Positions 1 through 41,372 of a stretch of DNA of 41,372 nucleotides are shown here, one piece after another. The position numbers were made by a program, and so were the translations under genes. The DNA lies in NCBI GenBank assembly GCA_002713215.1, contig PAVO01000054.1, positions 1-41,372 on the forward strand. The letters are read 5' to 3'. Below the pieces are notes generated by a model. It did not search any database. It worked only from the letters and a program-made list of their open reading frames with translations, and was not told the origin of the DNA. Within the stretch, counting starts at the first letter, position 1; each line of letters opens with the position of its first letter. This DNA is from Crocinitomicaceae bacterium (GTDB lineage Bacteria; Bacteroidota; Bacteroidia; Flavobacteriales_G; Salibacteraceae).

Positions 1-277
1 CGACTTGAGTTGTACTCTTACCAGATGTTAGGCTAACGCAGCATGGGGAGTTATTAGATTAATATTGAAAACTAAACTAACGGTATCAGATGTGTTGGTG
101 AAGCAAACTGCATCAAGTATGGCTTAAGAACTGAAGACGGCCCAAAGGAGTGTGTTAAAGATTTCTATTGGTGATTACTTGTATTTGCTTTATTAAAACC
201 AAGCAAAAATAAGGCAACTTGAAATGCCCTGTTCGGAATATGGTTTAAATTAGAGCCTTGATTGTAATCAAAACCCA
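1..277. other. Intergenic DNA, no gene seen
   Basis: No convincing reading frame, RNA gene or promoter is visible. A short frame from the left edge stops at about position 36 and could be the tail of a gene outside the window, but 11 codons give nothing recognisable. Confidence 0.4.
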
Positions 278-862
278 ATGAATTACTTACTTCTTTTATC
301 CAGTCTGTTGTTTTCTTTGGTTTTCAGTGAACCGAAAAGTGACGCATTAACTCCTAATAAGAGATACGTTAAATGGGTATACAAAGATTACCAAAACGTT
401 GGTTTCTTAATCCGAAAAGTTGAAGCTTATAATGACACCTGTTTTAATAAAGAAGGAAAAATGGTAATCTGTGGTGCGGAGGAAAAGCTCTGGGATTTAA
501 GCATAGAACACAACAAAAAACTTGTCGATGATTATTTACGCTATTTCAAGTTAAAGTATAAAATGATTTCCAAAACCGAATACGAAGAAGAGGAATACAG
601 CGTAGAAGAATATCCTTTCTATATTGATTATGAAGTCGGTTGGGTATATGATAGTAGAGTATCATTTACCGTTGGAGGTAGTTTTATGGTTAATCCAAAC
701 CCTGAAAGGAGAGTAAGAGCGTTTTATTTTCTGGTGGATCGAAAAACAGGACAAAAACAACGCTTTTCCTTAAACCCCGGGGCCGAAATGGTTGAAGCAT
801 TTTTAGTATTTATAAAAACCACACGTAAAAGAAGACCTTTAAGATTAATTCCTTACGCGTAA
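278..862 (+). CDS. Secreted protein of unknown function
   Basis: This encodes 194 residues. The N-terminus MNYLLLLSSLLFSLVFSEP is a short hydrophobic signal peptide with a likely cut after about residue 17, so the protein is probably exported to the periplasm or beyond. The mature part is mixed alpha/beta in appearance and rich in Lys, Glu and Tyr, with an acidic patch EEEEYSVEEY near residue 105. I recognise no domain. It is followed 43 bases later by another small exported protein on the same strand, so the two may be co-transcribed. No lipobox and no T9SS tail are seen. Confidence 0.7.
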   Translation: MNYLLLLSSLLFSLVFSEPKSDALTPNKRYVKWVYKDYQNVGFLIRKVEAYNDTCFNKEGKMVICGAEEKLWDLSIEHNKKLVDDYLRYFKLKYKMISKTEYEEEEYSVEEYPFYIDYEVGWVYDSRVSFTVGGSFMVNPNPERRVRAFYFLVDRKTGQKQRFSLNPGAEMVEAFLVFIKTTRKRRPLRLIPYA

Positions 863-905
863 GGAAAATTCTATCTTATGTTAGTTATAATAAATTAGAA
901 TTCGT

Positions 906-1589
906 ATGTATATGCCAATTATACTCTTACCAAAACAAAATAAAACTTCGTCAATATTCAGTTTCTGTTGGATAATTGCGATGGCCTTTTGTTGTGCCGG
1001 TTGCATGGTTCAGAGGGCAGATAAAACCCCATTTGTAAAAGGATATTATTATGATAAAGATGGTGAAAAAGTAGAGGGTTACCTGCGATTAAAACCATCA
1101 ACATATACTCTTTTTTACACATCGCCCGGGTATGTAGAATATAGAAGGAAAGAGGCTGGTGGTTCTAGAAAAGCATTGAATCCAGATAAAACAAAATCAT
1201 TCGTAATTGGAACTGATACATTTGGAATAGTACGTCATTTCAGAATAAAAGGATTTCGAGGTATTTATAACCAGGATTTTGCACAGATAGTTATCAAGGG
1301 ATCAATGAGTTTATATATTCATTGGACAAGGATTTATCCGGCTAACACAAACTTTTGGAGTCCACCTGACGACTACATTAGGTATATTATTGATAACGGA
1401 AGTAATAGAGGATTATGCCTTTACAAATTAAATTTCTCTAATCATAAAAAAGAATTGGCTGCCCTGTTTTCCGATGTTCCCGAACTTCAGGAGCGAATAC
1501 TTGCGGGTGAGTTAAAAGGAGATAATAAAATGGATTTTTTAATCTTAAAACGATTTATAAAACTCTATAATCAGGAGATTGATGGATAA
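906..1589 (+). CDS. Putative lipoprotein of unknown function
   Basis: This encodes 227 residues. After a long N-terminal stretch, a hydrophobic segment (residues 19-32) ends in CCAGC, which fits a lipoprotein signal with lipidation at the last Cys (about residue 33). A start at the second ATG (912) is equally possible and would shorten the n-region. The segment after the lipobox (VKGYYYDKDGEKVEGYLRL) resembles the beta-strand openings of many Bacteroidota surface proteins, but I cannot assign a family. It ends two bases before the convergent methyltransferase gene. Confidence 0.65.
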   Translation: MYMPIILLPKQNKTSSIFSFCWIIAMAFCCAGCMVQRADKTPFVKGYYYDKDGEKVEGYLRLKPSTYTLFYTSPGYVEYRRKEAGGSRKALNPDKTKSFVIGTDTFGIVRHFRIKGFRGIYNQDFAQIVIKGSMSLYIHWTRIYPANTNFWSPPDDYIRYIIDNGSNRGLCLYKLNFSNHKKELAALFSDVPELQERILAGELKGDNKMDFLILKRFIKLYNQEIDG

Positions 1590-1591
1590 AT

Positions 1592-2161
1592 CTAATTTTT
1601 CCTTCCAATTAAAAGAATGGAATCCCCAGCATCAAACTCAGCATAACTGTCCAGGAATAGGATCTCGAAAAGGGGTTCAAAAAACTTCCTTATTTCTTCC
1701 TCCAGGTGATAGTTGACAAACATTCCCTTAAAGATTTCGGTACCTTCTCCTTTCCAGAAAGAGTGGCAGAGAACCCCTTTGTCGTTTAAAATTTCATGCT
1801 GTCTTTTTATGGAACCAGTTAACTGATCATCAGTCAAATGATGCATCACCTTGTTGGAAAAGATTCCATCATACTTCTTATCTGTATTTAGAGTTACAGC
1901 ATCCAATTCCAAAAATTCCCCGTTCGGGTTATTGGAGGTTAAATGATCGATAAACTTCGCTGAATTGTCGGAACCGGTTACAGTGTAGATTTTATTCAGA
2001 ATGTTCCAATCGGTTCCGGGGCCTGAACCAATTTCCAGGAGGGTAGATTTTTTTGGCAATACCTGCTCCAGTTGATTAATAAGTTGCCGACCGTTTACAT
2101 CTTTGGCCAGGTGAATGTATTCTTCTACGGATTCCTTGGTATGATAATATTCGCCCATCAA
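1592..2161 (-). CDS. Class I SAM-dependent methyltransferase
   Basis: This encodes 189 residues. It has the Rossmann methyltransferase hallmarks. Motif I is LLEIGSGPGTD (about residues 41-51). An acidic residue ending strand 2 (TGSDNSAKF) should contact the SAM ribose, a motif II/III acidic site lies near FLELDAVTL, and YDGIFSNKVMHHL is the post-motif region typical of the UbiE/Methyltransf_11/25 type. The substrate cannot be told from sequence. It lies 30 bases downstream of the DUF4153 gene on the same strand and is probably transcribed with it. It is unrelated in detail to the two methyltransferases of the polyketide locus. Confidence 0.85.
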   Translation of the reverse strand: MMGEYYHTKESVEEYIHLAKDVNGRQLINQLEQVLPKKSTLLEIGSGPGTDWNILNKIYTVTGSDNSAKFIDHLTSNNPNGEFLELDAVTLNTDKKYDGIFSNKVMHHLTDDQLTGSIKRQHEILNDKGVLCHSFWKGEGTEIFKGMFVNYHLEEEIRKFFEPLFEILFLDSYAEFDAGDSILLIGRKN

Positions 2162-2191
2162 TCGTTTGATTTAATTCTTGATTCAATAATT

Positions 2192-4120
2192 CTATTCGTT
2201 TAGTGATTTCAGCAATACATGAAAATCGATTTCATCAATTTGCGTAGTATCGGTATCCGTTACATCTTCCAATCGAAACTGTTTAATCAGCAACTTTACT
2301 CTCAGGTTTTCCGAACTTCCAACTAGGTTCATTTCTTCGGGAGGGATATCACTTGTAGAACCCTTCAGTTTATACTTTTCGACAATCCTGTTTTTAAGTT
2401 GATAAAATGGAAATACAATGGTGTCTTGTGGCGACCTTAAAACCAGGTTTAAACTTGCCGAATCCAGTTTTATACTGTGTTGCAATCCATTAAACATAAA
2501 CTTGGAGGAATCGTAAAATCTGCTTCCGGAATATTCTTTGATATCCGAATCCCATTTTTTTCTAAAGCGAAGATTCTGGTTCATTAAGAGGTAGTCATAC
2601 CCGTCCAAAGACAATAGTCTATAATATCCTCCGAAATAATTATAGCTTTCAATATCATTTGGATATATATGGTAGTCAGGAATTCCCAATGATTTCATAT
2701 AGAGCCCATTTTCACTGGAATACCGAAAACTATCCTTATGTATTTTGGCATATTGTTGCAGGTCCTGCGAAAACCAATCGCGAATATTTTCAAAACCGTG
2801 ATTATCGTCCAGGTAGTCCATAATAGAATATACTTCATTGTGAACCGAATCGGGCATAATGCCTATGTTGGTTTTTGGCCTTTGGGTTTCATATTGGGGC
2901 AAACTATCCTGAATCCAGATCACTTCGTTTTGAACTTTACCGTCTTTAAGGATTCCATACTCGGTAAGAATAGTTTCCAGTCGCTTTACCTGGCTTCTCT
3001 CACTCACGCTAAACATTCCCCAGGGTCCAAAGGACATCAAGGCTAAGAACGACGCCAGGAGCATAGGAATAACCTTAATGTTACTCCTTCCAATACTGAA
3101 ATAGATACTGATTATGGTGAGCCAGATTCCAAGTATTACCAGTACATACCGGTTAATGGTGATTCCATAATCAGAAATTCGGATTCCAACAGCAATGAAC
3201 AACATCAACGCCAGGGGAAAAAGCAAATAGTAATACCAGGTCGAAAATTTCCCAATCCAACCCTTGTCTTTTTCAACCCGGAAAGGGTAAATAAGCAACA
3301 TGGTAAATATGCCAAAGACTGAAATTCCGGAAATGAGGTAAGATACAATTCCTTTGGGCCAGTCGCCTTCAATAAGAATCTTGCCGCCATATCCGTATAG
3401 AATTATCAAATAAAGAATTAGCAGGGGCAGCAACACATACTGGGTAAATATTCTTAAGCCTTTGGGATAGACTGTTATTTCATTCAATTGATTAAGATCC
3501 TTAGGGATTCCGGCAACAAAAAACCAGGTATTAAAAATGCCCAGTATGGTAAACCAGGTTTGTCCATAGGTTTCACCGTCTATATCAATTCCAAATAGCT
3601 CCTCCAAAGCAAAATAGGCGAGAGCAATCCCCAGGTACAAACACATGGAATAGAAGAGGGAAAGTACCAGACGAAGAAAAAGTCCTTTGTTGTAGTTCCA
3701 AAATCCGTTGAGGTGCCTTTTTTGTACATAAGGAATGAAGGCTACAAACAGATGGGCAATGGCATTGTACATACCATATCGAATGTAAGGGATAGAAGTA
3801 TTTAAGGTTTGTTTGGAATCGGGGAGGTAGAGGTAGATTAAGAATATGATAAGGGCTACCAATCCGTAAACGGTTGCTTTTAACCAGGCTGGTTTTTTAC
3901 TATCTGACAGGAAAACCGTTACACAGAAAAAGGAAGGAACCCCAAGTGCGAAGGCAAGCATAGCATTTATGTACGGAAAAAAGTTGGTGATTTCATCCTC
4001 GTATTCTACCAAATAAATAGCAATCAGCGTACCGAACGTAGCGCTGATAAGCGTAAGCGGAAATCGAAGAAAGGCAGTTTTAGCGGAATCAAAGAGGTAC
4101 TGTATCGATGGTAGTTTCAT
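2192..4120 (-). CDS. DUF4153 family polytopic membrane protein
   Basis: This encodes 642 residues. The first roughly 375 residues contain about a dozen hydrophobic helices, starting after the amphipathic opening MKLPSIQYLFDSAKTAFLRFPLTL that is typical of Bacteroidota DUF4153 proteins. The last 265 residues are soluble and Tyr/Asp rich, probably periplasmic. Conserved-looking segments include TWFFVAGIPKDL and WYYYLLFPLALMLF. The biochemical role of DUF4153 is unknown. It is the first gene of a likely two-gene unit with the methyltransferase. A good -7 element (TAAATTTG) lies about 63-70 bases upstream. Confidence 0.8.
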   Translation of the reverse strand: MKLPSIQYLFDSAKTAFLRFPLTLISATFGTLIAIYLVEYEDEITNFFPYINAMLAFALGVPSFFCVTVFLSDSKKPAWLKATVYGLVALIIFLIYLYLPDSKQTLNTSIPYIRYGMYNAIAHLFVAFIPYVQKRHLNGFWNYNKGLFLRLVLSLFYSMCLYLGIALAYFALEELFGIDIDGETYGQTWFTILGIFNTWFFVAGIPKDLNQLNEITVYPKGLRIFTQYVLLPLLILYLIILYGYGGKILIEGDWPKGIVSYLISGISVFGIFTMLLIYPFRVEKDKGWIGKFSTWYYYLLFPLALMLFIAVGIRISDYGITINRYVLVILGIWLTIISIYFSIGRSNIKVIPMLLASFLALMSFGPWGMFSVSERSQVKRLETILTEYGILKDGKVQNEVIWIQDSLPQYETQRPKTNIGIMPDSVHNEVYSIMDYLDDNHGFENIRDWFSQDLQQYAKIHKDSFRYSSENGLYMKSLGIPDYHIYPNDIESYNYFGGYYRLLSLDGYDYLLMNQNLRFRKKWDSDIKEYSGSRFYDSSKFMFNGLQHSIKLDSASLNLVLRSPQDTIVFPFYQLKNRIVEKYKLKGSTSDIPPEEMNLVGSSENLRVKLLIKQFRLEDVTDTDTTQIDEIDFHVLLKSLNE

Positions 4121-4182
4121 ATTGCTGTTTTTCGTTATTAAATTAATAAACCTGTAAAAGCAATTGGTTTACTGATGCCCTT

Positions 4183-4190
4183 CAAATTTA
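4183..4190 (-). promoter_or_regulatory. Putative Bacteroidota -7 element (TAAATTTG)
   Basis: Read on the minus strand this is an exact TAnnTTTG match upstream of the DUF4153 gene. A TTG triplet lies about 17 bases further upstream, a poor -33 match. The predicted leader would be about 55-60 nt. Confidence 0.35.
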
Positions 4191-4261
4191 TGATAAACTG
4201 CAACGATCAATAATTCAACAGCCACTAATTAATAGCAATTGGCATAAGTAACGCCTTGTTC

Positions 4262-4382
4262 AAGGATAATGTGGGTTAGAAATTATCTAGTTAAAAGGAA
4301 ACGTCATTCCTGCGTCCGCGTGTTGCTGAAGCTTTTGCGGAAGCATAAAGCAGGAATCTAGCGTTATTTCTAGATTATCCTT
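4262..4382. repeat. Intergenic inverted-repeat element, copy 1 (MITE-like)
   Basis: The left end AAGGATAATGTGGG (4262-4275) is matched by the inverted right end ATTATCCTT (4374-4382). Inside is a GTCATTCCTGC arm (4303-4313) with a partial inverted partner GCAGGAAT (4350-4357), and a hairpin AATCTAG/CTAGATT at 4355-4376. The left end and the core hairpin recur at 37619-37770, where the hairpin core is 20/22 identical. It fills most of the 308-base gap between the DUF4153 and carboxypeptidase genes. No other gene is seen in that gap. Confidence 0.65.
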
Positions 4383-4428
4383 TAATAGTGCCCGCCGTTA
4401 ACGCTTTAGAGTTGCATGTATTTAAGGG

Positions 4429-6711
4429 TCATTGAAGAATAACGGACCTCGTCCTGCTGTTGCCCTCATAGGTAAAATTGGCAAAGTATAAACCAGCAGG
4501 AAGATCACTAATATCCACCGAAAAAGATTCCTGATCCAGCGATGTACTAAGGACTTGTTTTCCGGTACAGTGGAAGATTTTCATATCCAAATGAGTAAAA
4601 GAGGCCATATTAACGGAAATAATTCCATCAGTAGGATTAGGATAGATCACGACATCGTTCATCAAATCATGTTCTGCCAGGGAAGCAGGGTCTATTTCTT
4701 TAAACCCGGTATAGTCTACCACTTCAAAGTCATCAAAATAGAATCCATCACTTTGAACTCCCGCATCAGCCACCAGATTAAACCGAAGTTTAATCTTTTG
4801 CCCCTTATAAGCACTCAAATCAATTTGCTCCTGATTCCAAAACTCGTGCTGTGTATACTGTTTTATAGTGGTCCAGAAACCACTATTCACGCTAATTTGT
4901 AAGTAAACATAATCAAGATCTTCAAACGACCATTTAGCATTGTACTTTAAAATTGGTTTTATGCTGTTGGTTAAATCAAGGGTTGAGTCCAGTATCATGA
5001 AGCTGTTTTCTCTTCGCTTGTAATTGCCATAACGTGAATCCACAAAGGAGTGCGTTCCGCTTTGCATGGATATAAAAGTGGTGTCCCAGGAGGGACTTAT
5101 CCAATGGCTTAACCCTGAATCGGCCTTGTCCTTAAAAAGAGTGGTAAACTTGCCAATGTTTATGTTCTTACTTACCGTATCGCTAATATATTCTCCCTCC
5201 TTAACCGTGATTTTAACAGAAGCCAGGTCAAAATCCTTTGCATTGGCATCCAGCGCAACCTTAAAAGTGTCCGTGCTGAAGTTGCGCTTGCCAATAGAGT
5301 TGTGAAATGCAGTGGATGATACTACAGTTGAATTTGACGTAGTTGGAGTTAGTTCAACAGTCACACTATCGGAGTTAAAACTCAATCCTCGATTTTTAAT
5401 TCGTACGGCAATAGAAACGGTATCTCCTGGCTGGGTAGAACTTCCTTCCAATACCTCAAAATCATTGATTCGGGGACTTGATCCTGCCATATGGGCAATG
5501 TAACGAAGCGCAGGTTGAAAGTTCTTTACCGTAGAACAGAACTCTTCTTTTGCTGGCCAAAAGGAAGAGCCAATTTCGGGAGTCCAACTGTAAATTCCTT
5601 CATCGTGCATAAAATGTCGGGTGGTTCCACACGAGGTGTAATTCAGCATTTCGTAGGTGGTGCCAAAGCCATCAAAAGCATTGGTAACAAATTCCGTAGA
5701 AAACTCTGCATACGATTCAAAATCTTCGTTGGGTAGTCTACAACCGGGAGAAATCAAAAACTTTTGTCCGTGGCTGTGGCTGGTAAATGCAATAGAAGGT
5801 TTAATTCCATTTACATAATCCCTTACCGCTTGTGTTTCAGGCTCCGAAAATGCACTCTTACCGTGGTAACTACTCGACGAAGAATCTGAACTTGCTCCAA
5901 TTGGGTTTCCAAACTGGCTGCTGTAGTTTCGGTTGAGATCAACACCGTATTCACCTCCGCCTACATCTCTTCTGTTTTTGCGCCACATACCACCGCCGTT
6001 TGGTTTTATGGTTTGGTTGTAGACGTAACCATCAGGATTAACCACCGGAATAAAATGAAGTTCCCTGTGATTAACCAAATAGGTCGCTTCTGCATTGGTT
6101 CCGTAATTCTCTAGCAACCACCACATGTAGTAGAGTAGAGGCTCCATGCTCATGGGTTCCCTGGAATGATGTAGGGCATCGTAGTAAACTACACCTTCTG
6201 TCGATGATTCATCGGTAGCAGGATTGTCCGAAATCTTAACCGCATAAATGGCTCGTCCTTCAATGCTGTGGCCTACGCTGTCTCTTTTACTAATTAGGTT
6301 TGGAAACAAGGTGTGCATGGAGTCCAGTTGCTCCATCACTTCATTAAGTGTATGGTAGTGGCCCATGGTGCCGTATGTAAAGTTTTTAAGATCGCAGACG
6401 CCACCTGCTCGGGAATCCTCTTTAAAGTTTTGATTGGACCGGATTAGGTTAGCCTCAATGTCCCTTACAATAACCTCGTAGGAGACCTGTAACTGATCGA
6501 GTTTTGAAATCTCGGTGGCACTTAGCTCAACATCAATGCTGTTTTCTTCCGATTTGGAAAAATGGTCGATCAGTAGTCCTTTGTGAATGAGCTGTTCGAG
6601 AGTAGCTTCCTCCTCCAGTTGAATACGAATTTTTGAGTATTTCTCTTGTTGGCTATAACCAGAATAGCAGAACAATAGGAATAAAAGGAATAAGCTAAAT
6701 GGAATCTTCAT
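4429..6711 (-). CDS. Secreted M14 zinc carboxypeptidase with T9SS sorting domain
   Basis: This encodes 760 residues. A signal peptide (1-20, cut before QQEKYS) is followed by a propeptide-like region. The M14 domain (about 110-410) has zinc ligands H182 and E185 in HHSREP, the FIPVVNPDGY and GVDLNRNY signatures, the third ligand in TSHSHGQ (about 312) and catalytic E379 in WTPEIGSS. Beyond it are a CARDB-like beta domain (about 413-525) and a jelly-roll/MAM-like domain (about 525-670). The C-terminus is a type A T9SS domain beginning VIYPNPTDG and ending LPAGLYFANFTY...SVILQ. The enzyme should be released at, or anchored to, the cell surface by T9SS and remove C-terminal residues from peptides. 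It is a single-gene unit. All catalytic residues are present. Confidence 0.93.
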   Translation of the reverse strand: MKIPFSLFLLFLLFCYSGYSQQEKYSKIRIQLEEEATLEQLIHKGLLIDHFSKSEENSIDVELSATEISKLDQLQVSYEVIVRDIEANLIRSNQNFKEDSRAGGVCDLKNFTYGTMGHYHTLNEVMEQLDSMHTLFPNLISKRDSVGHSIEGRAIYAVKISDNPATDESSTEGVVYYDALHHSREPMSMEPLLYYMWWLLENYGTNAEATYLVNHRELHFIPVVNPDGYVYNQTIKPNGGGMWRKNRRDVGGGEYGVDLNRNYSSQFGNPIGASSDSSSSSYHGKSAFSEPETQAVRDYVNGIKPSIAFTSHSHGQKFLISPGCRLPNEDFESYAEFSTEFVTNAFDGFGTTYEMLNYTSCGTTRHFMHDEGIYSWTPEIGSSFWPAKEEFCSTVKNFQPALRYIAHMAGSSPRINDFEVLEGSSTQPGDTVSIAVRIKNRGLSFNSDSVTVELTPTTSNSTVVSSTAFHNSIGKRNFSTDTFKVALDANAKDFDLASVKITVKEGEYISDTVSKNINIGKFTTLFKDKADSGLSHWISPSWDTTFISMQSGTHSFVDSRYGNYKRRENSFMILDSTLDLTNSIKPILKYNAKWSFEDLDYVYLQISVNSGFWTTIKQYTQHEFWNQEQIDLSAYKGQKIKLRFNLVADAGVQSDGFYFDDFEVVDYTGFKEIDPASLAEHDLMNDVVIYPNPTDGIISVNMASFTHLDMKIFHCTGKQVLSTSLDQESFSVDISDLPAGLYFANFTYEGNSRTRSVILQ

Positions 6712-6897
6712 GTTTATACCATCAAATAATGAGTTGGTGAAAATAACTCCTTTATGGGGTGGAATTCAAATTTTATTTGTCTAAGTCAGAAAAGGTTAGG
6801 GAGAAGACGAATGTGGCCTGGTTTACTTGGACAATATCATGCATTAAATGCAATAAATATGGATAAGAAAAAAAACATCAAAAAATCTATTTTTTCC

Positions 6898-6927
6898 TTT
6901 GCAGATAATGCAATTGGATTACTTTTG
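6898..6927 (+). promoter_or_regulatory. Promoter for tRNA-Asp (TTTG / TACTTTTG)
   Basis: A -33 TTTG (6898-6901) is separated by 18 bases from an exact TAnnTTTG -7 element (TACTTTTG, 6920-6927). Transcription should begin near 6933, giving a leader of about 110 nt before the mature tRNA. No protein gene lies between. The rest of 6712-7044 holds only this promoter and the hairpin at 7020-7042. Confidence 0.6.
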
Positions 6928-7019
6928 CCGTCCGTTTGAATACAGACGGTAGTTCTTATTAAAACAGATTAATTTCTGAATTTATAAAACATTGAATTGA
7001 TCTTTGGAGCAATTCATTA

Positions 7020-7042
7020 TTTTAAGTCCTCAGGACTTAAAA
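7020..7042 (+). repeat. Perfect inverted repeat just upstream of tRNA-Asp
   Basis: TTTTAAGTCCT and AGGACTTAAAA form an 11-bp perfect stem with a one-base centre, two bases before the tRNA 5' end. In RNA the loop would have to open by a few pairs. It may be a processing or attenuation structure in the tRNA leader, or a DNA-level site. Its function is unknown. Confidence 0.5.
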
Positions 7043-7044
7043 AA

Positions 7045-7118
7045 GGTCCGGTAGTTCAGTTGGTTAGAATACATGCCTGTCACGCATGGGGTCGCGAGTT
7101 CGAGTCTCGTCCGGACCG
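7045..7118 (+). tRNA. tRNA-Asp (anticodon GTC)
   Basis: This 74-nt cloverleaf has acceptor stem GGTCCGG/CCGGACC, a D arm containing GTTCAGTTGGTTAGAA, anticodon stem CATGC/GCATG with loop CTGTCAC (anticodon GTC), a short variable region, a T arm with GCGAG/CTCGT flanking TTCGAGT, and discriminator G. The 3' CCA is not encoded (the sequence continues CTT), as is common in Bacteroidota. Confidence 0.97.
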
Positions 7119-7178
7119 CTTAAATTCTTGATAGTCAAGATATTACAATCGAAACCTTAAAAAGGGGTGACGTTTTAC

Positions 7179-7213
7179 AAAAAGCCTTGCACGTTGTGTA
7201 AGGCTTTTTTTAT
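7179..7213 (+). terminator. Rho-independent terminator after tRNA-Asp
   Basis: The stem AAAAAGCCTTGCAC/GTGTAAGGCTTTTT (one G-U pair) with a GTT loop is followed by a run of T. It lies about 60 bases downstream of the tRNA and closes that transcription unit. Confidence 0.85.
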
Positions 7214-7256
7214 GCGCTATTGCAGAATAATGTGACTATTCAATTTCATTGTGTTA

Positions 7257-7414
7257 TTCGTCATTCCGTAAGATTCGATGAGCCTTTCCGATGATAATCG
7301 GGAAGTAGCGAAACTTCTTTACGGAATCTCTTCAATGATTTAGGGAGATTCCGTATAACTATCTCACACAATCCGCTTCACGGCTTGGTTCGATTACGTT
7401 TACGGAATGACGAA
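7257..7414. repeat. Inverted-repeat element with 15-bp perfect ends (GTCATTCCGTAA type)
   Basis: The ends TTCGTCATTCCGTAA (7257-7271) and TTACGGAATGACGAA (7400-7414) are exact inverted copies. Inside are a second hairpin TACGGAATCTC/GAGATTCCGTA (7320-7355) and an imperfect one around TTCCGATGATAATCGGGAA (7286-7304). The whole can fold into a long branched hairpin. It occupies most of the space between the tRNA terminator and truA, and no reading frame is present. Confidence 0.7.
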
Positions 7415-7513
7415 CAAGTTACTTATTCTATATTATTCTACAACCTTCTATTTTGTATTTAAACCAGGCAATCATTCATCGGGGTTGCCCAATATTTCTT
7501 TGTTTTGTAACTC

Positions 7514-8308
7514 ATGGCAAAATACCGATATCTATACCTAGTTCATATTCAATACCTGGGGTTTCGTTTTCACGGCTGGCAGAAGCAAAAGGATGTCAAA
7601 ACCATTCATGAAATGATTGACAAAACCCTCTGGTTCGTTTTTGGAAACGACGAATTTAAAACTATGGGGAGTAGCAGGACGGACGCAAAGGTTTCTGTAC
7701 AGCATTCGGTATTTGAATTATTCCTGAACAAACCATTGGGTTTTGCAGACTTTCTGGAAAAATTCAATTCAAACTTACCTGCCGATATTCGGGCAATTAA
7801 AGTAGAAGAAACCAATTCTGGTTTTAATATCATTCAGTCCTCTAAACTAAAAGAATACCACTACTATTTTGCATCTGGGGCTAAAGCACATCCCTATTCC
7901 GCTGCCTTTGTTACCACGGTTCCTGATCGCCTGGATATCTCGCTTATGCAGCAGGGAGCAGCTCTTTTTCTGGGAGAGCACCATTTTGACAAATACTGTA
8001 CTCAACCCCGACCGGGAACAGAATTTATAAGAAACATTGAACAAAGTGAGGTCCTTGAAAATGATGTTTTAACCGCCAGTTTTTTTCCCGAGGAAACCTA
8101 TGTATATAAAGTATCTTCCAAGGGGTTTATGCGCAATCAGGTTCGCTTAATGATGGGCCAGTTGTTTGAATTAGGAAAAGGGAATACTTCGCTGGACGGA
8201 CTGCAATATTCCGTATCAACTGTTATGGATAAGAAGCCGTTAACCGTAATTGCACCTGCTTCCGGTTTGCATTTAATTGACATTCAATTTTCCGATGACA
8301 CCCATTAG
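7514..8308 (+). CDS. truA: tRNA pseudouridine synthase A-like protein (TruA)
   Basis: This encodes 264 residues, the normal TruA length. TruA isomerises uridines 38-40 in the anticodon arm of tRNAs. The opening LVHIQYLGFRFHGWQ corresponds to the family's Y.G..F.GWQ, and SSRTDAKVSV holds the catalytic aspartate D57. The RNA-binding YHYYF, the FMRNQVRLMMG motif and a late LTV.APASGL...I.F segment all fit. The usual G after RTDA (RTDAGV) is Lys here, so it may belong to a Bacteroidota subgroup of slightly different specificity. It is followed 23 bases later by a DUF2007-like gene on the same strand. Confidence 0.88.
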   Translation: MAKYRYLYLVHIQYLGFRFHGWQKQKDVKTIHEMIDKTLWFVFGNDEFKTMGSSRTDAKVSVQHSVFELFLNKPLGFADFLEKFNSNLPADIRAIKVEETNSGFNIIQSSKLKEYHYYFASGAKAHPYSAAFVTTVPDRLDISLMQQGAALFLGEHHFDKYCTQPRPGTEFIRNIEQSEVLENDVLTASFFPEETYVYKVSSKGFMRNQVRLMMGQLFELGKGNTSLDGLQYSVSTVMDKKPLTVIAPASGLHLIDIQFSDDTH

Positions 8309-8331
8309 TAGGATATTCTTAACTTAGTGGA

Positions 8332-8982
8332 ATGTCTGAATTTATTGTCTATCGTGCATTTATCAATCAGGAAGAAGCGCTTAGGGTGGCTTCCATATTA
8401 AAGGAAAACAACATCGAGTATCAGTTGGCCGATAATCGACCATCAGTAGATATTACCTTAACCGGAGGAGCTTCCAGTGAGTTACGAATTGAGCTGAAGA
8501 TTAAGTCTGATGAGTTTGTTGCAGTCGATAAAATTCTGGAATTAGACGCCGATAAGGTGTTGGACGATGTAGATCCCGATCATTACCTCTTTAAGTTTTC
8601 TAATGACGAGTTGTATGAAATATTGCTTAAAAAGGAAGAATGGAGTGCATTCGACTTCGAACTGGCAAAAAAGATTCTGACCGATAGAGGTGAGGAGATA
8701 ACCGAAGAATTTCTCAATTCTTTACGAGCTATTCATTTAAGGGATTTAGCAGAGCCGGAAAGGGTTCAGAAGGGTTGGATTGTTCTGGGATACATCACAG
8801 CCGTATTAGGAGGTTGGTTTGGATACGGAATCGGTTGGTACCTCTGGAATTTCAAGAAAACATTGCCCAATGGCGATCGTGTTTATGTATGTTCCAATGA
8901 GGATAGGATTCATGGGCGCAAGATTTTTATACTAAGTAATGTAGGGATTTTGTTTTGGGTAGTTTATGTCTGGATGTTTTAA
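8332..8982 (+). CDS. DUF2007-like membrane protein
   Basis: This encodes 216 residues. Residues 1-75 (FIVYRAFINQEEALRVASIL, then NNIEYQLADN) resemble the DUF2007 'putative signal transducing protein' fold, a ferredoxin-like domain in which an A..L...GI.a pattern is usual. A middle helical stretch with paired acidic residues follows. The last 70 residues contain two hydrophobic helices (GWIVLGYITAVLGGWFGYGI and IFILSNVGILFWVVYVWMF). It is probably an inner-membrane protein with a cytoplasmic N-terminal domain. The function is unknown. It is likely co-transcribed with truA. Confidence 0.75.
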   Translation: MSEFIVYRAFINQEEALRVASILKENNIEYQLADNRPSVDITLTGGASSELRIELKIKSDEFVAVDKILELDADKVLDDVDPDHYLFKFSNDELYEILLKKEEWSAFDFELAKKILTDRGEEITEEFLNSLRAIHLRDLAEPERVQKGWIVLGYITAVLGGWFGYGIGWYLWNFKKTLPNGDRVYVCSNEDRIHGRKIFILSNVGILFWVVYVWMF

Positions 8983-9095
8983 CCCGTTTCATTTCGTTAA
9001 CAATTCCTGGATACTAAGTCAGGTACTGTCTAGCCAAAATATTCTATATTCGGAGAGTCGACTTTAATCTATACTAATTTACGGTCTTACATTCA

Positions 9096-9665
9096 ATGGA
9101 ATATTTACAAAGTTTAGATACACTCCTTCGCACATTTTGGTACATTGCATTGGGTAGCAGCCTCATATTTGCCATTCAAACAGTTCTTACTTTTATGGGG
9201 GCTGATGCCACCGATGGTTTAGATGCCGATTTCGATGGAGACATGGATGGAGGTGATTCTGCTTTCCAATTGTTTTCTTTTCGAAATCTGATTAATTTTT
9301 TATTGGGCTTTAGCTGGGGAGGTATTTCTTTTTGGGATGTGATCGATAACAATACCATTTTAATTATAATAGCCACGTTGCTGGGGGTTTTAATGGTGTT
9401 TTTATTCTTTGTTATCATTGGTCAAATCCAGAAACTGCAAGAGAATAATTCGTTTAAACTTGAAGATGCTATAAACAAAACAGGTGAAGTTTATTTAAAA
9501 ATTCCTTCGCACAGACAGGGAATGGGAAAGATAAGTGTAAGCATTCGAGGTTCCTATCACGAGTTGAATGCCATTACCGAAGGAGATTCCATTGCAACCG
9601 GTTCCTTAGTTACCATTATAGCAATAAAAGACGATAATTTACTAATAGTTAAACCTTTAAAATAA
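9096..9665 (+). CDS. NfeD-like membrane protein
   Basis: This encodes 189 residues. Three hydrophobic helices (about 15-35, 62-80 and 86-110) surround an acidic loop rich in Asp and Gly (DGLDADFDGDMDGGD). A C-terminal beta-rich domain of about 70 residues follows, with TGEVYLKIP..RQGMGKISVSIRG, the OB-fold typical of NfeD/YqiJ proteins. NfeD proteins assist or localise flotillins in membrane microdomains. The flotillin gene starts six bases downstream, which strongly supports the call. It is the first gene of a probable four-gene operon. Confidence 0.88.
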   Translation: MEYLQSLDTLLRTFWYIALGSSLIFAIQTVLTFMGADATDGLDADFDGDMDGGDSAFQLFSFRNLINFLLGFSWGGISFWDVIDNNTILIIIATLLGVLMVFLFFVIIGQIQKLQENNSFKLEDAINKTGEVYLKIPSHRQGMGKISVSIRGSYHELNAITEGDSIATGSLVTIIAIKDDNLLIVKPLK

Positions 9666-9671
9666 ATCTGA

Positions 9672-11231
9672 ATGACTCCAATTCTTTACATTACAGTATC
9701 AGCCATAGTTCTTTTTGTTACCATTTCGGTATTGGTATCCCGATACAAACGTTGCCCATCGGATAAAATCCTGGTTATTTATGGAAAAACTGGTGGGAGC
9801 TCTGCTAAATGTGTCCATGGTGGAGGAGCTTTTATTTGGCCAGTCATTCAGGACTACGCTTATTTAGATTTAAAGCCTATATCAATAGAGGCTAATCTTA
9901 CAAATGCCTTGAGTAGGCAGAACATTCGAGTAGATGTTCCCAGTAGGTTTACCATTGCAATTTCAACCGAGTCGGATAACATGAACGCGGCTGCAGAAAG
10001 GTTATTAGGGCTTTCTTCTCAGGAAATTCAGGAACTGGCAAAAGACATCCTTTTTGGACAATTGAGGCTGGTTATTGCTACCATGAGAATTGAAGAAATC
10101 AACTCGGATCGCGATAAATTTTTGGAAAACATCTCTAAAAATGTAGATTCAGAACTCAAAAAGATTGGCCTTAAATTGATTAATGTTAACGTAACTGATA
10201 TTAAGGACGAGTCGGGGTATATCGAAGCATTGGGTAAGGAAGCTGCCGCAAAAGCCATTAATGAGGCTGTTGTAAGTGTAGCCGAACAGGAGAAAATTGG
10301 AGAAACTGGTAAGGCAATAGCGGATCGTCAGAAAGACGTTCAAATTGCGGAGACCAATAGGGATAGGGACATTGAAATTGCAGTTGCAGAAAAGGATCGA
10401 GAAGTTAATATTGCCATGGCAGGCAAGGATGAATCCATTGGAAAGGCGGAAGCTTCTAGGGATACCAGGATTAAAGTTGCAGAGGCCAATTCGATTGCAA
10501 TTCAAGGAGAAAACACTTCCAAGATTGAAATTGCCAATTCTGATGCAGCAAGGAGAGAAAAGGAAGCAGTAGCATTGAAGTTGGCAGTTTCTTCGGAAAA
10601 AGTACAGCAGGCAAAAGCACTTGAAGAGGCATACAAAGCAGAGAAAACCGCAGAAAATGAGCGTGCCGAAAGGGAAAGGTCAACTCAGGTTGCTAATGTG
10701 GTTGTACCTGCAGAGATTTCAAAGCAAAAGGCAATTATTGATGCACAGGCTGAGGCTGAAAAAATTAGAGAACAAGCCAAGGGGGAAGCTGATGCGATAT
10801 TCGCTAAAATGAATGCTGAGGCGAAAGGGTTACATGAAATATTGACAAAGCAGGCTGATGGTTACAAGCAAGTAGTAGAAGCAGCAGGTGGAGATCCGGC
10901 AAATGCATTTCACTTACTATTAATTGAGAAATTACCTGAGATTGTTAAGACCCAGGTAGAAGCAGTTAAAGATATTAAAATCGATAAGGTTACGGTTTGG
11001 GATTCAGGTAAAGGAGACGGAGTTGGTGGAGACGGAAATACCTCAACAGCCAATTTCGTATCTGGTTTGATGAAAACCATCCCACCCCTGGATGATTTGT
11101 TCGATTTAGCTGGAATGAATCTACCTTCTTACCTGAAAGGGAAAGATAAGGCAGGTGAACAAGAAAAGAAATCAGCCCAAAACACCAATGAGGGGACTAC
11201 CGATGCTGAGGTAATTGAGTCGGATGGTTAA
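9672..11231 (+). CDS. Flotillin family protein (SPFH domain)
   Basis: This encodes 519 residues. One N-terminal membrane helix (about 5-22) precedes an SPFH/band 7 domain (about 28-200) with CPSDKILVIYGK, GGGAFIWPVIQDYAYLDL and NVDSELKKIGLKLINVNVTDI. A long charged coiled coil (about 200-380) follows, with repeating A/K/E blocks such as DRDIEIAVAEKDREVNIA, and then a flotillin C-terminal domain. A Gly-rich linker and an acidic tail end the protein. It is an integral inner-membrane scaffold that forms oligomeric microdomains with NfeD. The gene spacing of six and 13 bases on either side points to one operon. The size and domain order match the FloT/YqiK type. Confidence 0.93.
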   Translation: MTPILYITVSAIVLFVTISVLVSRYKRCPSDKILVIYGKTGGSSAKCVHGGGAFIWPVIQDYAYLDLKPISIEANLTNALSRQNIRVDVPSRFTIAISTESDNMNAAAERLLGLSSQEIQELAKDILFGQLRLVIATMRIEEINSDRDKFLENISKNVDSELKKIGLKLINVNVTDIKDESGYIEALGKEAAAKAINEAVVSVAEQEKIGETGKAIADRQKDVQIAETNRDRDIEIAVAEKDREVNIAMAGKDESIGKAEASRDTRIKVAEANSIAIQGENTSKIEIANSDAARREKEAVALKLAVSSEKVQQAKALEEAYKAEKTAENERAERERSTQVANVVVPAEISKQKAIIDAQAEAEKIREQAKGEADAIFAKMNAEAKGLHEILTKQADGYKQVVEAAGGDPANAFHLLLIEKLPEIVKTQVEAVKDIKIDKVTVWDSGKGDGVGGDGNTSTANFVSGLMKTIPPLDDLFDLAGMNLPSYLKGKDKAGEQEKKSAQNTNEGTTDAEVIESDG

Positions 11232-11244
11232 TAATTAAAGGAAA

Positions 11245-11541
11245 ATGAGATTGTTGGGCATATGGAGATCTAAGGACAGTAAATATTCGCTGTCTATAGA
11301 AGCAGGAGAAGGGAACGATTATTCAATAAAGCTTTCTATTCCAATTGCTAAGGAAGAAATATCCGGAGTGCTTAAAAACGGGCAGTTGGCCAACTTAAAT
11401 TACGAGGTGAATGAGAAAGCGGTTTTTGTATACCTGTTTGTAGAGCAGGCAAACCCTTCGGAGATATTGATAAAGGGAACCGGACGATCAACAGGCCGTT
11501 ATAAGGGAGATATTCCGGAAACCTCACTGTTTAAAGTTTAG
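11245..11541 (+). CDS. Small protein of unknown function in the flotillin operon
   Basis: This encodes 98 residues, predicted soluble and beta-rich (alternating hydrophobic strands such as YSLSIEAGEG, YSIKLSIPIA and AVFVYLFVEQ), with no signal peptide. It starts 13 bases after the flotillin stop, and the next gene begins four bases after its end. I recognise no family. The position suggests it belongs to the same transcript as NfeD, flotillin and the HMG-CoA lyase-like enzyme. Confidence 0.65.
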   Translation: MRLLGIWRSKDSKYSLSIEAGEGNDYSIKLSIPIAKEEISGVLKNGQLANLNYEVNEKAVFVYLFVEQANPSEILIKGTGRSTGRYKGDIPETSLFKV

Positions 11542-11544
11542 TTG

Positions 11545-12399
11545 ATGAAAATTGTAGAGTGCCCAAGGGATGCCATGCAGGGGATTAAGGAATGGATTCC
11601 TACCCAAACCAAGATTGACTACATCAATGCCATATTGCAGGTAGGTTTTGATACAGTTGATTTTGGAAGTTTTGTTTCTCCTAAGGCCATTCCTCAACTT
11701 AAAGATACGGCTGAAGTCCTTGACAAACTTGAACTGGACAATACTAAAAGCAAATTGCTGGCAATCGTTGCTAACCGGAGAGGGGCAGAAGATGCCTGCA
11801 ATTTTGAAGAGATAAATTACCTCGGATTTCCGTTCTCTATTTCGGAACAATTTCAGCAACGTAATACAAATTCCAGTATTGAAGAATCACTAGGTCGGGT
11901 AGAGGAGATTAAAGGATTGTGCGATCAGCATAGAAAGAAGCTGGTTATTTATATCTCCATGGGATTTGGAAATCCTTATGGAGAACCCTGGAGCCCGGAA
12001 ATAGCCGCCTCCTGGAGTACACGCCTGGCCAATGACCTGGGAATTGAAATTCTGGCCTTGTCAGATACCATAGGTGTTTCAAACCCCGATAACATTCATC
12101 ATTTATTTTCAACGCTAATTCTAGAATTGCCCCAGGTAGAATTTGGAGCACATCTGCACAGTACACCAACAACCCGATTCGAAAAGATAGAAAGTGCCTA
12201 CAATGCTGGCTGTCGTCGAATGGATTCCGCAATTAAGGGATATGGAGGTTGCCCCATGGCTACTGATGATTTAACCGGTAACATGGCTACTGAGGAAGTA
12301 CTTTCTTTTGCCGAGGGAATTAACCTGGATCTGGAACTAGATGCTTTAAAATTTGAAGAGGCTAAACTGCTCTCCACCAAGGTATTCTTAGACCACTAG
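11545..12399 (+). CDS. Hydroxymethylglutaryl-CoA lyase-like aldolase
   Basis: This encodes 284 residues from the ATG at 11545. An in-frame TTG one codon earlier is less likely. It is a DRE-TIM metallolyase. ECPRDAMQG keeps the Arg-Asp of the HMG-CoA lyase GPRDGLQ motif, VDFGSFVSPKAIPQL matches the SFVSPK..PQ signature, AHLHSTP supplies the two metal-binding His, and GYGGCPMA holds the catalytic-loop Cys (about 236). HMG-CoA lyase splits HMG-CoA to acetyl-CoA and acetoacetate in leucine breakdown. The motif changes (D-A-M-Q, GYGG for GLGG) still leave room for a relative acting on another 3-hydroxy-3-methylacyl-CoA. It is last in the flotillin operon and overlaps the convergent next gene by four bases. 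Confidence 0.85.
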   Translation: MKIVECPRDAMQGIKEWIPTQTKIDYINAILQVGFDTVDFGSFVSPKAIPQLKDTAEVLDKLELDNTKSKLLAIVANRRGAEDACNFEEINYLGFPFSISEQFQQRNTNSSIEESLGRVEEIKGLCDQHRKKLVIYISMGFGNPYGEPWSPEIAASWSTRLANDLGIEILALSDTIGVSNPDNIHHLFSTLILELPQVEFGAHLHSTPTTRFEKIESAYNAGCRRMDSAIKGYGGCPMATDDLTGNMATEEVLSFAEGINLDLELDALKFEEAKLLSTKVFLDH

Positions 12400-13121
12400 T
12401 TAGCGTTTCGTCCCTTAACCGAATAAACCGGATTTTTAAACTTTACGGGTTTGTGGAAGTAGACAAAGTCTTCGATACCAACAATGTATTCGTTGTGTCT
12501 TTTAACGTGTGTAGATCCTTTGTGAAACTCATATTCCTTCACCAATATAAAATATGAACTGGCATCTTTGGTATGAAGTAACTCATACCTTTCCTTCTTA
12601 ACCAATTCTCCTTTTTTATAATATTCCCATACCCCGGAGCGAAAGGGTTTGTCTTGATTGATGTTGTGATGGTTAGGTGATTCATCCTCATGAAAGTGGC
12701 CGTAGCTGTAGTACTCCTTACTGATGAGATCCCCTTTCTTATCATAAACATGAACCCGACCTATGATCGATTTGCCGTGTGGCTGCAAATACTTAAGCCT
12801 TAAGGTTCCCTTTTTATCATGTATGTAAATGTACAGGGAATCGTGAATTCTTGTTTTGTACATCAAAATGGAATCTGTTTCGTTCTCGGCAACCTTGCAA
12901 ACAAAGCAAGTGCTCTCACCATCCATTTTACATCCCAAATCAAAATGGTTTTCCTTGCAGTTGTGGTTGCTAATTCCAAATACCGAATAACCACGATCTA
13001 CCGTAAGGTGAAGTGTATCAACAAATTGCCCGTAGGATAAATGGCCAATTGCAATGAGAAAAATAGAAACGAGAAGCTTTAATTCCCTGCCGAAAGTGTA
13101 TTTATTTAAGTTCAATTTCAC
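12396..13121 (-). CDS. Secreted protein with YwqK/MORN-like repeats, unknown function
   Basis: This encodes 241 residues. The start is GTG at 13121. A signal peptide covers about residues 1-31 (hydrophobic LLVSIFLIAIG, cut near SYGQ). Short beta-hairpin units such as VHVYDKKGDLISKEYY and GVWEYYKKGELVKKERY resemble the YwqK-type antitoxin-like/MORN repeats common in Bacteroidota secreted proteins. Four Cys lie in CKENHFDLGC and CFVCK. No enzyme motif is seen. A -7-like element sits only about a dozen bases upstream of the GTG. Confidence 0.7.
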   Translation of the reverse strand: MKLNLNKYTFGRELKLLVSIFLIAIGHLSYGQFVDTLHLTVDRGYSVFGISNHNCKENHFDLGCKMDGESTCFVCKVAENETDSILMYKTRIHDSLYIYIHDKKGTLRLKYLQPHGKSIIGRVHVYDKKGDLISKEYYSYGHFHEDESPNHHNINQDKPFRSGVWEYYKKGELVKKERYELLHTKDASSYFILVKEYEFHKGSTHVKRHNEYIVGIEDFVYFHKPVKFKNPVYSVKGRNAN

Positions 13122-13132
13122 AAAATTTTAGC

Positions 13133-13140
13133 CAAAAATA
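13133..13140 (-). promoter_or_regulatory. Putative -7 element (TATTTTTG), very short leader
   Basis: This is an exact TAnnTTTG match on the minus strand. The transcription start it predicts would leave only about five bases before the GTG start of the secreted protein gene. No clear -33 TTTG is seen. Confidence 0.35.
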
Positions 13141-13169
13141 GTTGCGAAATAGTATGAATTTCAGCGGAT

Positions 13170-13775
13170 TTACTCTTTTATTAACGATTCCAATTGTTCA
13201 TAAAATTGGTCCGAATCCCAATTGGCTAACCCAGTGTGGGAAAAGGCAATTCTTCCTTGTTTGTCAATGATATAGGTGGTGGGAAGGCCAGCCGGATTAA
13301 GTACCTCAGGGGTATTGACGAGATAGCCAAATGGCAATTGGGTTTCGTAGTCCTTTTTAAATGCGGAAACAATTTCAGGAGTTTCATAACTCAAAAAAAG
13401 AAACTTCAAATTCTCTTTCTTATGGGTTTTACCATACAAGTTTGAAAGGCTTGGAATTTCTGCCCGGCATGGTGGGCACCAGGTTGCCCAGAAATTAAGA
13501 AATATAACCTGTCCCTTATATTCGGCTAAACTGTGTTTCACTTGTTGATCATCAAAAAAGATCAGGTGATTAAAATCCGATTCATGAATGGGAGTTCGAT
13601 CCACTTGTTCCATATTGGCATTAAATAAACCGGTGTGTAACAGTACTCGTTGTACAACGACTCTGCCGTTAGGGAATAGAATTAATGCAATAAATCCGAC
13701 AAACAAGAGGTCTATTGATTTTTGAAAGAGGCTCTTTTCTCTAAACTTTTTAATTTGTCTTTTTATCCAATTCAT
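13170..13775 (-). CDS. TlpA-type membrane-anchored thioredoxin
   Basis: This encodes 201 residues. An N-terminal basic stretch and one membrane helix (about 20-35) anchor it. The periplasmic part is a TlpA/ResA-like thioredoxin fold with NFWATWCPPCRAEIP (redox pair C100/C103), a cis-Pro region NPAGLPTTYIIDKQG and a closing helix. Such proteins reduce disulfides of exported proteins, for example apocytochrome c, or handle redox stress. The gene is divergent from the methionine sulfoxide reductase gene with only 37 bases between the starts, a pairing consistent with a shared role in extracytoplasmic redox repair. Confidence 0.9.
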   Translation of the reverse strand: MNWIKRQIKKFREKSLFQKSIDLLFVGFIALILFPNGRVVVQRVLLHTGLFNANMEQVDRTPIHESDFNHLIFFDDQQVKHSLAEYKGQVIFLNFWATWCPPCRAEIPSLSNLYGKTHKKENLKFLFLSYETPEIVSAFKKDYETQLPFGYLVNTPEVLNPAGLPTTYIIDKQGRIAFSHTGLANWDSDQFYEQLESLIKE

Positions 13776-13812
13776 TTTTTTGGAACAGTTTTAATACAAT
13801 TAACTTTACTAA

Positions 13813-14463
13813 ATGATAGTAACTAAAACAAAGACGCTAATATTGCTTTTTATGTCTATAGCTTTAATAAGTTGTGGCCAAAAAAAAGAAAAAACGAATT
13901 CGAAAACTGTGATAAACGATACAAATAGTAAACTAGATACAGCAACATTTGGAGCCGGTTGCTTTTGGTGTGTTGAAGCCATTTATCAGCAAATTAATGG
14001 TGTGCAATCGGTCGTTAGTGGCTATTCTGGAGGAAGTGTTAAGTCACCAACCTATAAAGAAGTGTGTAATGGAACAACCGGACACGCAGAGGTTTGTCAA
14101 ATCACTTTTGATCCTACTGTGGTTTCGTATGACGAATTGCTGGAAGTATTTTGGCAAACCCATGACCCAACAACACTTAATAGGCAGGGGAACGATGTTG
14201 GAACACAATACCGTTCGGTCATTTACTACCATTCCAAATTTCAGAAGGAAAGAAGCGAATATTACAAACAGAAGCTTACCGATTTAAAAACGTTTGAAAA
14301 ACCAATTGTTACTGAAATTTCTCCTATTGGTGATTTTTATAAGGCTGAAGGGTATCACCAGAATTACTTCGATGAGAACGGAGGCCAACCTTATTGTCAA
14401 ATGGTAATTCGTCCCAAGGTAGAAAAGTTTAAAAAGGCATTTGAAGACAAACTAAAGCCTTGA
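13813..14463 (+). CDS. msrA: Peptide methionine-S-sulfoxide reductase, lipoprotein form
   Basis: This encodes 216 residues. A hydrophobic leader ends in LISCGQ, so it is probably lipidated at C21 and works outside the cytoplasm. The MsrA domain has GAGCFWCVEA (catalytic C50), GVQSVVSGYSGG, TGHAEVCQITFDP, FWQTHDPTTLNRQGNDVGTQYRS and GYHQNYF, all diagnostic. It reduces Met-S-sulfoxide in proteins using thioredoxin-like donors, and the divergent TlpA protein is a plausible partner. A TAACTTTA sequence (13801-13808), one base off the -7 consensus, ends five bases before the ATG, so the mRNA may be nearly leaderless. Confidence 0.95.
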   Translation: MIVTKTKTLILLFMSIALISCGQKKEKTNSKTVINDTNSKLDTATFGAGCFWCVEAIYQQINGVQSVVSGYSGGSVKSPTYKEVCNGTTGHAEVCQITFDPTVVSYDELLEVFWQTHDPTTLNRQGNDVGTQYRSVIYYHSKFQKERSEYYKQKLTDLKTFEKPIVTEISPIGDFYKAEGYHQNYFDENGGQPYCQMVIRPKVEKFKKAFEDKLKP

Positions 14464-14948
14464 TTCCTGAGATTACCATTCGGCCAATTGAACTGAAAGA
14501 CAATGTTGCCGTTAAGCAGCTGGTTTTACATGTGCTTAAAGAATTTGGCGCTGAAGGAGAAGGTTTTGCCAGTGCAGACCCGGAGTTGGAATGCATGTAT
14601 GAGACCTATAAAAATGACCGATCGGCATATTGGGTAGTTGAATTGGATGGAGAAATTGTAGGTGGTGCCGGCATTGGTCCACTCAAGAATGAAGTAGAAG
14701 ATTTCTGCGAACTACAGAAGATGTACTTTCTTCCTCAAATTCGTGGATTTGGTATCGGGAGACAACTCATAAAACAATGCCTGAAGTTTGCTCAAAGCCA
14801 GGAATACAAGAAGTGCTACCTGGAAACATTGCCTGATATGAAGCCTGCCCAAAAGTTGTATCAACAATTTGGTTTTCAGTTTTTAAACGAAAGAATGGGG
14901 GGTACGGGACATTCAAAATGTCCTATATTTATGCTGTTGGAATTGTAA
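14460..14948 (+). CDS. GNAT family N-acetyltransferase
   Basis: This encodes 162 residues. The start is TTG, overlapping the msrA stop by four bases (TTGA), which implies translational coupling. The acetyl-CoA binding motif appears as LPQIRGFGIGRQLIKQCLKFA (R/Q-x-x-G-x-G/A type), preceded by the strand VVELDGEIVGGAGIGPL and followed by CYLETLPDMKPAQKLYQQFGF. The substrate is unknown. The segment ETLPDM..A..LY...GF is common in PhnO/ElaA-like and amino-acid acetyltransferases. It is probably co-transcribed with msrA. Confidence 0.88.
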   Translation: MIPEITIRPIELKDNVAVKQLVLHVLKEFGAEGEGFASADPELECMYETYKNDRSAYWVVELDGEIVGGAGIGPLKNEVEDFCELQKMYFLPQIRGFGIGRQLIKQCLKFAQSQEYKKCYLETLPDMKPAQKLYQQFGFQFLNERMGGTGHSKCPIFMLLEL

Positions 14949-14965
14949 TCCAATTTTTAAAACAT

Positions 14966-14997
14966 TTTGAGCTTAACTTCGTTTACGGTTACTTTAG
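14966..14997 (+). promoter_or_regulatory. Putative promoter for the PAS histidine kinase
   Basis: A -33 TTTG (14966-14969) lies 20 bases before TACTTTAG (14990-14997), one mismatch from TAnnTTTG. The start codon TTG at 15007 follows within ten bases, so the leader would be very short. Confidence 0.4.
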
Positions 14998-15006
14998 ATA
15001 GAGAAA

Positions 15007-17328
15007 TTGCCGCATTCAAATAATACTATAGAATTATCCAACGAATTATTTCAGAGGTTCATTCAATCGCCAGAAAATTTTGGGCACTTCTTGCGGACTT
15101 TTCCTGGTGTGGCTTATCGCTTATCGGTAGATGATGAAAAAGGGAAAGTTGTTTACATTACGGAAAGCATTGAATCGCTAACCGGTTATTCACCAGCCAA
15201 TTTTCTGCAAGGTAAAATCACTTTTGCAGATCTGATTCCGGAAGAAGAATTGAAACAGTTAACCGCTCGTTTTCTTGAAACTGAAAAAAAAGGAGATTTC
15301 TTTTCTTTTGAATATACCCTCATCGATAAGTTAGGTGTAAATCACCGGGTTATTACTCATTCGCACATCGTCCGTGATAAAGATGGAAAGGCAGTTTGGG
15401 TAGATGGAACACTAACAGACATCACCGCCAGTTCGGAAACCAAAGAGGAGCTCAAACGAGTTATTTCTATAAACAGAAACTTCATCAATTCTTCTCCCAA
15501 TGTCATATTCGCAAAGAATGTAAATGGAGTCTACAAAATGGCAAATAAGGCCTTGGCCGACTTTATGGGTGTTTCCGTCGATGAAATCATTGGCAAATCC
15601 GACAAGGACTTTGACCTTCCGGAAGCTAAACTGGAGGAATACAAAAAACAGGACCAATTTGTAATTACAAAAGGGGAGAGTTTAGAAACCTCACCAACCT
15701 TTATTTCAAGCAATGGAAAAACAGGTTGGTACACCTCCATTAAATCTCCCATTAAAGCAAGCAATGGAAAAGTTGAAGGCTTGATAGCAATTGTAACCGA
15801 TGTAACCGAACTTATTGAATCGAAGGAAATCATTCGGGAACAACAGGAGCTATTGGAAACGGTCTACAATTCCGGAACCGATGTAATTACGGTGTTAACC
15901 CCCAAAAACAACGAGTTTTATTACGAGACTGTTAATGCAGCCTATTTGGAGTTGCTCCGACGATTTGGAGTTTCTGGCACCAGTGACGAATTAAAAGGAC
16001 TAAACATGTTGCAACATGCGGTTGAACATGGAATATTTACTCAGGAAAAGTCAGATGAGGCACGGAAAGAACTTGAAAAAGTACTTGAGACTAGGTCGCG
16101 ACATTCGTTTACAGAAATAACAGATGTACCCAATTCAAACCTTAAGGTATACATCGATGTTGAAATAAATCCGATTTTGGGAGCAGAGGGTAACGTAAAA
16201 CACATTGTTTACCGTGGACATGATTTTTCTGATGTCATGCGGTTTAATAAACAATTGCAGGAACGGGAGGAACTTTTTGAATCCATAAACCGAAATGTTC
16301 AGGATGGGATTTATCGATCTACGGTGAATACAGGATTGAGATATGCCAATGACTCCATGTGTCGATTATTTGGGTATACCATTAAGGAGTTATCCAGAGT
16401 AAGGCCTACTGATTTATATGCAATAGTCGGGGATCGACAGAAAATAATTGAGGAGTTGCAACGCACGGGATTCTTTTCGGATCGGGAAGTTTTATTCAAG
16501 AGAAAGGATGGCTCAACTTTTTGGGGGCTTTTAAGTTGCAGTATGACCCTGGAGGCAGATGGCAACCGTGTAATCGATGGAATTGTTGTTGATGTTACCG
16601 CAGACCGAAAAGTAAAGGAGAGGCTGAAGTCGACCAATGAGAGTCTACGTAAAATAAACTCCGAATTAGATCATTTGGTTTATCGGACATCCCATGACCT
16701 TAGGTCGCCTTTGGTTTCTGTAATGGGACTTCTGGAGTTAATGCGAATGGAGGGTGTTGAAGGTAATCTGGCCGAATACCTTTCCATCATGGAGGATCAG
16801 GTAGTTAAACTCGATAAGGTTATTTTGGATATCATCAATATCCGTAAGATTGCTAAAACAGGGTTACAGCGAGAACTTGTCGATTGTAAGGAGATAATTG
16901 ATGATGTATTTGAGAGCATTAAGTTCCTCGATCGATTCAATAAGATTAAAAAACAAGTTTCAATAACCAATGATGCTCCTTTGTATCAGGATAAGAACAA
17001 CATCAAGATAATTCTGAATAATGTTCTTTCCAATGCTGTTAAGTATGCCAAAAAGGATATTGATGACAGTTTCATTTCAGTCGATATTAAAATCGATAGC
17101 AAAAAATGTTCGATTAAAATTAAGGATAACGGAATTGGAATCCGGGAGAAAAACATGGATAAAGTCTTTGAAATGTTTTATCGCGCAACCGATGTGAACC
17201 AGGGAACCGGATTAGGGCTTTTTATTGTGAGAGAGGCAGTAAATAAGCTTAAAGGCTCAATCAACGTTGATTCAAAAGAAGGGGAGTGGACCCGCTTTAT
17301 TATTGAAATTCCTAACCTTACTGATTAG
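15007..17328 (+). CDS. Multi-PAS sensor histidine kinase
   Basis: This encodes 773 residues. The start is TTG and there is no ATG nearby in frame. No membrane helix is seen, so it is a cytoplasmic sensor. Four PAS-like domains run from about 25-140 (PAS/PAC with GTLTDIT), 150-268 (IAIVTDVTE), 280-408 and 420-533 (GIVVDVTADR). They are followed by a HisKA dimerisation domain with phospho-acceptor H563 in RTSHDLRSPL and a HATPase_c domain with N box NNVLSNAVKYAK (about 671), G1 DNGIGI (707-712) and G2 GTGLGLFI (733-740). No receiver domain and no response regulator gene are nearby, so its partner lies elsewhere. It overlaps the convergent dipeptidase gene by 11 bases. Confidence 0.93.
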   Translation: MPHSNNTIELSNELFQRFIQSPENFGHFLRTFPGVAYRLSVDDEKGKVVYITESIESLTGYSPANFLQGKITFADLIPEEELKQLTARFLETEKKGDFFSFEYTLIDKLGVNHRVITHSHIVRDKDGKAVWVDGTLTDITASSETKEELKRVISINRNFINSSPNVIFAKNVNGVYKMANKALADFMGVSVDEIIGKSDKDFDLPEAKLEEYKKQDQFVITKGESLETSPTFISSNGKTGWYTSIKSPIKASNGKVEGLIAIVTDVTELIESKEIIREQQELLETVYNSGTDVITVLTPKNNEFYYETVNAAYLELLRRFGVSGTSDELKGLNMLQHAVEHGIFTQEKSDEARKELEKVLETRSRHSFTEITDVPNSNLKVYIDVEINPILGAEGNVKHIVYRGHDFSDVMRFNKQLQEREELFESINRNVQDGIYRSTVNTGLRYANDSMCRLFGYTIKELSRVRPTDLYAIVGDRQKIIEELQRTGFFSDREVLFKRKDGSTFWGLLSCSMTLEADGNRVIDGIVVDVTADRKVKERLKSTNESLRKINSELDHLVYRTSHDLRSPLVSVMGLLELMRMEGVEGNLAEYLSIMEDQVVKLDKVILDIINIRKIAKTGLQRELVDCKEIIDDVFESIKFLDRFNKIKKQVSITNDAPLYQDKNNIKIILNNVLSNAVKYAKKDIDDSFISVDIKIDSKKCSIKIKDNGIGIREKNMDKVFEMFYRATDVNQGTGLGLFIVREAVNKLKGSINVDSKEGEWTRFIIEIPNLTD

Positions 17329-18019
17329 TCTCCAACTTTTCAAAACTTAAGTCCAGCAATTCAAATTTTTCCCATCCCTTGTAGTCAAAATGCCACCATT
17401 CTGATGGGTAGACCGCAAACCCGTGCTTGTTCATAGTTGAAATTAGCAACTCCCGATTTTTTAAAACCATAGAATCGAGGTTCATATTAGCAGGATGAGC
17501 CAGTTCAGTAAAATCATCGTATTCTGTTCCCATATTTAAGTCTTTACCGCTGTTTAAATCAAATAGGGTTAAATCTATGGCAGCTCCACGGTTGTGCCTC
17601 GATCCCGAATAAGGAGAAGCAACATAGGTGGTGTCTTTGTACAATTTGTAGAACTTAACGGTAATGGAATAAGGGCGATAAGCATCAAACACTTTAATTG
17701 AAAGTCCCATAGATTCAAATTCCTCTTGTGCGTTGCTTAATGCTTCCGCTACTGGTTTTCGGGCATAAGCCCTAGCCAACTGATAAACCGGTTCTTCAAC
17801 AAAATTGTTGTCCGTAGCATAACGAATATCCAGCTTTATTCCAGGGATAAACTGTTCTAAGTCAATCAATTCGTTTTCTCTGTTTTCAGCAACCTTGCTG
17901 TTGTAGGTTTCTAAATCGTTGGTTGGTGAAAGTCCATATTTTGGCTTTTTCTCTGCAGGAACACAGGCAAAGCATAAAAGGGTAATTCCGATTAAAACCA
18001 ATTTTAACTTAAATTCCAT
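17318..18019 (-). CDS. VanX-type D-alanyl-D-alanine dipeptidase lipoprotein
   Basis: This encodes 233 residues. The signal ends LLCFAC, so lipidation is likely at C19. The peptidase family M15D core is complete: SRHNRGAAIDL gives zinc ligands H142 and D149, and EWWHFDY gives catalytic E207 and ligand H210. FDAYRPYS is the usual upstream Arg motif. Such enzymes split D-Ala-D-Ala. Chromosomal copies without vanHA serve peptidoglycan turnover or D-Ala recycling rather than vancomycin resistance, and no van genes are present here. It lies divergent to the polyketide locus, 88 bases away, and convergent with the kinase. Confidence 0.92.
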   Translation of the reverse strand: MEFKLKLVLIGITLLCFACVPAEKKPKYGLSPTNDLETYNSKVAENRENELIDLEQFIPGIKLDIRYATDNNFVEEPVYQLARAYARKPVAEALSNAQEEFESMGLSIKVFDAYRPYSITVKFYKLYKDTTYVASPYSGSRHNRGAAIDLTLFDLNSGKDLNMGTEYDDFTELAHPANMNLDSMVLKNRELLISTMNKHGFAVYPSEWWHFDYKGWEKFELLDLSFEKLETNQ

Positions 18020-18107
18020 TCATCTGTTTTTTAATTGACATACAACAAAAAGCTAGAATTATTCTGCGGCAAATTGCTAAGGGAAGTTTAGATTTACACC
18101 TGCAAAT

Positions 18108-19238
18108 ATGAATACATCTTTTGACGTAGTTGTAATAGGAGGAGGATTAGCAGGAATGGTCTCTGCAGGGCTACTTGCCAAAATGGGTTTTTCTGTGAAT
18201 TTACTTGAAAAAGGAACTTACCCCAGGCATAAAGTATGTGGTGAGTTCGTTTCCTTTGAATCCGAATTTGCGTTGGATAAGATGGGAGTAGTTTTACGCG
18301 ATCTGTCCCCAATAAAGATTGAACAATTTACGCTTTCTACCACTACTGGATCTAAAGCCCGGTTAAATCTTCCCCAGCCTGGTATTGGGTTAAGCAGGTA
18401 CAAACTTGAAAATGTACTGTACGAGCAATTGCTTAAGTTGGGGGTAACAGTTAATTGCAAAACCAAGGTTACGGAAGTGAGCCAACTTGATGGTGATGCC
18501 GGGCACATCGTTCATGCCCAACATGGAAATACAATTACGTCTAAACTGGTGATCGGTGCTTTTGGTAAACGATCGGGCTTACAGGTAATTTCATTGAATC
18601 GGTCGGGATATTTTGCCGCTAAAAACCATTACCGCTTTCCTTTTAACCCCAATGAAGTACAGCTCCACATGTTCCCTGGTGGGTATGGGGGTATGTCAAT
18701 GGTAGAAAGCAATTTAGTGAACTTCTGCTACCTTGGAAAAACCGTCGACCTTAAAAAATCGGGTTCCATTGAAGCTTACCAGAAAATGGTTGTTGGGAAA
18801 AACCCCTACTTAAAGGAACTACTGGATAAGGGCGAACCCATGTTGAAAAAAACGCTTACCATTAGTCAAATCGATTTCGGACATCGCAACAGGGTTTCTA
18901 ACGGAGTGTTTCATGCAGGTGATGCAGGGGGAGTAATCCACCCATTGAGCGGAAACGGAATGAGTATGGCTATAAATAGCGCGCTTTTGTTATCGGAGGT
19001 CTCAGAACGTTTTTTAAGCGGGAGAATTACCCGAAAACAAATGGAAAATCAGTACAGTAAATCCTGGGAAAAGAGTTTTGGACTGAGAATGATATCCAGC
19101 CGGTTTTATCAATCCCTGTTTGAGCATTCCTGGGGAAGAAAGATTGCCGTTGGAGCTTTAAAAAACAAAACCCTGGGTAGGAAGTTGATTCGATTAACTC
19201 ATGGAAAACCGCAAGAATATGTCAGCAATGCAGTTTGA
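18108..19238 (+). CDS. FAD-dependent oxidoreductase of the polyketide locus
   Basis: This encodes 376 residues. The N-terminal dinucleotide fold VVVIGGGLAGMVSAGLLAKMG (GxGxxG at 11-16) is followed by YPRHKVCGEF, the P-x-x-K-x-C-G signature of the geranylgeranyl-reductase/FAD-monooxygenase superfamily. The second FAD motif is HAGDAGGVIHPLSGNGM (about 269-285), and FPGGYGGMSMVESNLVNFCYL matches the substrate region of oxidoreductases found next to type III PKS genes. By analogy with the SrsC flavoprotein of S. griseus phenolic-lipid synthesis it may hydroxylate or oxidise the aromatic product. A reductase role cannot be excluded. It is the first gene of the coupled operon. A weak -7-like TAGATTTA lies at 18089-18096. 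Its 3' end overlaps the next gene. Confidence 0.88.
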   Translation: MNTSFDVVVIGGGLAGMVSAGLLAKMGFSVNLLEKGTYPRHKVCGEFVSFESEFALDKMGVVLRDLSPIKIEQFTLSTTTGSKARLNLPQPGIGLSRYKLENVLYEQLLKLGVTVNCKTKVTEVSQLDGDAGHIVHAQHGNTITSKLVIGAFGKRSGLQVISLNRSGYFAAKNHYRFPFNPNEVQLHMFPGGYGGMSMVESNLVNFCYLGKTVDLKKSGSIEAYQKMVVGKNPYLKELLDKGEPMLKKTLTISQIDFGHRNRVSNGVFHAGDAGGVIHPLSGNGMSMAINSALLLSEVSERFLSGRITRKQMENQYSKSWEKSFGLRMISSRFYQSLFEHSWGRKIAVGALKNKTLGRKLIRLTHGKPQEYVSNAV

Positions 19239-19920
19239 CATTACAGACATAGAGTGGCTGGATTCAAACCAGGCCAAAGGAGAGCAGTACAGAAAGGTAA
19301 TCTCTCAATTGGATGTGATCAACAAATACCTTGGAAATGAATCTCAAATGAAGAAGTCTATCGATGATTTTTTGGATAATAATTCCATTGAAAAGGGGAG
19401 AACGATTCGCGTAACGGATTTAGGTTGTGGGTCGGGTTACATTTTAAAAAAGGTTGGCGATTTGCTGATAAATAGAGGATATATTCCGGTATTAATTGGA
19501 GTTGACGTCAATCCTGAAGCTATAGATTTAGCAAGAGGTAAACTGTCGCAATACGACAATCATATGATTTGTACTGCTATTGATGAGAATTTTGAAATAC
19601 CAACAACTGATTTTTTAATTTCCAGCCATTTTATATATCACCTCAACGGTTCTCAACTTAAAAATTTCCTGTTACTGAATAAGAATAAAATAGCGTTCGC
19701 GCTGTTCTTTAGCGAACTCTATCAAAGTAAGTTATCCATTGGGTTGTTTCAACTGTTTTCCCGCATTTTGAATTTCGAAAATGAGGTAAGACAAGACGGG
19801 GTTAAGGCACTTAAGCGAGCTCCAAAATTGGAACAATTCAAACAGCTATTTTCAAGCTTCCATTCTATTGAAGTGAGAAAAGTTCCGTTTTTTAGAACTA
19901 TAATTTCGGGTCAATTATGA
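19201..19920 (+). CDS. Class I methyltransferase 1 of the polyketide locus
   Basis: This encodes 239 residues from the first ATG, which overlaps the oxidoreductase gene by 38 bases. ATGs at 19219 and 19228 are also plausible and give a better fit to its neighbour's N-terminus. VTDLGCGSGYILKKV is motif I, IGVDVNPEAIDLARGKL the SAM-ribose strand, and VRQDGVKALKRAP a C-terminal motif shared with the next gene. It is clearly a paralogue of the following methyltransferase (INKYLGN against INQLLGG, DLGCGSG in both) but has lost the downstream NDLHRH motif (here SELYQSK). It is likely to methylate the polyketide product, or to act together with its paralogue. The exact atom is unknown. Confidence 0.85.
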   Translation: MENRKNMSAMQFDITDIEWLDSNQAKGEQYRKVISQLDVINKYLGNESQMKKSIDDFLDNNSIEKGRTIRVTDLGCGSGYILKKVGDLLINRGYIPVLIGVDVNPEAIDLARGKLSQYDNHMICTAIDENFEIPTTDFLISSHFIYHLNGSQLKNFLLLNKNKIAFALFFSELYQSKLSIGLFQLFSRILNFENEVRQDGVKALKRAPKLEQFKQLFSSFHSIEVRKVPFFRTIISGQL

Positions 19921-20612
19921 ATTGGGCCATTCGTTCCAACGAAATAGAATTAATGGATGACCTGGAAATAGGTGGAGATAAGCTTATATCTACATTAAAA
20001 GAAATTGACAGAATCAACCAATTGCTTGGTGGGTTTAACTCACTTATAAAAAGAGTGGAACACTACCAATCTACTACTAATTCTGAAGTGGCAATATCTG
20101 ACTTGGGTTGTGGTAGTGGTTGGTTGTTAAAACAGCTAGAATCAAGACTTGGAAAGGATTCCAGATTGATTGGGATTGATGCAAATGCATCGGTGGTCAA
20201 TTATGCCCGGTCAGGATATGAAGGAAGTATTAGCTTTAAGCAAATCGATGTCTTTGATTACATTCAATCGCTTGATAGCAGTAAATTGAATATTGTATTA
20301 TCCAGTTTGTTTTGCCATCACTTCTCAAACTCCGAATTAACCCGAATGATAGAATTGCTTCGAACAAAAAATGCCGTGTTTATAATCAATGACTTACACC
20401 GACATTGGTTAGCGCTTAACCTGTTTAAACTGCTGGGTTATGCCTTTAATTTGGGAGCTATGGCACGTACCGATGGTGCCATATCCATAAGAAGGGGGTT
20501 TAAACGAATCGATTGGGAGCAGATTCTTTCCAATGTCGATTCCCGATTGTACAAAATAGAGTGGAAGTGGGCCTTTCGCTATCAAATTGAAATTGCCAAC
20601 TCATGGACGTAA
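19917..20612 (+). CDS. Class I methyltransferase 2 of the polyketide locus
   Basis: This encodes 231 residues. Its ATG overlaps the previous stop in ATGA. Motif I is ISDLGCGSGWLLKQL and the acidic ribose-binding residue lies in IGIDANASVVNYARSG. FCHHFSNSEL is the post-motif region, and NDLHRHWLALNLFKLLGYAF plus ARTDGAISIRRGF is the C-terminal pattern I associate with methyltransferases encoded beside bacterial type III polyketide synthases. It probably O- or C-methylates the resorcinol or pyrone made by the next gene's product, as SrsB and BpsB do in the Streptomyces and Bacillus systems. It overlaps the PKS gene by ten bases. Confidence 0.9.
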   Translation: MNWAIRSNEIELMDDLEIGGDKLISTLKEIDRINQLLGGFNSLIKRVEHYQSTTNSEVAISDLGCGSGWLLKQLESRLGKDSRLIGIDANASVVNYARSGYEGSISFKQIDVFDYIQSLDSSKLNIVLSSLFCHHFSNSELTRMIELLRTKNAVFIINDLHRHWLALNLFKLLGYAFNLGAMARTDGAISIRRGFKRIDWEQILSNVDSRLYKIEWKWAFRYQIEIANSWT

Positions 20613-21655
20613 AAATTCTATCAGCGGCTAAAGCGTTACCCGAATTTACTCGCCCCACGGCAGATGCCTTACCTTACCTGGATACCTGGCTGACTGATCG
20701 GCCCAAACGCTTTGTGGATAAGGTAAAACGAATTTTTAAGTATTCTCAGGTGGAGCATCGGTACAGCATAATGCCCATAGAGGAAGTTTTTACAAATACT
20801 TCGTTTGAAGAAAAAAACGAAAGGTTTCGTAAGGCAGCTATTGAATTGGGCAAACAGGCTTTGCTAAATGCTACGCAAAAGGCAGGTATTGATTTACAGG
20901 AGATCGATTACCTGATAACCACTTGCTGTACGGGGTTTATGATTCCAAGTGTTGATGCTTATTTGATCAACGAGTTGAACCTTCGCCAGGATGTTGTTCG
21001 ATTGCCAGTGACTGAAATGGGATGTGCCGCTGGAGTATCTGCGCTGATCTATGGGTACGATTTGTTGAAATCCAATCCGGGTAAAAAGGCGGCTATTGTT
21101 GCTATAGAATCGCCGACCAGTACGTTTCAGCACAACGATTTTAGTATGGCCAATATGGTGTCTGCAGCAATATTTGGCGATGGAGCTTCTTGTACCATAT
21201 TAGGTAGTTCCGATCAGGTTTTGCCAAGCATAGTAGATACTTCCATGTATCATTTTTACAACGAGGAACGTATGATGGGCTTTGATTTAACCAACCAGGG
21301 ACTTAAAATGGTTTTGGACGTCGAGGTCCCCAATAAAATAGAAGCTCGATTGTTGGAGATATTACAACCCTTTCTGGAAGAGCACGAGTTGACTTTTGAG
21401 AACATTAACCATTTTGTGTTTCATCCCGGAGGAAAGCGAATCGTACAGTTAGTCGAGGAATTGCTCCAGCCACTGGGTAAGAACATTGACGATACCAAGG
21501 AAATATTAAGAGCGTACGGGAATATGAGTAGTGCTACGATACTGTTTGTACTTGAGCGATTTATGGATAAAAAAATATTGCCCGGAGAAAAGGGATTAAT
21601 GTTGAGCTTTGGTCCTGGATTTTCAGCACAACAAATCCTCCTCGAATGGAAATAA
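20603..21655 (+). CDS. Type III polyketide synthase (chalcone synthase-like)
   Basis: This encodes 350 residues, the normal size for the family. The full Cys-His-Asn triad is present: C141 in EMGCAAGVSALIYG, H274 in FVFHPGGKRI and N307 in YGNMSSATILFVLERF. The TTCCTGFMIPSVDAYL segment and the closing LSFGPGFSAQQILLEW also match. These enzymes load an acyl-CoA or acyl-ACP starter, add malonyl units and cyclise the chain. Bacterial relatives with long-chain starters make alkylresorcinols or alkylpyrones (ArsB/C, SrsA, BpsA). The neighbouring ACP, ketosynthase, dehydratase and enoyl reductase genes suggest a dedicated acyl-ACP starter. It overlaps both neighbours by ten bases. Confidence 0.96.
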   Translation: MDVKILSAAKALPEFTRPTADALPYLDTWLTDRPKRFVDKVKRIFKYSQVEHRYSIMPIEEVFTNTSFEEKNERFRKAAIELGKQALLNATQKAGIDLQEIDYLITTCCTGFMIPSVDAYLINELNLRQDVVRLPVTEMGCAAGVSALIYGYDLLKSNPGKKAAIVAIESPTSTFQHNDFSMANMVSAAIFGDGASCTILGSSDQVLPSIVDTSMYHFYNEERMMGFDLTNQGLKMVLDVEVPNKIEARLLEILQPFLEEHELTFENINHFVFHPGGKRIVQLVEELLQPLGKNIDDTKEILRAYGNMSSATILFVLERFMDKKILPGEKGLMLSFGPGFSAQQILLEWK

Positions 21656-22437
21656 ATTCAAATTTAAAAGGAAAGTGGGCAATCATATTGGGAGCAAGTG
21701 GAGAAGTAGGACGCGCTACAGCCACCAAATTGGCTTTGGCAGGAATTAACTTGTGTCTGGTATACCGGGAACGCAGATCGGCCATAAATGAGCTTGAAAA
21801 GCATCATTCTGAACTCAAGCAGACAGGAGTTAAGTTATTAACCTACAACAGTGATGCACTGAATGAATCCGTTCGGAATTCCATTGTAGAGGAACTAAAG
21901 ACTAATGGCCCGGTTCAGGTTGTTGCGCTGGTTCATGCTATTGCTAAGGGAACCTTAAAGAACTTAACCGGAGAGAACCGGGCATCTTTGGAAGATTACC
22001 AAATTACTCAACATGCTATGGCCTATAGCCTGGTAGATTGGGTCAACGCCGGGTTGGACCATGATTTATTTGTAGAGAATGCCTCAGTAATCGCTATCGA
22101 TAGTGCTGGAAGTCAACGATACATTCCGCAGTATGGAATTGTTGGGGCTACCAAGGCCTCATTAATTAAATTAACTCAGGATCTGGCGATTGAATTGGTC
22201 CCTAAAAGAATCCGTTGCAATGTCATTCGTGCAGGAGTAATGGATAGCAAGGCACTAAATGCAATTCCCGCCAGCGATTTAATCAAAAACCAGGCATTAA
22301 AAAGCAACCCCAATGGACGACTAACGCTGGGAGAAGATGTGGCAAATGCTATTTATTTATTAAGTTTATCCGAGTCAAGCTGGATTACCGGCTCAATTAT
22401 TAATGTAGATGGAGGAGAAGGATATGTCGGATCATAG
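21646..22437 (+). CDS. FabL/FabI-like enoyl-ACP reductase (SDR superfamily)
   Basis: This encodes 263 residues. The NAD(P) site is IILGASGEVGRATATKLA. The catalytic pair is Y163-x6-K170 (QYGIVGATKASL), the spacing of enoyl-ACP reductases FabI/FabL, not the YxxxK of ketoreductases. SAGSQRYIPQY before it, AIELVPKRIRCNVI after it, the GVMDSKALNAIP block and the C-terminal GSIINVDGGEG parallel Bacillus FabL closely. It should reduce an enoyl-ACP in the locus's own chain-building cycle. A generic SDR annotation would miss this. It overlaps the PKS gene by ten bases and the dehydratase by 14. Confidence 0.85.
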   Translation: MEINSNLKGKWAIILGASGEVGRATATKLALAGINLCLVYRERRSAINELEKHHSELKQTGVKLLTYNSDALNESVRNSIVEELKTNGPVQVVALVHAIAKGTLKNLTGENRASLEDYQITQHAMAYSLVDWVNAGLDHDLFVENASVIAIDSAGSQRYIPQYGIVGATKASLIKLTQDLAIELVPKRIRCNVIRAGVMDSKALNAIPASDLIKNQALKSNPNGRLTLGEDVANAIYLLSLSESSWITGSIINVDGGEGYVGS

Positions 22438-22870
22438 AGAAAGAATTTTGGAATTGATGCCCTACGCTGAACCGTTTCGGTTTATTGACGAAATTGAATC
22501 GGTGAACAATGAGGGAATTGTTGGTTATTATACGTTTAAAGAAGACTCGGATTTTTACATGGGGCATTTCCCTGGTTTTCCATTAACACCAGGAGTTTTA
22601 CTTACTGAGTGTATGGCGCAGATTGGCATGGTAGCGCTGGGAATCCATCTTATTGGTGTTGAAAATATTGATGCGCCTATTCGCTTTGCGTTTACCGCGT
22701 CTGATGTTAAATTCTCGAACATGGTTATGCCAGGTGAAAGAGTAAAGGTGGTTGCAACCAAACGACTTTGGAGAATGAATGTACTGCGCTGTGAAGTAGA
22801 ATTGCTCAAGGAAGATGGTACGCAGGCTGCCAAGGGCAAACTTGCAGGATATCGCTTAAAAGATGAGTGA
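22424..22870 (+). CDS. FabZ-like 3-hydroxyacyl-ACP dehydratase (hotdog fold)
   Basis: This encodes 148 residues from the ATG at 22424. An in-frame ATG at 22409 would add five residues. I prefer 22424 because GGAGGAGAAGG, a rare strong Shine-Dalgarno-like stretch, lies just before it. GHFPGFPLTPGVLLTECMAQ is the FabZ active-site motif with H48 and E62 at the canonical 14-residue distance. It dehydrates 3-hydroxyacyl-ACP to the enoyl form used by the preceding reductase. The length and single hotdog domain fit FabZ. The gene overlaps the reductase gene upstream and the ketosynthase gene downstream by eight bases. Confidence 0.92.
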   Translation: MSDHRERILELMPYAEPFRFIDEIESVNNEGIVGYYTFKEDSDFYMGHFPGFPLTPGVLLTECMAQIGMVALGIHLIGVENIDAPIRFAFTASDVKFSNMVMPGERVKVVATKRLWRMNVLRCEVELLKEDGTQAAKGKLAGYRLKDE

Positions 22871-24152
22871 CATCCATAGACAAGGTAGGCGGGTGGTTGT
22901 TACTGGAATGGGAGTGGTGGCGCCCAATGCCGTAGGCCTTTCCAATTTCGAGAAAGCACTTCGGGAAAGCAAATCCGGCATTCGATTTATCCAGGAATTA
23001 AAAAATCTCAATTTCGCTTGTCAGGTTGGGGGAATTCCTCCGCTAACTGAAGGCATCATTGAAAAGTACTTAAGCTCGCTTCAGATGAAACAGATAAAGG
23101 CTACTGGGTTGTTGTATGGACTTATTGCCGGAAAGGAAGCCTGGGAACATGCCGGGTTATCCTTTAAGAGCGACGAAACCCGTTGGGAGTCAGGCTGTGT
23201 TTTTGGTTCCGGGCTAGCAGGCATATCCAGGATTCGTGAAGGTATTTATCAGGTTGATGAGGGAAAAGTAAAGCGCCTGGGCAGTACCATGGTAGAACAA
23301 ACCATGCCCAGCGGAATCAGCGCTTTATTGGCTGGAGAATTGAGTTTAGGTAACCTGGTATCAACCAATGCATCTGCCTGTAGTACGGGAAACGAGGCTA
23401 TTCTTATGGCTTACGAAAGAATTGAATCGGGGCAGGCTGATCGAATGCTTGCCGGTAGTTGCGATGATCATGGTCCCTATGTATGGGGTGGATTTGATTC
23501 CTTACGTGTACTCAACCGAAAAATGAATGACCGACCTGAAGAGGCCAGTCGACCTATGAGCGAGTCCGCTGCCGGTTTTGTACCTGGAAGTGGGGCAGGA
23601 GCGCTTGTTTTGGAAGAGCTGGAGACGGCCAGAGCACGAGGCGCAACCATTTATGCCGAAGTAATGGGAGGTGCTTTAAATGCAGGAGGTCATATCAATG
23701 GTGGAAGTATGACCCTGCCTAATGACGAGGGTGTAATTCGTTGTATTCAATCCGCTATGGTGAATGCTGGGGTCGTTGCTAAAGACGTTGACTTAATCAA
23801 TGGACATTTGACAGCTACCAGGAACGATGCCCGCGAAATAACAAACTGGTCAAAAGCGTTGGATAGAAAAGGTGATGATTTCCCCCTTGTCCAATCCACC
23901 AAATCGTTAATCGGACATTGCCTGAGTGCTGCGGGAAGCATTGAATCCGTTGCGGTGGTTAGTCAACTATACAACGGCTTTACTCATGCTTCTGCGAATT
24001 GTAATGATCTGAATTTAAAAATTTCACAAATAGTTAATAACAAATGTATTACAGTTACCAACTTAAATAATAAGATCAACATTGTAATGAAGTCCGGTTT
24101 TGGTTTTGGCGATGTAAATTCGGTAGTGGTTTGGAAGAAATTTCTTGATTAG
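22863..24152 (+). CDS. Beta-ketoacyl-ACP synthase, FabF-like
   Basis: This encodes 429 residues. It is a thiolase-fold condensing enzyme with an intact Cys-His-His triad: C173 in NASACSTGNEA, H315 in NGHLTATRND (the usual N-A-H-G-T-S-T altered to N-G-H-L-T-A-T) and H352 in KSLIGHCLSAAGS. The opening RRVVVTGMGVVAP and closing GFGFGDVNSVVVW are typical FabF. The altered His loop marks it as a specialised KS rather than housekeeping FabF. It would elongate acyl groups on the locus ACP to supply the type III PKS. It is the last gene of the first transcription unit, followed by a perfect 32-bp palindrome. Confidence 0.93.
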   Translation: MSDIHRQGRRVVVTGMGVVAPNAVGLSNFEKALRESKSGIRFIQELKNLNFACQVGGIPPLTEGIIEKYLSSLQMKQIKATGLLYGLIAGKEAWEHAGLSFKSDETRWESGCVFGSGLAGISRIREGIYQVDEGKVKRLGSTMVEQTMPSGISALLAGELSLGNLVSTNASACSTGNEAILMAYERIESGQADRMLAGSCDDHGPYVWGGFDSLRVLNRKMNDRPEEASRPMSESAAGFVPGSGAGALVLEELETARARGATIYAEVMGGALNAGGHINGGSMTLPNDEGVIRCIQSAMVNAGVVAKDVDLINGHLTATRNDAREITNWSKALDRKGDDFPLVQSTKSLIGHCLSAAGSIESVAVVSQLYNGFTHASANCNDLNLKISQIVNNKCITVTNLNNKINIVMKSGFGFGDVNSVVVWKKFLD

Positions 24153-24157
24153 TTTTT

Positions 24158-24295
24158 GTCATCCTAAGTGTTTTTTCTTCCGATTATAATCGGAAGAAAA
24201 AATGTATCGAAGGATAGACAAAATTTTATAGACCAAGTGTATTCAGTTCGTTGTTCACTCTTCGATGCAATTTCTTCTAAATCACTCAGAATGAC
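24158..24295. repeat. GTCATYCT-type inverted-repeat element with nested palindrome
   Basis: The outer ends GTCATCCTAAGTG (24158-24170) and CACTCAGAATGAC (24283-24295) are inverted with 11 of 13 matches. The end sequence resembles the outer ends of the elements at 7257 and 37640. The element lies between the ketosynthase gene and the convergent DksA-like gene, and no reading frame is seen in it. Confidence 0.55.
24171..24202. terminator. Perfect 32-bp palindrome, probable bidirectional terminator
   Basis: The half-site TTTTTTCTTCCGATTA is followed immediately by its exact reverse complement, so either strand gives a GC-containing stem ending in six T. It lies 18 bases after the ketosynthase stop and could end the biosynthetic operon on the plus strand. 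Confidence 0.55.
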
Positions 24296-24370
24296 AACTA
24301 CAATTATACTGCTTAACGCATTCCCTAGCAGCGTAGCGGAGTCGGGAATCTTTCATGCTGCAAAGGCCGT

Positions 24371-24694
24371 TCACCTCGCACAATGAATACACTTCGTATT
24401 CTCTGGCATAAGCATTAATCTTCCTTCTTGAATATCGTTACCACAACGACTGCATTTTCCAAAATTGGCATCATCAACCTTTTCCAATGCCATATTCAGT
24501 TTCTGAAATTTAAATTCCGCCTGACGCAACGCACGTTCGTTAACTGATTTGTTGTTAATGGCATCCATTCGGCTTACTCGGCCAATGGCTACGTCCGGAG
24601 CAATGGGCTTCGTAAGGTCCTTTAATTCAGCGATTTTTTCCTGCATGGAAACAATCTCCGCCTCAATCTTTTTTTTCAAAAGTTCCTTATCCAT
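24371..24694 (-). CDS. TraR/DksA-type C4 zinc-finger protein
   Basis: This encodes 107 residues. An N-terminal coiled-coil helical region (MDKELLKKKIEAEIVSMQEK...) is followed by a C-terminal four-Cys zinc finger, KCSRCGN...TKCIHCA. This is the DksA/TraR layout, though shorter than E. coli DksA (151 residues). DksA-type proteins insert into the RNA polymerase secondary channel and change promoter response, often with ppGpp. The usual acidic tip is not obvious in this short coiled coil. The gene is antiparallel to, and splits, the two halves of the polyketide locus, and could be a regulator of it or a chance insertion. Confidence 0.85.
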   Translation of the reverse strand: MDKELLKKKIEAEIVSMQEKIAELKDLTKPIAPDVAIGRVSRMDAINNKSVNERALRQAEFKFQKLNMALEKVDDANFGKCSRCGNDIQEGRLMLMPENTKCIHCAR

Positions 24695-24830
24695 ACCTTG
24701 AACTAAACACCCTGGAGTTAAACATTATGCCCAATTGTACATTTTCTAACATTGAAATTGTACTTGGTAGGGCTAAAGTAATGCCTAAAATGTTTTTCTT
24801 GGTCAAGAAATTAAAAAGAACTAAAACAAT

Positions 24831-25085
24831 ATGGATTCAGCGGGTATCGAGGAGAAATTAAAAGACATTATTAAGCCCTATATTGGTGACGAAGAAGCGT
24901 TTAATAACCTTACTCCCAGTACCAACTTATTAAGTGACTTAAAGATTAATTCAGCCCATTTGGTCGATGTAATTCTTGATGCCGAAGAAGCTTTTGACAT
25001 TGAAATTGATGATGACAACGCTGAGAAAATGCTCACCGTGCAAGCTTCAGTGGACATTATAACCCAAAAATTGAAGGAAAAGTAG
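24831..25085 (+). CDS. Acyl carrier protein of the polyketide locus
   Basis: This encodes 84 residues, acidic and helical. The phosphopantetheine serine is S41 in DLKINSAHLVDVILDAEEAF. The canonical D-S-L is replaced by N-S-A, a sign of a specialised ACP. Helix II (LVDVILDAEEAFDIEI) and the following DDDNAEKM segment fit the fold. It should carry the growing acyl chain for the KS, DH and ER, and perhaps hand it to the type III PKS. Its cognate phosphopantetheinyl transferase starts three bases downstream. It is the first gene of the second transcription unit. Confidence 0.9.
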   Translation: MDSAGIEEKLKDIIKPYIGDEEAFNNLTPSTNLLSDLKINSAHLVDVILDAEEAFDIEIDDDNAEKMLTVQASVDIITQKLKEK

Positions 25086-25087
25086 CA

Positions 25088-25648
25088 GTGAGTAGCGGCA
25101 TAGGTTGTGATGTAATCCACCTTCCGGACCATTGGAAGGTTGATACGCTGGCTCCAAGGCGTATTCAAAAGCTATATACTTCACGCGAGTTGACATTAAT
25201 GAATCGGATTGATTCAAGTGAGAAGGTTGCTGAGGCAATTATGTGGTCGGCAAAAGAATCGACCTATAAGGCCTGCCACGAGGGGCCTGCTGCGTTTAAT
25301 CCAAAATCATATTGCATAACAGGCGTTAAGGACGGTGAGCTATTCGTAAAATACCAGGAAAGGCATTATACCGTTTGGTTTCGTTTAGACAAAGAAGTGG
25401 TTTTTACTGAGTTGCGTACCGAAAAATCCAAGGGCTATCACAGTCAATTGGAGTGGGTTGAAGGAAATGAATCTGAATCACTTAGAACTAAAGTTTCATC
25501 CTACTTGTCAGACACTTATGGTGGGAGCTGGAGCATACAAAAAACGGAATACGGAAAGCCAATGCTATTTCAGGACAATCGGTTGTCAACAAAAAAACTT
25601 TCCCTGAGCCATCACCAAGGTTATATTGCATTTGTTTTGTGCAACTAG
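25088..25648 (+). CDS. 4'-phosphopantetheinyl transferase, AcpS-like
   Basis: This encodes 186 residues from a GTG start three bases after the ACP stop. GIGCDVI (metal-binding D8) and WSAKESTYKA (metal-binding E57, catalytic K) are in the order and spacing of AcpS-type transferases. The C-terminus has YGKPMLF and LSLSHHQGYIAFVL, also as in AcpS. At 186 residues it is longer than AcpS (about 125), with an extra roughly 50-60 residue segment between the KE motif and GKP. It would convert the neighbouring apo-ACP to its holo form. Private ACP/PPTase pairs are typical of secondary-metabolite loci. Confidence 0.88.
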   Translation: MSSGIGCDVIHLPDHWKVDTLAPRRIQKLYTSRELTLMNRIDSSEKVAEAIMWSAKESTYKACHEGPAAFNPKSYCITGVKDGELFVKYQERHYTVWFRLDKEVVFTELRTEKSKGYHSQLEWVEGNESESLRTKVSSYLSDTYGGSWSIQKTEYGKPMLFQDNRLSTKKLSLSHHQGYIAFVLCN

Positions 25649-25651
25649 GTC

Positions 25652-27907
25652 GTGATTTACCAAAAGCTTAAATACCCCGTTCTTGCAGGAATAACTGTTA
25701 TTACCCTGGTTATGCTTTGGCAACTGATAAGCCTGGGTTTTAATTACGATTTTGAGGCCTTTTTTCCGCGAAATAACGACGATACCGAATTCTTTAGGGA
25801 GTACAGAACTCAGTTTGAATCGGACAATGATTATGTGCTCATAGGACTTGTAAACGAGCGAGGGGTATTTCAAAAGGACTTTTTGACCAAGGTGGATAGC
25901 TTAACGAAACTGCTGAACACGTTAAATAACGTAGAAATGGTGGTAGGGCCAACCAACGTTAAGGAATTCAGGAGATACAGCATGTATCCCGCATTGGTAG
26001 AAAAACCATACATCAATTTAAACGAAAGCAGTACCTATGCCAGGGACAGTGCTAAAATTTTTAGAACTCAGGAACTGGTTAACACCCTTTTCTCCGACAA
26101 ATCTTCAGCAGTGGCCATCTTGGTAAAGCACAAACAATTACTCGATAACGAAGGTTGCAAGCAGCTCTCCATAGAAGTAAAGGAACTGGTACAGGCTTTT
26201 AAGTTTGACGAGGCGCATTACGCCGGAAGAGGCTTAGGGCAAACCATCTATATCGACCTGGTGCAGAATGAAACGCTCATTTTCCTGAGTTCCGGAATGC
26301 TGTTGGTCTTTCTCTTCCTGTTTATTGCTTATCGTTCGTTTTGGGGCATTTGGATGCCCTTGTCGGTGGTTGGGTTGGTTGTGGCCTGGACGGTTGGAGT
26401 AATGGTACTTACTGGAAAGGAAATAGACCTAATGACCAATATTATTCCTACCATTCTTATGGTTATAGGCATTTCAGCTGTAATTCATTTGCTGACCCAT
26501 TACCTGAGTTTAAGGCGCCTGGGAAGGAATAGAGAAGAGGCCTTGATTGATTCAGTTAAGCAAGTAGGCTTCGCTACCTTCTTAACCACCTTAACTACTA
26601 TGATTGGTTTTTTAACCTTATTGAATTCTTCCGTTCAGCCCATCGTCGATTTAGGTATTTATGCCAGTATTGGTTTGGTATTCTCCTTTATTCTCACCTA
26701 TACATGGTTTCCTTCGGTTCTGCTTATTCATAAACCCATCTATTCGGACCGGGAGGCGAAATACACCGACTTCTGGAATTCAATTCTGGTGACTATTGAC
26801 GGATTTGTTCAGCGTAAATACAAGTTCATTGCAATAATTAGTCTGGCTGTTGCATTGGTAGCCGGATATGGTTCTCTGCTTATTAAAAAAGACAACTACA
26901 TACTGGAAGGGTTAAAATCTGATCATCCGCAGCAGCAAGACTTTCTCTTTTTTGAAAATAACTTCTCCGGTGCCCGTCCCTTTGAAATGAAAATCTGGCT
27001 GACCGATTCCAATGCCTCTTTCTTTGACCGTTCGGTATTGAATCAACTGGACGTATTGCACCACTACCTGGATACGGTTTATGGAGTTGGTGGTCTGGTT
27101 TCGCCCGTATCCATTATAAAAAACTCGAATAAAATCTGGTATGGTGGTAAGGAGGAAAAGTACGTTATACCGGAAAGTGACAAACGATTGGCCAAACTCG
27201 AAAAAGACCTTTACCGCTACAACAAGCAGGTAAATACCAACATCTATCTCAATCGGAATCATAGAGAGGCCAGGGTAGTGGGTAAAATCCCGGATTGGGG
27301 GAGTTTTATAGTCAATAACAGGAATTCGGAACTAGAAGCTTTTTCCGGTTCTAAGCTAGATACTAACCTTATTAAATACCGCCTGACCGGCTCTGCAACG
27401 CTTATGGACATCAATACCAATTATGTGGCTAGCAATGTGATCGAGGGGCTATTTATGGCTATTGGAATCATTGGAATCATTGTAGGCTTGCTGTTCCGTT
27501 CCATTAAAATGGCGCTTATTTCCTTAGTCCCTAATGTATTTCCATTGGTGCTTTGTGGTGGAATTATGGGATTTTTCTCCATTGATTTTAATCTACCTAC
27601 CTCAATCATTTTTATCATAGCCTTTGGCATTGCGGTAGATGATAGCATCCACTTCCTTGCCCGGCTCCGACAGGAATTGAATAACAACAATAACCTATCG
27701 GTCGCATTAAGCCGAACCTTTGCCAGTACCGGAAAGGCCATTATTGTCACTTCACTGATCCTCTCAGGAGGTTTTTTAACCCTTTGTTTATCGGACTTCC
27801 TGGGTACTTTTTACATAGGTTTACTCATTTGTATCACCCTGGTCATCGCGTTGGTTTGTGATCTGTTGTTGCTACCCGCTGTAATTCTATTATTCTACAA
27901 AAAATGA
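25652..27907 (+). CDS. MMPL/RND superfamily transporter of the polyketide locus
   Basis: This encodes 751 residues from a GTG start three bases after the transferase stop. It has the two-lobed RND plan: one membrane helix (about 10-30), a large periplasmic loop to about 205, five helices to about 355, another single helix (about 388-405), a second periplasmic loop and five closing helices. The first lobe has GISAVIHLLTHYLSLRRLGR and the second AFGIAVDDSIHFLARLRQEL, where the Asp pair marks the proton-relay region of MMPL/HAE3 transporters. It most likely moves the lipid-like product across or out of the inner membrane. No adaptor or outer-membrane channel gene is beside it. Confidence 0.9.
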   Translation: MIYQKLKYPVLAGITVITLVMLWQLISLGFNYDFEAFFPRNNDDTEFFREYRTQFESDNDYVLIGLVNERGVFQKDFLTKVDSLTKLLNTLNNVEMVVGPTNVKEFRRYSMYPALVEKPYINLNESSTYARDSAKIFRTQELVNTLFSDKSSAVAILVKHKQLLDNEGCKQLSIEVKELVQAFKFDEAHYAGRGLGQTIYIDLVQNETLIFLSSGMLLVFLFLFIAYRSFWGIWMPLSVVGLVVAWTVGVMVLTGKEIDLMTNIIPTILMVIGISAVIHLLTHYLSLRRLGRNREEALIDSVKQVGFATFLTTLTTMIGFLTLLNSSVQPIVDLGIYASIGLVFSFILTYTWFPSVLLIHKPIYSDREAKYTDFWNSILVTIDGFVQRKYKFIAIISLAVALVAGYGSLLIKKDNYILEGLKSDHPQQQDFLFFENNFSGARPFEMKIWLTDSNASFFDRSVLNQLDVLHHYLDTVYGVGGLVSPVSIIKNSNKIWYGGKEEKYVIPESDKRLAKLEKDLYRYNKQVNTNIYLNRNHREARVVGKIPDWGSFIVNNRNSELEAFSGSKLDTNLIKYRLTGSATLMDINTNYVASNVIEGLFMAIGIIGIIVGLLFRSIKMALISLVPNVFPLVLCGGIMGFFSIDFNLPTSIIFIIAFGIAVDDSIHFLARLRQELNNNNNLSVALSRTFASTGKAIIVTSLILSGGFLTLCLSDFLGTFYIGLLICITLVIALVCDLLLLPAVILLFYKK

Positions 27908-28317
27908 CCTGGAAAGAAGAGCTAAAACTAAAAATGCAAATCGATAAAAAGTCGATTGTTATTTACTGCGTCATCTACTTTTCGTGGGGAATGGGTATGC
28001 ACTTTTTTGGACAATGGGCCGAAATAGCTCGCTTTACCTATTGGTGGCAGGTAATTACCTGTTACATTCTCTATATGGTTCCCATTTCGATCTTTTTACG
28101 CAGTTTTAAATGGTACGAGCAATATGCTTACGGTTTGGTGGCTATGGGGGTATTGGAATTCTTAGGTTATGCCCTGGAGACTTCCTATGCCTATCCCAAC
28201 AACCTCCTGGACCAATTCTTTAATACCCAAAACTTTTCATTGGGTATGGCCTTATTTTTTGCCGCTTATTTTCCGTTGGGGAATGGATTGGTAAAATGGG
28301 TGAGGGGCAAATTGTAA
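27904..28317 (+). CDS. Small four-helix membrane protein of the polyketide locus
   Basis: This encodes 137 residues. The start overlaps the transporter stop in ATGA, so translation is probably coupled. Four hydrophobic helices are visible (about 17-35, 45-64, 75-94 and 111-130), with many Trp and Tyr and the segment YFSWGMGMHFFGQW. I recognise no family. The coupling suggests a subunit or helper of the RND protein, or an integral-membrane step in product formation. Confidence 0.75.
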   Translation: MTWKEELKLKMQIDKKSIVIYCVIYFSWGMGMHFFGQWAEIARFTYWWQVITCYILYMVPISIFLRSFKWYEQYAYGLVAMGVLEFLGYALETSYAYPNNLLDQFFNTQNFSLGMALFFAAYFPLGNGLVKWVRGKL

Positions 28318-28598
28318 ATAAAACTCCATAAACCATTTGGCGATTGTATTGCGAGCCATCGTTTGTTTTACTGAAGAGGAAAAGAGACGTTAGGCTCTCT
28401 TTGATTACTCCCTCTTTCAAAGGCCATTATATCTATGAATCATGTTTTGAATAACCATCATTTACCGGTATTCCGTATATGGATACCAGTTATTGGAGAA
28501 TCAATACCGAAATTAAAACCACATCAACCGAATTTAAACTTGCACTATTCCTGTGACTTGATGCTATTTACCTTACCTAAAATTAAAACTTAAGAGCT
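28318..28598. other. Intergenic DNA after the polyketide locus
   Basis: No gene is seen. Two short hairpins occur: AAAGAGA/TCTCTTT (28381-28402), which might end the preceding operon but lacks a T-run, and GGTATTC/GGATACC (28467-28487). No strong promoter match is visible before the next gene. Confidence 0.35.
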
Positions 28599-30821
28599 AT
28601 GAAAAACTTAAAAGAAATATTACTAATAATTGCTATTACAAGTGTTTACATTACCCCAGCCTTTGCGCAAACAACAAAAATTACTGAAGATGAATGTTTG
28701 GCTCTCCAAGAAATTTATGGTGTAAAAAGGGTTTCTAAATTGAGTTCCTGGGTGTCTCCAACTACAGGTGGTACTATGTCTCAAACTGATTGCAACTGCA
28801 GCAATTCCAGTGATCGTCCAAGCTATAATCAGGCAAAATCGTTTGTAGGTGTTATCATAGACGATACCGATGGTATTTCCAGTTTGAATTTATATGATTT
28901 ATTGGATTCGGTTCCTGCAGGAATTTTAGATGGGTCACAACCAGGTTTAGATAGTTTAAGGTATCTGACCCTAGGTAACATTGGGCAGTACATAGTTTCT
29001 GGAAGTGATAAACTTCCCCCGGTATTTACCTCTGCGGCTTTACCTAATTTAATTGGTCTTTATTGGTACGATGAGTCAGATTGGACAAAATTGCCACTTC
29101 TAACCAGTACCCTGTTACCCAAGCTTGAATCTATTAATTATAGAGGCATGACTGGCCTGAATGCCATAGCTACATCCAGAATAAATGAAATCCAAAATAG
29201 AGAAGACCTAAAAGCCATTTACTTAGAGGGCTTAGAATTCAACGGAGCTTTAGGGAAGTTACCCAATATTATGGAAGGCTCTAAGAATACTTTAAAGCAG
29301 GTTAGATTGTATAATTCGTTCACCGACGATGGTGGAAATTGGTGGCCAGCATCAATAGGAGACCACAAATATTCCGAACTTACCGAATTTCGCCTGGAAG
29401 ACAATCATTTTCCATATTCACAAATTGACGATCTTACGACACCGTTTTTTATTGCTGATAGCTTTCCCAAACTTAAAGAGCTTTATTTAAAAAACAACCA
29501 ATTTGGGGACTCAAATACAGTTAATTTACCTGCATCGATATTCAAGTTGAGTAAACTAAAAACGCTGGATATAAGCACTAATGACATTGAGGGGCCTATT
29601 GTCCCAATGATAGTGTCTGTATGTAGTCTAGAAACATATCTTGCACATGAAAATGAATTTGATAACCCTATCCCCACCGATTTACCAACTAAGGGTACAT
29701 TTTACTACATGACAGAATTAAAAAAACTACAGCTAATGGGCTGCACTTTAACGTGTGAGCTTTCAAATCTAGACCTTCAACTATCGACCAAATTGGAGTC
29801 ATTGACATTTAGTAATAATCTCCTTACGGGAGAGGTTCCTAGTTATTATGGTACTGCTTTTCAATTAAAAGAATTTCGTTGCGATTTTAATTTGCTCTAC
29901 GATATGCCGGTACTTCCTTCCACGCTTGAAATACTTAGAATGAATAATAATTATTTTGACCTAGATGATGTCTACAATGCGGCTAATGCAAGTTCGGAGC
30001 ATCTTGCTTATTATGATGACGAAACTGAAAGCAATCCGGTACCAACAGTTATAAACAGTAAAATTAAAATTCATGAAACCAATTTTATCATATCACCACA
30101 ATACAATAAGCTAAGGTATACAGGTAAATACGATATGGTTAATGAGGCTTTTCCTCCATCCAAATGGGCCATGACACTAACTGCCGAAAATGCTGGTGTA
30201 GATAATGGTCCCAGGGATTATCTTTGGTTAAGAGTAAAAGGTGCTATCATTGATACTGCCGATGGTGACAATGATAGTCTTATTTACGACTGGCCGAATG
30301 AAAATATCATGTTAGGGAACGATAGTGGATATACATGGTTTTGCCAGGTCCATATCACAGAACCTGACAGTACCACGGGTTTTTACGAAGAACTAACTAT
30401 GGAAGTTGGACATACGGAAATCTCTTACAATGAAGAAACCGACCCATGTAGTTTTGTTGCCCCTCCTACGACAGGACCATCTGCGTTGATCATTTATAGT
30501 GGCAATTCAACTGGGGGATCTCAACCATCAAGTGTGGCTTCTAGTATTGATGAAATAGCTGAGGAAGAGTCCAGGGGAGGAGGTGCAAAAGACCAATTTA
30601 AGGTATATCCAAATCCAACCAATAGAAGTTTGATGGTTTCGGCCGATCAAGATATTTTTATCGTTCGATTGTATACTATGAATGGTCGTTTGGTAAAAGA
30701 ACAACCAGTTAACGGTAGGTCTGCTTCAATTTTGGTAGAAGAATTTGACGAAGGGATATATATTTTAAAAGCAGAAATCGATTCTGGTAGCCTAGTTAAA
30801 CGTGTTATAAAGTTGAATTAA
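28599..30821 (+). CDS. Secreted leucine-rich-repeat protein with T9SS sorting domain
   Basis: This encodes 740 residues. A signal peptide (1-24, cut after AFAQ) is followed by degenerate leucine-rich repeats from about 90 to 480, for example FPKLKELYLKNNQFGD, LSKLKTLDISTNDIEG and TLEILRMNNNYFD. A beta-rich segment of about 120 residues and a Ser/Gly linker come next. The C-terminal type A T9SS domain begins VYPNPTNRSL and ends GIYILKAEI...VIKLN. It should be displayed on or released from the cell surface and bind protein or glycan ligands. It appears to be a single-gene unit. Confidence 0.88.
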   Translation: MKNLKEILLIIAITSVYITPAFAQTTKITEDECLALQEIYGVKRVSKLSSWVSPTTGGTMSQTDCNCSNSSDRPSYNQAKSFVGVIIDDTDGISSLNLYDLLDSVPAGILDGSQPGLDSLRYLTLGNIGQYIVSGSDKLPPVFTSAALPNLIGLYWYDESDWTKLPLLTSTLLPKLESINYRGMTGLNAIATSRINEIQNREDLKAIYLEGLEFNGALGKLPNIMEGSKNTLKQVRLYNSFTDDGGNWWPASIGDHKYSELTEFRLEDNHFPYSQIDDLTTPFFIADSFPKLKELYLKNNQFGDSNTVNLPASIFKLSKLKTLDISTNDIEGPIVPMIVSVCSLETYLAHENEFDNPIPTDLPTKGTFYYMTELKKLQLMGCTLTCELSNLDLQLSTKLESLTFSNNLLTGEVPSYYGTAFQLKEFRCDFNLLYDMPVLPSTLEILRMNNNYFDLDDVYNAANASSEHLAYYDDETESNPVPTVINSKIKIHETNFIISPQYNKLRYTGKYDMVNEAFPPSKWAMTLTAENAGVDNGPRDYLWLRVKGAIIDTADGDNDSLIYDWPNENIMLGNDSGYTWFCQVHITEPDSTTGFYEELTMEVGHTEISYNEETDPCSFVAPPTTGPSALIIYSGNSTGGSQPSSVASSIDEIAEEESRGGGAKDQFKVYPNPTNRSLMVSADQDIFIVRLYTMNGRLVKEQPVNGRSASILVEEFDEGIYILKAEIDSGSLVKRVIKLN

Positions 30822-31336
30822 CAGCGATTACCTTTATTACCATAGGTGTCAGGGTGCTGGTCAGGTCTTTGTTGCACTCTTAAAGAACGCCAAAAGTAAT
30901 CATTGAAAAGAGGCTGTTTATTAAAAGGAGATAGCCTCCTTTGTTAAATGTACATTATATTTCACCGGCTCGCCGTTTATAACAGATTCCTTATTGCTGA
31001 TGCCGATTTTGAAAATCTGAAGTGGAAACCAAAAGTTTGGAGCAAAAAAAAGGCCCGTTAAATAAATTACGAACCTTTTGAAACGGCTAAAATGGGTAAA
31101 TCCTAGGTGTCTCAACCTAGTACACGAAATATTTGGTAAAAAGGTGGGGTTGGGTTGAATTTTTTTTTGATTTTATTTTAATTGGTTTGATTTACAGGTT
31201 ATTACGGGCTACTTGTTGGCCAAAAATAATATAAAGATTAACGATTGAACCGGTTTTAAATTGCGAATCGAATATCAAGATATAGATCAGTGTTTGTTGA
31301 TGGTGTTTTTACTATTTTTCCCAAAAATATAGCTCA
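30822..31336. other. Long intergenic region with hairpins
   Basis: No protein gene is supported in these 515 bases. A possible terminator for the LRR gene is GAGGCT/AGCCTC (30910-30938). A strong minus-strand terminator lies at 31043-31079, and an inverted repeat CTAGGT/ACCTAG at 31103-31120. A minus-strand TATTTTTG (forward 31221-31228) could start a short transcript ending at that terminator. Poly-T and poly-A tracts occur near 31160. Confidence 0.4.
31043..31079 (-). terminator. Orphan Rho-independent terminator on the minus strand
   Basis: On the minus strand AAAAGGTTCG pairs with CGGGCCTTTT (ten pairs including two G-U) around a 12-base loop and is followed by a run of eight T. No minus-strand protein gene lies upstream of it, so it may end a small RNA starting near 31215. 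It could also act weakly in the plus direction. Confidence 0.5.
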
Positions 31337-32125
31337 ATGAAAAACATACTCGTTCCGACAGACTTTTCTAGTAATGCCCGGTCTGCATTGACTTATGCCT
31401 TTCAGCTGGGATCATTAAGTGGTGCCCGGTTGGTTGTATGTCATATTTATGTTTCATCCCTGTCTTCAGAAAAGCAAGAAGAATTAGACGAGTACATTCA
31501 AAATTTCTGTTCAGAGGTTAGTATCGATGGAGTTGAATATGAAACCATGGTAATAGAAGGAGAAAGTATTACAGCCCTTGCTCAATCAGACGAATGCGTT
31601 AAATCCGATTTAATTGTAATGGGTACCCGGGGAGCAAGCAACCGCGGCGCCGATTTGGTTGGAACCAATACGGTTAACCTCATTGCTAAAACCAATAAAC
31701 CCTTGCTGGTTATTCCGCATGAAGCGGAATTTAGAATGGCTCGCAATATTATGTTCTGTTCCGATTACGATAACCTGGAGTTGGATTATACGCTTCCAAT
31801 TCTAAAAGAATTTGTAATGCTTATGAAGGCTAAGCTTCGTATTGTACATGTAAAAAACAATGACAAAGAACCAAATCCAAGGCATGTGGAAGAAAGCAGG
31901 AGGGAGGGGAAGTTTTTTGAACCTGAAGTGGAACCACAATACAAGCTGGTACATGCGGCCAATGTGTTTTCGGGAATCAATTACTACACAGAACTAAAAG
32001 GCGATAACGACGTGCTTGCCATGGTAAATCGCCATCATGGATTTTTTAATCGGTTGTTTAGAACCAATAACACACAAAAAATGGCTTACCACACGGATAT
32101 TCCGCTGTTAGTGCTTCCGGAATAA
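31337..32125 (+). CDS. Universal stress protein with two UspA domains
   Basis: This encodes 262 residues. The first Usp domain (1-127) starts MKNILVPTDFSSNARSAL and has the ATP-loop sequence MGTRGASNRGADLVGTNTVNLI, close to the G-x2-G-x9-G-S/T pattern, ending PLLVIPHE. The second (about 135-262) starts ARNIMFCSDYDNLE and ends DIPLLVLPE. Its nucleotide loop is degenerate, so probably only the first domain binds ATP. These are soluble stress-response proteins. It is a single-gene unit, convergent with the next gene. Confidence 0.92.
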   Translation: MKNILVPTDFSSNARSALTYAFQLGSLSGARLVVCHIYVSSLSSEKQEELDEYIQNFCSEVSIDGVEYETMVIEGESITALAQSDECVKSDLIVMGTRGASNRGADLVGTNTVNLIAKTNKPLLVIPHEAEFRMARNIMFCSDYDNLELDYTLPILKEFVMLMKAKLRIVHVKNNDKEPNPRHVEESRREGKFFEPEVEPQYKLVHAANVFSGINYYTELKGDNDVLAMVNRHHGFFNRLFRTNNTQKMAYHTDIPLLVLPE

Positions 32126-32164
32126 CTGAAGTGCTTCCTGGTTTATTCTAATAAATGTGTTCTA

Positions 32165-32908
32165 CTAAGCGTCGTTTAGCCAGCTCCAAAGCTTACCAAC
32201 CAGCGAAGTAGGCTTTTTCTTGGTCACCTTTACTTCGTTTATGGCCTGTTGCGTTCTGATGGCTTCTACTTTTTTCTTCTTGGACTTCTTAGACTTAACC
32301 TTAACAACACCGTTGCTTTTGGTTTTCTCTTCGTATTTCTTCTTGTTGAAATCCTTTAGCGATTCGGCACTCTTTTTCCTTTGGCTTTCAATTTCCTTAT
32401 GCTCTCGCTTCCTTTTATCTTCTAGTGATTCAACCTTTTTGGTTTTGTGTTTTCGCTTTCTGTCTTCTACCGGTCTCTTTTTAGGTCGTTTTGTACGAAC
32501 CGGTCTTTCTTCTTTTTTCTCAATTACACGATTGAGCTCTGATTCAGGCAGGTCAATCTTACCAACAATTTTTGGACCGTCAAGTGCAGGGATATCGAGT
32601 TCTACCTTACCTGGAGCAGGTTCGGTATCTTCAGTATTTTGCTCAACGGACTCAACAATTTCTATCAGTTTCTCAACTATCTCCGTCTTTTTAGTTTCCT
32701 TAATCTCTGGCTCCGGAGTTTCTTCAACGCCTTCGTCGATCTTTTCATTTTCGGTGTAACCAAATGCCTGCATCAAATTTTCCAGATGCTCATCCGGAAT
32801 TTTAGCATTGGGGTGCGATTTGATTTCGGTGTCAAAATCCTTTTCCAGTTTTCTAATAATTTCTTTTGGCGAAACATTTAATTGCCGAGCCAATTGACCT
32901 AATCTCAT
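32165..32908 (-). CDS. IF2_N-domain protein with long Lys/Glu-rich tail
   Basis: This encodes 247 residues from the ATG at 32908. The frame runs open to 32959, but that longer form would start upstream of the -7 element at 32929-32936, and its extra residues (WLIIFAGLFF) look like chance coding. Residues 1-45 (MRLGQLARQLNVSPKEIIRKLEK, then IPDEHLENLM) match the winged-helix-like IF2_N domain of bacterial initiation factor 2. The rest is low-complexity Lys/Arg/Glu sequence, ending in a short hydrophobic LVGKLWSWL. No GTPase domain is present, so it is not IF-2. It may bind RNA or ribosomes; this is inference. Confidence 0.75.
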   Translation of the reverse strand: MRLGQLARQLNVSPKEIIRKLEKDFDTEIKSHPNAKIPDEHLENLMQAFGYTENEKIDEGVEETPEPEIKETKKTEIVEKLIEIVESVEQNTEDTEPAPGKVELDIPALDGPKIVGKIDLPESELNRVIEKKEERPVRTKRPKKRPVEDRKRKHKTKKVESLEDKRKREHKEIESQRKKSAESLKDFNKKKYEEKTKSNGVVKVKSKKSKKKKVEAIRTQQAINEVKVTKKKPTSLVGKLWSWLNDA

Positions 32909-32928
32909 AAAGCGAAAAAATAAGCCCG

Positions 32929-32936
32929 CAAATATA
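32929..32936 (-). promoter_or_regulatory. Putative -7 element (TATATTTG)
   Basis: This is an exact TAnnTTTG match on the minus strand, 21 bases before the ATG at 32908. No clear -33 TTTG is seen at the right distance. Confidence 0.4.
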
Positions 32937-33021
32937 ATTAACCAAACTAAAGGATTCACCCATCCATCAAGCCTCGCAAACGGCTATTCGCAAACTTGTG
33001 TTAACATTAATCACCAAATGT

Positions 33022-33052
33022 TTTGTATAAGCGTTAAATCCCACTAGTTTTG
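33022..33052 (+). promoter_or_regulatory. Promoter for the helicase (TTTG / TAGTTTTG)
   Basis: A -33 TTTG (33022-33025) lies 19 bases before an exact -7 element TAGTTTTG (33045-33052). The transcript should begin near 33058, which rules out the in-frame TTG at 33050 as a start and leaves ATG 33071. Confidence 0.6.
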
Positions 33053-33070
33053 CAAACTGAAAAGGACGAA

Positions 33071-34594
33071 ATGGGTGTTGAACAGATCGATAAGCTAGAA
33101 ATAAAAACCGGAAAAAAGCTTTACGATTATCAGCATGATGCCATTGACCGGATCCTGGAAACCCTTGAAAGTAAGGATCACAAGGTCAATTTGCTTTATC
33201 AGCTGCCAACAGGTGGTGGAAAAACCGTAATCTTCTCCGAGTTTGCCCGACACTACATCAAAGACACGGGCAAAAAAGTACTGATTCTTACCCACAGAAT
33301 TGAACTTTGTGGGCAGACTTCAGCCATGCTTACCGAGTTTGGAGTTAATAATAAGATAATCAACAGCAAGGTTAAGGAACTGCCCGATCAGGCCGACTAC
33401 GACTGCTTTGTTGCCATGGTTGAAACCCTGAATAACCGGTTAATGGAAGAGGATTTTAAACTCGATAATATCGGTTTGGTAATTATTGATGAGGCTCACT
33501 ACAACTCTTTTAGAAAACTTTTTAAGCATTTTGAATTTGCTGCGATATTGGGTGTGACCGCAACTCCATTGAGTTCCAATGTGAAGCTGCCCATGAAGGA
33601 TAATTATGACCAGCTTATTATTGGTGAGAGTATTGGATCGTTGATCGATAAAAAATTCTTGGCCAAGGCCAATACCACTTGTTTTGATGTCAATTTGAAT
33701 TCCCTTACCATTGGAATCAATGGTGATTATACCGTGTCTTCATCAGAAAGACTATACAGTAACTTTTTGATGCAGGAAAAGCTGATGGAAGCTTACGAAG
33801 AGAAATCGAAAGGGAAGAAGACGCTTATTTTTAACAGTGGTATCAGAACTTCGGAGGCGGTTTACGAAACGTTTACAGAAGCTGGTTACGATATCAGGCA
33901 TCTCGACAACAAACACAACGAAAAAGAAAGGAGAGAAATTCTGGACTGGTTTAGAAATACTCCTGATGCCATTTTAACTTCTGTTGGAATTTTAACCACC
34001 GGGTTCGACGAACCTTCGATTGAATCCATTATACTAAACAGAGCTACCAAGTCTTTAACCCTTTACCATCAAATGATAGGTAGAGGATCTCGAATTTTAG
34101 GTAACAAGACTGAGTTTACGGTAATCGATTTAGGAAATAATGCTGCTCGCTTTGGTATGTGGGATAGCCCCATTGATTGGCGCGACATATTTAAGTACCC
34201 TAATCAGTTCCTCGAGACCGTGCCATCAGACGATCAGATCCAACGAAACTTTACGTATAAAATGCCCGATGAGCTTCGTCAGCGATTTAAGAACTCCGAT
34301 GAGGTTACATTTGATATAAAAGCTGAATACAAAGTGGTTCTTTCTGAAAAACTAAAACCGCGAGTGGCTTTGGACCGATCCATTGAACAACATGTTCAAA
34401 TGTGTTTGGATAACGCAGAAGATGTATTTGATGCATTGGAATTGGCTGGCTTGTTGGTAGGAGATATAGAATCGAGGGTGAGGCATTACTCGTACTGCAT
34501 CAATGGAACTCAGAACTATACACAATGGCTGGAAGAAGATTACATTAGAAAGATGAAGGCTACCATTCGCGAAAAGAAGCCACTTCCAGTATAA
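33071..34594 (+). CDS. DEAH-type superfamily 2 helicase
   Basis: This encodes 507 residues from ATG 33071. The promoter position excludes the longer TTG start. Motif I is LPTGGGKT (K51), motif Ia VLILTHRIEL, motif II IDEAH (DEAH 140-143), motif III GVTATP, and motif VI QMIGRGSR (334-341) in the second RecA-like domain. The type is ResIII/UvrB-like, similar to RadD/SSL2-type stand-alone helicases. The remaining roughly 150 residues have no known domain. It probably unwinds DNA or RNA duplexes with ATP. There is no nuclease or modification gene nearby, so it is not part of an evident restriction system. It is convergent with the cyclophilin gene. Confidence 0.9.
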   Translation: MGVEQIDKLEIKTGKKLYDYQHDAIDRILETLESKDHKVNLLYQLPTGGGKTVIFSEFARHYIKDTGKKVLILTHRIELCGQTSAMLTEFGVNNKIINSKVKELPDQADYDCFVAMVETLNNRLMEEDFKLDNIGLVIIDEAHYNSFRKLFKHFEFAAILGVTATPLSSNVKLPMKDNYDQLIIGESIGSLIDKKFLAKANTTCFDVNLNSLTIGINGDYTVSSSERLYSNFLMQEKLMEAYEEKSKGKKTLIFNSGIRTSEAVYETFTEAGYDIRHLDNKHNEKERREILDWFRNTPDAILTSVGILTTGFDEPSIESIILNRATKSLTLYHQMIGRGSRILGNKTEFTVIDLGNNAARFGMWDSPIDWRDIFKYPNQFLETVPSDDQIQRNFTYKMPDELRQRFKNSDEVTFDIKAEYKVVLSEKLKPRVALDRSIEQHVQMCLDNAEDVFDALELAGLLVGDIESRVRHYSYCINGTQNYTQWLEEDYIRKMKATIREKKPLPV

Positions 34595-34625
34595 CCATAC
34601 TTTTTCCTGGAAATAGGATGGTTAT
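34591..34625. terminator. Inverted repeat between convergent genes, possible terminator
   Basis: ATAACCAT (34591-34598) and ATGGTTAT (34618-34625) flank a 19-base centre containing TTTTT. Each arm includes the stop codon of one of the two convergent genes. Confidence 0.3.
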
Positions 34626-35437
34626 CGTACAACCACAACTGAATCAATAAACAGATCCTTTTTAGGCCAATCCCTGGAATCGGTTTCCACTTCTGTTATT
34701 TTAGATACTACCGAATTCCCTGAAATTATTTCACCAAACACCGTATGTTGTCCATCCAAATGAGCTGCTCCAGGATATTTCATATAATATTCCCGCTGTT
34801 GTTTTGAGTAAACATACTTATGTTCCCTTTCATAAACATCCAGCGTAGGTTTGTTGTATTGTGTTCCTTCCACAAAGTAAAACGCATACGGATCAGATCG
34901 TTTATCCGGGTTTTCGCCGTATCTCCTCGCTGCTGCAATGGCTCCTTTTTTGTGAAATCTATGTTTTTTCATTTCCGCAGGAACCGTGTACCTACCAATA
35001 TTCTGTTTTATGGCTGCATGGTCTTCATCGAATGTGCCACCGGATTGCGCAATAAAATTCATTACTACGCGGGTAAATACACTGCCATTTAGAAATCCTT
35101 TTTTACTCATCATAATAAAGTTTGCCCGATGGAGCGGAGTGTCTTTATAGAGGCGTGCTTTAATCAGGCCCTTGCTCGTATATATCTTTACTATGGTTTC
35201 CGGGTTTTTCTTTCCATACTCAAGCAATCTTTGCTCAACGTTTTCGTCGGTTATTGGATTTTTTGGTCTCTTTTCTTTTGGCTTTGGTTTAGCATATTCA
35301 ATTAGCGATTGCTTGGGTTTAGCCTTTTTCTTAACCGGTTTACCTTCTTCTACATTGTTTTTTACCGGTTCTTCTTCACATCCATTGAGTAGACAAAAAG
35401 CCAGAAAACATACTGCTATCAGAATTGCTGTTCTCAA
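34622..35437 (-). CDS. Cyclophilin-type peptidyl-prolyl isomerase lipoprotein
   Basis: This encodes 271 residues. The lipoprotein signal ends CLLNGC (Cys about 20) and is followed by a Lys/Pro/Glu-rich linker. The cyclophilin domain (about 80-271) has YKDTPLHRANFIMMSKKGFLNGSVFTRVVMNFIAQSGG, with the catalytic Arg in FTRVV and the F.IQ.G motif altered to FIAQSGG, and HTVFGEIISGNSVV near the end. An insert of about 45 residues with many Tyr and Lys separates the core motifs, as in many Bacteroidota periplasmic isomerases. It probably helps fold exported proteins. Its start overlaps the end of the upstream histidine kinase gene by four bases, so the two are co-transcribed. Confidence 0.9.
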   Translation of the reverse strand: MRTAILIAVCFLAFCLLNGCEEEPVKNNVEEGKPVKKKAKPKQSLIEYAKPKPKEKRPKNPITDENVEQRLLEYGKKNPETIVKIYTSKGLIKARLYKDTPLHRANFIMMSKKGFLNGSVFTRVVMNFIAQSGGTFDEDHAAIKQNIGRYTVPAEMKKHRFHKKGAIAAARRYGENPDKRSDPYAFYFVEGTQYNKPTLDVYEREHKYVYSKQQREYYMKYPGAAHLDGQHTVFGEIISGNSVVSKITEVETDSRDWPKKDLFIDSVVVVR

Positions 35438-37503
35438 TTTTTGCTTTGTTTTTCCGGTAGTGAAACCACAAAAGTACTGCCTTCTCCATGGTTAGATTCA
35501 ACGGAGATCTTTCCTGAGTGCAGATCAATAAATTCTTTACAGAGTATCAATCCCAGGCCTGTTCCTTTTTCGTTGTTGGTCCCTGTCTGATTAAAATGCT
35601 TTCCTATTTTAAACAAACTATCCAGCTGTTCGGGTGTCATACCAATTCCGTTATCTTCAACGGTAACTTTTATCCAGTCATTTTCTTTGGTCGAAGTTAT
35701 TTTAATGGTCCCATCTTTTTTCGTGAATTTAATGGCATTCGAAATTAGGTTTCCAAACAAGGAATTAAGCATATAATCATCACATTCAAGCTCTGCGTTT
35801 TCGTTGGCATCAAATGAAACCGAAATTCCCTTGGAAGAAGCCAGGTTTTGCATTAATTGAATATTCGAATTGATAATTGAATTTACATTATGGAATGTTG
35901 GCTTAAATTCAATAAGCCCCTTTTGAATTCTGGCCCATTCCAACAAGTTGGTTAGTAGGTTGTTGGCATTGGCCGATGACTTAACCAACGTTGCCAGGTA
36001 TTCTTCCTGTTCCTTGCCCGTCAAATCATCTTTTTGAGTTTTAAAGATTTTCAGCGCAGTGTATAAACCACTAATGGGGTTAATTAAGTCATGAGCAATT
36101 ATGGAGAAGAACTTGTCTTTTGAATCTACCGCCAATTCGAGTTCGCTATTGAGTCGCTCCAAATCTTGGTTTACTATCTTTTTCTGCTTCAGCTGATAGA
36201 AGAAGTGAGTCCCAGCAATTAGGGACAGTAATAGAATGATGCAGACCGATACCAGTATCACATAATTCTTGGAGCTTTCACTTTCCAGTAATAGTATTTT
36301 GTTCTTGCTGATGGTTCGTTGATGTCTTTCTTCAAGTCTTGCAAAGTCCTTGGATTTCCGAGATGAAAAAATTTCGTTCCTGGTGGTCCAGTAAAGGTCG
36401 AGGTATTCCAGTGACTTTTTATAATCGCCATATTCCCAATATATTTCTTTAAGCAGAAGGTACAGTTTATAATTCGGCTCATCTATTGCAGCATAAGTGG
36501 CTTTGGCTTTTTTAGCATTCTCCAGAGCAAGTTTTAAATGGTGTTTTTTTACATCCTTATTGGGAATCATATCGGCATTATTGCTTTGTCTGACCGAGTC
36601 TCTGCTCAAATCAAGAAATAATTGGCCAAACCCTCTAAGATCAAACGCAACCCCATTAATGTTGCCCAGCTTTTCATCAATTTCAAGCGCTTTTTTGTAA
36701 GATTCGAAAGCCTTTCCATATTCGCCCAGGTTATTGTAGACCAGGCCCAGGTTGCCCAGGTTATTTGACTGAGCAAATTGGTTGTTTAATGCGCTATCGA
36801 TACCTATGGCTTTTAGAAAATATTCTTCGGCTTCTGAATAGTTTGACTGATTTAAATAAACCAACCCAAGATTGCCATACACGTTGGCAATTTGGGATCG
36901 ATCATTTAGATTTTCGAAAACTTTAAGTGCTCTGGAATAGTATTCCATGGCTTTCCCATATTCACTTTGTTGATCGTAAAGGTTGCCCAAATTTCCAAGA
37001 ACAACGGCCTGATCTTTTTGTGATCCTCGTGATTCCTGAATTTCCAACGATTGCAGGAAGTAATCCAGTGCGGAATTGTATTCCTGCTGATATTGATAAA
37101 CAATGCCAATGTTACCCAGCACCTCACCAACTCCTACCTGGTCATTAATTTCTGTAAAAAGTTTTAAGGAAATATCGTATGCATCCAGCGATTTGGAGTA
37201 ATCGTCAATTATTGAATAGTACACTCCCAGGTTCTTGTTGCTTTGTGCAATCCCGGTTTTGTATTTAATAGATTTGGCTAGCGATAATGCTGCAGTACTG
37301 TACTCAAGGCATTTGGAAGGATTTGATCTATAGTATTGAAAGCCAATATGATTAAGAAGATCAACCTTCAACTTATCGTTTTGCTCTAATTCAACTGCTT
37401 TTTCAAGGGAATCTAGGTTGATTTTCTGAGAAAAACATATATGAGTTGAAAGACCAATTAATAGGAAAATAAAAAGGTAGTTTAATTCAAATAGTCGCTT
37501 CAT
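35434..37503 (-). CDS. TPR-containing membrane sensor histidine kinase
   Basis: This encodes 689 residues. A signal peptide (about 1-25) is followed by some seven tetratricopeptide repeats (about 40-300) of the type LGNIGIVYQYQQEYNSALDYFLQSL, then a helical stretch, one membrane helix (about 413-435), a coiled coil, HisKA with H471 in SIIAHDLINPISGL, and HATPase_c with N box NLISNAIKF, G1 DNGIGM and G2 GTGLGLILCKEF. The TPR part is periplasmic, a Bacteroidota-specific sensor design. No response regulator is adjacent. The gene is first in a two-gene unit with the cyclophilin lipoprotein. The N-D-L in place of the usual H-E-L/H-D-L-R-x-P (HDLINP) is common in this subgroup. Confidence 0.93.
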   Translation of the reverse strand: MKRLFELNYLFIFLLIGLSTHICFSQKINLDSLEKAVELEQNDKLKVDLLNHIGFQYYRSNPSKCLEYSTAALSLAKSIKYKTGIAQSNKNLGVYYSIIDDYSKSLDAYDISLKLFTEINDQVGVGEVLGNIGIVYQYQQEYNSALDYFLQSLEIQESRGSQKDQAVVLGNLGNLYDQQSEYGKAMEYYSRALKVFENLNDRSQIANVYGNLGLVYLNQSNYSEAEEYFLKAIGIDSALNNQFAQSNNLGNLGLVYNNLGEYGKAFESYKKALEIDEKLGNINGVAFDLRGFGQLFLDLSRDSVRQSNNADMIPNKDVKKHHLKLALENAKKAKATYAAIDEPNYKLYLLLKEIYWEYGDYKKSLEYLDLYWTTRNEIFSSRKSKDFARLEERHQRTISKNKILLLESESSKNYVILVSVCIILLLSLIAGTHFFYQLKQKKIVNQDLERLNSELELAVDSKDKFFSIIAHDLINPISGLYTALKIFKTQKDDLTGKEQEEYLATLVKSSANANNLLTNLLEWARIQKGLIEFKPTFHNVNSIINSNIQLMQNLASSKGISVSFDANENAELECDDYMLNSLFGNLISNAIKFTKKDGTIKITSTKENDWIKVTVEDNGIGMTPEQLDSLFKIGKHFNQTGTNNEKGTGLGLILCKEFIDLHSGKISVESNHGEGSTFVVSLPEKQSKN

Positions 37504-37618
37504 TCCTCACTAACACTTACTTCACTAAAGTAATTTTTTTTTGATACCAATTATTGCGGGTTTAATTTAAGTTTAAGCATGAATTCAACAACGATGTGCG
37601 AATCAAAACGCACAGTTT

Positions 37619-37770
37619 AAGGATAATGTGGGAATAGCCGTCATTCCTTGCTTGACAAGGAACCGACAAAGGAGCTCAGTGAAACTAATCTAGTGTTATT
37701 TCCAGATTCCTGCTTTCACAGGAATGACGTTTCTTTTTATAAAGTAGTTTCTTTAACCCACATTATTCTT
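37619..37770. repeat. Intergenic inverted-repeat element, copy 2 (MITE-like)
   Basis: The ends AAGGATAATGTGGG (37619-37632) and CCCACATTATTCTT (37757-37770) are inverted with one mismatch. Nested inside are GTCATTCCT (37640-37648) and AGGAATGAC (37720-37728), and a hairpin core at 37687-37708 that is 20/22 identical to 4355-4376 of copy 1. It lies in the 416-base gap between the divergent kinase and AraC genes. The rest of the gap shows no gene. Confidence 0.7.
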
Positions 37771-37925
37771 TAATAGCGCTTATTTAAAATCCTTAATGGA
37801 CAAGATTGATATTCCATTTACAATGAATAAGGGTTGAAGAAAATAGCTCCTACCACTTGTCAAGCCAATATCACCACTTCTCATTTTCATTCATGGTTCG
37901 GAATTTGTGTATTGTATAATTGATT

Positions 37926-38774
37926 ATGAATTTTTACCAGGAATTTGGTGTAGGTAAAGAACTCGAACCCTTTGTAGAGTGTTTTTGGTTGCTATACGTT
38001 GACGAAGGCATTAGTGGGGTAAGCAAAATTCTTCCCGATAGTTCTTCCGAACTAATATTTACGCGGTATGCTGTTTCGAGAAAGAACAACATAAACTCTA
38101 AACTTCTTTTTTCAGGAAAATCTCATTTAACCACCTTAAAGCTCAATGAGCAAAACATTAAACTAGGGCCACGGGTAGAGTTTATCGGTGCAAGACTTAA
38201 AGCACACGCAACTTCGTGTTTTTGGAATTTGCGGGATACCACCGAAATTGACCAGGTAATTGACGCAAGGAACTTGTTTCCAAGGCAATTCATTAATCGC
38301 ATTGAATTATTGGAATCTAAATTGCCTTATGGAATTCGGCTGTCAATACTTCATGATCTATTGACTTCCCAACTAAAGATCAGCAATGAATTCTCCTTCC
38401 AAAAATTGACACAGGCAATTCAGGCAATTGAGGCGACTAGGGGGAACATTAAGGTAAACGAATTATCCTCCAACCTCAACTGTAGTTCAAAGACCATAGG
38501 GAGGTATTTTATTAAATACGTTGGTGTAACACCCAAGGTATATGCACGACTTTACCGGTTTCGCTGCTTTCTGATATATCATTTAAATCATCGGGAAATT
38601 TCAATGAATCAATGTGCTATGAAATTTGGTTATTACGATGAAAACCATTTGTACAAAGAGATAGAAACATTGTTATCCAAAGAATCGCAGCAATTGCTAA
38701 AAGGCTATTCCCAAAAAAAGTTTAACCTGCAAAACTACCTCTTACAAAACAACAAGGCCGCCATTGCAAACTAA
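37926..38774 (+). CDS. AraC family transcriptional regulator
   Basis: This encodes 282 residues from the ATG at 37926. A TTG two codons earlier is possible. The N-terminal part (YQEFGVGKELEPFVECFWLLYVDEG...ILPDSSSELIF) is the cupin-like domain seen in Bacteroidota AraC proteins (DUF6597 type). The C-terminal part (about 175-270) holds two helix-turn-helix units, NIKVNELSSNLNCSSKTIGRYF and ISMNQCAMKFGYYDENHLYKEI, with the GVTPKVYARLYRF linker. The G-Y-x-D-x-x-H signature of the second helix is intact. The target genes are unknown. It stands alone, divergent to the TPR kinase. Confidence 0.9.
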   Translation: MNFYQEFGVGKELEPFVECFWLLYVDEGISGVSKILPDSSSELIFTRYAVSRKNNINSKLLFSGKSHLTTLKLNEQNIKLGPRVEFIGARLKAHATSCFWNLRDTTEIDQVIDARNLFPRQFINRIELLESKLPYGIRLSILHDLLTSQLKISNEFSFQKLTQAIQAIEATRGNIKVNELSSNLNCSSKTIGRYFIKYVGVTPKVYARLYRFRCFLIYHLNHREISMNQCAMKFGYYDENHLYKEIETLLSKESQQLLKGYSQKKFNLQNYLLQNNKAAIAN

Positions 38775-38803
38775 ATGACAAGGCCTTGAATTTGTATTAG
38801 ATT

Positions 38804-39349
38804 TTACAGTTTTCCATAAAAGGATTGACTGCCATCGTTTTCATCCTCACTCATATGAAAATGATAATACATGGTATACAACTCGTAATGGGAAATTACA
38901 CCATCATTGTTTTGGTCCATATTGTCAAAAGCCGCTTCTGCATCACTCTGTGAGTTTCTAAACGAACGAAAAAATGCAGTATAATCTTCCTTCGACAACA
39001 CACCGTCATCATCAGAGTCGATTATGGGAAAAATGTCATCAAAAAATGGTTTAATAAAACGGTAATAGTTTTTGTCATTGGCCAGTGCCAGGACATAATA
39101 GCTTATAAATTCCTCCTCTGAAACAACGCCGTCTTTATTTTCGTCCGCAATGTGAATGAGGTTGTTCCAATGCAGAGTAAATGCAGTCCTGAAATTAGAG
39201 TCTCGTTCGCCACCAACGGTCCAGCCAAATTGCTCCGCAAAATGGTCACAGATTCCATCAATGTCATCAAGATCCAGAACGCCATTTCCATTAGCGTCAT
39301 AAAACTCGAATACTCGTTTAACTTTTTGTAGTCTAAAATCGCTTAACAT
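38804..39349 (-). CDS. Four-EF-hand calcium-binding protein
   Basis: This encodes 181 residues from the ATG at 39349. An upstream ATG at 39406 would add 19 residues, but that stretch is far more AT-rich than the gene, and related bacterial EF-hand proteins open with MLS(D/E)F. Four calcium loops are visible: YDANGNGVLDLDD, ADENKDGVVSEEE, DSDDDGVLSKED and DQNNDGVISHYE. All keep the 1,3,5,12 acidic pattern, so up to four Ca ions could bind. It resembles calerythrin and calexcitin-type proteins of actinobacteria and eukaryotes. It has no signal peptide and is probably a cytosolic calcium buffer or sensor. Confidence 0.88.
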   Translation of the reverse strand: MLSDFRLQKVKRVFEFYDANGNGVLDLDDIDGICDHFAEQFGWTVGGERDSNFRTAFTLHWNNLIHIADENKDGVVSEEEFISYYVLALANDKNYYRFIKPFFDDIFPIIDSDDDGVLSKEDYTAFFRSFRNSQSDAEAAFDNMDQNNDGVISHYELYTMYYHFHMSEDENDGSQSFYGKL

Positions 39350-39680
39350 GTTTAATAGTTTAATTAATTGAGGTGGCAATTTAATAATTAATTGCATGGT
39401 TTCCAATGAATTCAGGCTGCCAATTGATGATCGGTAACCGCAGTGTATAAGCTCAATTCAGGAATCACCAACTCCGATTCAGGAAAAACCGAAGCCACTT
39501 TAACTCTTTTTTAAAACTTGAAATCAATTGCAATTTGCAGCTCAAAAGTTAAAATATGCCTTTTAACGAAGTCTAGAATTCATTTATATAGATGAATATC
39601 CATTCATCAAGCTGTCTGTTTATTACTAGAAGCTGTGGTCCCTTTTACTGGAAATTTGATTCATACTACAGGTTTCAGGA

Positions 39681-40337
39681 ATGATAAAATTGACAGATGT
39701 ATCCAAATCCTATTTAATCCATGGAAAGGAAGAACTGGCTTTAAGCAAGTTAAACTTGGACATTAATAAGGGTGATCTGATTGATATAACCTGCTGCAAT
39801 TCACTTGAAAAAAGGGCAATTACCAATTTATTGGGTTTGCTGGAAGTTCCTGACTCCGGAAACATAAAGTACTTCGATACAAACATTGAGAGTAAAAGCT
39901 TATCCATTCTGCCAGAATTAAGAAAGAATAAAGTTGGATTTGCTTTTTATAGGTTCAGTCTAATCGATGAGCTTACTGTTTTTGAAAACGTTGCTCTTTC
40001 TCTTATATATCGCAATGGTCTGATTAGAAACAAGAAGGAAAAGGTATTTCGAGCCTTAGAGTTTTGTAGACTCTCAAAACATGCCAAAAAGTTTCCAACG
40101 AAACTTGACGCTTTCAGTCAAAAGAATGTAGTTCTGGCCAGAACGTTGGTTAATAAACCTAAAGTAATTCTAACTGATTTTGTTAAGCCAGGTAGTACCG
40201 ATAGTCAATTCCTGGAACTTTTCTTCCGGCTAAATAAACTGGGAACAACGGTTATTTCCATTTCGGAGTCTCAAGATGGCCTCGATACAATGAAGGTTAC
40301 AAGTATCAATAAACAAGTAAACAATGTAAAATCTTAA
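39681..40337 (+). CDS. Degenerate ABC transporter ATPase homologue (LolD/MacB type)
   Basis: This encodes 218 residues, full length for the family, with no internal stops. The fold is clear: MIKLTDVSKSYLIHGKEELALSKLNLDINKGDL at the start, LRKNKVGFAF then LIDELTVFENVALSL after the Q-loop position, and VVLARTLVNKPKVILTD before Walker B. Every catalytic motif is altered. The Walker A site reads CCNSLEKRAIT with no GxGKS/T, the Q-loop Gln is Tyr (Y90), LSGGQ is LDAFS, the Walker B Glu is Phe (TDFVKPG), and the H-loop His is replaced (ISES). It should not hydrolyse ATP. No permease gene is nearby. The next gene, a T9SS cargo, starts 11 bases downstream. Confidence 0.85.
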   Translation: MIKLTDVSKSYLIHGKEELALSKLNLDINKGDLIDITCCNSLEKRAITNLLGLLEVPDSGNIKYFDTNIESKSLSILPELRKNKVGFAFYRFSLIDELTVFENVALSLIYRNGLIRNKKEKVFRALEFCRLSKHAKKFPTKLDAFSQKNVVLARTLVNKPKVILTDFVKPGSTDSQFLELFFRLNKLGTTVISISESQDGLDTMKVTSINKQVNNVKS

Positions 40338-40348
40338 TCCAAAGTATT

Positions 40349-41179
40349 ATGAAAAGAATTATCTCGTATAGAAATATTGGTATCTGCACTTTTTTTTTAG
40401 CGGCTGCTATATCAGGAGTATCACAAGTAATCGATCAGGATCATTCCGGAACTTCTGAGAAGTTTAGCATTATTGATGATCATCCGGCTGGTCAATCTTT
40501 TATTCCTTTTACAGAAGGGCGGTTATTTAGTGTTGCATTGGATATTTCGGCGAAGGAGTGTTATTTCGATACAACTCTGGATAAAATGTTACTTGAAATA
40601 GGAATTAGAGAAGGGAAGGGGCTTGCAGGTAAATTATTGAGCAGGGATAGTGTTGAAATTAGCCTTCCGTTTTCCAGAAAATTTTTAGAAGTGCCAATTG
40701 AATCAAAACCTAAACTACGGAGAAATAAAACCTATACAATTACAGTCACCAATGTTATAATCAAATATTGTGAGCCCATATCTAAGGTTCCTAATTATTT
40801 AAATTGGTATCACTCCGATACAAATTCATATAGTAAAGGAGAAGGATTCTACTTTACTAGCGCCGGTCATAGCGATTTTTACTTTAAAACTTACTTGCTT
40901 CCGGAAACAACTTCTATATTTGATTCGAAAGAGTCAATTGGTTCTGTCAATGGCCTGGTTTATCCCAATCCGAGTGCAGGTGTTTTTCAACTTACATTAG
41001 ACAAAAACTTGGTATCTAGGCTTACTCTGTTCAATATGTATGGTAGGGAAGTGTTAACTGAACAAGTGTTTTATTCCAATAGCGAACAACTTAATTTAGA
41101 AGGTTATCCAAATGGAATCTACTTTCTGACCATTGAATCCAATGGAGAAAGTAGAACCATTAAGTTGTTGAAGGAATAA
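40349..41179 (+). CDS. Secreted T9SS cargo protein of unknown function
   Basis: This encodes 276 residues. The signal peptide ends near AISGVSQ (about residue 26). A beta-rich domain of about 160 residues follows (AGQSFIPFTEGRLFSVALDIS, then KTYTITVTN), resembling carbohydrate-binding-like or lectin-like jelly rolls but not assignable. The C-terminal type A T9SS domain starts VYPNPSAGVFQL and ends PNGIYFLTIES...KLLKE. It should reach the cell surface. It lies 11 bases after the degenerate ABC ATPase gene and is likely co-transcribed with it. Confidence 0.82.
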   Translation: MKRIISYRNIGICTFFLAAAISGVSQVIDQDHSGTSEKFSIIDDHPAGQSFIPFTEGRLFSVALDISAKECYFDTTLDKMLLEIGIREGKGLAGKLLSRDSVEISLPFSRKFLEVPIESKPKLRRNKTYTITVTNVIIKYCEPISKVPNYLNWYHSDTNSYSKGEGFYFTSAGHSDFYFKTYLLPETTSIFDSKESIGSVNGLVYPNPSAGVFQLTLDKNLVSRLTLFNMYGREVLTEQVFYSNSEQLNLEGYPNGIYFLTIESNGESRTIKLLKE

Positions 41180-41201
41180 GTGTTTAATTTGATTGAAATC
41201 G

Positions 41202-41372
41202 CTACTTTAGGATGGTAACGTTTCCAAACTCTTCGTGCCTTTTCTTAACGTCCTTCTTGTCACCTGTGGTAACCTTCCAGGTATAGACACCATTGGGAGC
41301 AATTTCATCCGTTCCTGCACTTACTCCATCCCAGTATTGATCATAATCGTAGGTTTCAAACACCAGTTTGCC
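41202..41372 (-). CDS. 3' end of a gliding-motility-type (CHU_C) T9SS cargo gene, partial
   Basis: The last 56 codons and the stop of a minus-strand gene whose 5' part lies beyond the right edge. The translation begins GKLVFETYDYDQYWDGVSAG and contains PNGVYTWKVTT near its middle, ending NVTILK. The F.T.D....WDG......PNGVY.WKV pattern is that of the gliding-motility-associated C-terminal domain (type B T9SS signal), found on large adhesins and surface proteins. The rest of the protein cannot be seen. Confidence 0.85.
   Translation of the reverse strand, partial: GKLVFETYDYDQYWDGVSAGTDEIAPNGVYTWKVTTGDKKDVKKRHEEFGNVTILK

Follow-up and report, generated by a model that had tools for sequence, protein, structure and literature searches.

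The window analysed here, a stretch of 41,372 bases, is a whole contig of a 5.03-Mb draft genome that is 98.9% complete and 4.4% contaminated and whose T9SS cargo genes would place it in the Bacteroidota. Towards its end, on the forward strand, lies an open reading frame (39681-40337) that starts with ATG and runs through 218 codons with no internal stop, as the original prediction had stated. It encodes an orphan pseudo-ATPase of 218 residues with a nucleotide-binding-domain (NBD) fold of the DarD/MacB type of ABC proteins, assigned from the reading frame, Pfam, NCBIfam, an alignment and a structural model. We considered the contig as a possible contaminant, but its 4-mer profile correlates at 0.93-0.98 with those of six other stretches of the genome and gives no sign of contamination, in a comparison where contamination from the same phylum would yield a like profile.

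The next gene on the same strand begins after a gap of 11 bases (40338-40348), which confirms the spacing given earlier. This gene (40349-41179) encodes a T9SS type A cargo protein of 276 residues by Pfam and NCBIfam, an orphan N-terminal part. Between 39350 and 41372 we found no terminator-like site (shuffled sequences give 1.5) and fewer sigma-70 promoter-like sites than in shuffles (4 vs 7.1), and the repeats around the pseudo-ATPase gene are short, imperfect two-copy pairs. Compared in full with 59 relatives, the cargo finds nothing at 1e-12; residues 1-200 alone match an 827-residue frame in a single further genome out of 395, a set that includes the own genome, and no ABC ATPase match was found in two 3.4-kb stretches near that frame. 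Only the gap of 11 bases and the absence of a terminator-like site connect the pseudo-ATPase with the cargo.

Several other features of the window are recorded here as observations in their own right. Divergently upstream of the pseudo-ATPase, on the reverse strand, 38804-39406 encodes a 200-residue protein with several EF-hand matches; at the other side, also on the reverse strand, 41205-41372 encodes the C-terminus of a protein that is truncated where the contig stops; its CHU_C-like type IX secretion signal scores 25.6 bits, just under the cut-off of 27. A tetratricopeptide-repeat histidine kinase gene (35434-37503, reverse strand) overlaps by 4 bases with a cyclophilin-type prolyl isomerase gene (34622-35437). 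A biosynthetic cluster (18108-27907) contains, by Pfam, a chalcone/stilbene-synthase-like type III PKS (20603-21655), a beta-ketoacyl synthase (22863-24152) and an MMPL transporter (25652-27907), with frames between them that by eye are an oxidoreductase, methyltransferase-like and phosphopantetheinyl-transferase-like.

By descent, the protein belongs to the ABC ATPase superfamily. Pfam ABC_tran matches residues 21-166 (E 3.3e-8, 34.7 bits against a cut-off of 25), and sequence matches in the PDB reach E 9.4e-24, with MJ0796, MacB, FtsE and 5xu1, a non-canonical ABC transporter of Streptococcus pneumoniae, among the best. The top NCBIfam model is DarD (NF038007), at 109.7 bits; the curated cut-off of 375 is not reached, and the intact relative L011, at 280.5 bits, likewise falls under it. 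Judged by its motifs (Walker A, Q-loop, LSGGQ, the Walker B Glu and the switch His), the protein would not be a functional ABC ATPase.

To describe this loss quantitatively, we aligned the protein with 33 intact relatives and scored the columns in which their conservation reaches 95% or more, with the list of catalytic positions chosen by hand. Only 4 of the 18 near-invariant catalytic residues are retained: Lys44, Gln147, Asp166 and Asp174. The former Walker A segment (residues 38-46; 39792-39818, forward strand, as for all positions in this paragraph) reads CCNSLEKRA where the relatives have GPSGCGKST, so that Lys44 is its sole near-invariant residue and the P-loop glycines and Ser/Thr are all replaced. 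The Q-loop Gln has become Tyr90 (39948-39950), the signature SGGQQ has become DAFSQ (residues 143-147, 40107-40121; LSGGQQ to LDAFSQ in the wider context), and the switch His has become Glu196 (40266-40268). Walker B (40176-40184) retains Asp166; the position of the catalytic Glu holds Phe or Val depending on gap placement, and the Glu is lost either way. Asp174, in the D-loop, and Gln147, just after the signature, are kept. The claim that all nucleotide-binding motifs are replaced therefore stands in that each motif is hit, but not to the letter, given these four remaining residues. Outside the catalytic positions, 37 of 68 near-invariant residues are present, bearing out the claim that the surrounding structural segments are kept; the C-terminus is shorter than in DarD-like relatives, and divergent. 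The difference between 4/18 and 37/68 is significant at the 95% column threshold (Fisher p 0.018) and at 80% (p 0.012), and weakens to p 0.08 at 50%. The pattern expected of a pseudoenzyme, fold residues conserved and catalytic residues free to change, is present, and it is weaker at looser column thresholds.

We searched for relatives in four overlapping sets: the own genome with 59 relatives (E up to 1e-15), the order (42 genomes including the own, 1e-29), the class (395 including the own, 1e-32) and the phylum (395 including the own, 1e-35), with at most 7 candidates scored per genome in the class and phylum searches; eroded relatives that score below these limits would escape detection. 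None of these searches gave a match of more than 40% identity, and the relatives covered include no genome of the same genus. We read the motifs of all matches from the order (8/8), class (23/23) and phylum (2/2), and of 29 loci from the own genome and its relatives, outside which more than 100 further weaker matches lie. Besides the window protein, all 59 homologues read (36 + 23) have intact motifs, and among the matches read there is no second eroded copy. A scan of genome contigs with an 8-residue pattern returned one locus, distant and intact, and viral contigs gave no match; in plasmids (4,530 records with matches) all matches lie below 60% identity, the 8 listed at 34-38%. The original prediction had looked to close homologues with the same losses, and none was found. 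It had also named homologues with intact motifs only, combined with dN/dS near one, as the mark of a decaying pseudogene; the first half of that mark is what the 59 homologues display.

The best matches form one clade that shares the segment LIDEL[ST]V.EN, by which we picked 33 of the 59 intact homologues by hand. Identity within this clade averages 69%, with 54% for the lowest pair, and the window protein averages 35% to its members. In a tree, the window protein falls outside the 25 rows of other clades, on an extremely long branch (10 changes per column), which makes its placement unsure. Its LIDEL segment, together with its DarD score, places it with a clade that we call DarD-like, a label of our own, since both the protein and intact L011 score under the NF038007 cut-off. 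At 14 clade loci whose flanks were read by eye, each ATPase has an adaptor-like or an FtsX/MacB-like gene beside it, or genes of both kinds; the L011 locus comprises a DarC-like adaptor, a DarD-like ATPase and an ADOP/DarB-like permease.

The pseudo-ATPase has no such company. No permease is recognised among the window frames listed, as had been predicted, and an adaptor and DarB/ADOP-like permease adjoining the ATPase, the hallmark of a DarBCD/MacAB-like exporter, are not recognised in the window. We extended the search to the whole genome with one query each for permease, adaptor and ATPase. Queried with residues 1-454 of the L011 permease, the own genome gives no ADOP-like match at 1e-15, and its weaker matches cover the FtsX part only (best E 7.9e-12); at the same limit this query matches 9 genomes among the 42 in the order. 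In 8 of these 9 we read an intact clade ATPase. The ninth, the relative G005 of the same family, has two adjoining ADOP-like permease matches (C72:1367-2727), each interrupted by an in-frame stop, which may reflect either the decay of an exporter of this type or a fault in the assembly. For the DarC-like adaptor the best own-genome match is weak (E 6.6e-7, 26% identity). With an intact clade ATPase as query, the eroded gene matches at 37% and other own-genome ABC proteins at no more than 49%, under the lowest intra-clade pair, and the top two of them (L003, L002) fall outside the clade in the tree; by this measure the own genome has no intact DarD-clade ATPase. Of a DarBCD-like exporter, this 98.9% complete assembly yielded no trace other than the eroded gene. 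Other FtsX/MacB-type permeases are present, with 9 MacB_PCD matches: three of the places read are single permeases of about 400 residues, and a fourth is an 840-residue permease that best matches YbbP (286 bits, vs 46 for ADOP) and adjoins its own intact YbbA-like ATPase (L005).

Because no close relative was found, we used simulations in place of dN/dS to compare selection with decay. They employ simple mutation models, present-day relatives as starting points and substitutions only; an assumed indel rate of 0.1 per substitution, 80% of them frame-breaking, would sharply lower the odds that the frame survives. When 11 intact relatives drift neutrally to the observed identity, they acquire on average 5.1 stops under equal mutation and 6.9 under AT bias, and stop-free frames occur in 7/660 and 0/660 runs, respectively. 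The gene as a decaying pseudogene, still open by chance, appears improbable. Across ten drift levels and two mutation spectra (1,100 runs each), zero stops combined with at most 4 catalytic residues arose in no more than 1 of 1,100 runs, and never together with at least 37 of the other residues. A functional phase of divergence followed by later decay, modelled as drift of five own-genome paralogues until 4/18 catalytic residues are left, does no better, with 0/2,000 runs stop-free and 0/2,000 keeping at least 37 others. The simulations reject neutral decay, for which 5-7 stops are expected. Decay does have points in its favour: the gene is a singleton on an extremely long branch, its partners were not found in the own genome, and the stops in the G005 permease matches suggest that such systems can decay in the family. 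The codon-position signal also speaks the other way: at 37 it lies below the value of each of the 11 intact relatives (42-159) and equals the drift level (simulated 33 plus or minus 13), pointing against selection. Codon usage is unremarkable and does not discriminate between selection and decay.

The missing stops could also be explained if only the open frame were selected, as a leader whose translation aids the cargo gene 11 bases downstream and whose amino acids are irrelevant; both the close spacing and the missing terminator-like site agree with such a role, and no function of the protein would be needed. Forbidding stops in simulations that match the identity from 14 starting relatives leaves at most 4 catalytic residues in 64/2,800 runs and at least 37 other residues in 255/2,800, the two jointly in 18/2,800; mismatches as conservative as those observed appear in 24/2,800, and all three features in 0/2,800. 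These results disfavour selection on the frame alone, which we regard as even less probable than decay. For comparison, all 25 intact homologues outside the clade retain 15-17 of the 18 catalytic residues and 38-52 of the 68 others, and at non-motif mismatches their BLOSUM62 scores range from -0.09 to 0.38; the window protein, at -0.04, lies inside this range, and drift matched for identity averages -0.40 to -0.29. Outside the motifs, the protein evolves like these homologues. A divergent NBD still able to bind nucleotide or another ligand, acting as a conformational switch with no hydrolysis, is also improbable, to about the same degree as decay. Lys44, Asp166 and Asp174 are retained, and slow or non-hydrolysing degenerate sites are established in ABC exporters, as described in PMC7756269, but the P-loop glycines and Ser/Thr are gone, and so are the Q-loop Gln, the catalytic Glu, the switch His and the signature. 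On balance, the catalytic site has been released while the fold is maintained. The proposal of a selected pseudo-ATPase rather than a decaying gene is upheld by the simulations and opposed by the codon-position signal; a pseudo-ATPase is favoured over decay because the pattern of substitutions, in this one sequence, fits selection for the fold and not for ATP hydrolysis. The strongest proof of selection would be the same losses conserved across species, and our searches found no second genome with an eroded orthologue.

The best-kept part of the protein, residues 81-111 (RKNKVGFAFYRFSLIDELTVFENVALSLIYR; 39921-40013, forward strand), includes the Q-loop position and the clade hallmark LIDEL.V.EN and retains 16 of its 19 near-invariant non-catalytic residues. 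It overlaps those parts of FtsE that, as presented in PMC7468199, shape the cavity into which the coupling helix of FtsX fits. The clustering of kept residues in this segment is not significant (scan p 0.09), nor is their enrichment in the mapped docking groove (11/15 kept vs 26/53 elsewhere, p 0.14). An AlphaFold2 model built with 26 intact relatives reaches pLDDT 87.6 and pTM 0.83, values dominated by those relatives, the single-sequence model being unusable (pLDDT 33.5). Foldseek, run on the model made with intact relatives, gives E 1.7e-16, with MJ0796 (1l2t, 1f3o), FtsE, LolD and MacB as top matches.

Together, these observations suggest that the gene is the ATPase of a lost DarBCD-like (MacAB-type) exporter, catalytically dead and kept by selection as a folded protein, a reading to which we assign a probability of roughly 0.6; that it is a selected pseudo-ATPase of some kind is somewhat more probable still. 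The genome would have lost the permease and adaptor of an ancestral exporter, and the remaining ATPase would have lost catalysis while its fold stayed under selection. In ABC dimers, each ATP site joins the Walker side of one NBD to the signature of the other, according to PMC7756269. Because both halves of the composite site are lost, the protein would be predicted to form no complete ATP site, neither as a homodimer nor when paired with an intact NBD, so that occupying the place of an NBD would be its most likely action. The pseudo-NBD might dock on the coupling helix of a remaining FtsX/MacB-type permease, or on another NBD, and serve there as a non-catalytic brake or scaffold. This is the likeliest specific mechanism and yet a tentative one, well short of even odds, given that the best-kept segment overlaps the docking regions of FtsE and that the enrichment is not significant. 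A little more doubtful is the proposal that the pseudo-NBD has been recruited as a decoy regulator, either of the remaining type VII permeases or of the production or delivery of the T9SS cargo.

It is instructive to compare the protein with known systems. Since motifs are the usual means of recognising ABC ATPases, motif-based annotation easily misses a fold that has outlived them. With the DarD-like subunits of Bacteroidota MacAB-type exporters (NF038007), it shares a near full-length alignment at 32-38% identity and the segment LIDEL.V.EN; unlike them, it has every motif hit and no adjoining adaptor or permease. It resembles the NBDs of FtsE, LolD and MacB, which are of ABC type VII, the type named for MacB in PMC5985334, in modelled fold and in sequence, whereas the 59 intact homologues that we read hold all five motifs. 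The closest parallel to its losses is found in the degenerate sites of ABC exporters, with Pdr5 as the extreme in the account of PMC7756269, where Glu, His, Walker A and signature are lost and the fold is kept. Those sites, in the same account, work beside a second site in the same transporter, whereas the window protein stands alone, has lost both the Walker A and the signature sides, and has no known partner. The literature matches listed for stand-alone ABC pseudo-ATPases concern either degenerate sites that lie inside transporters or unrelated subjects. As a singleton, the protein is a candidate ABC pseudoenzyme. Degenerate ATP sites are already known inside transporters, beside a second site; if our reading is true, this bacterial NBD, which stands alone, lacks both halves of the site, has no cognate transporter among those found and bears signs of selection, would differ from them as a clean ABC pseudoenzyme with a new job.
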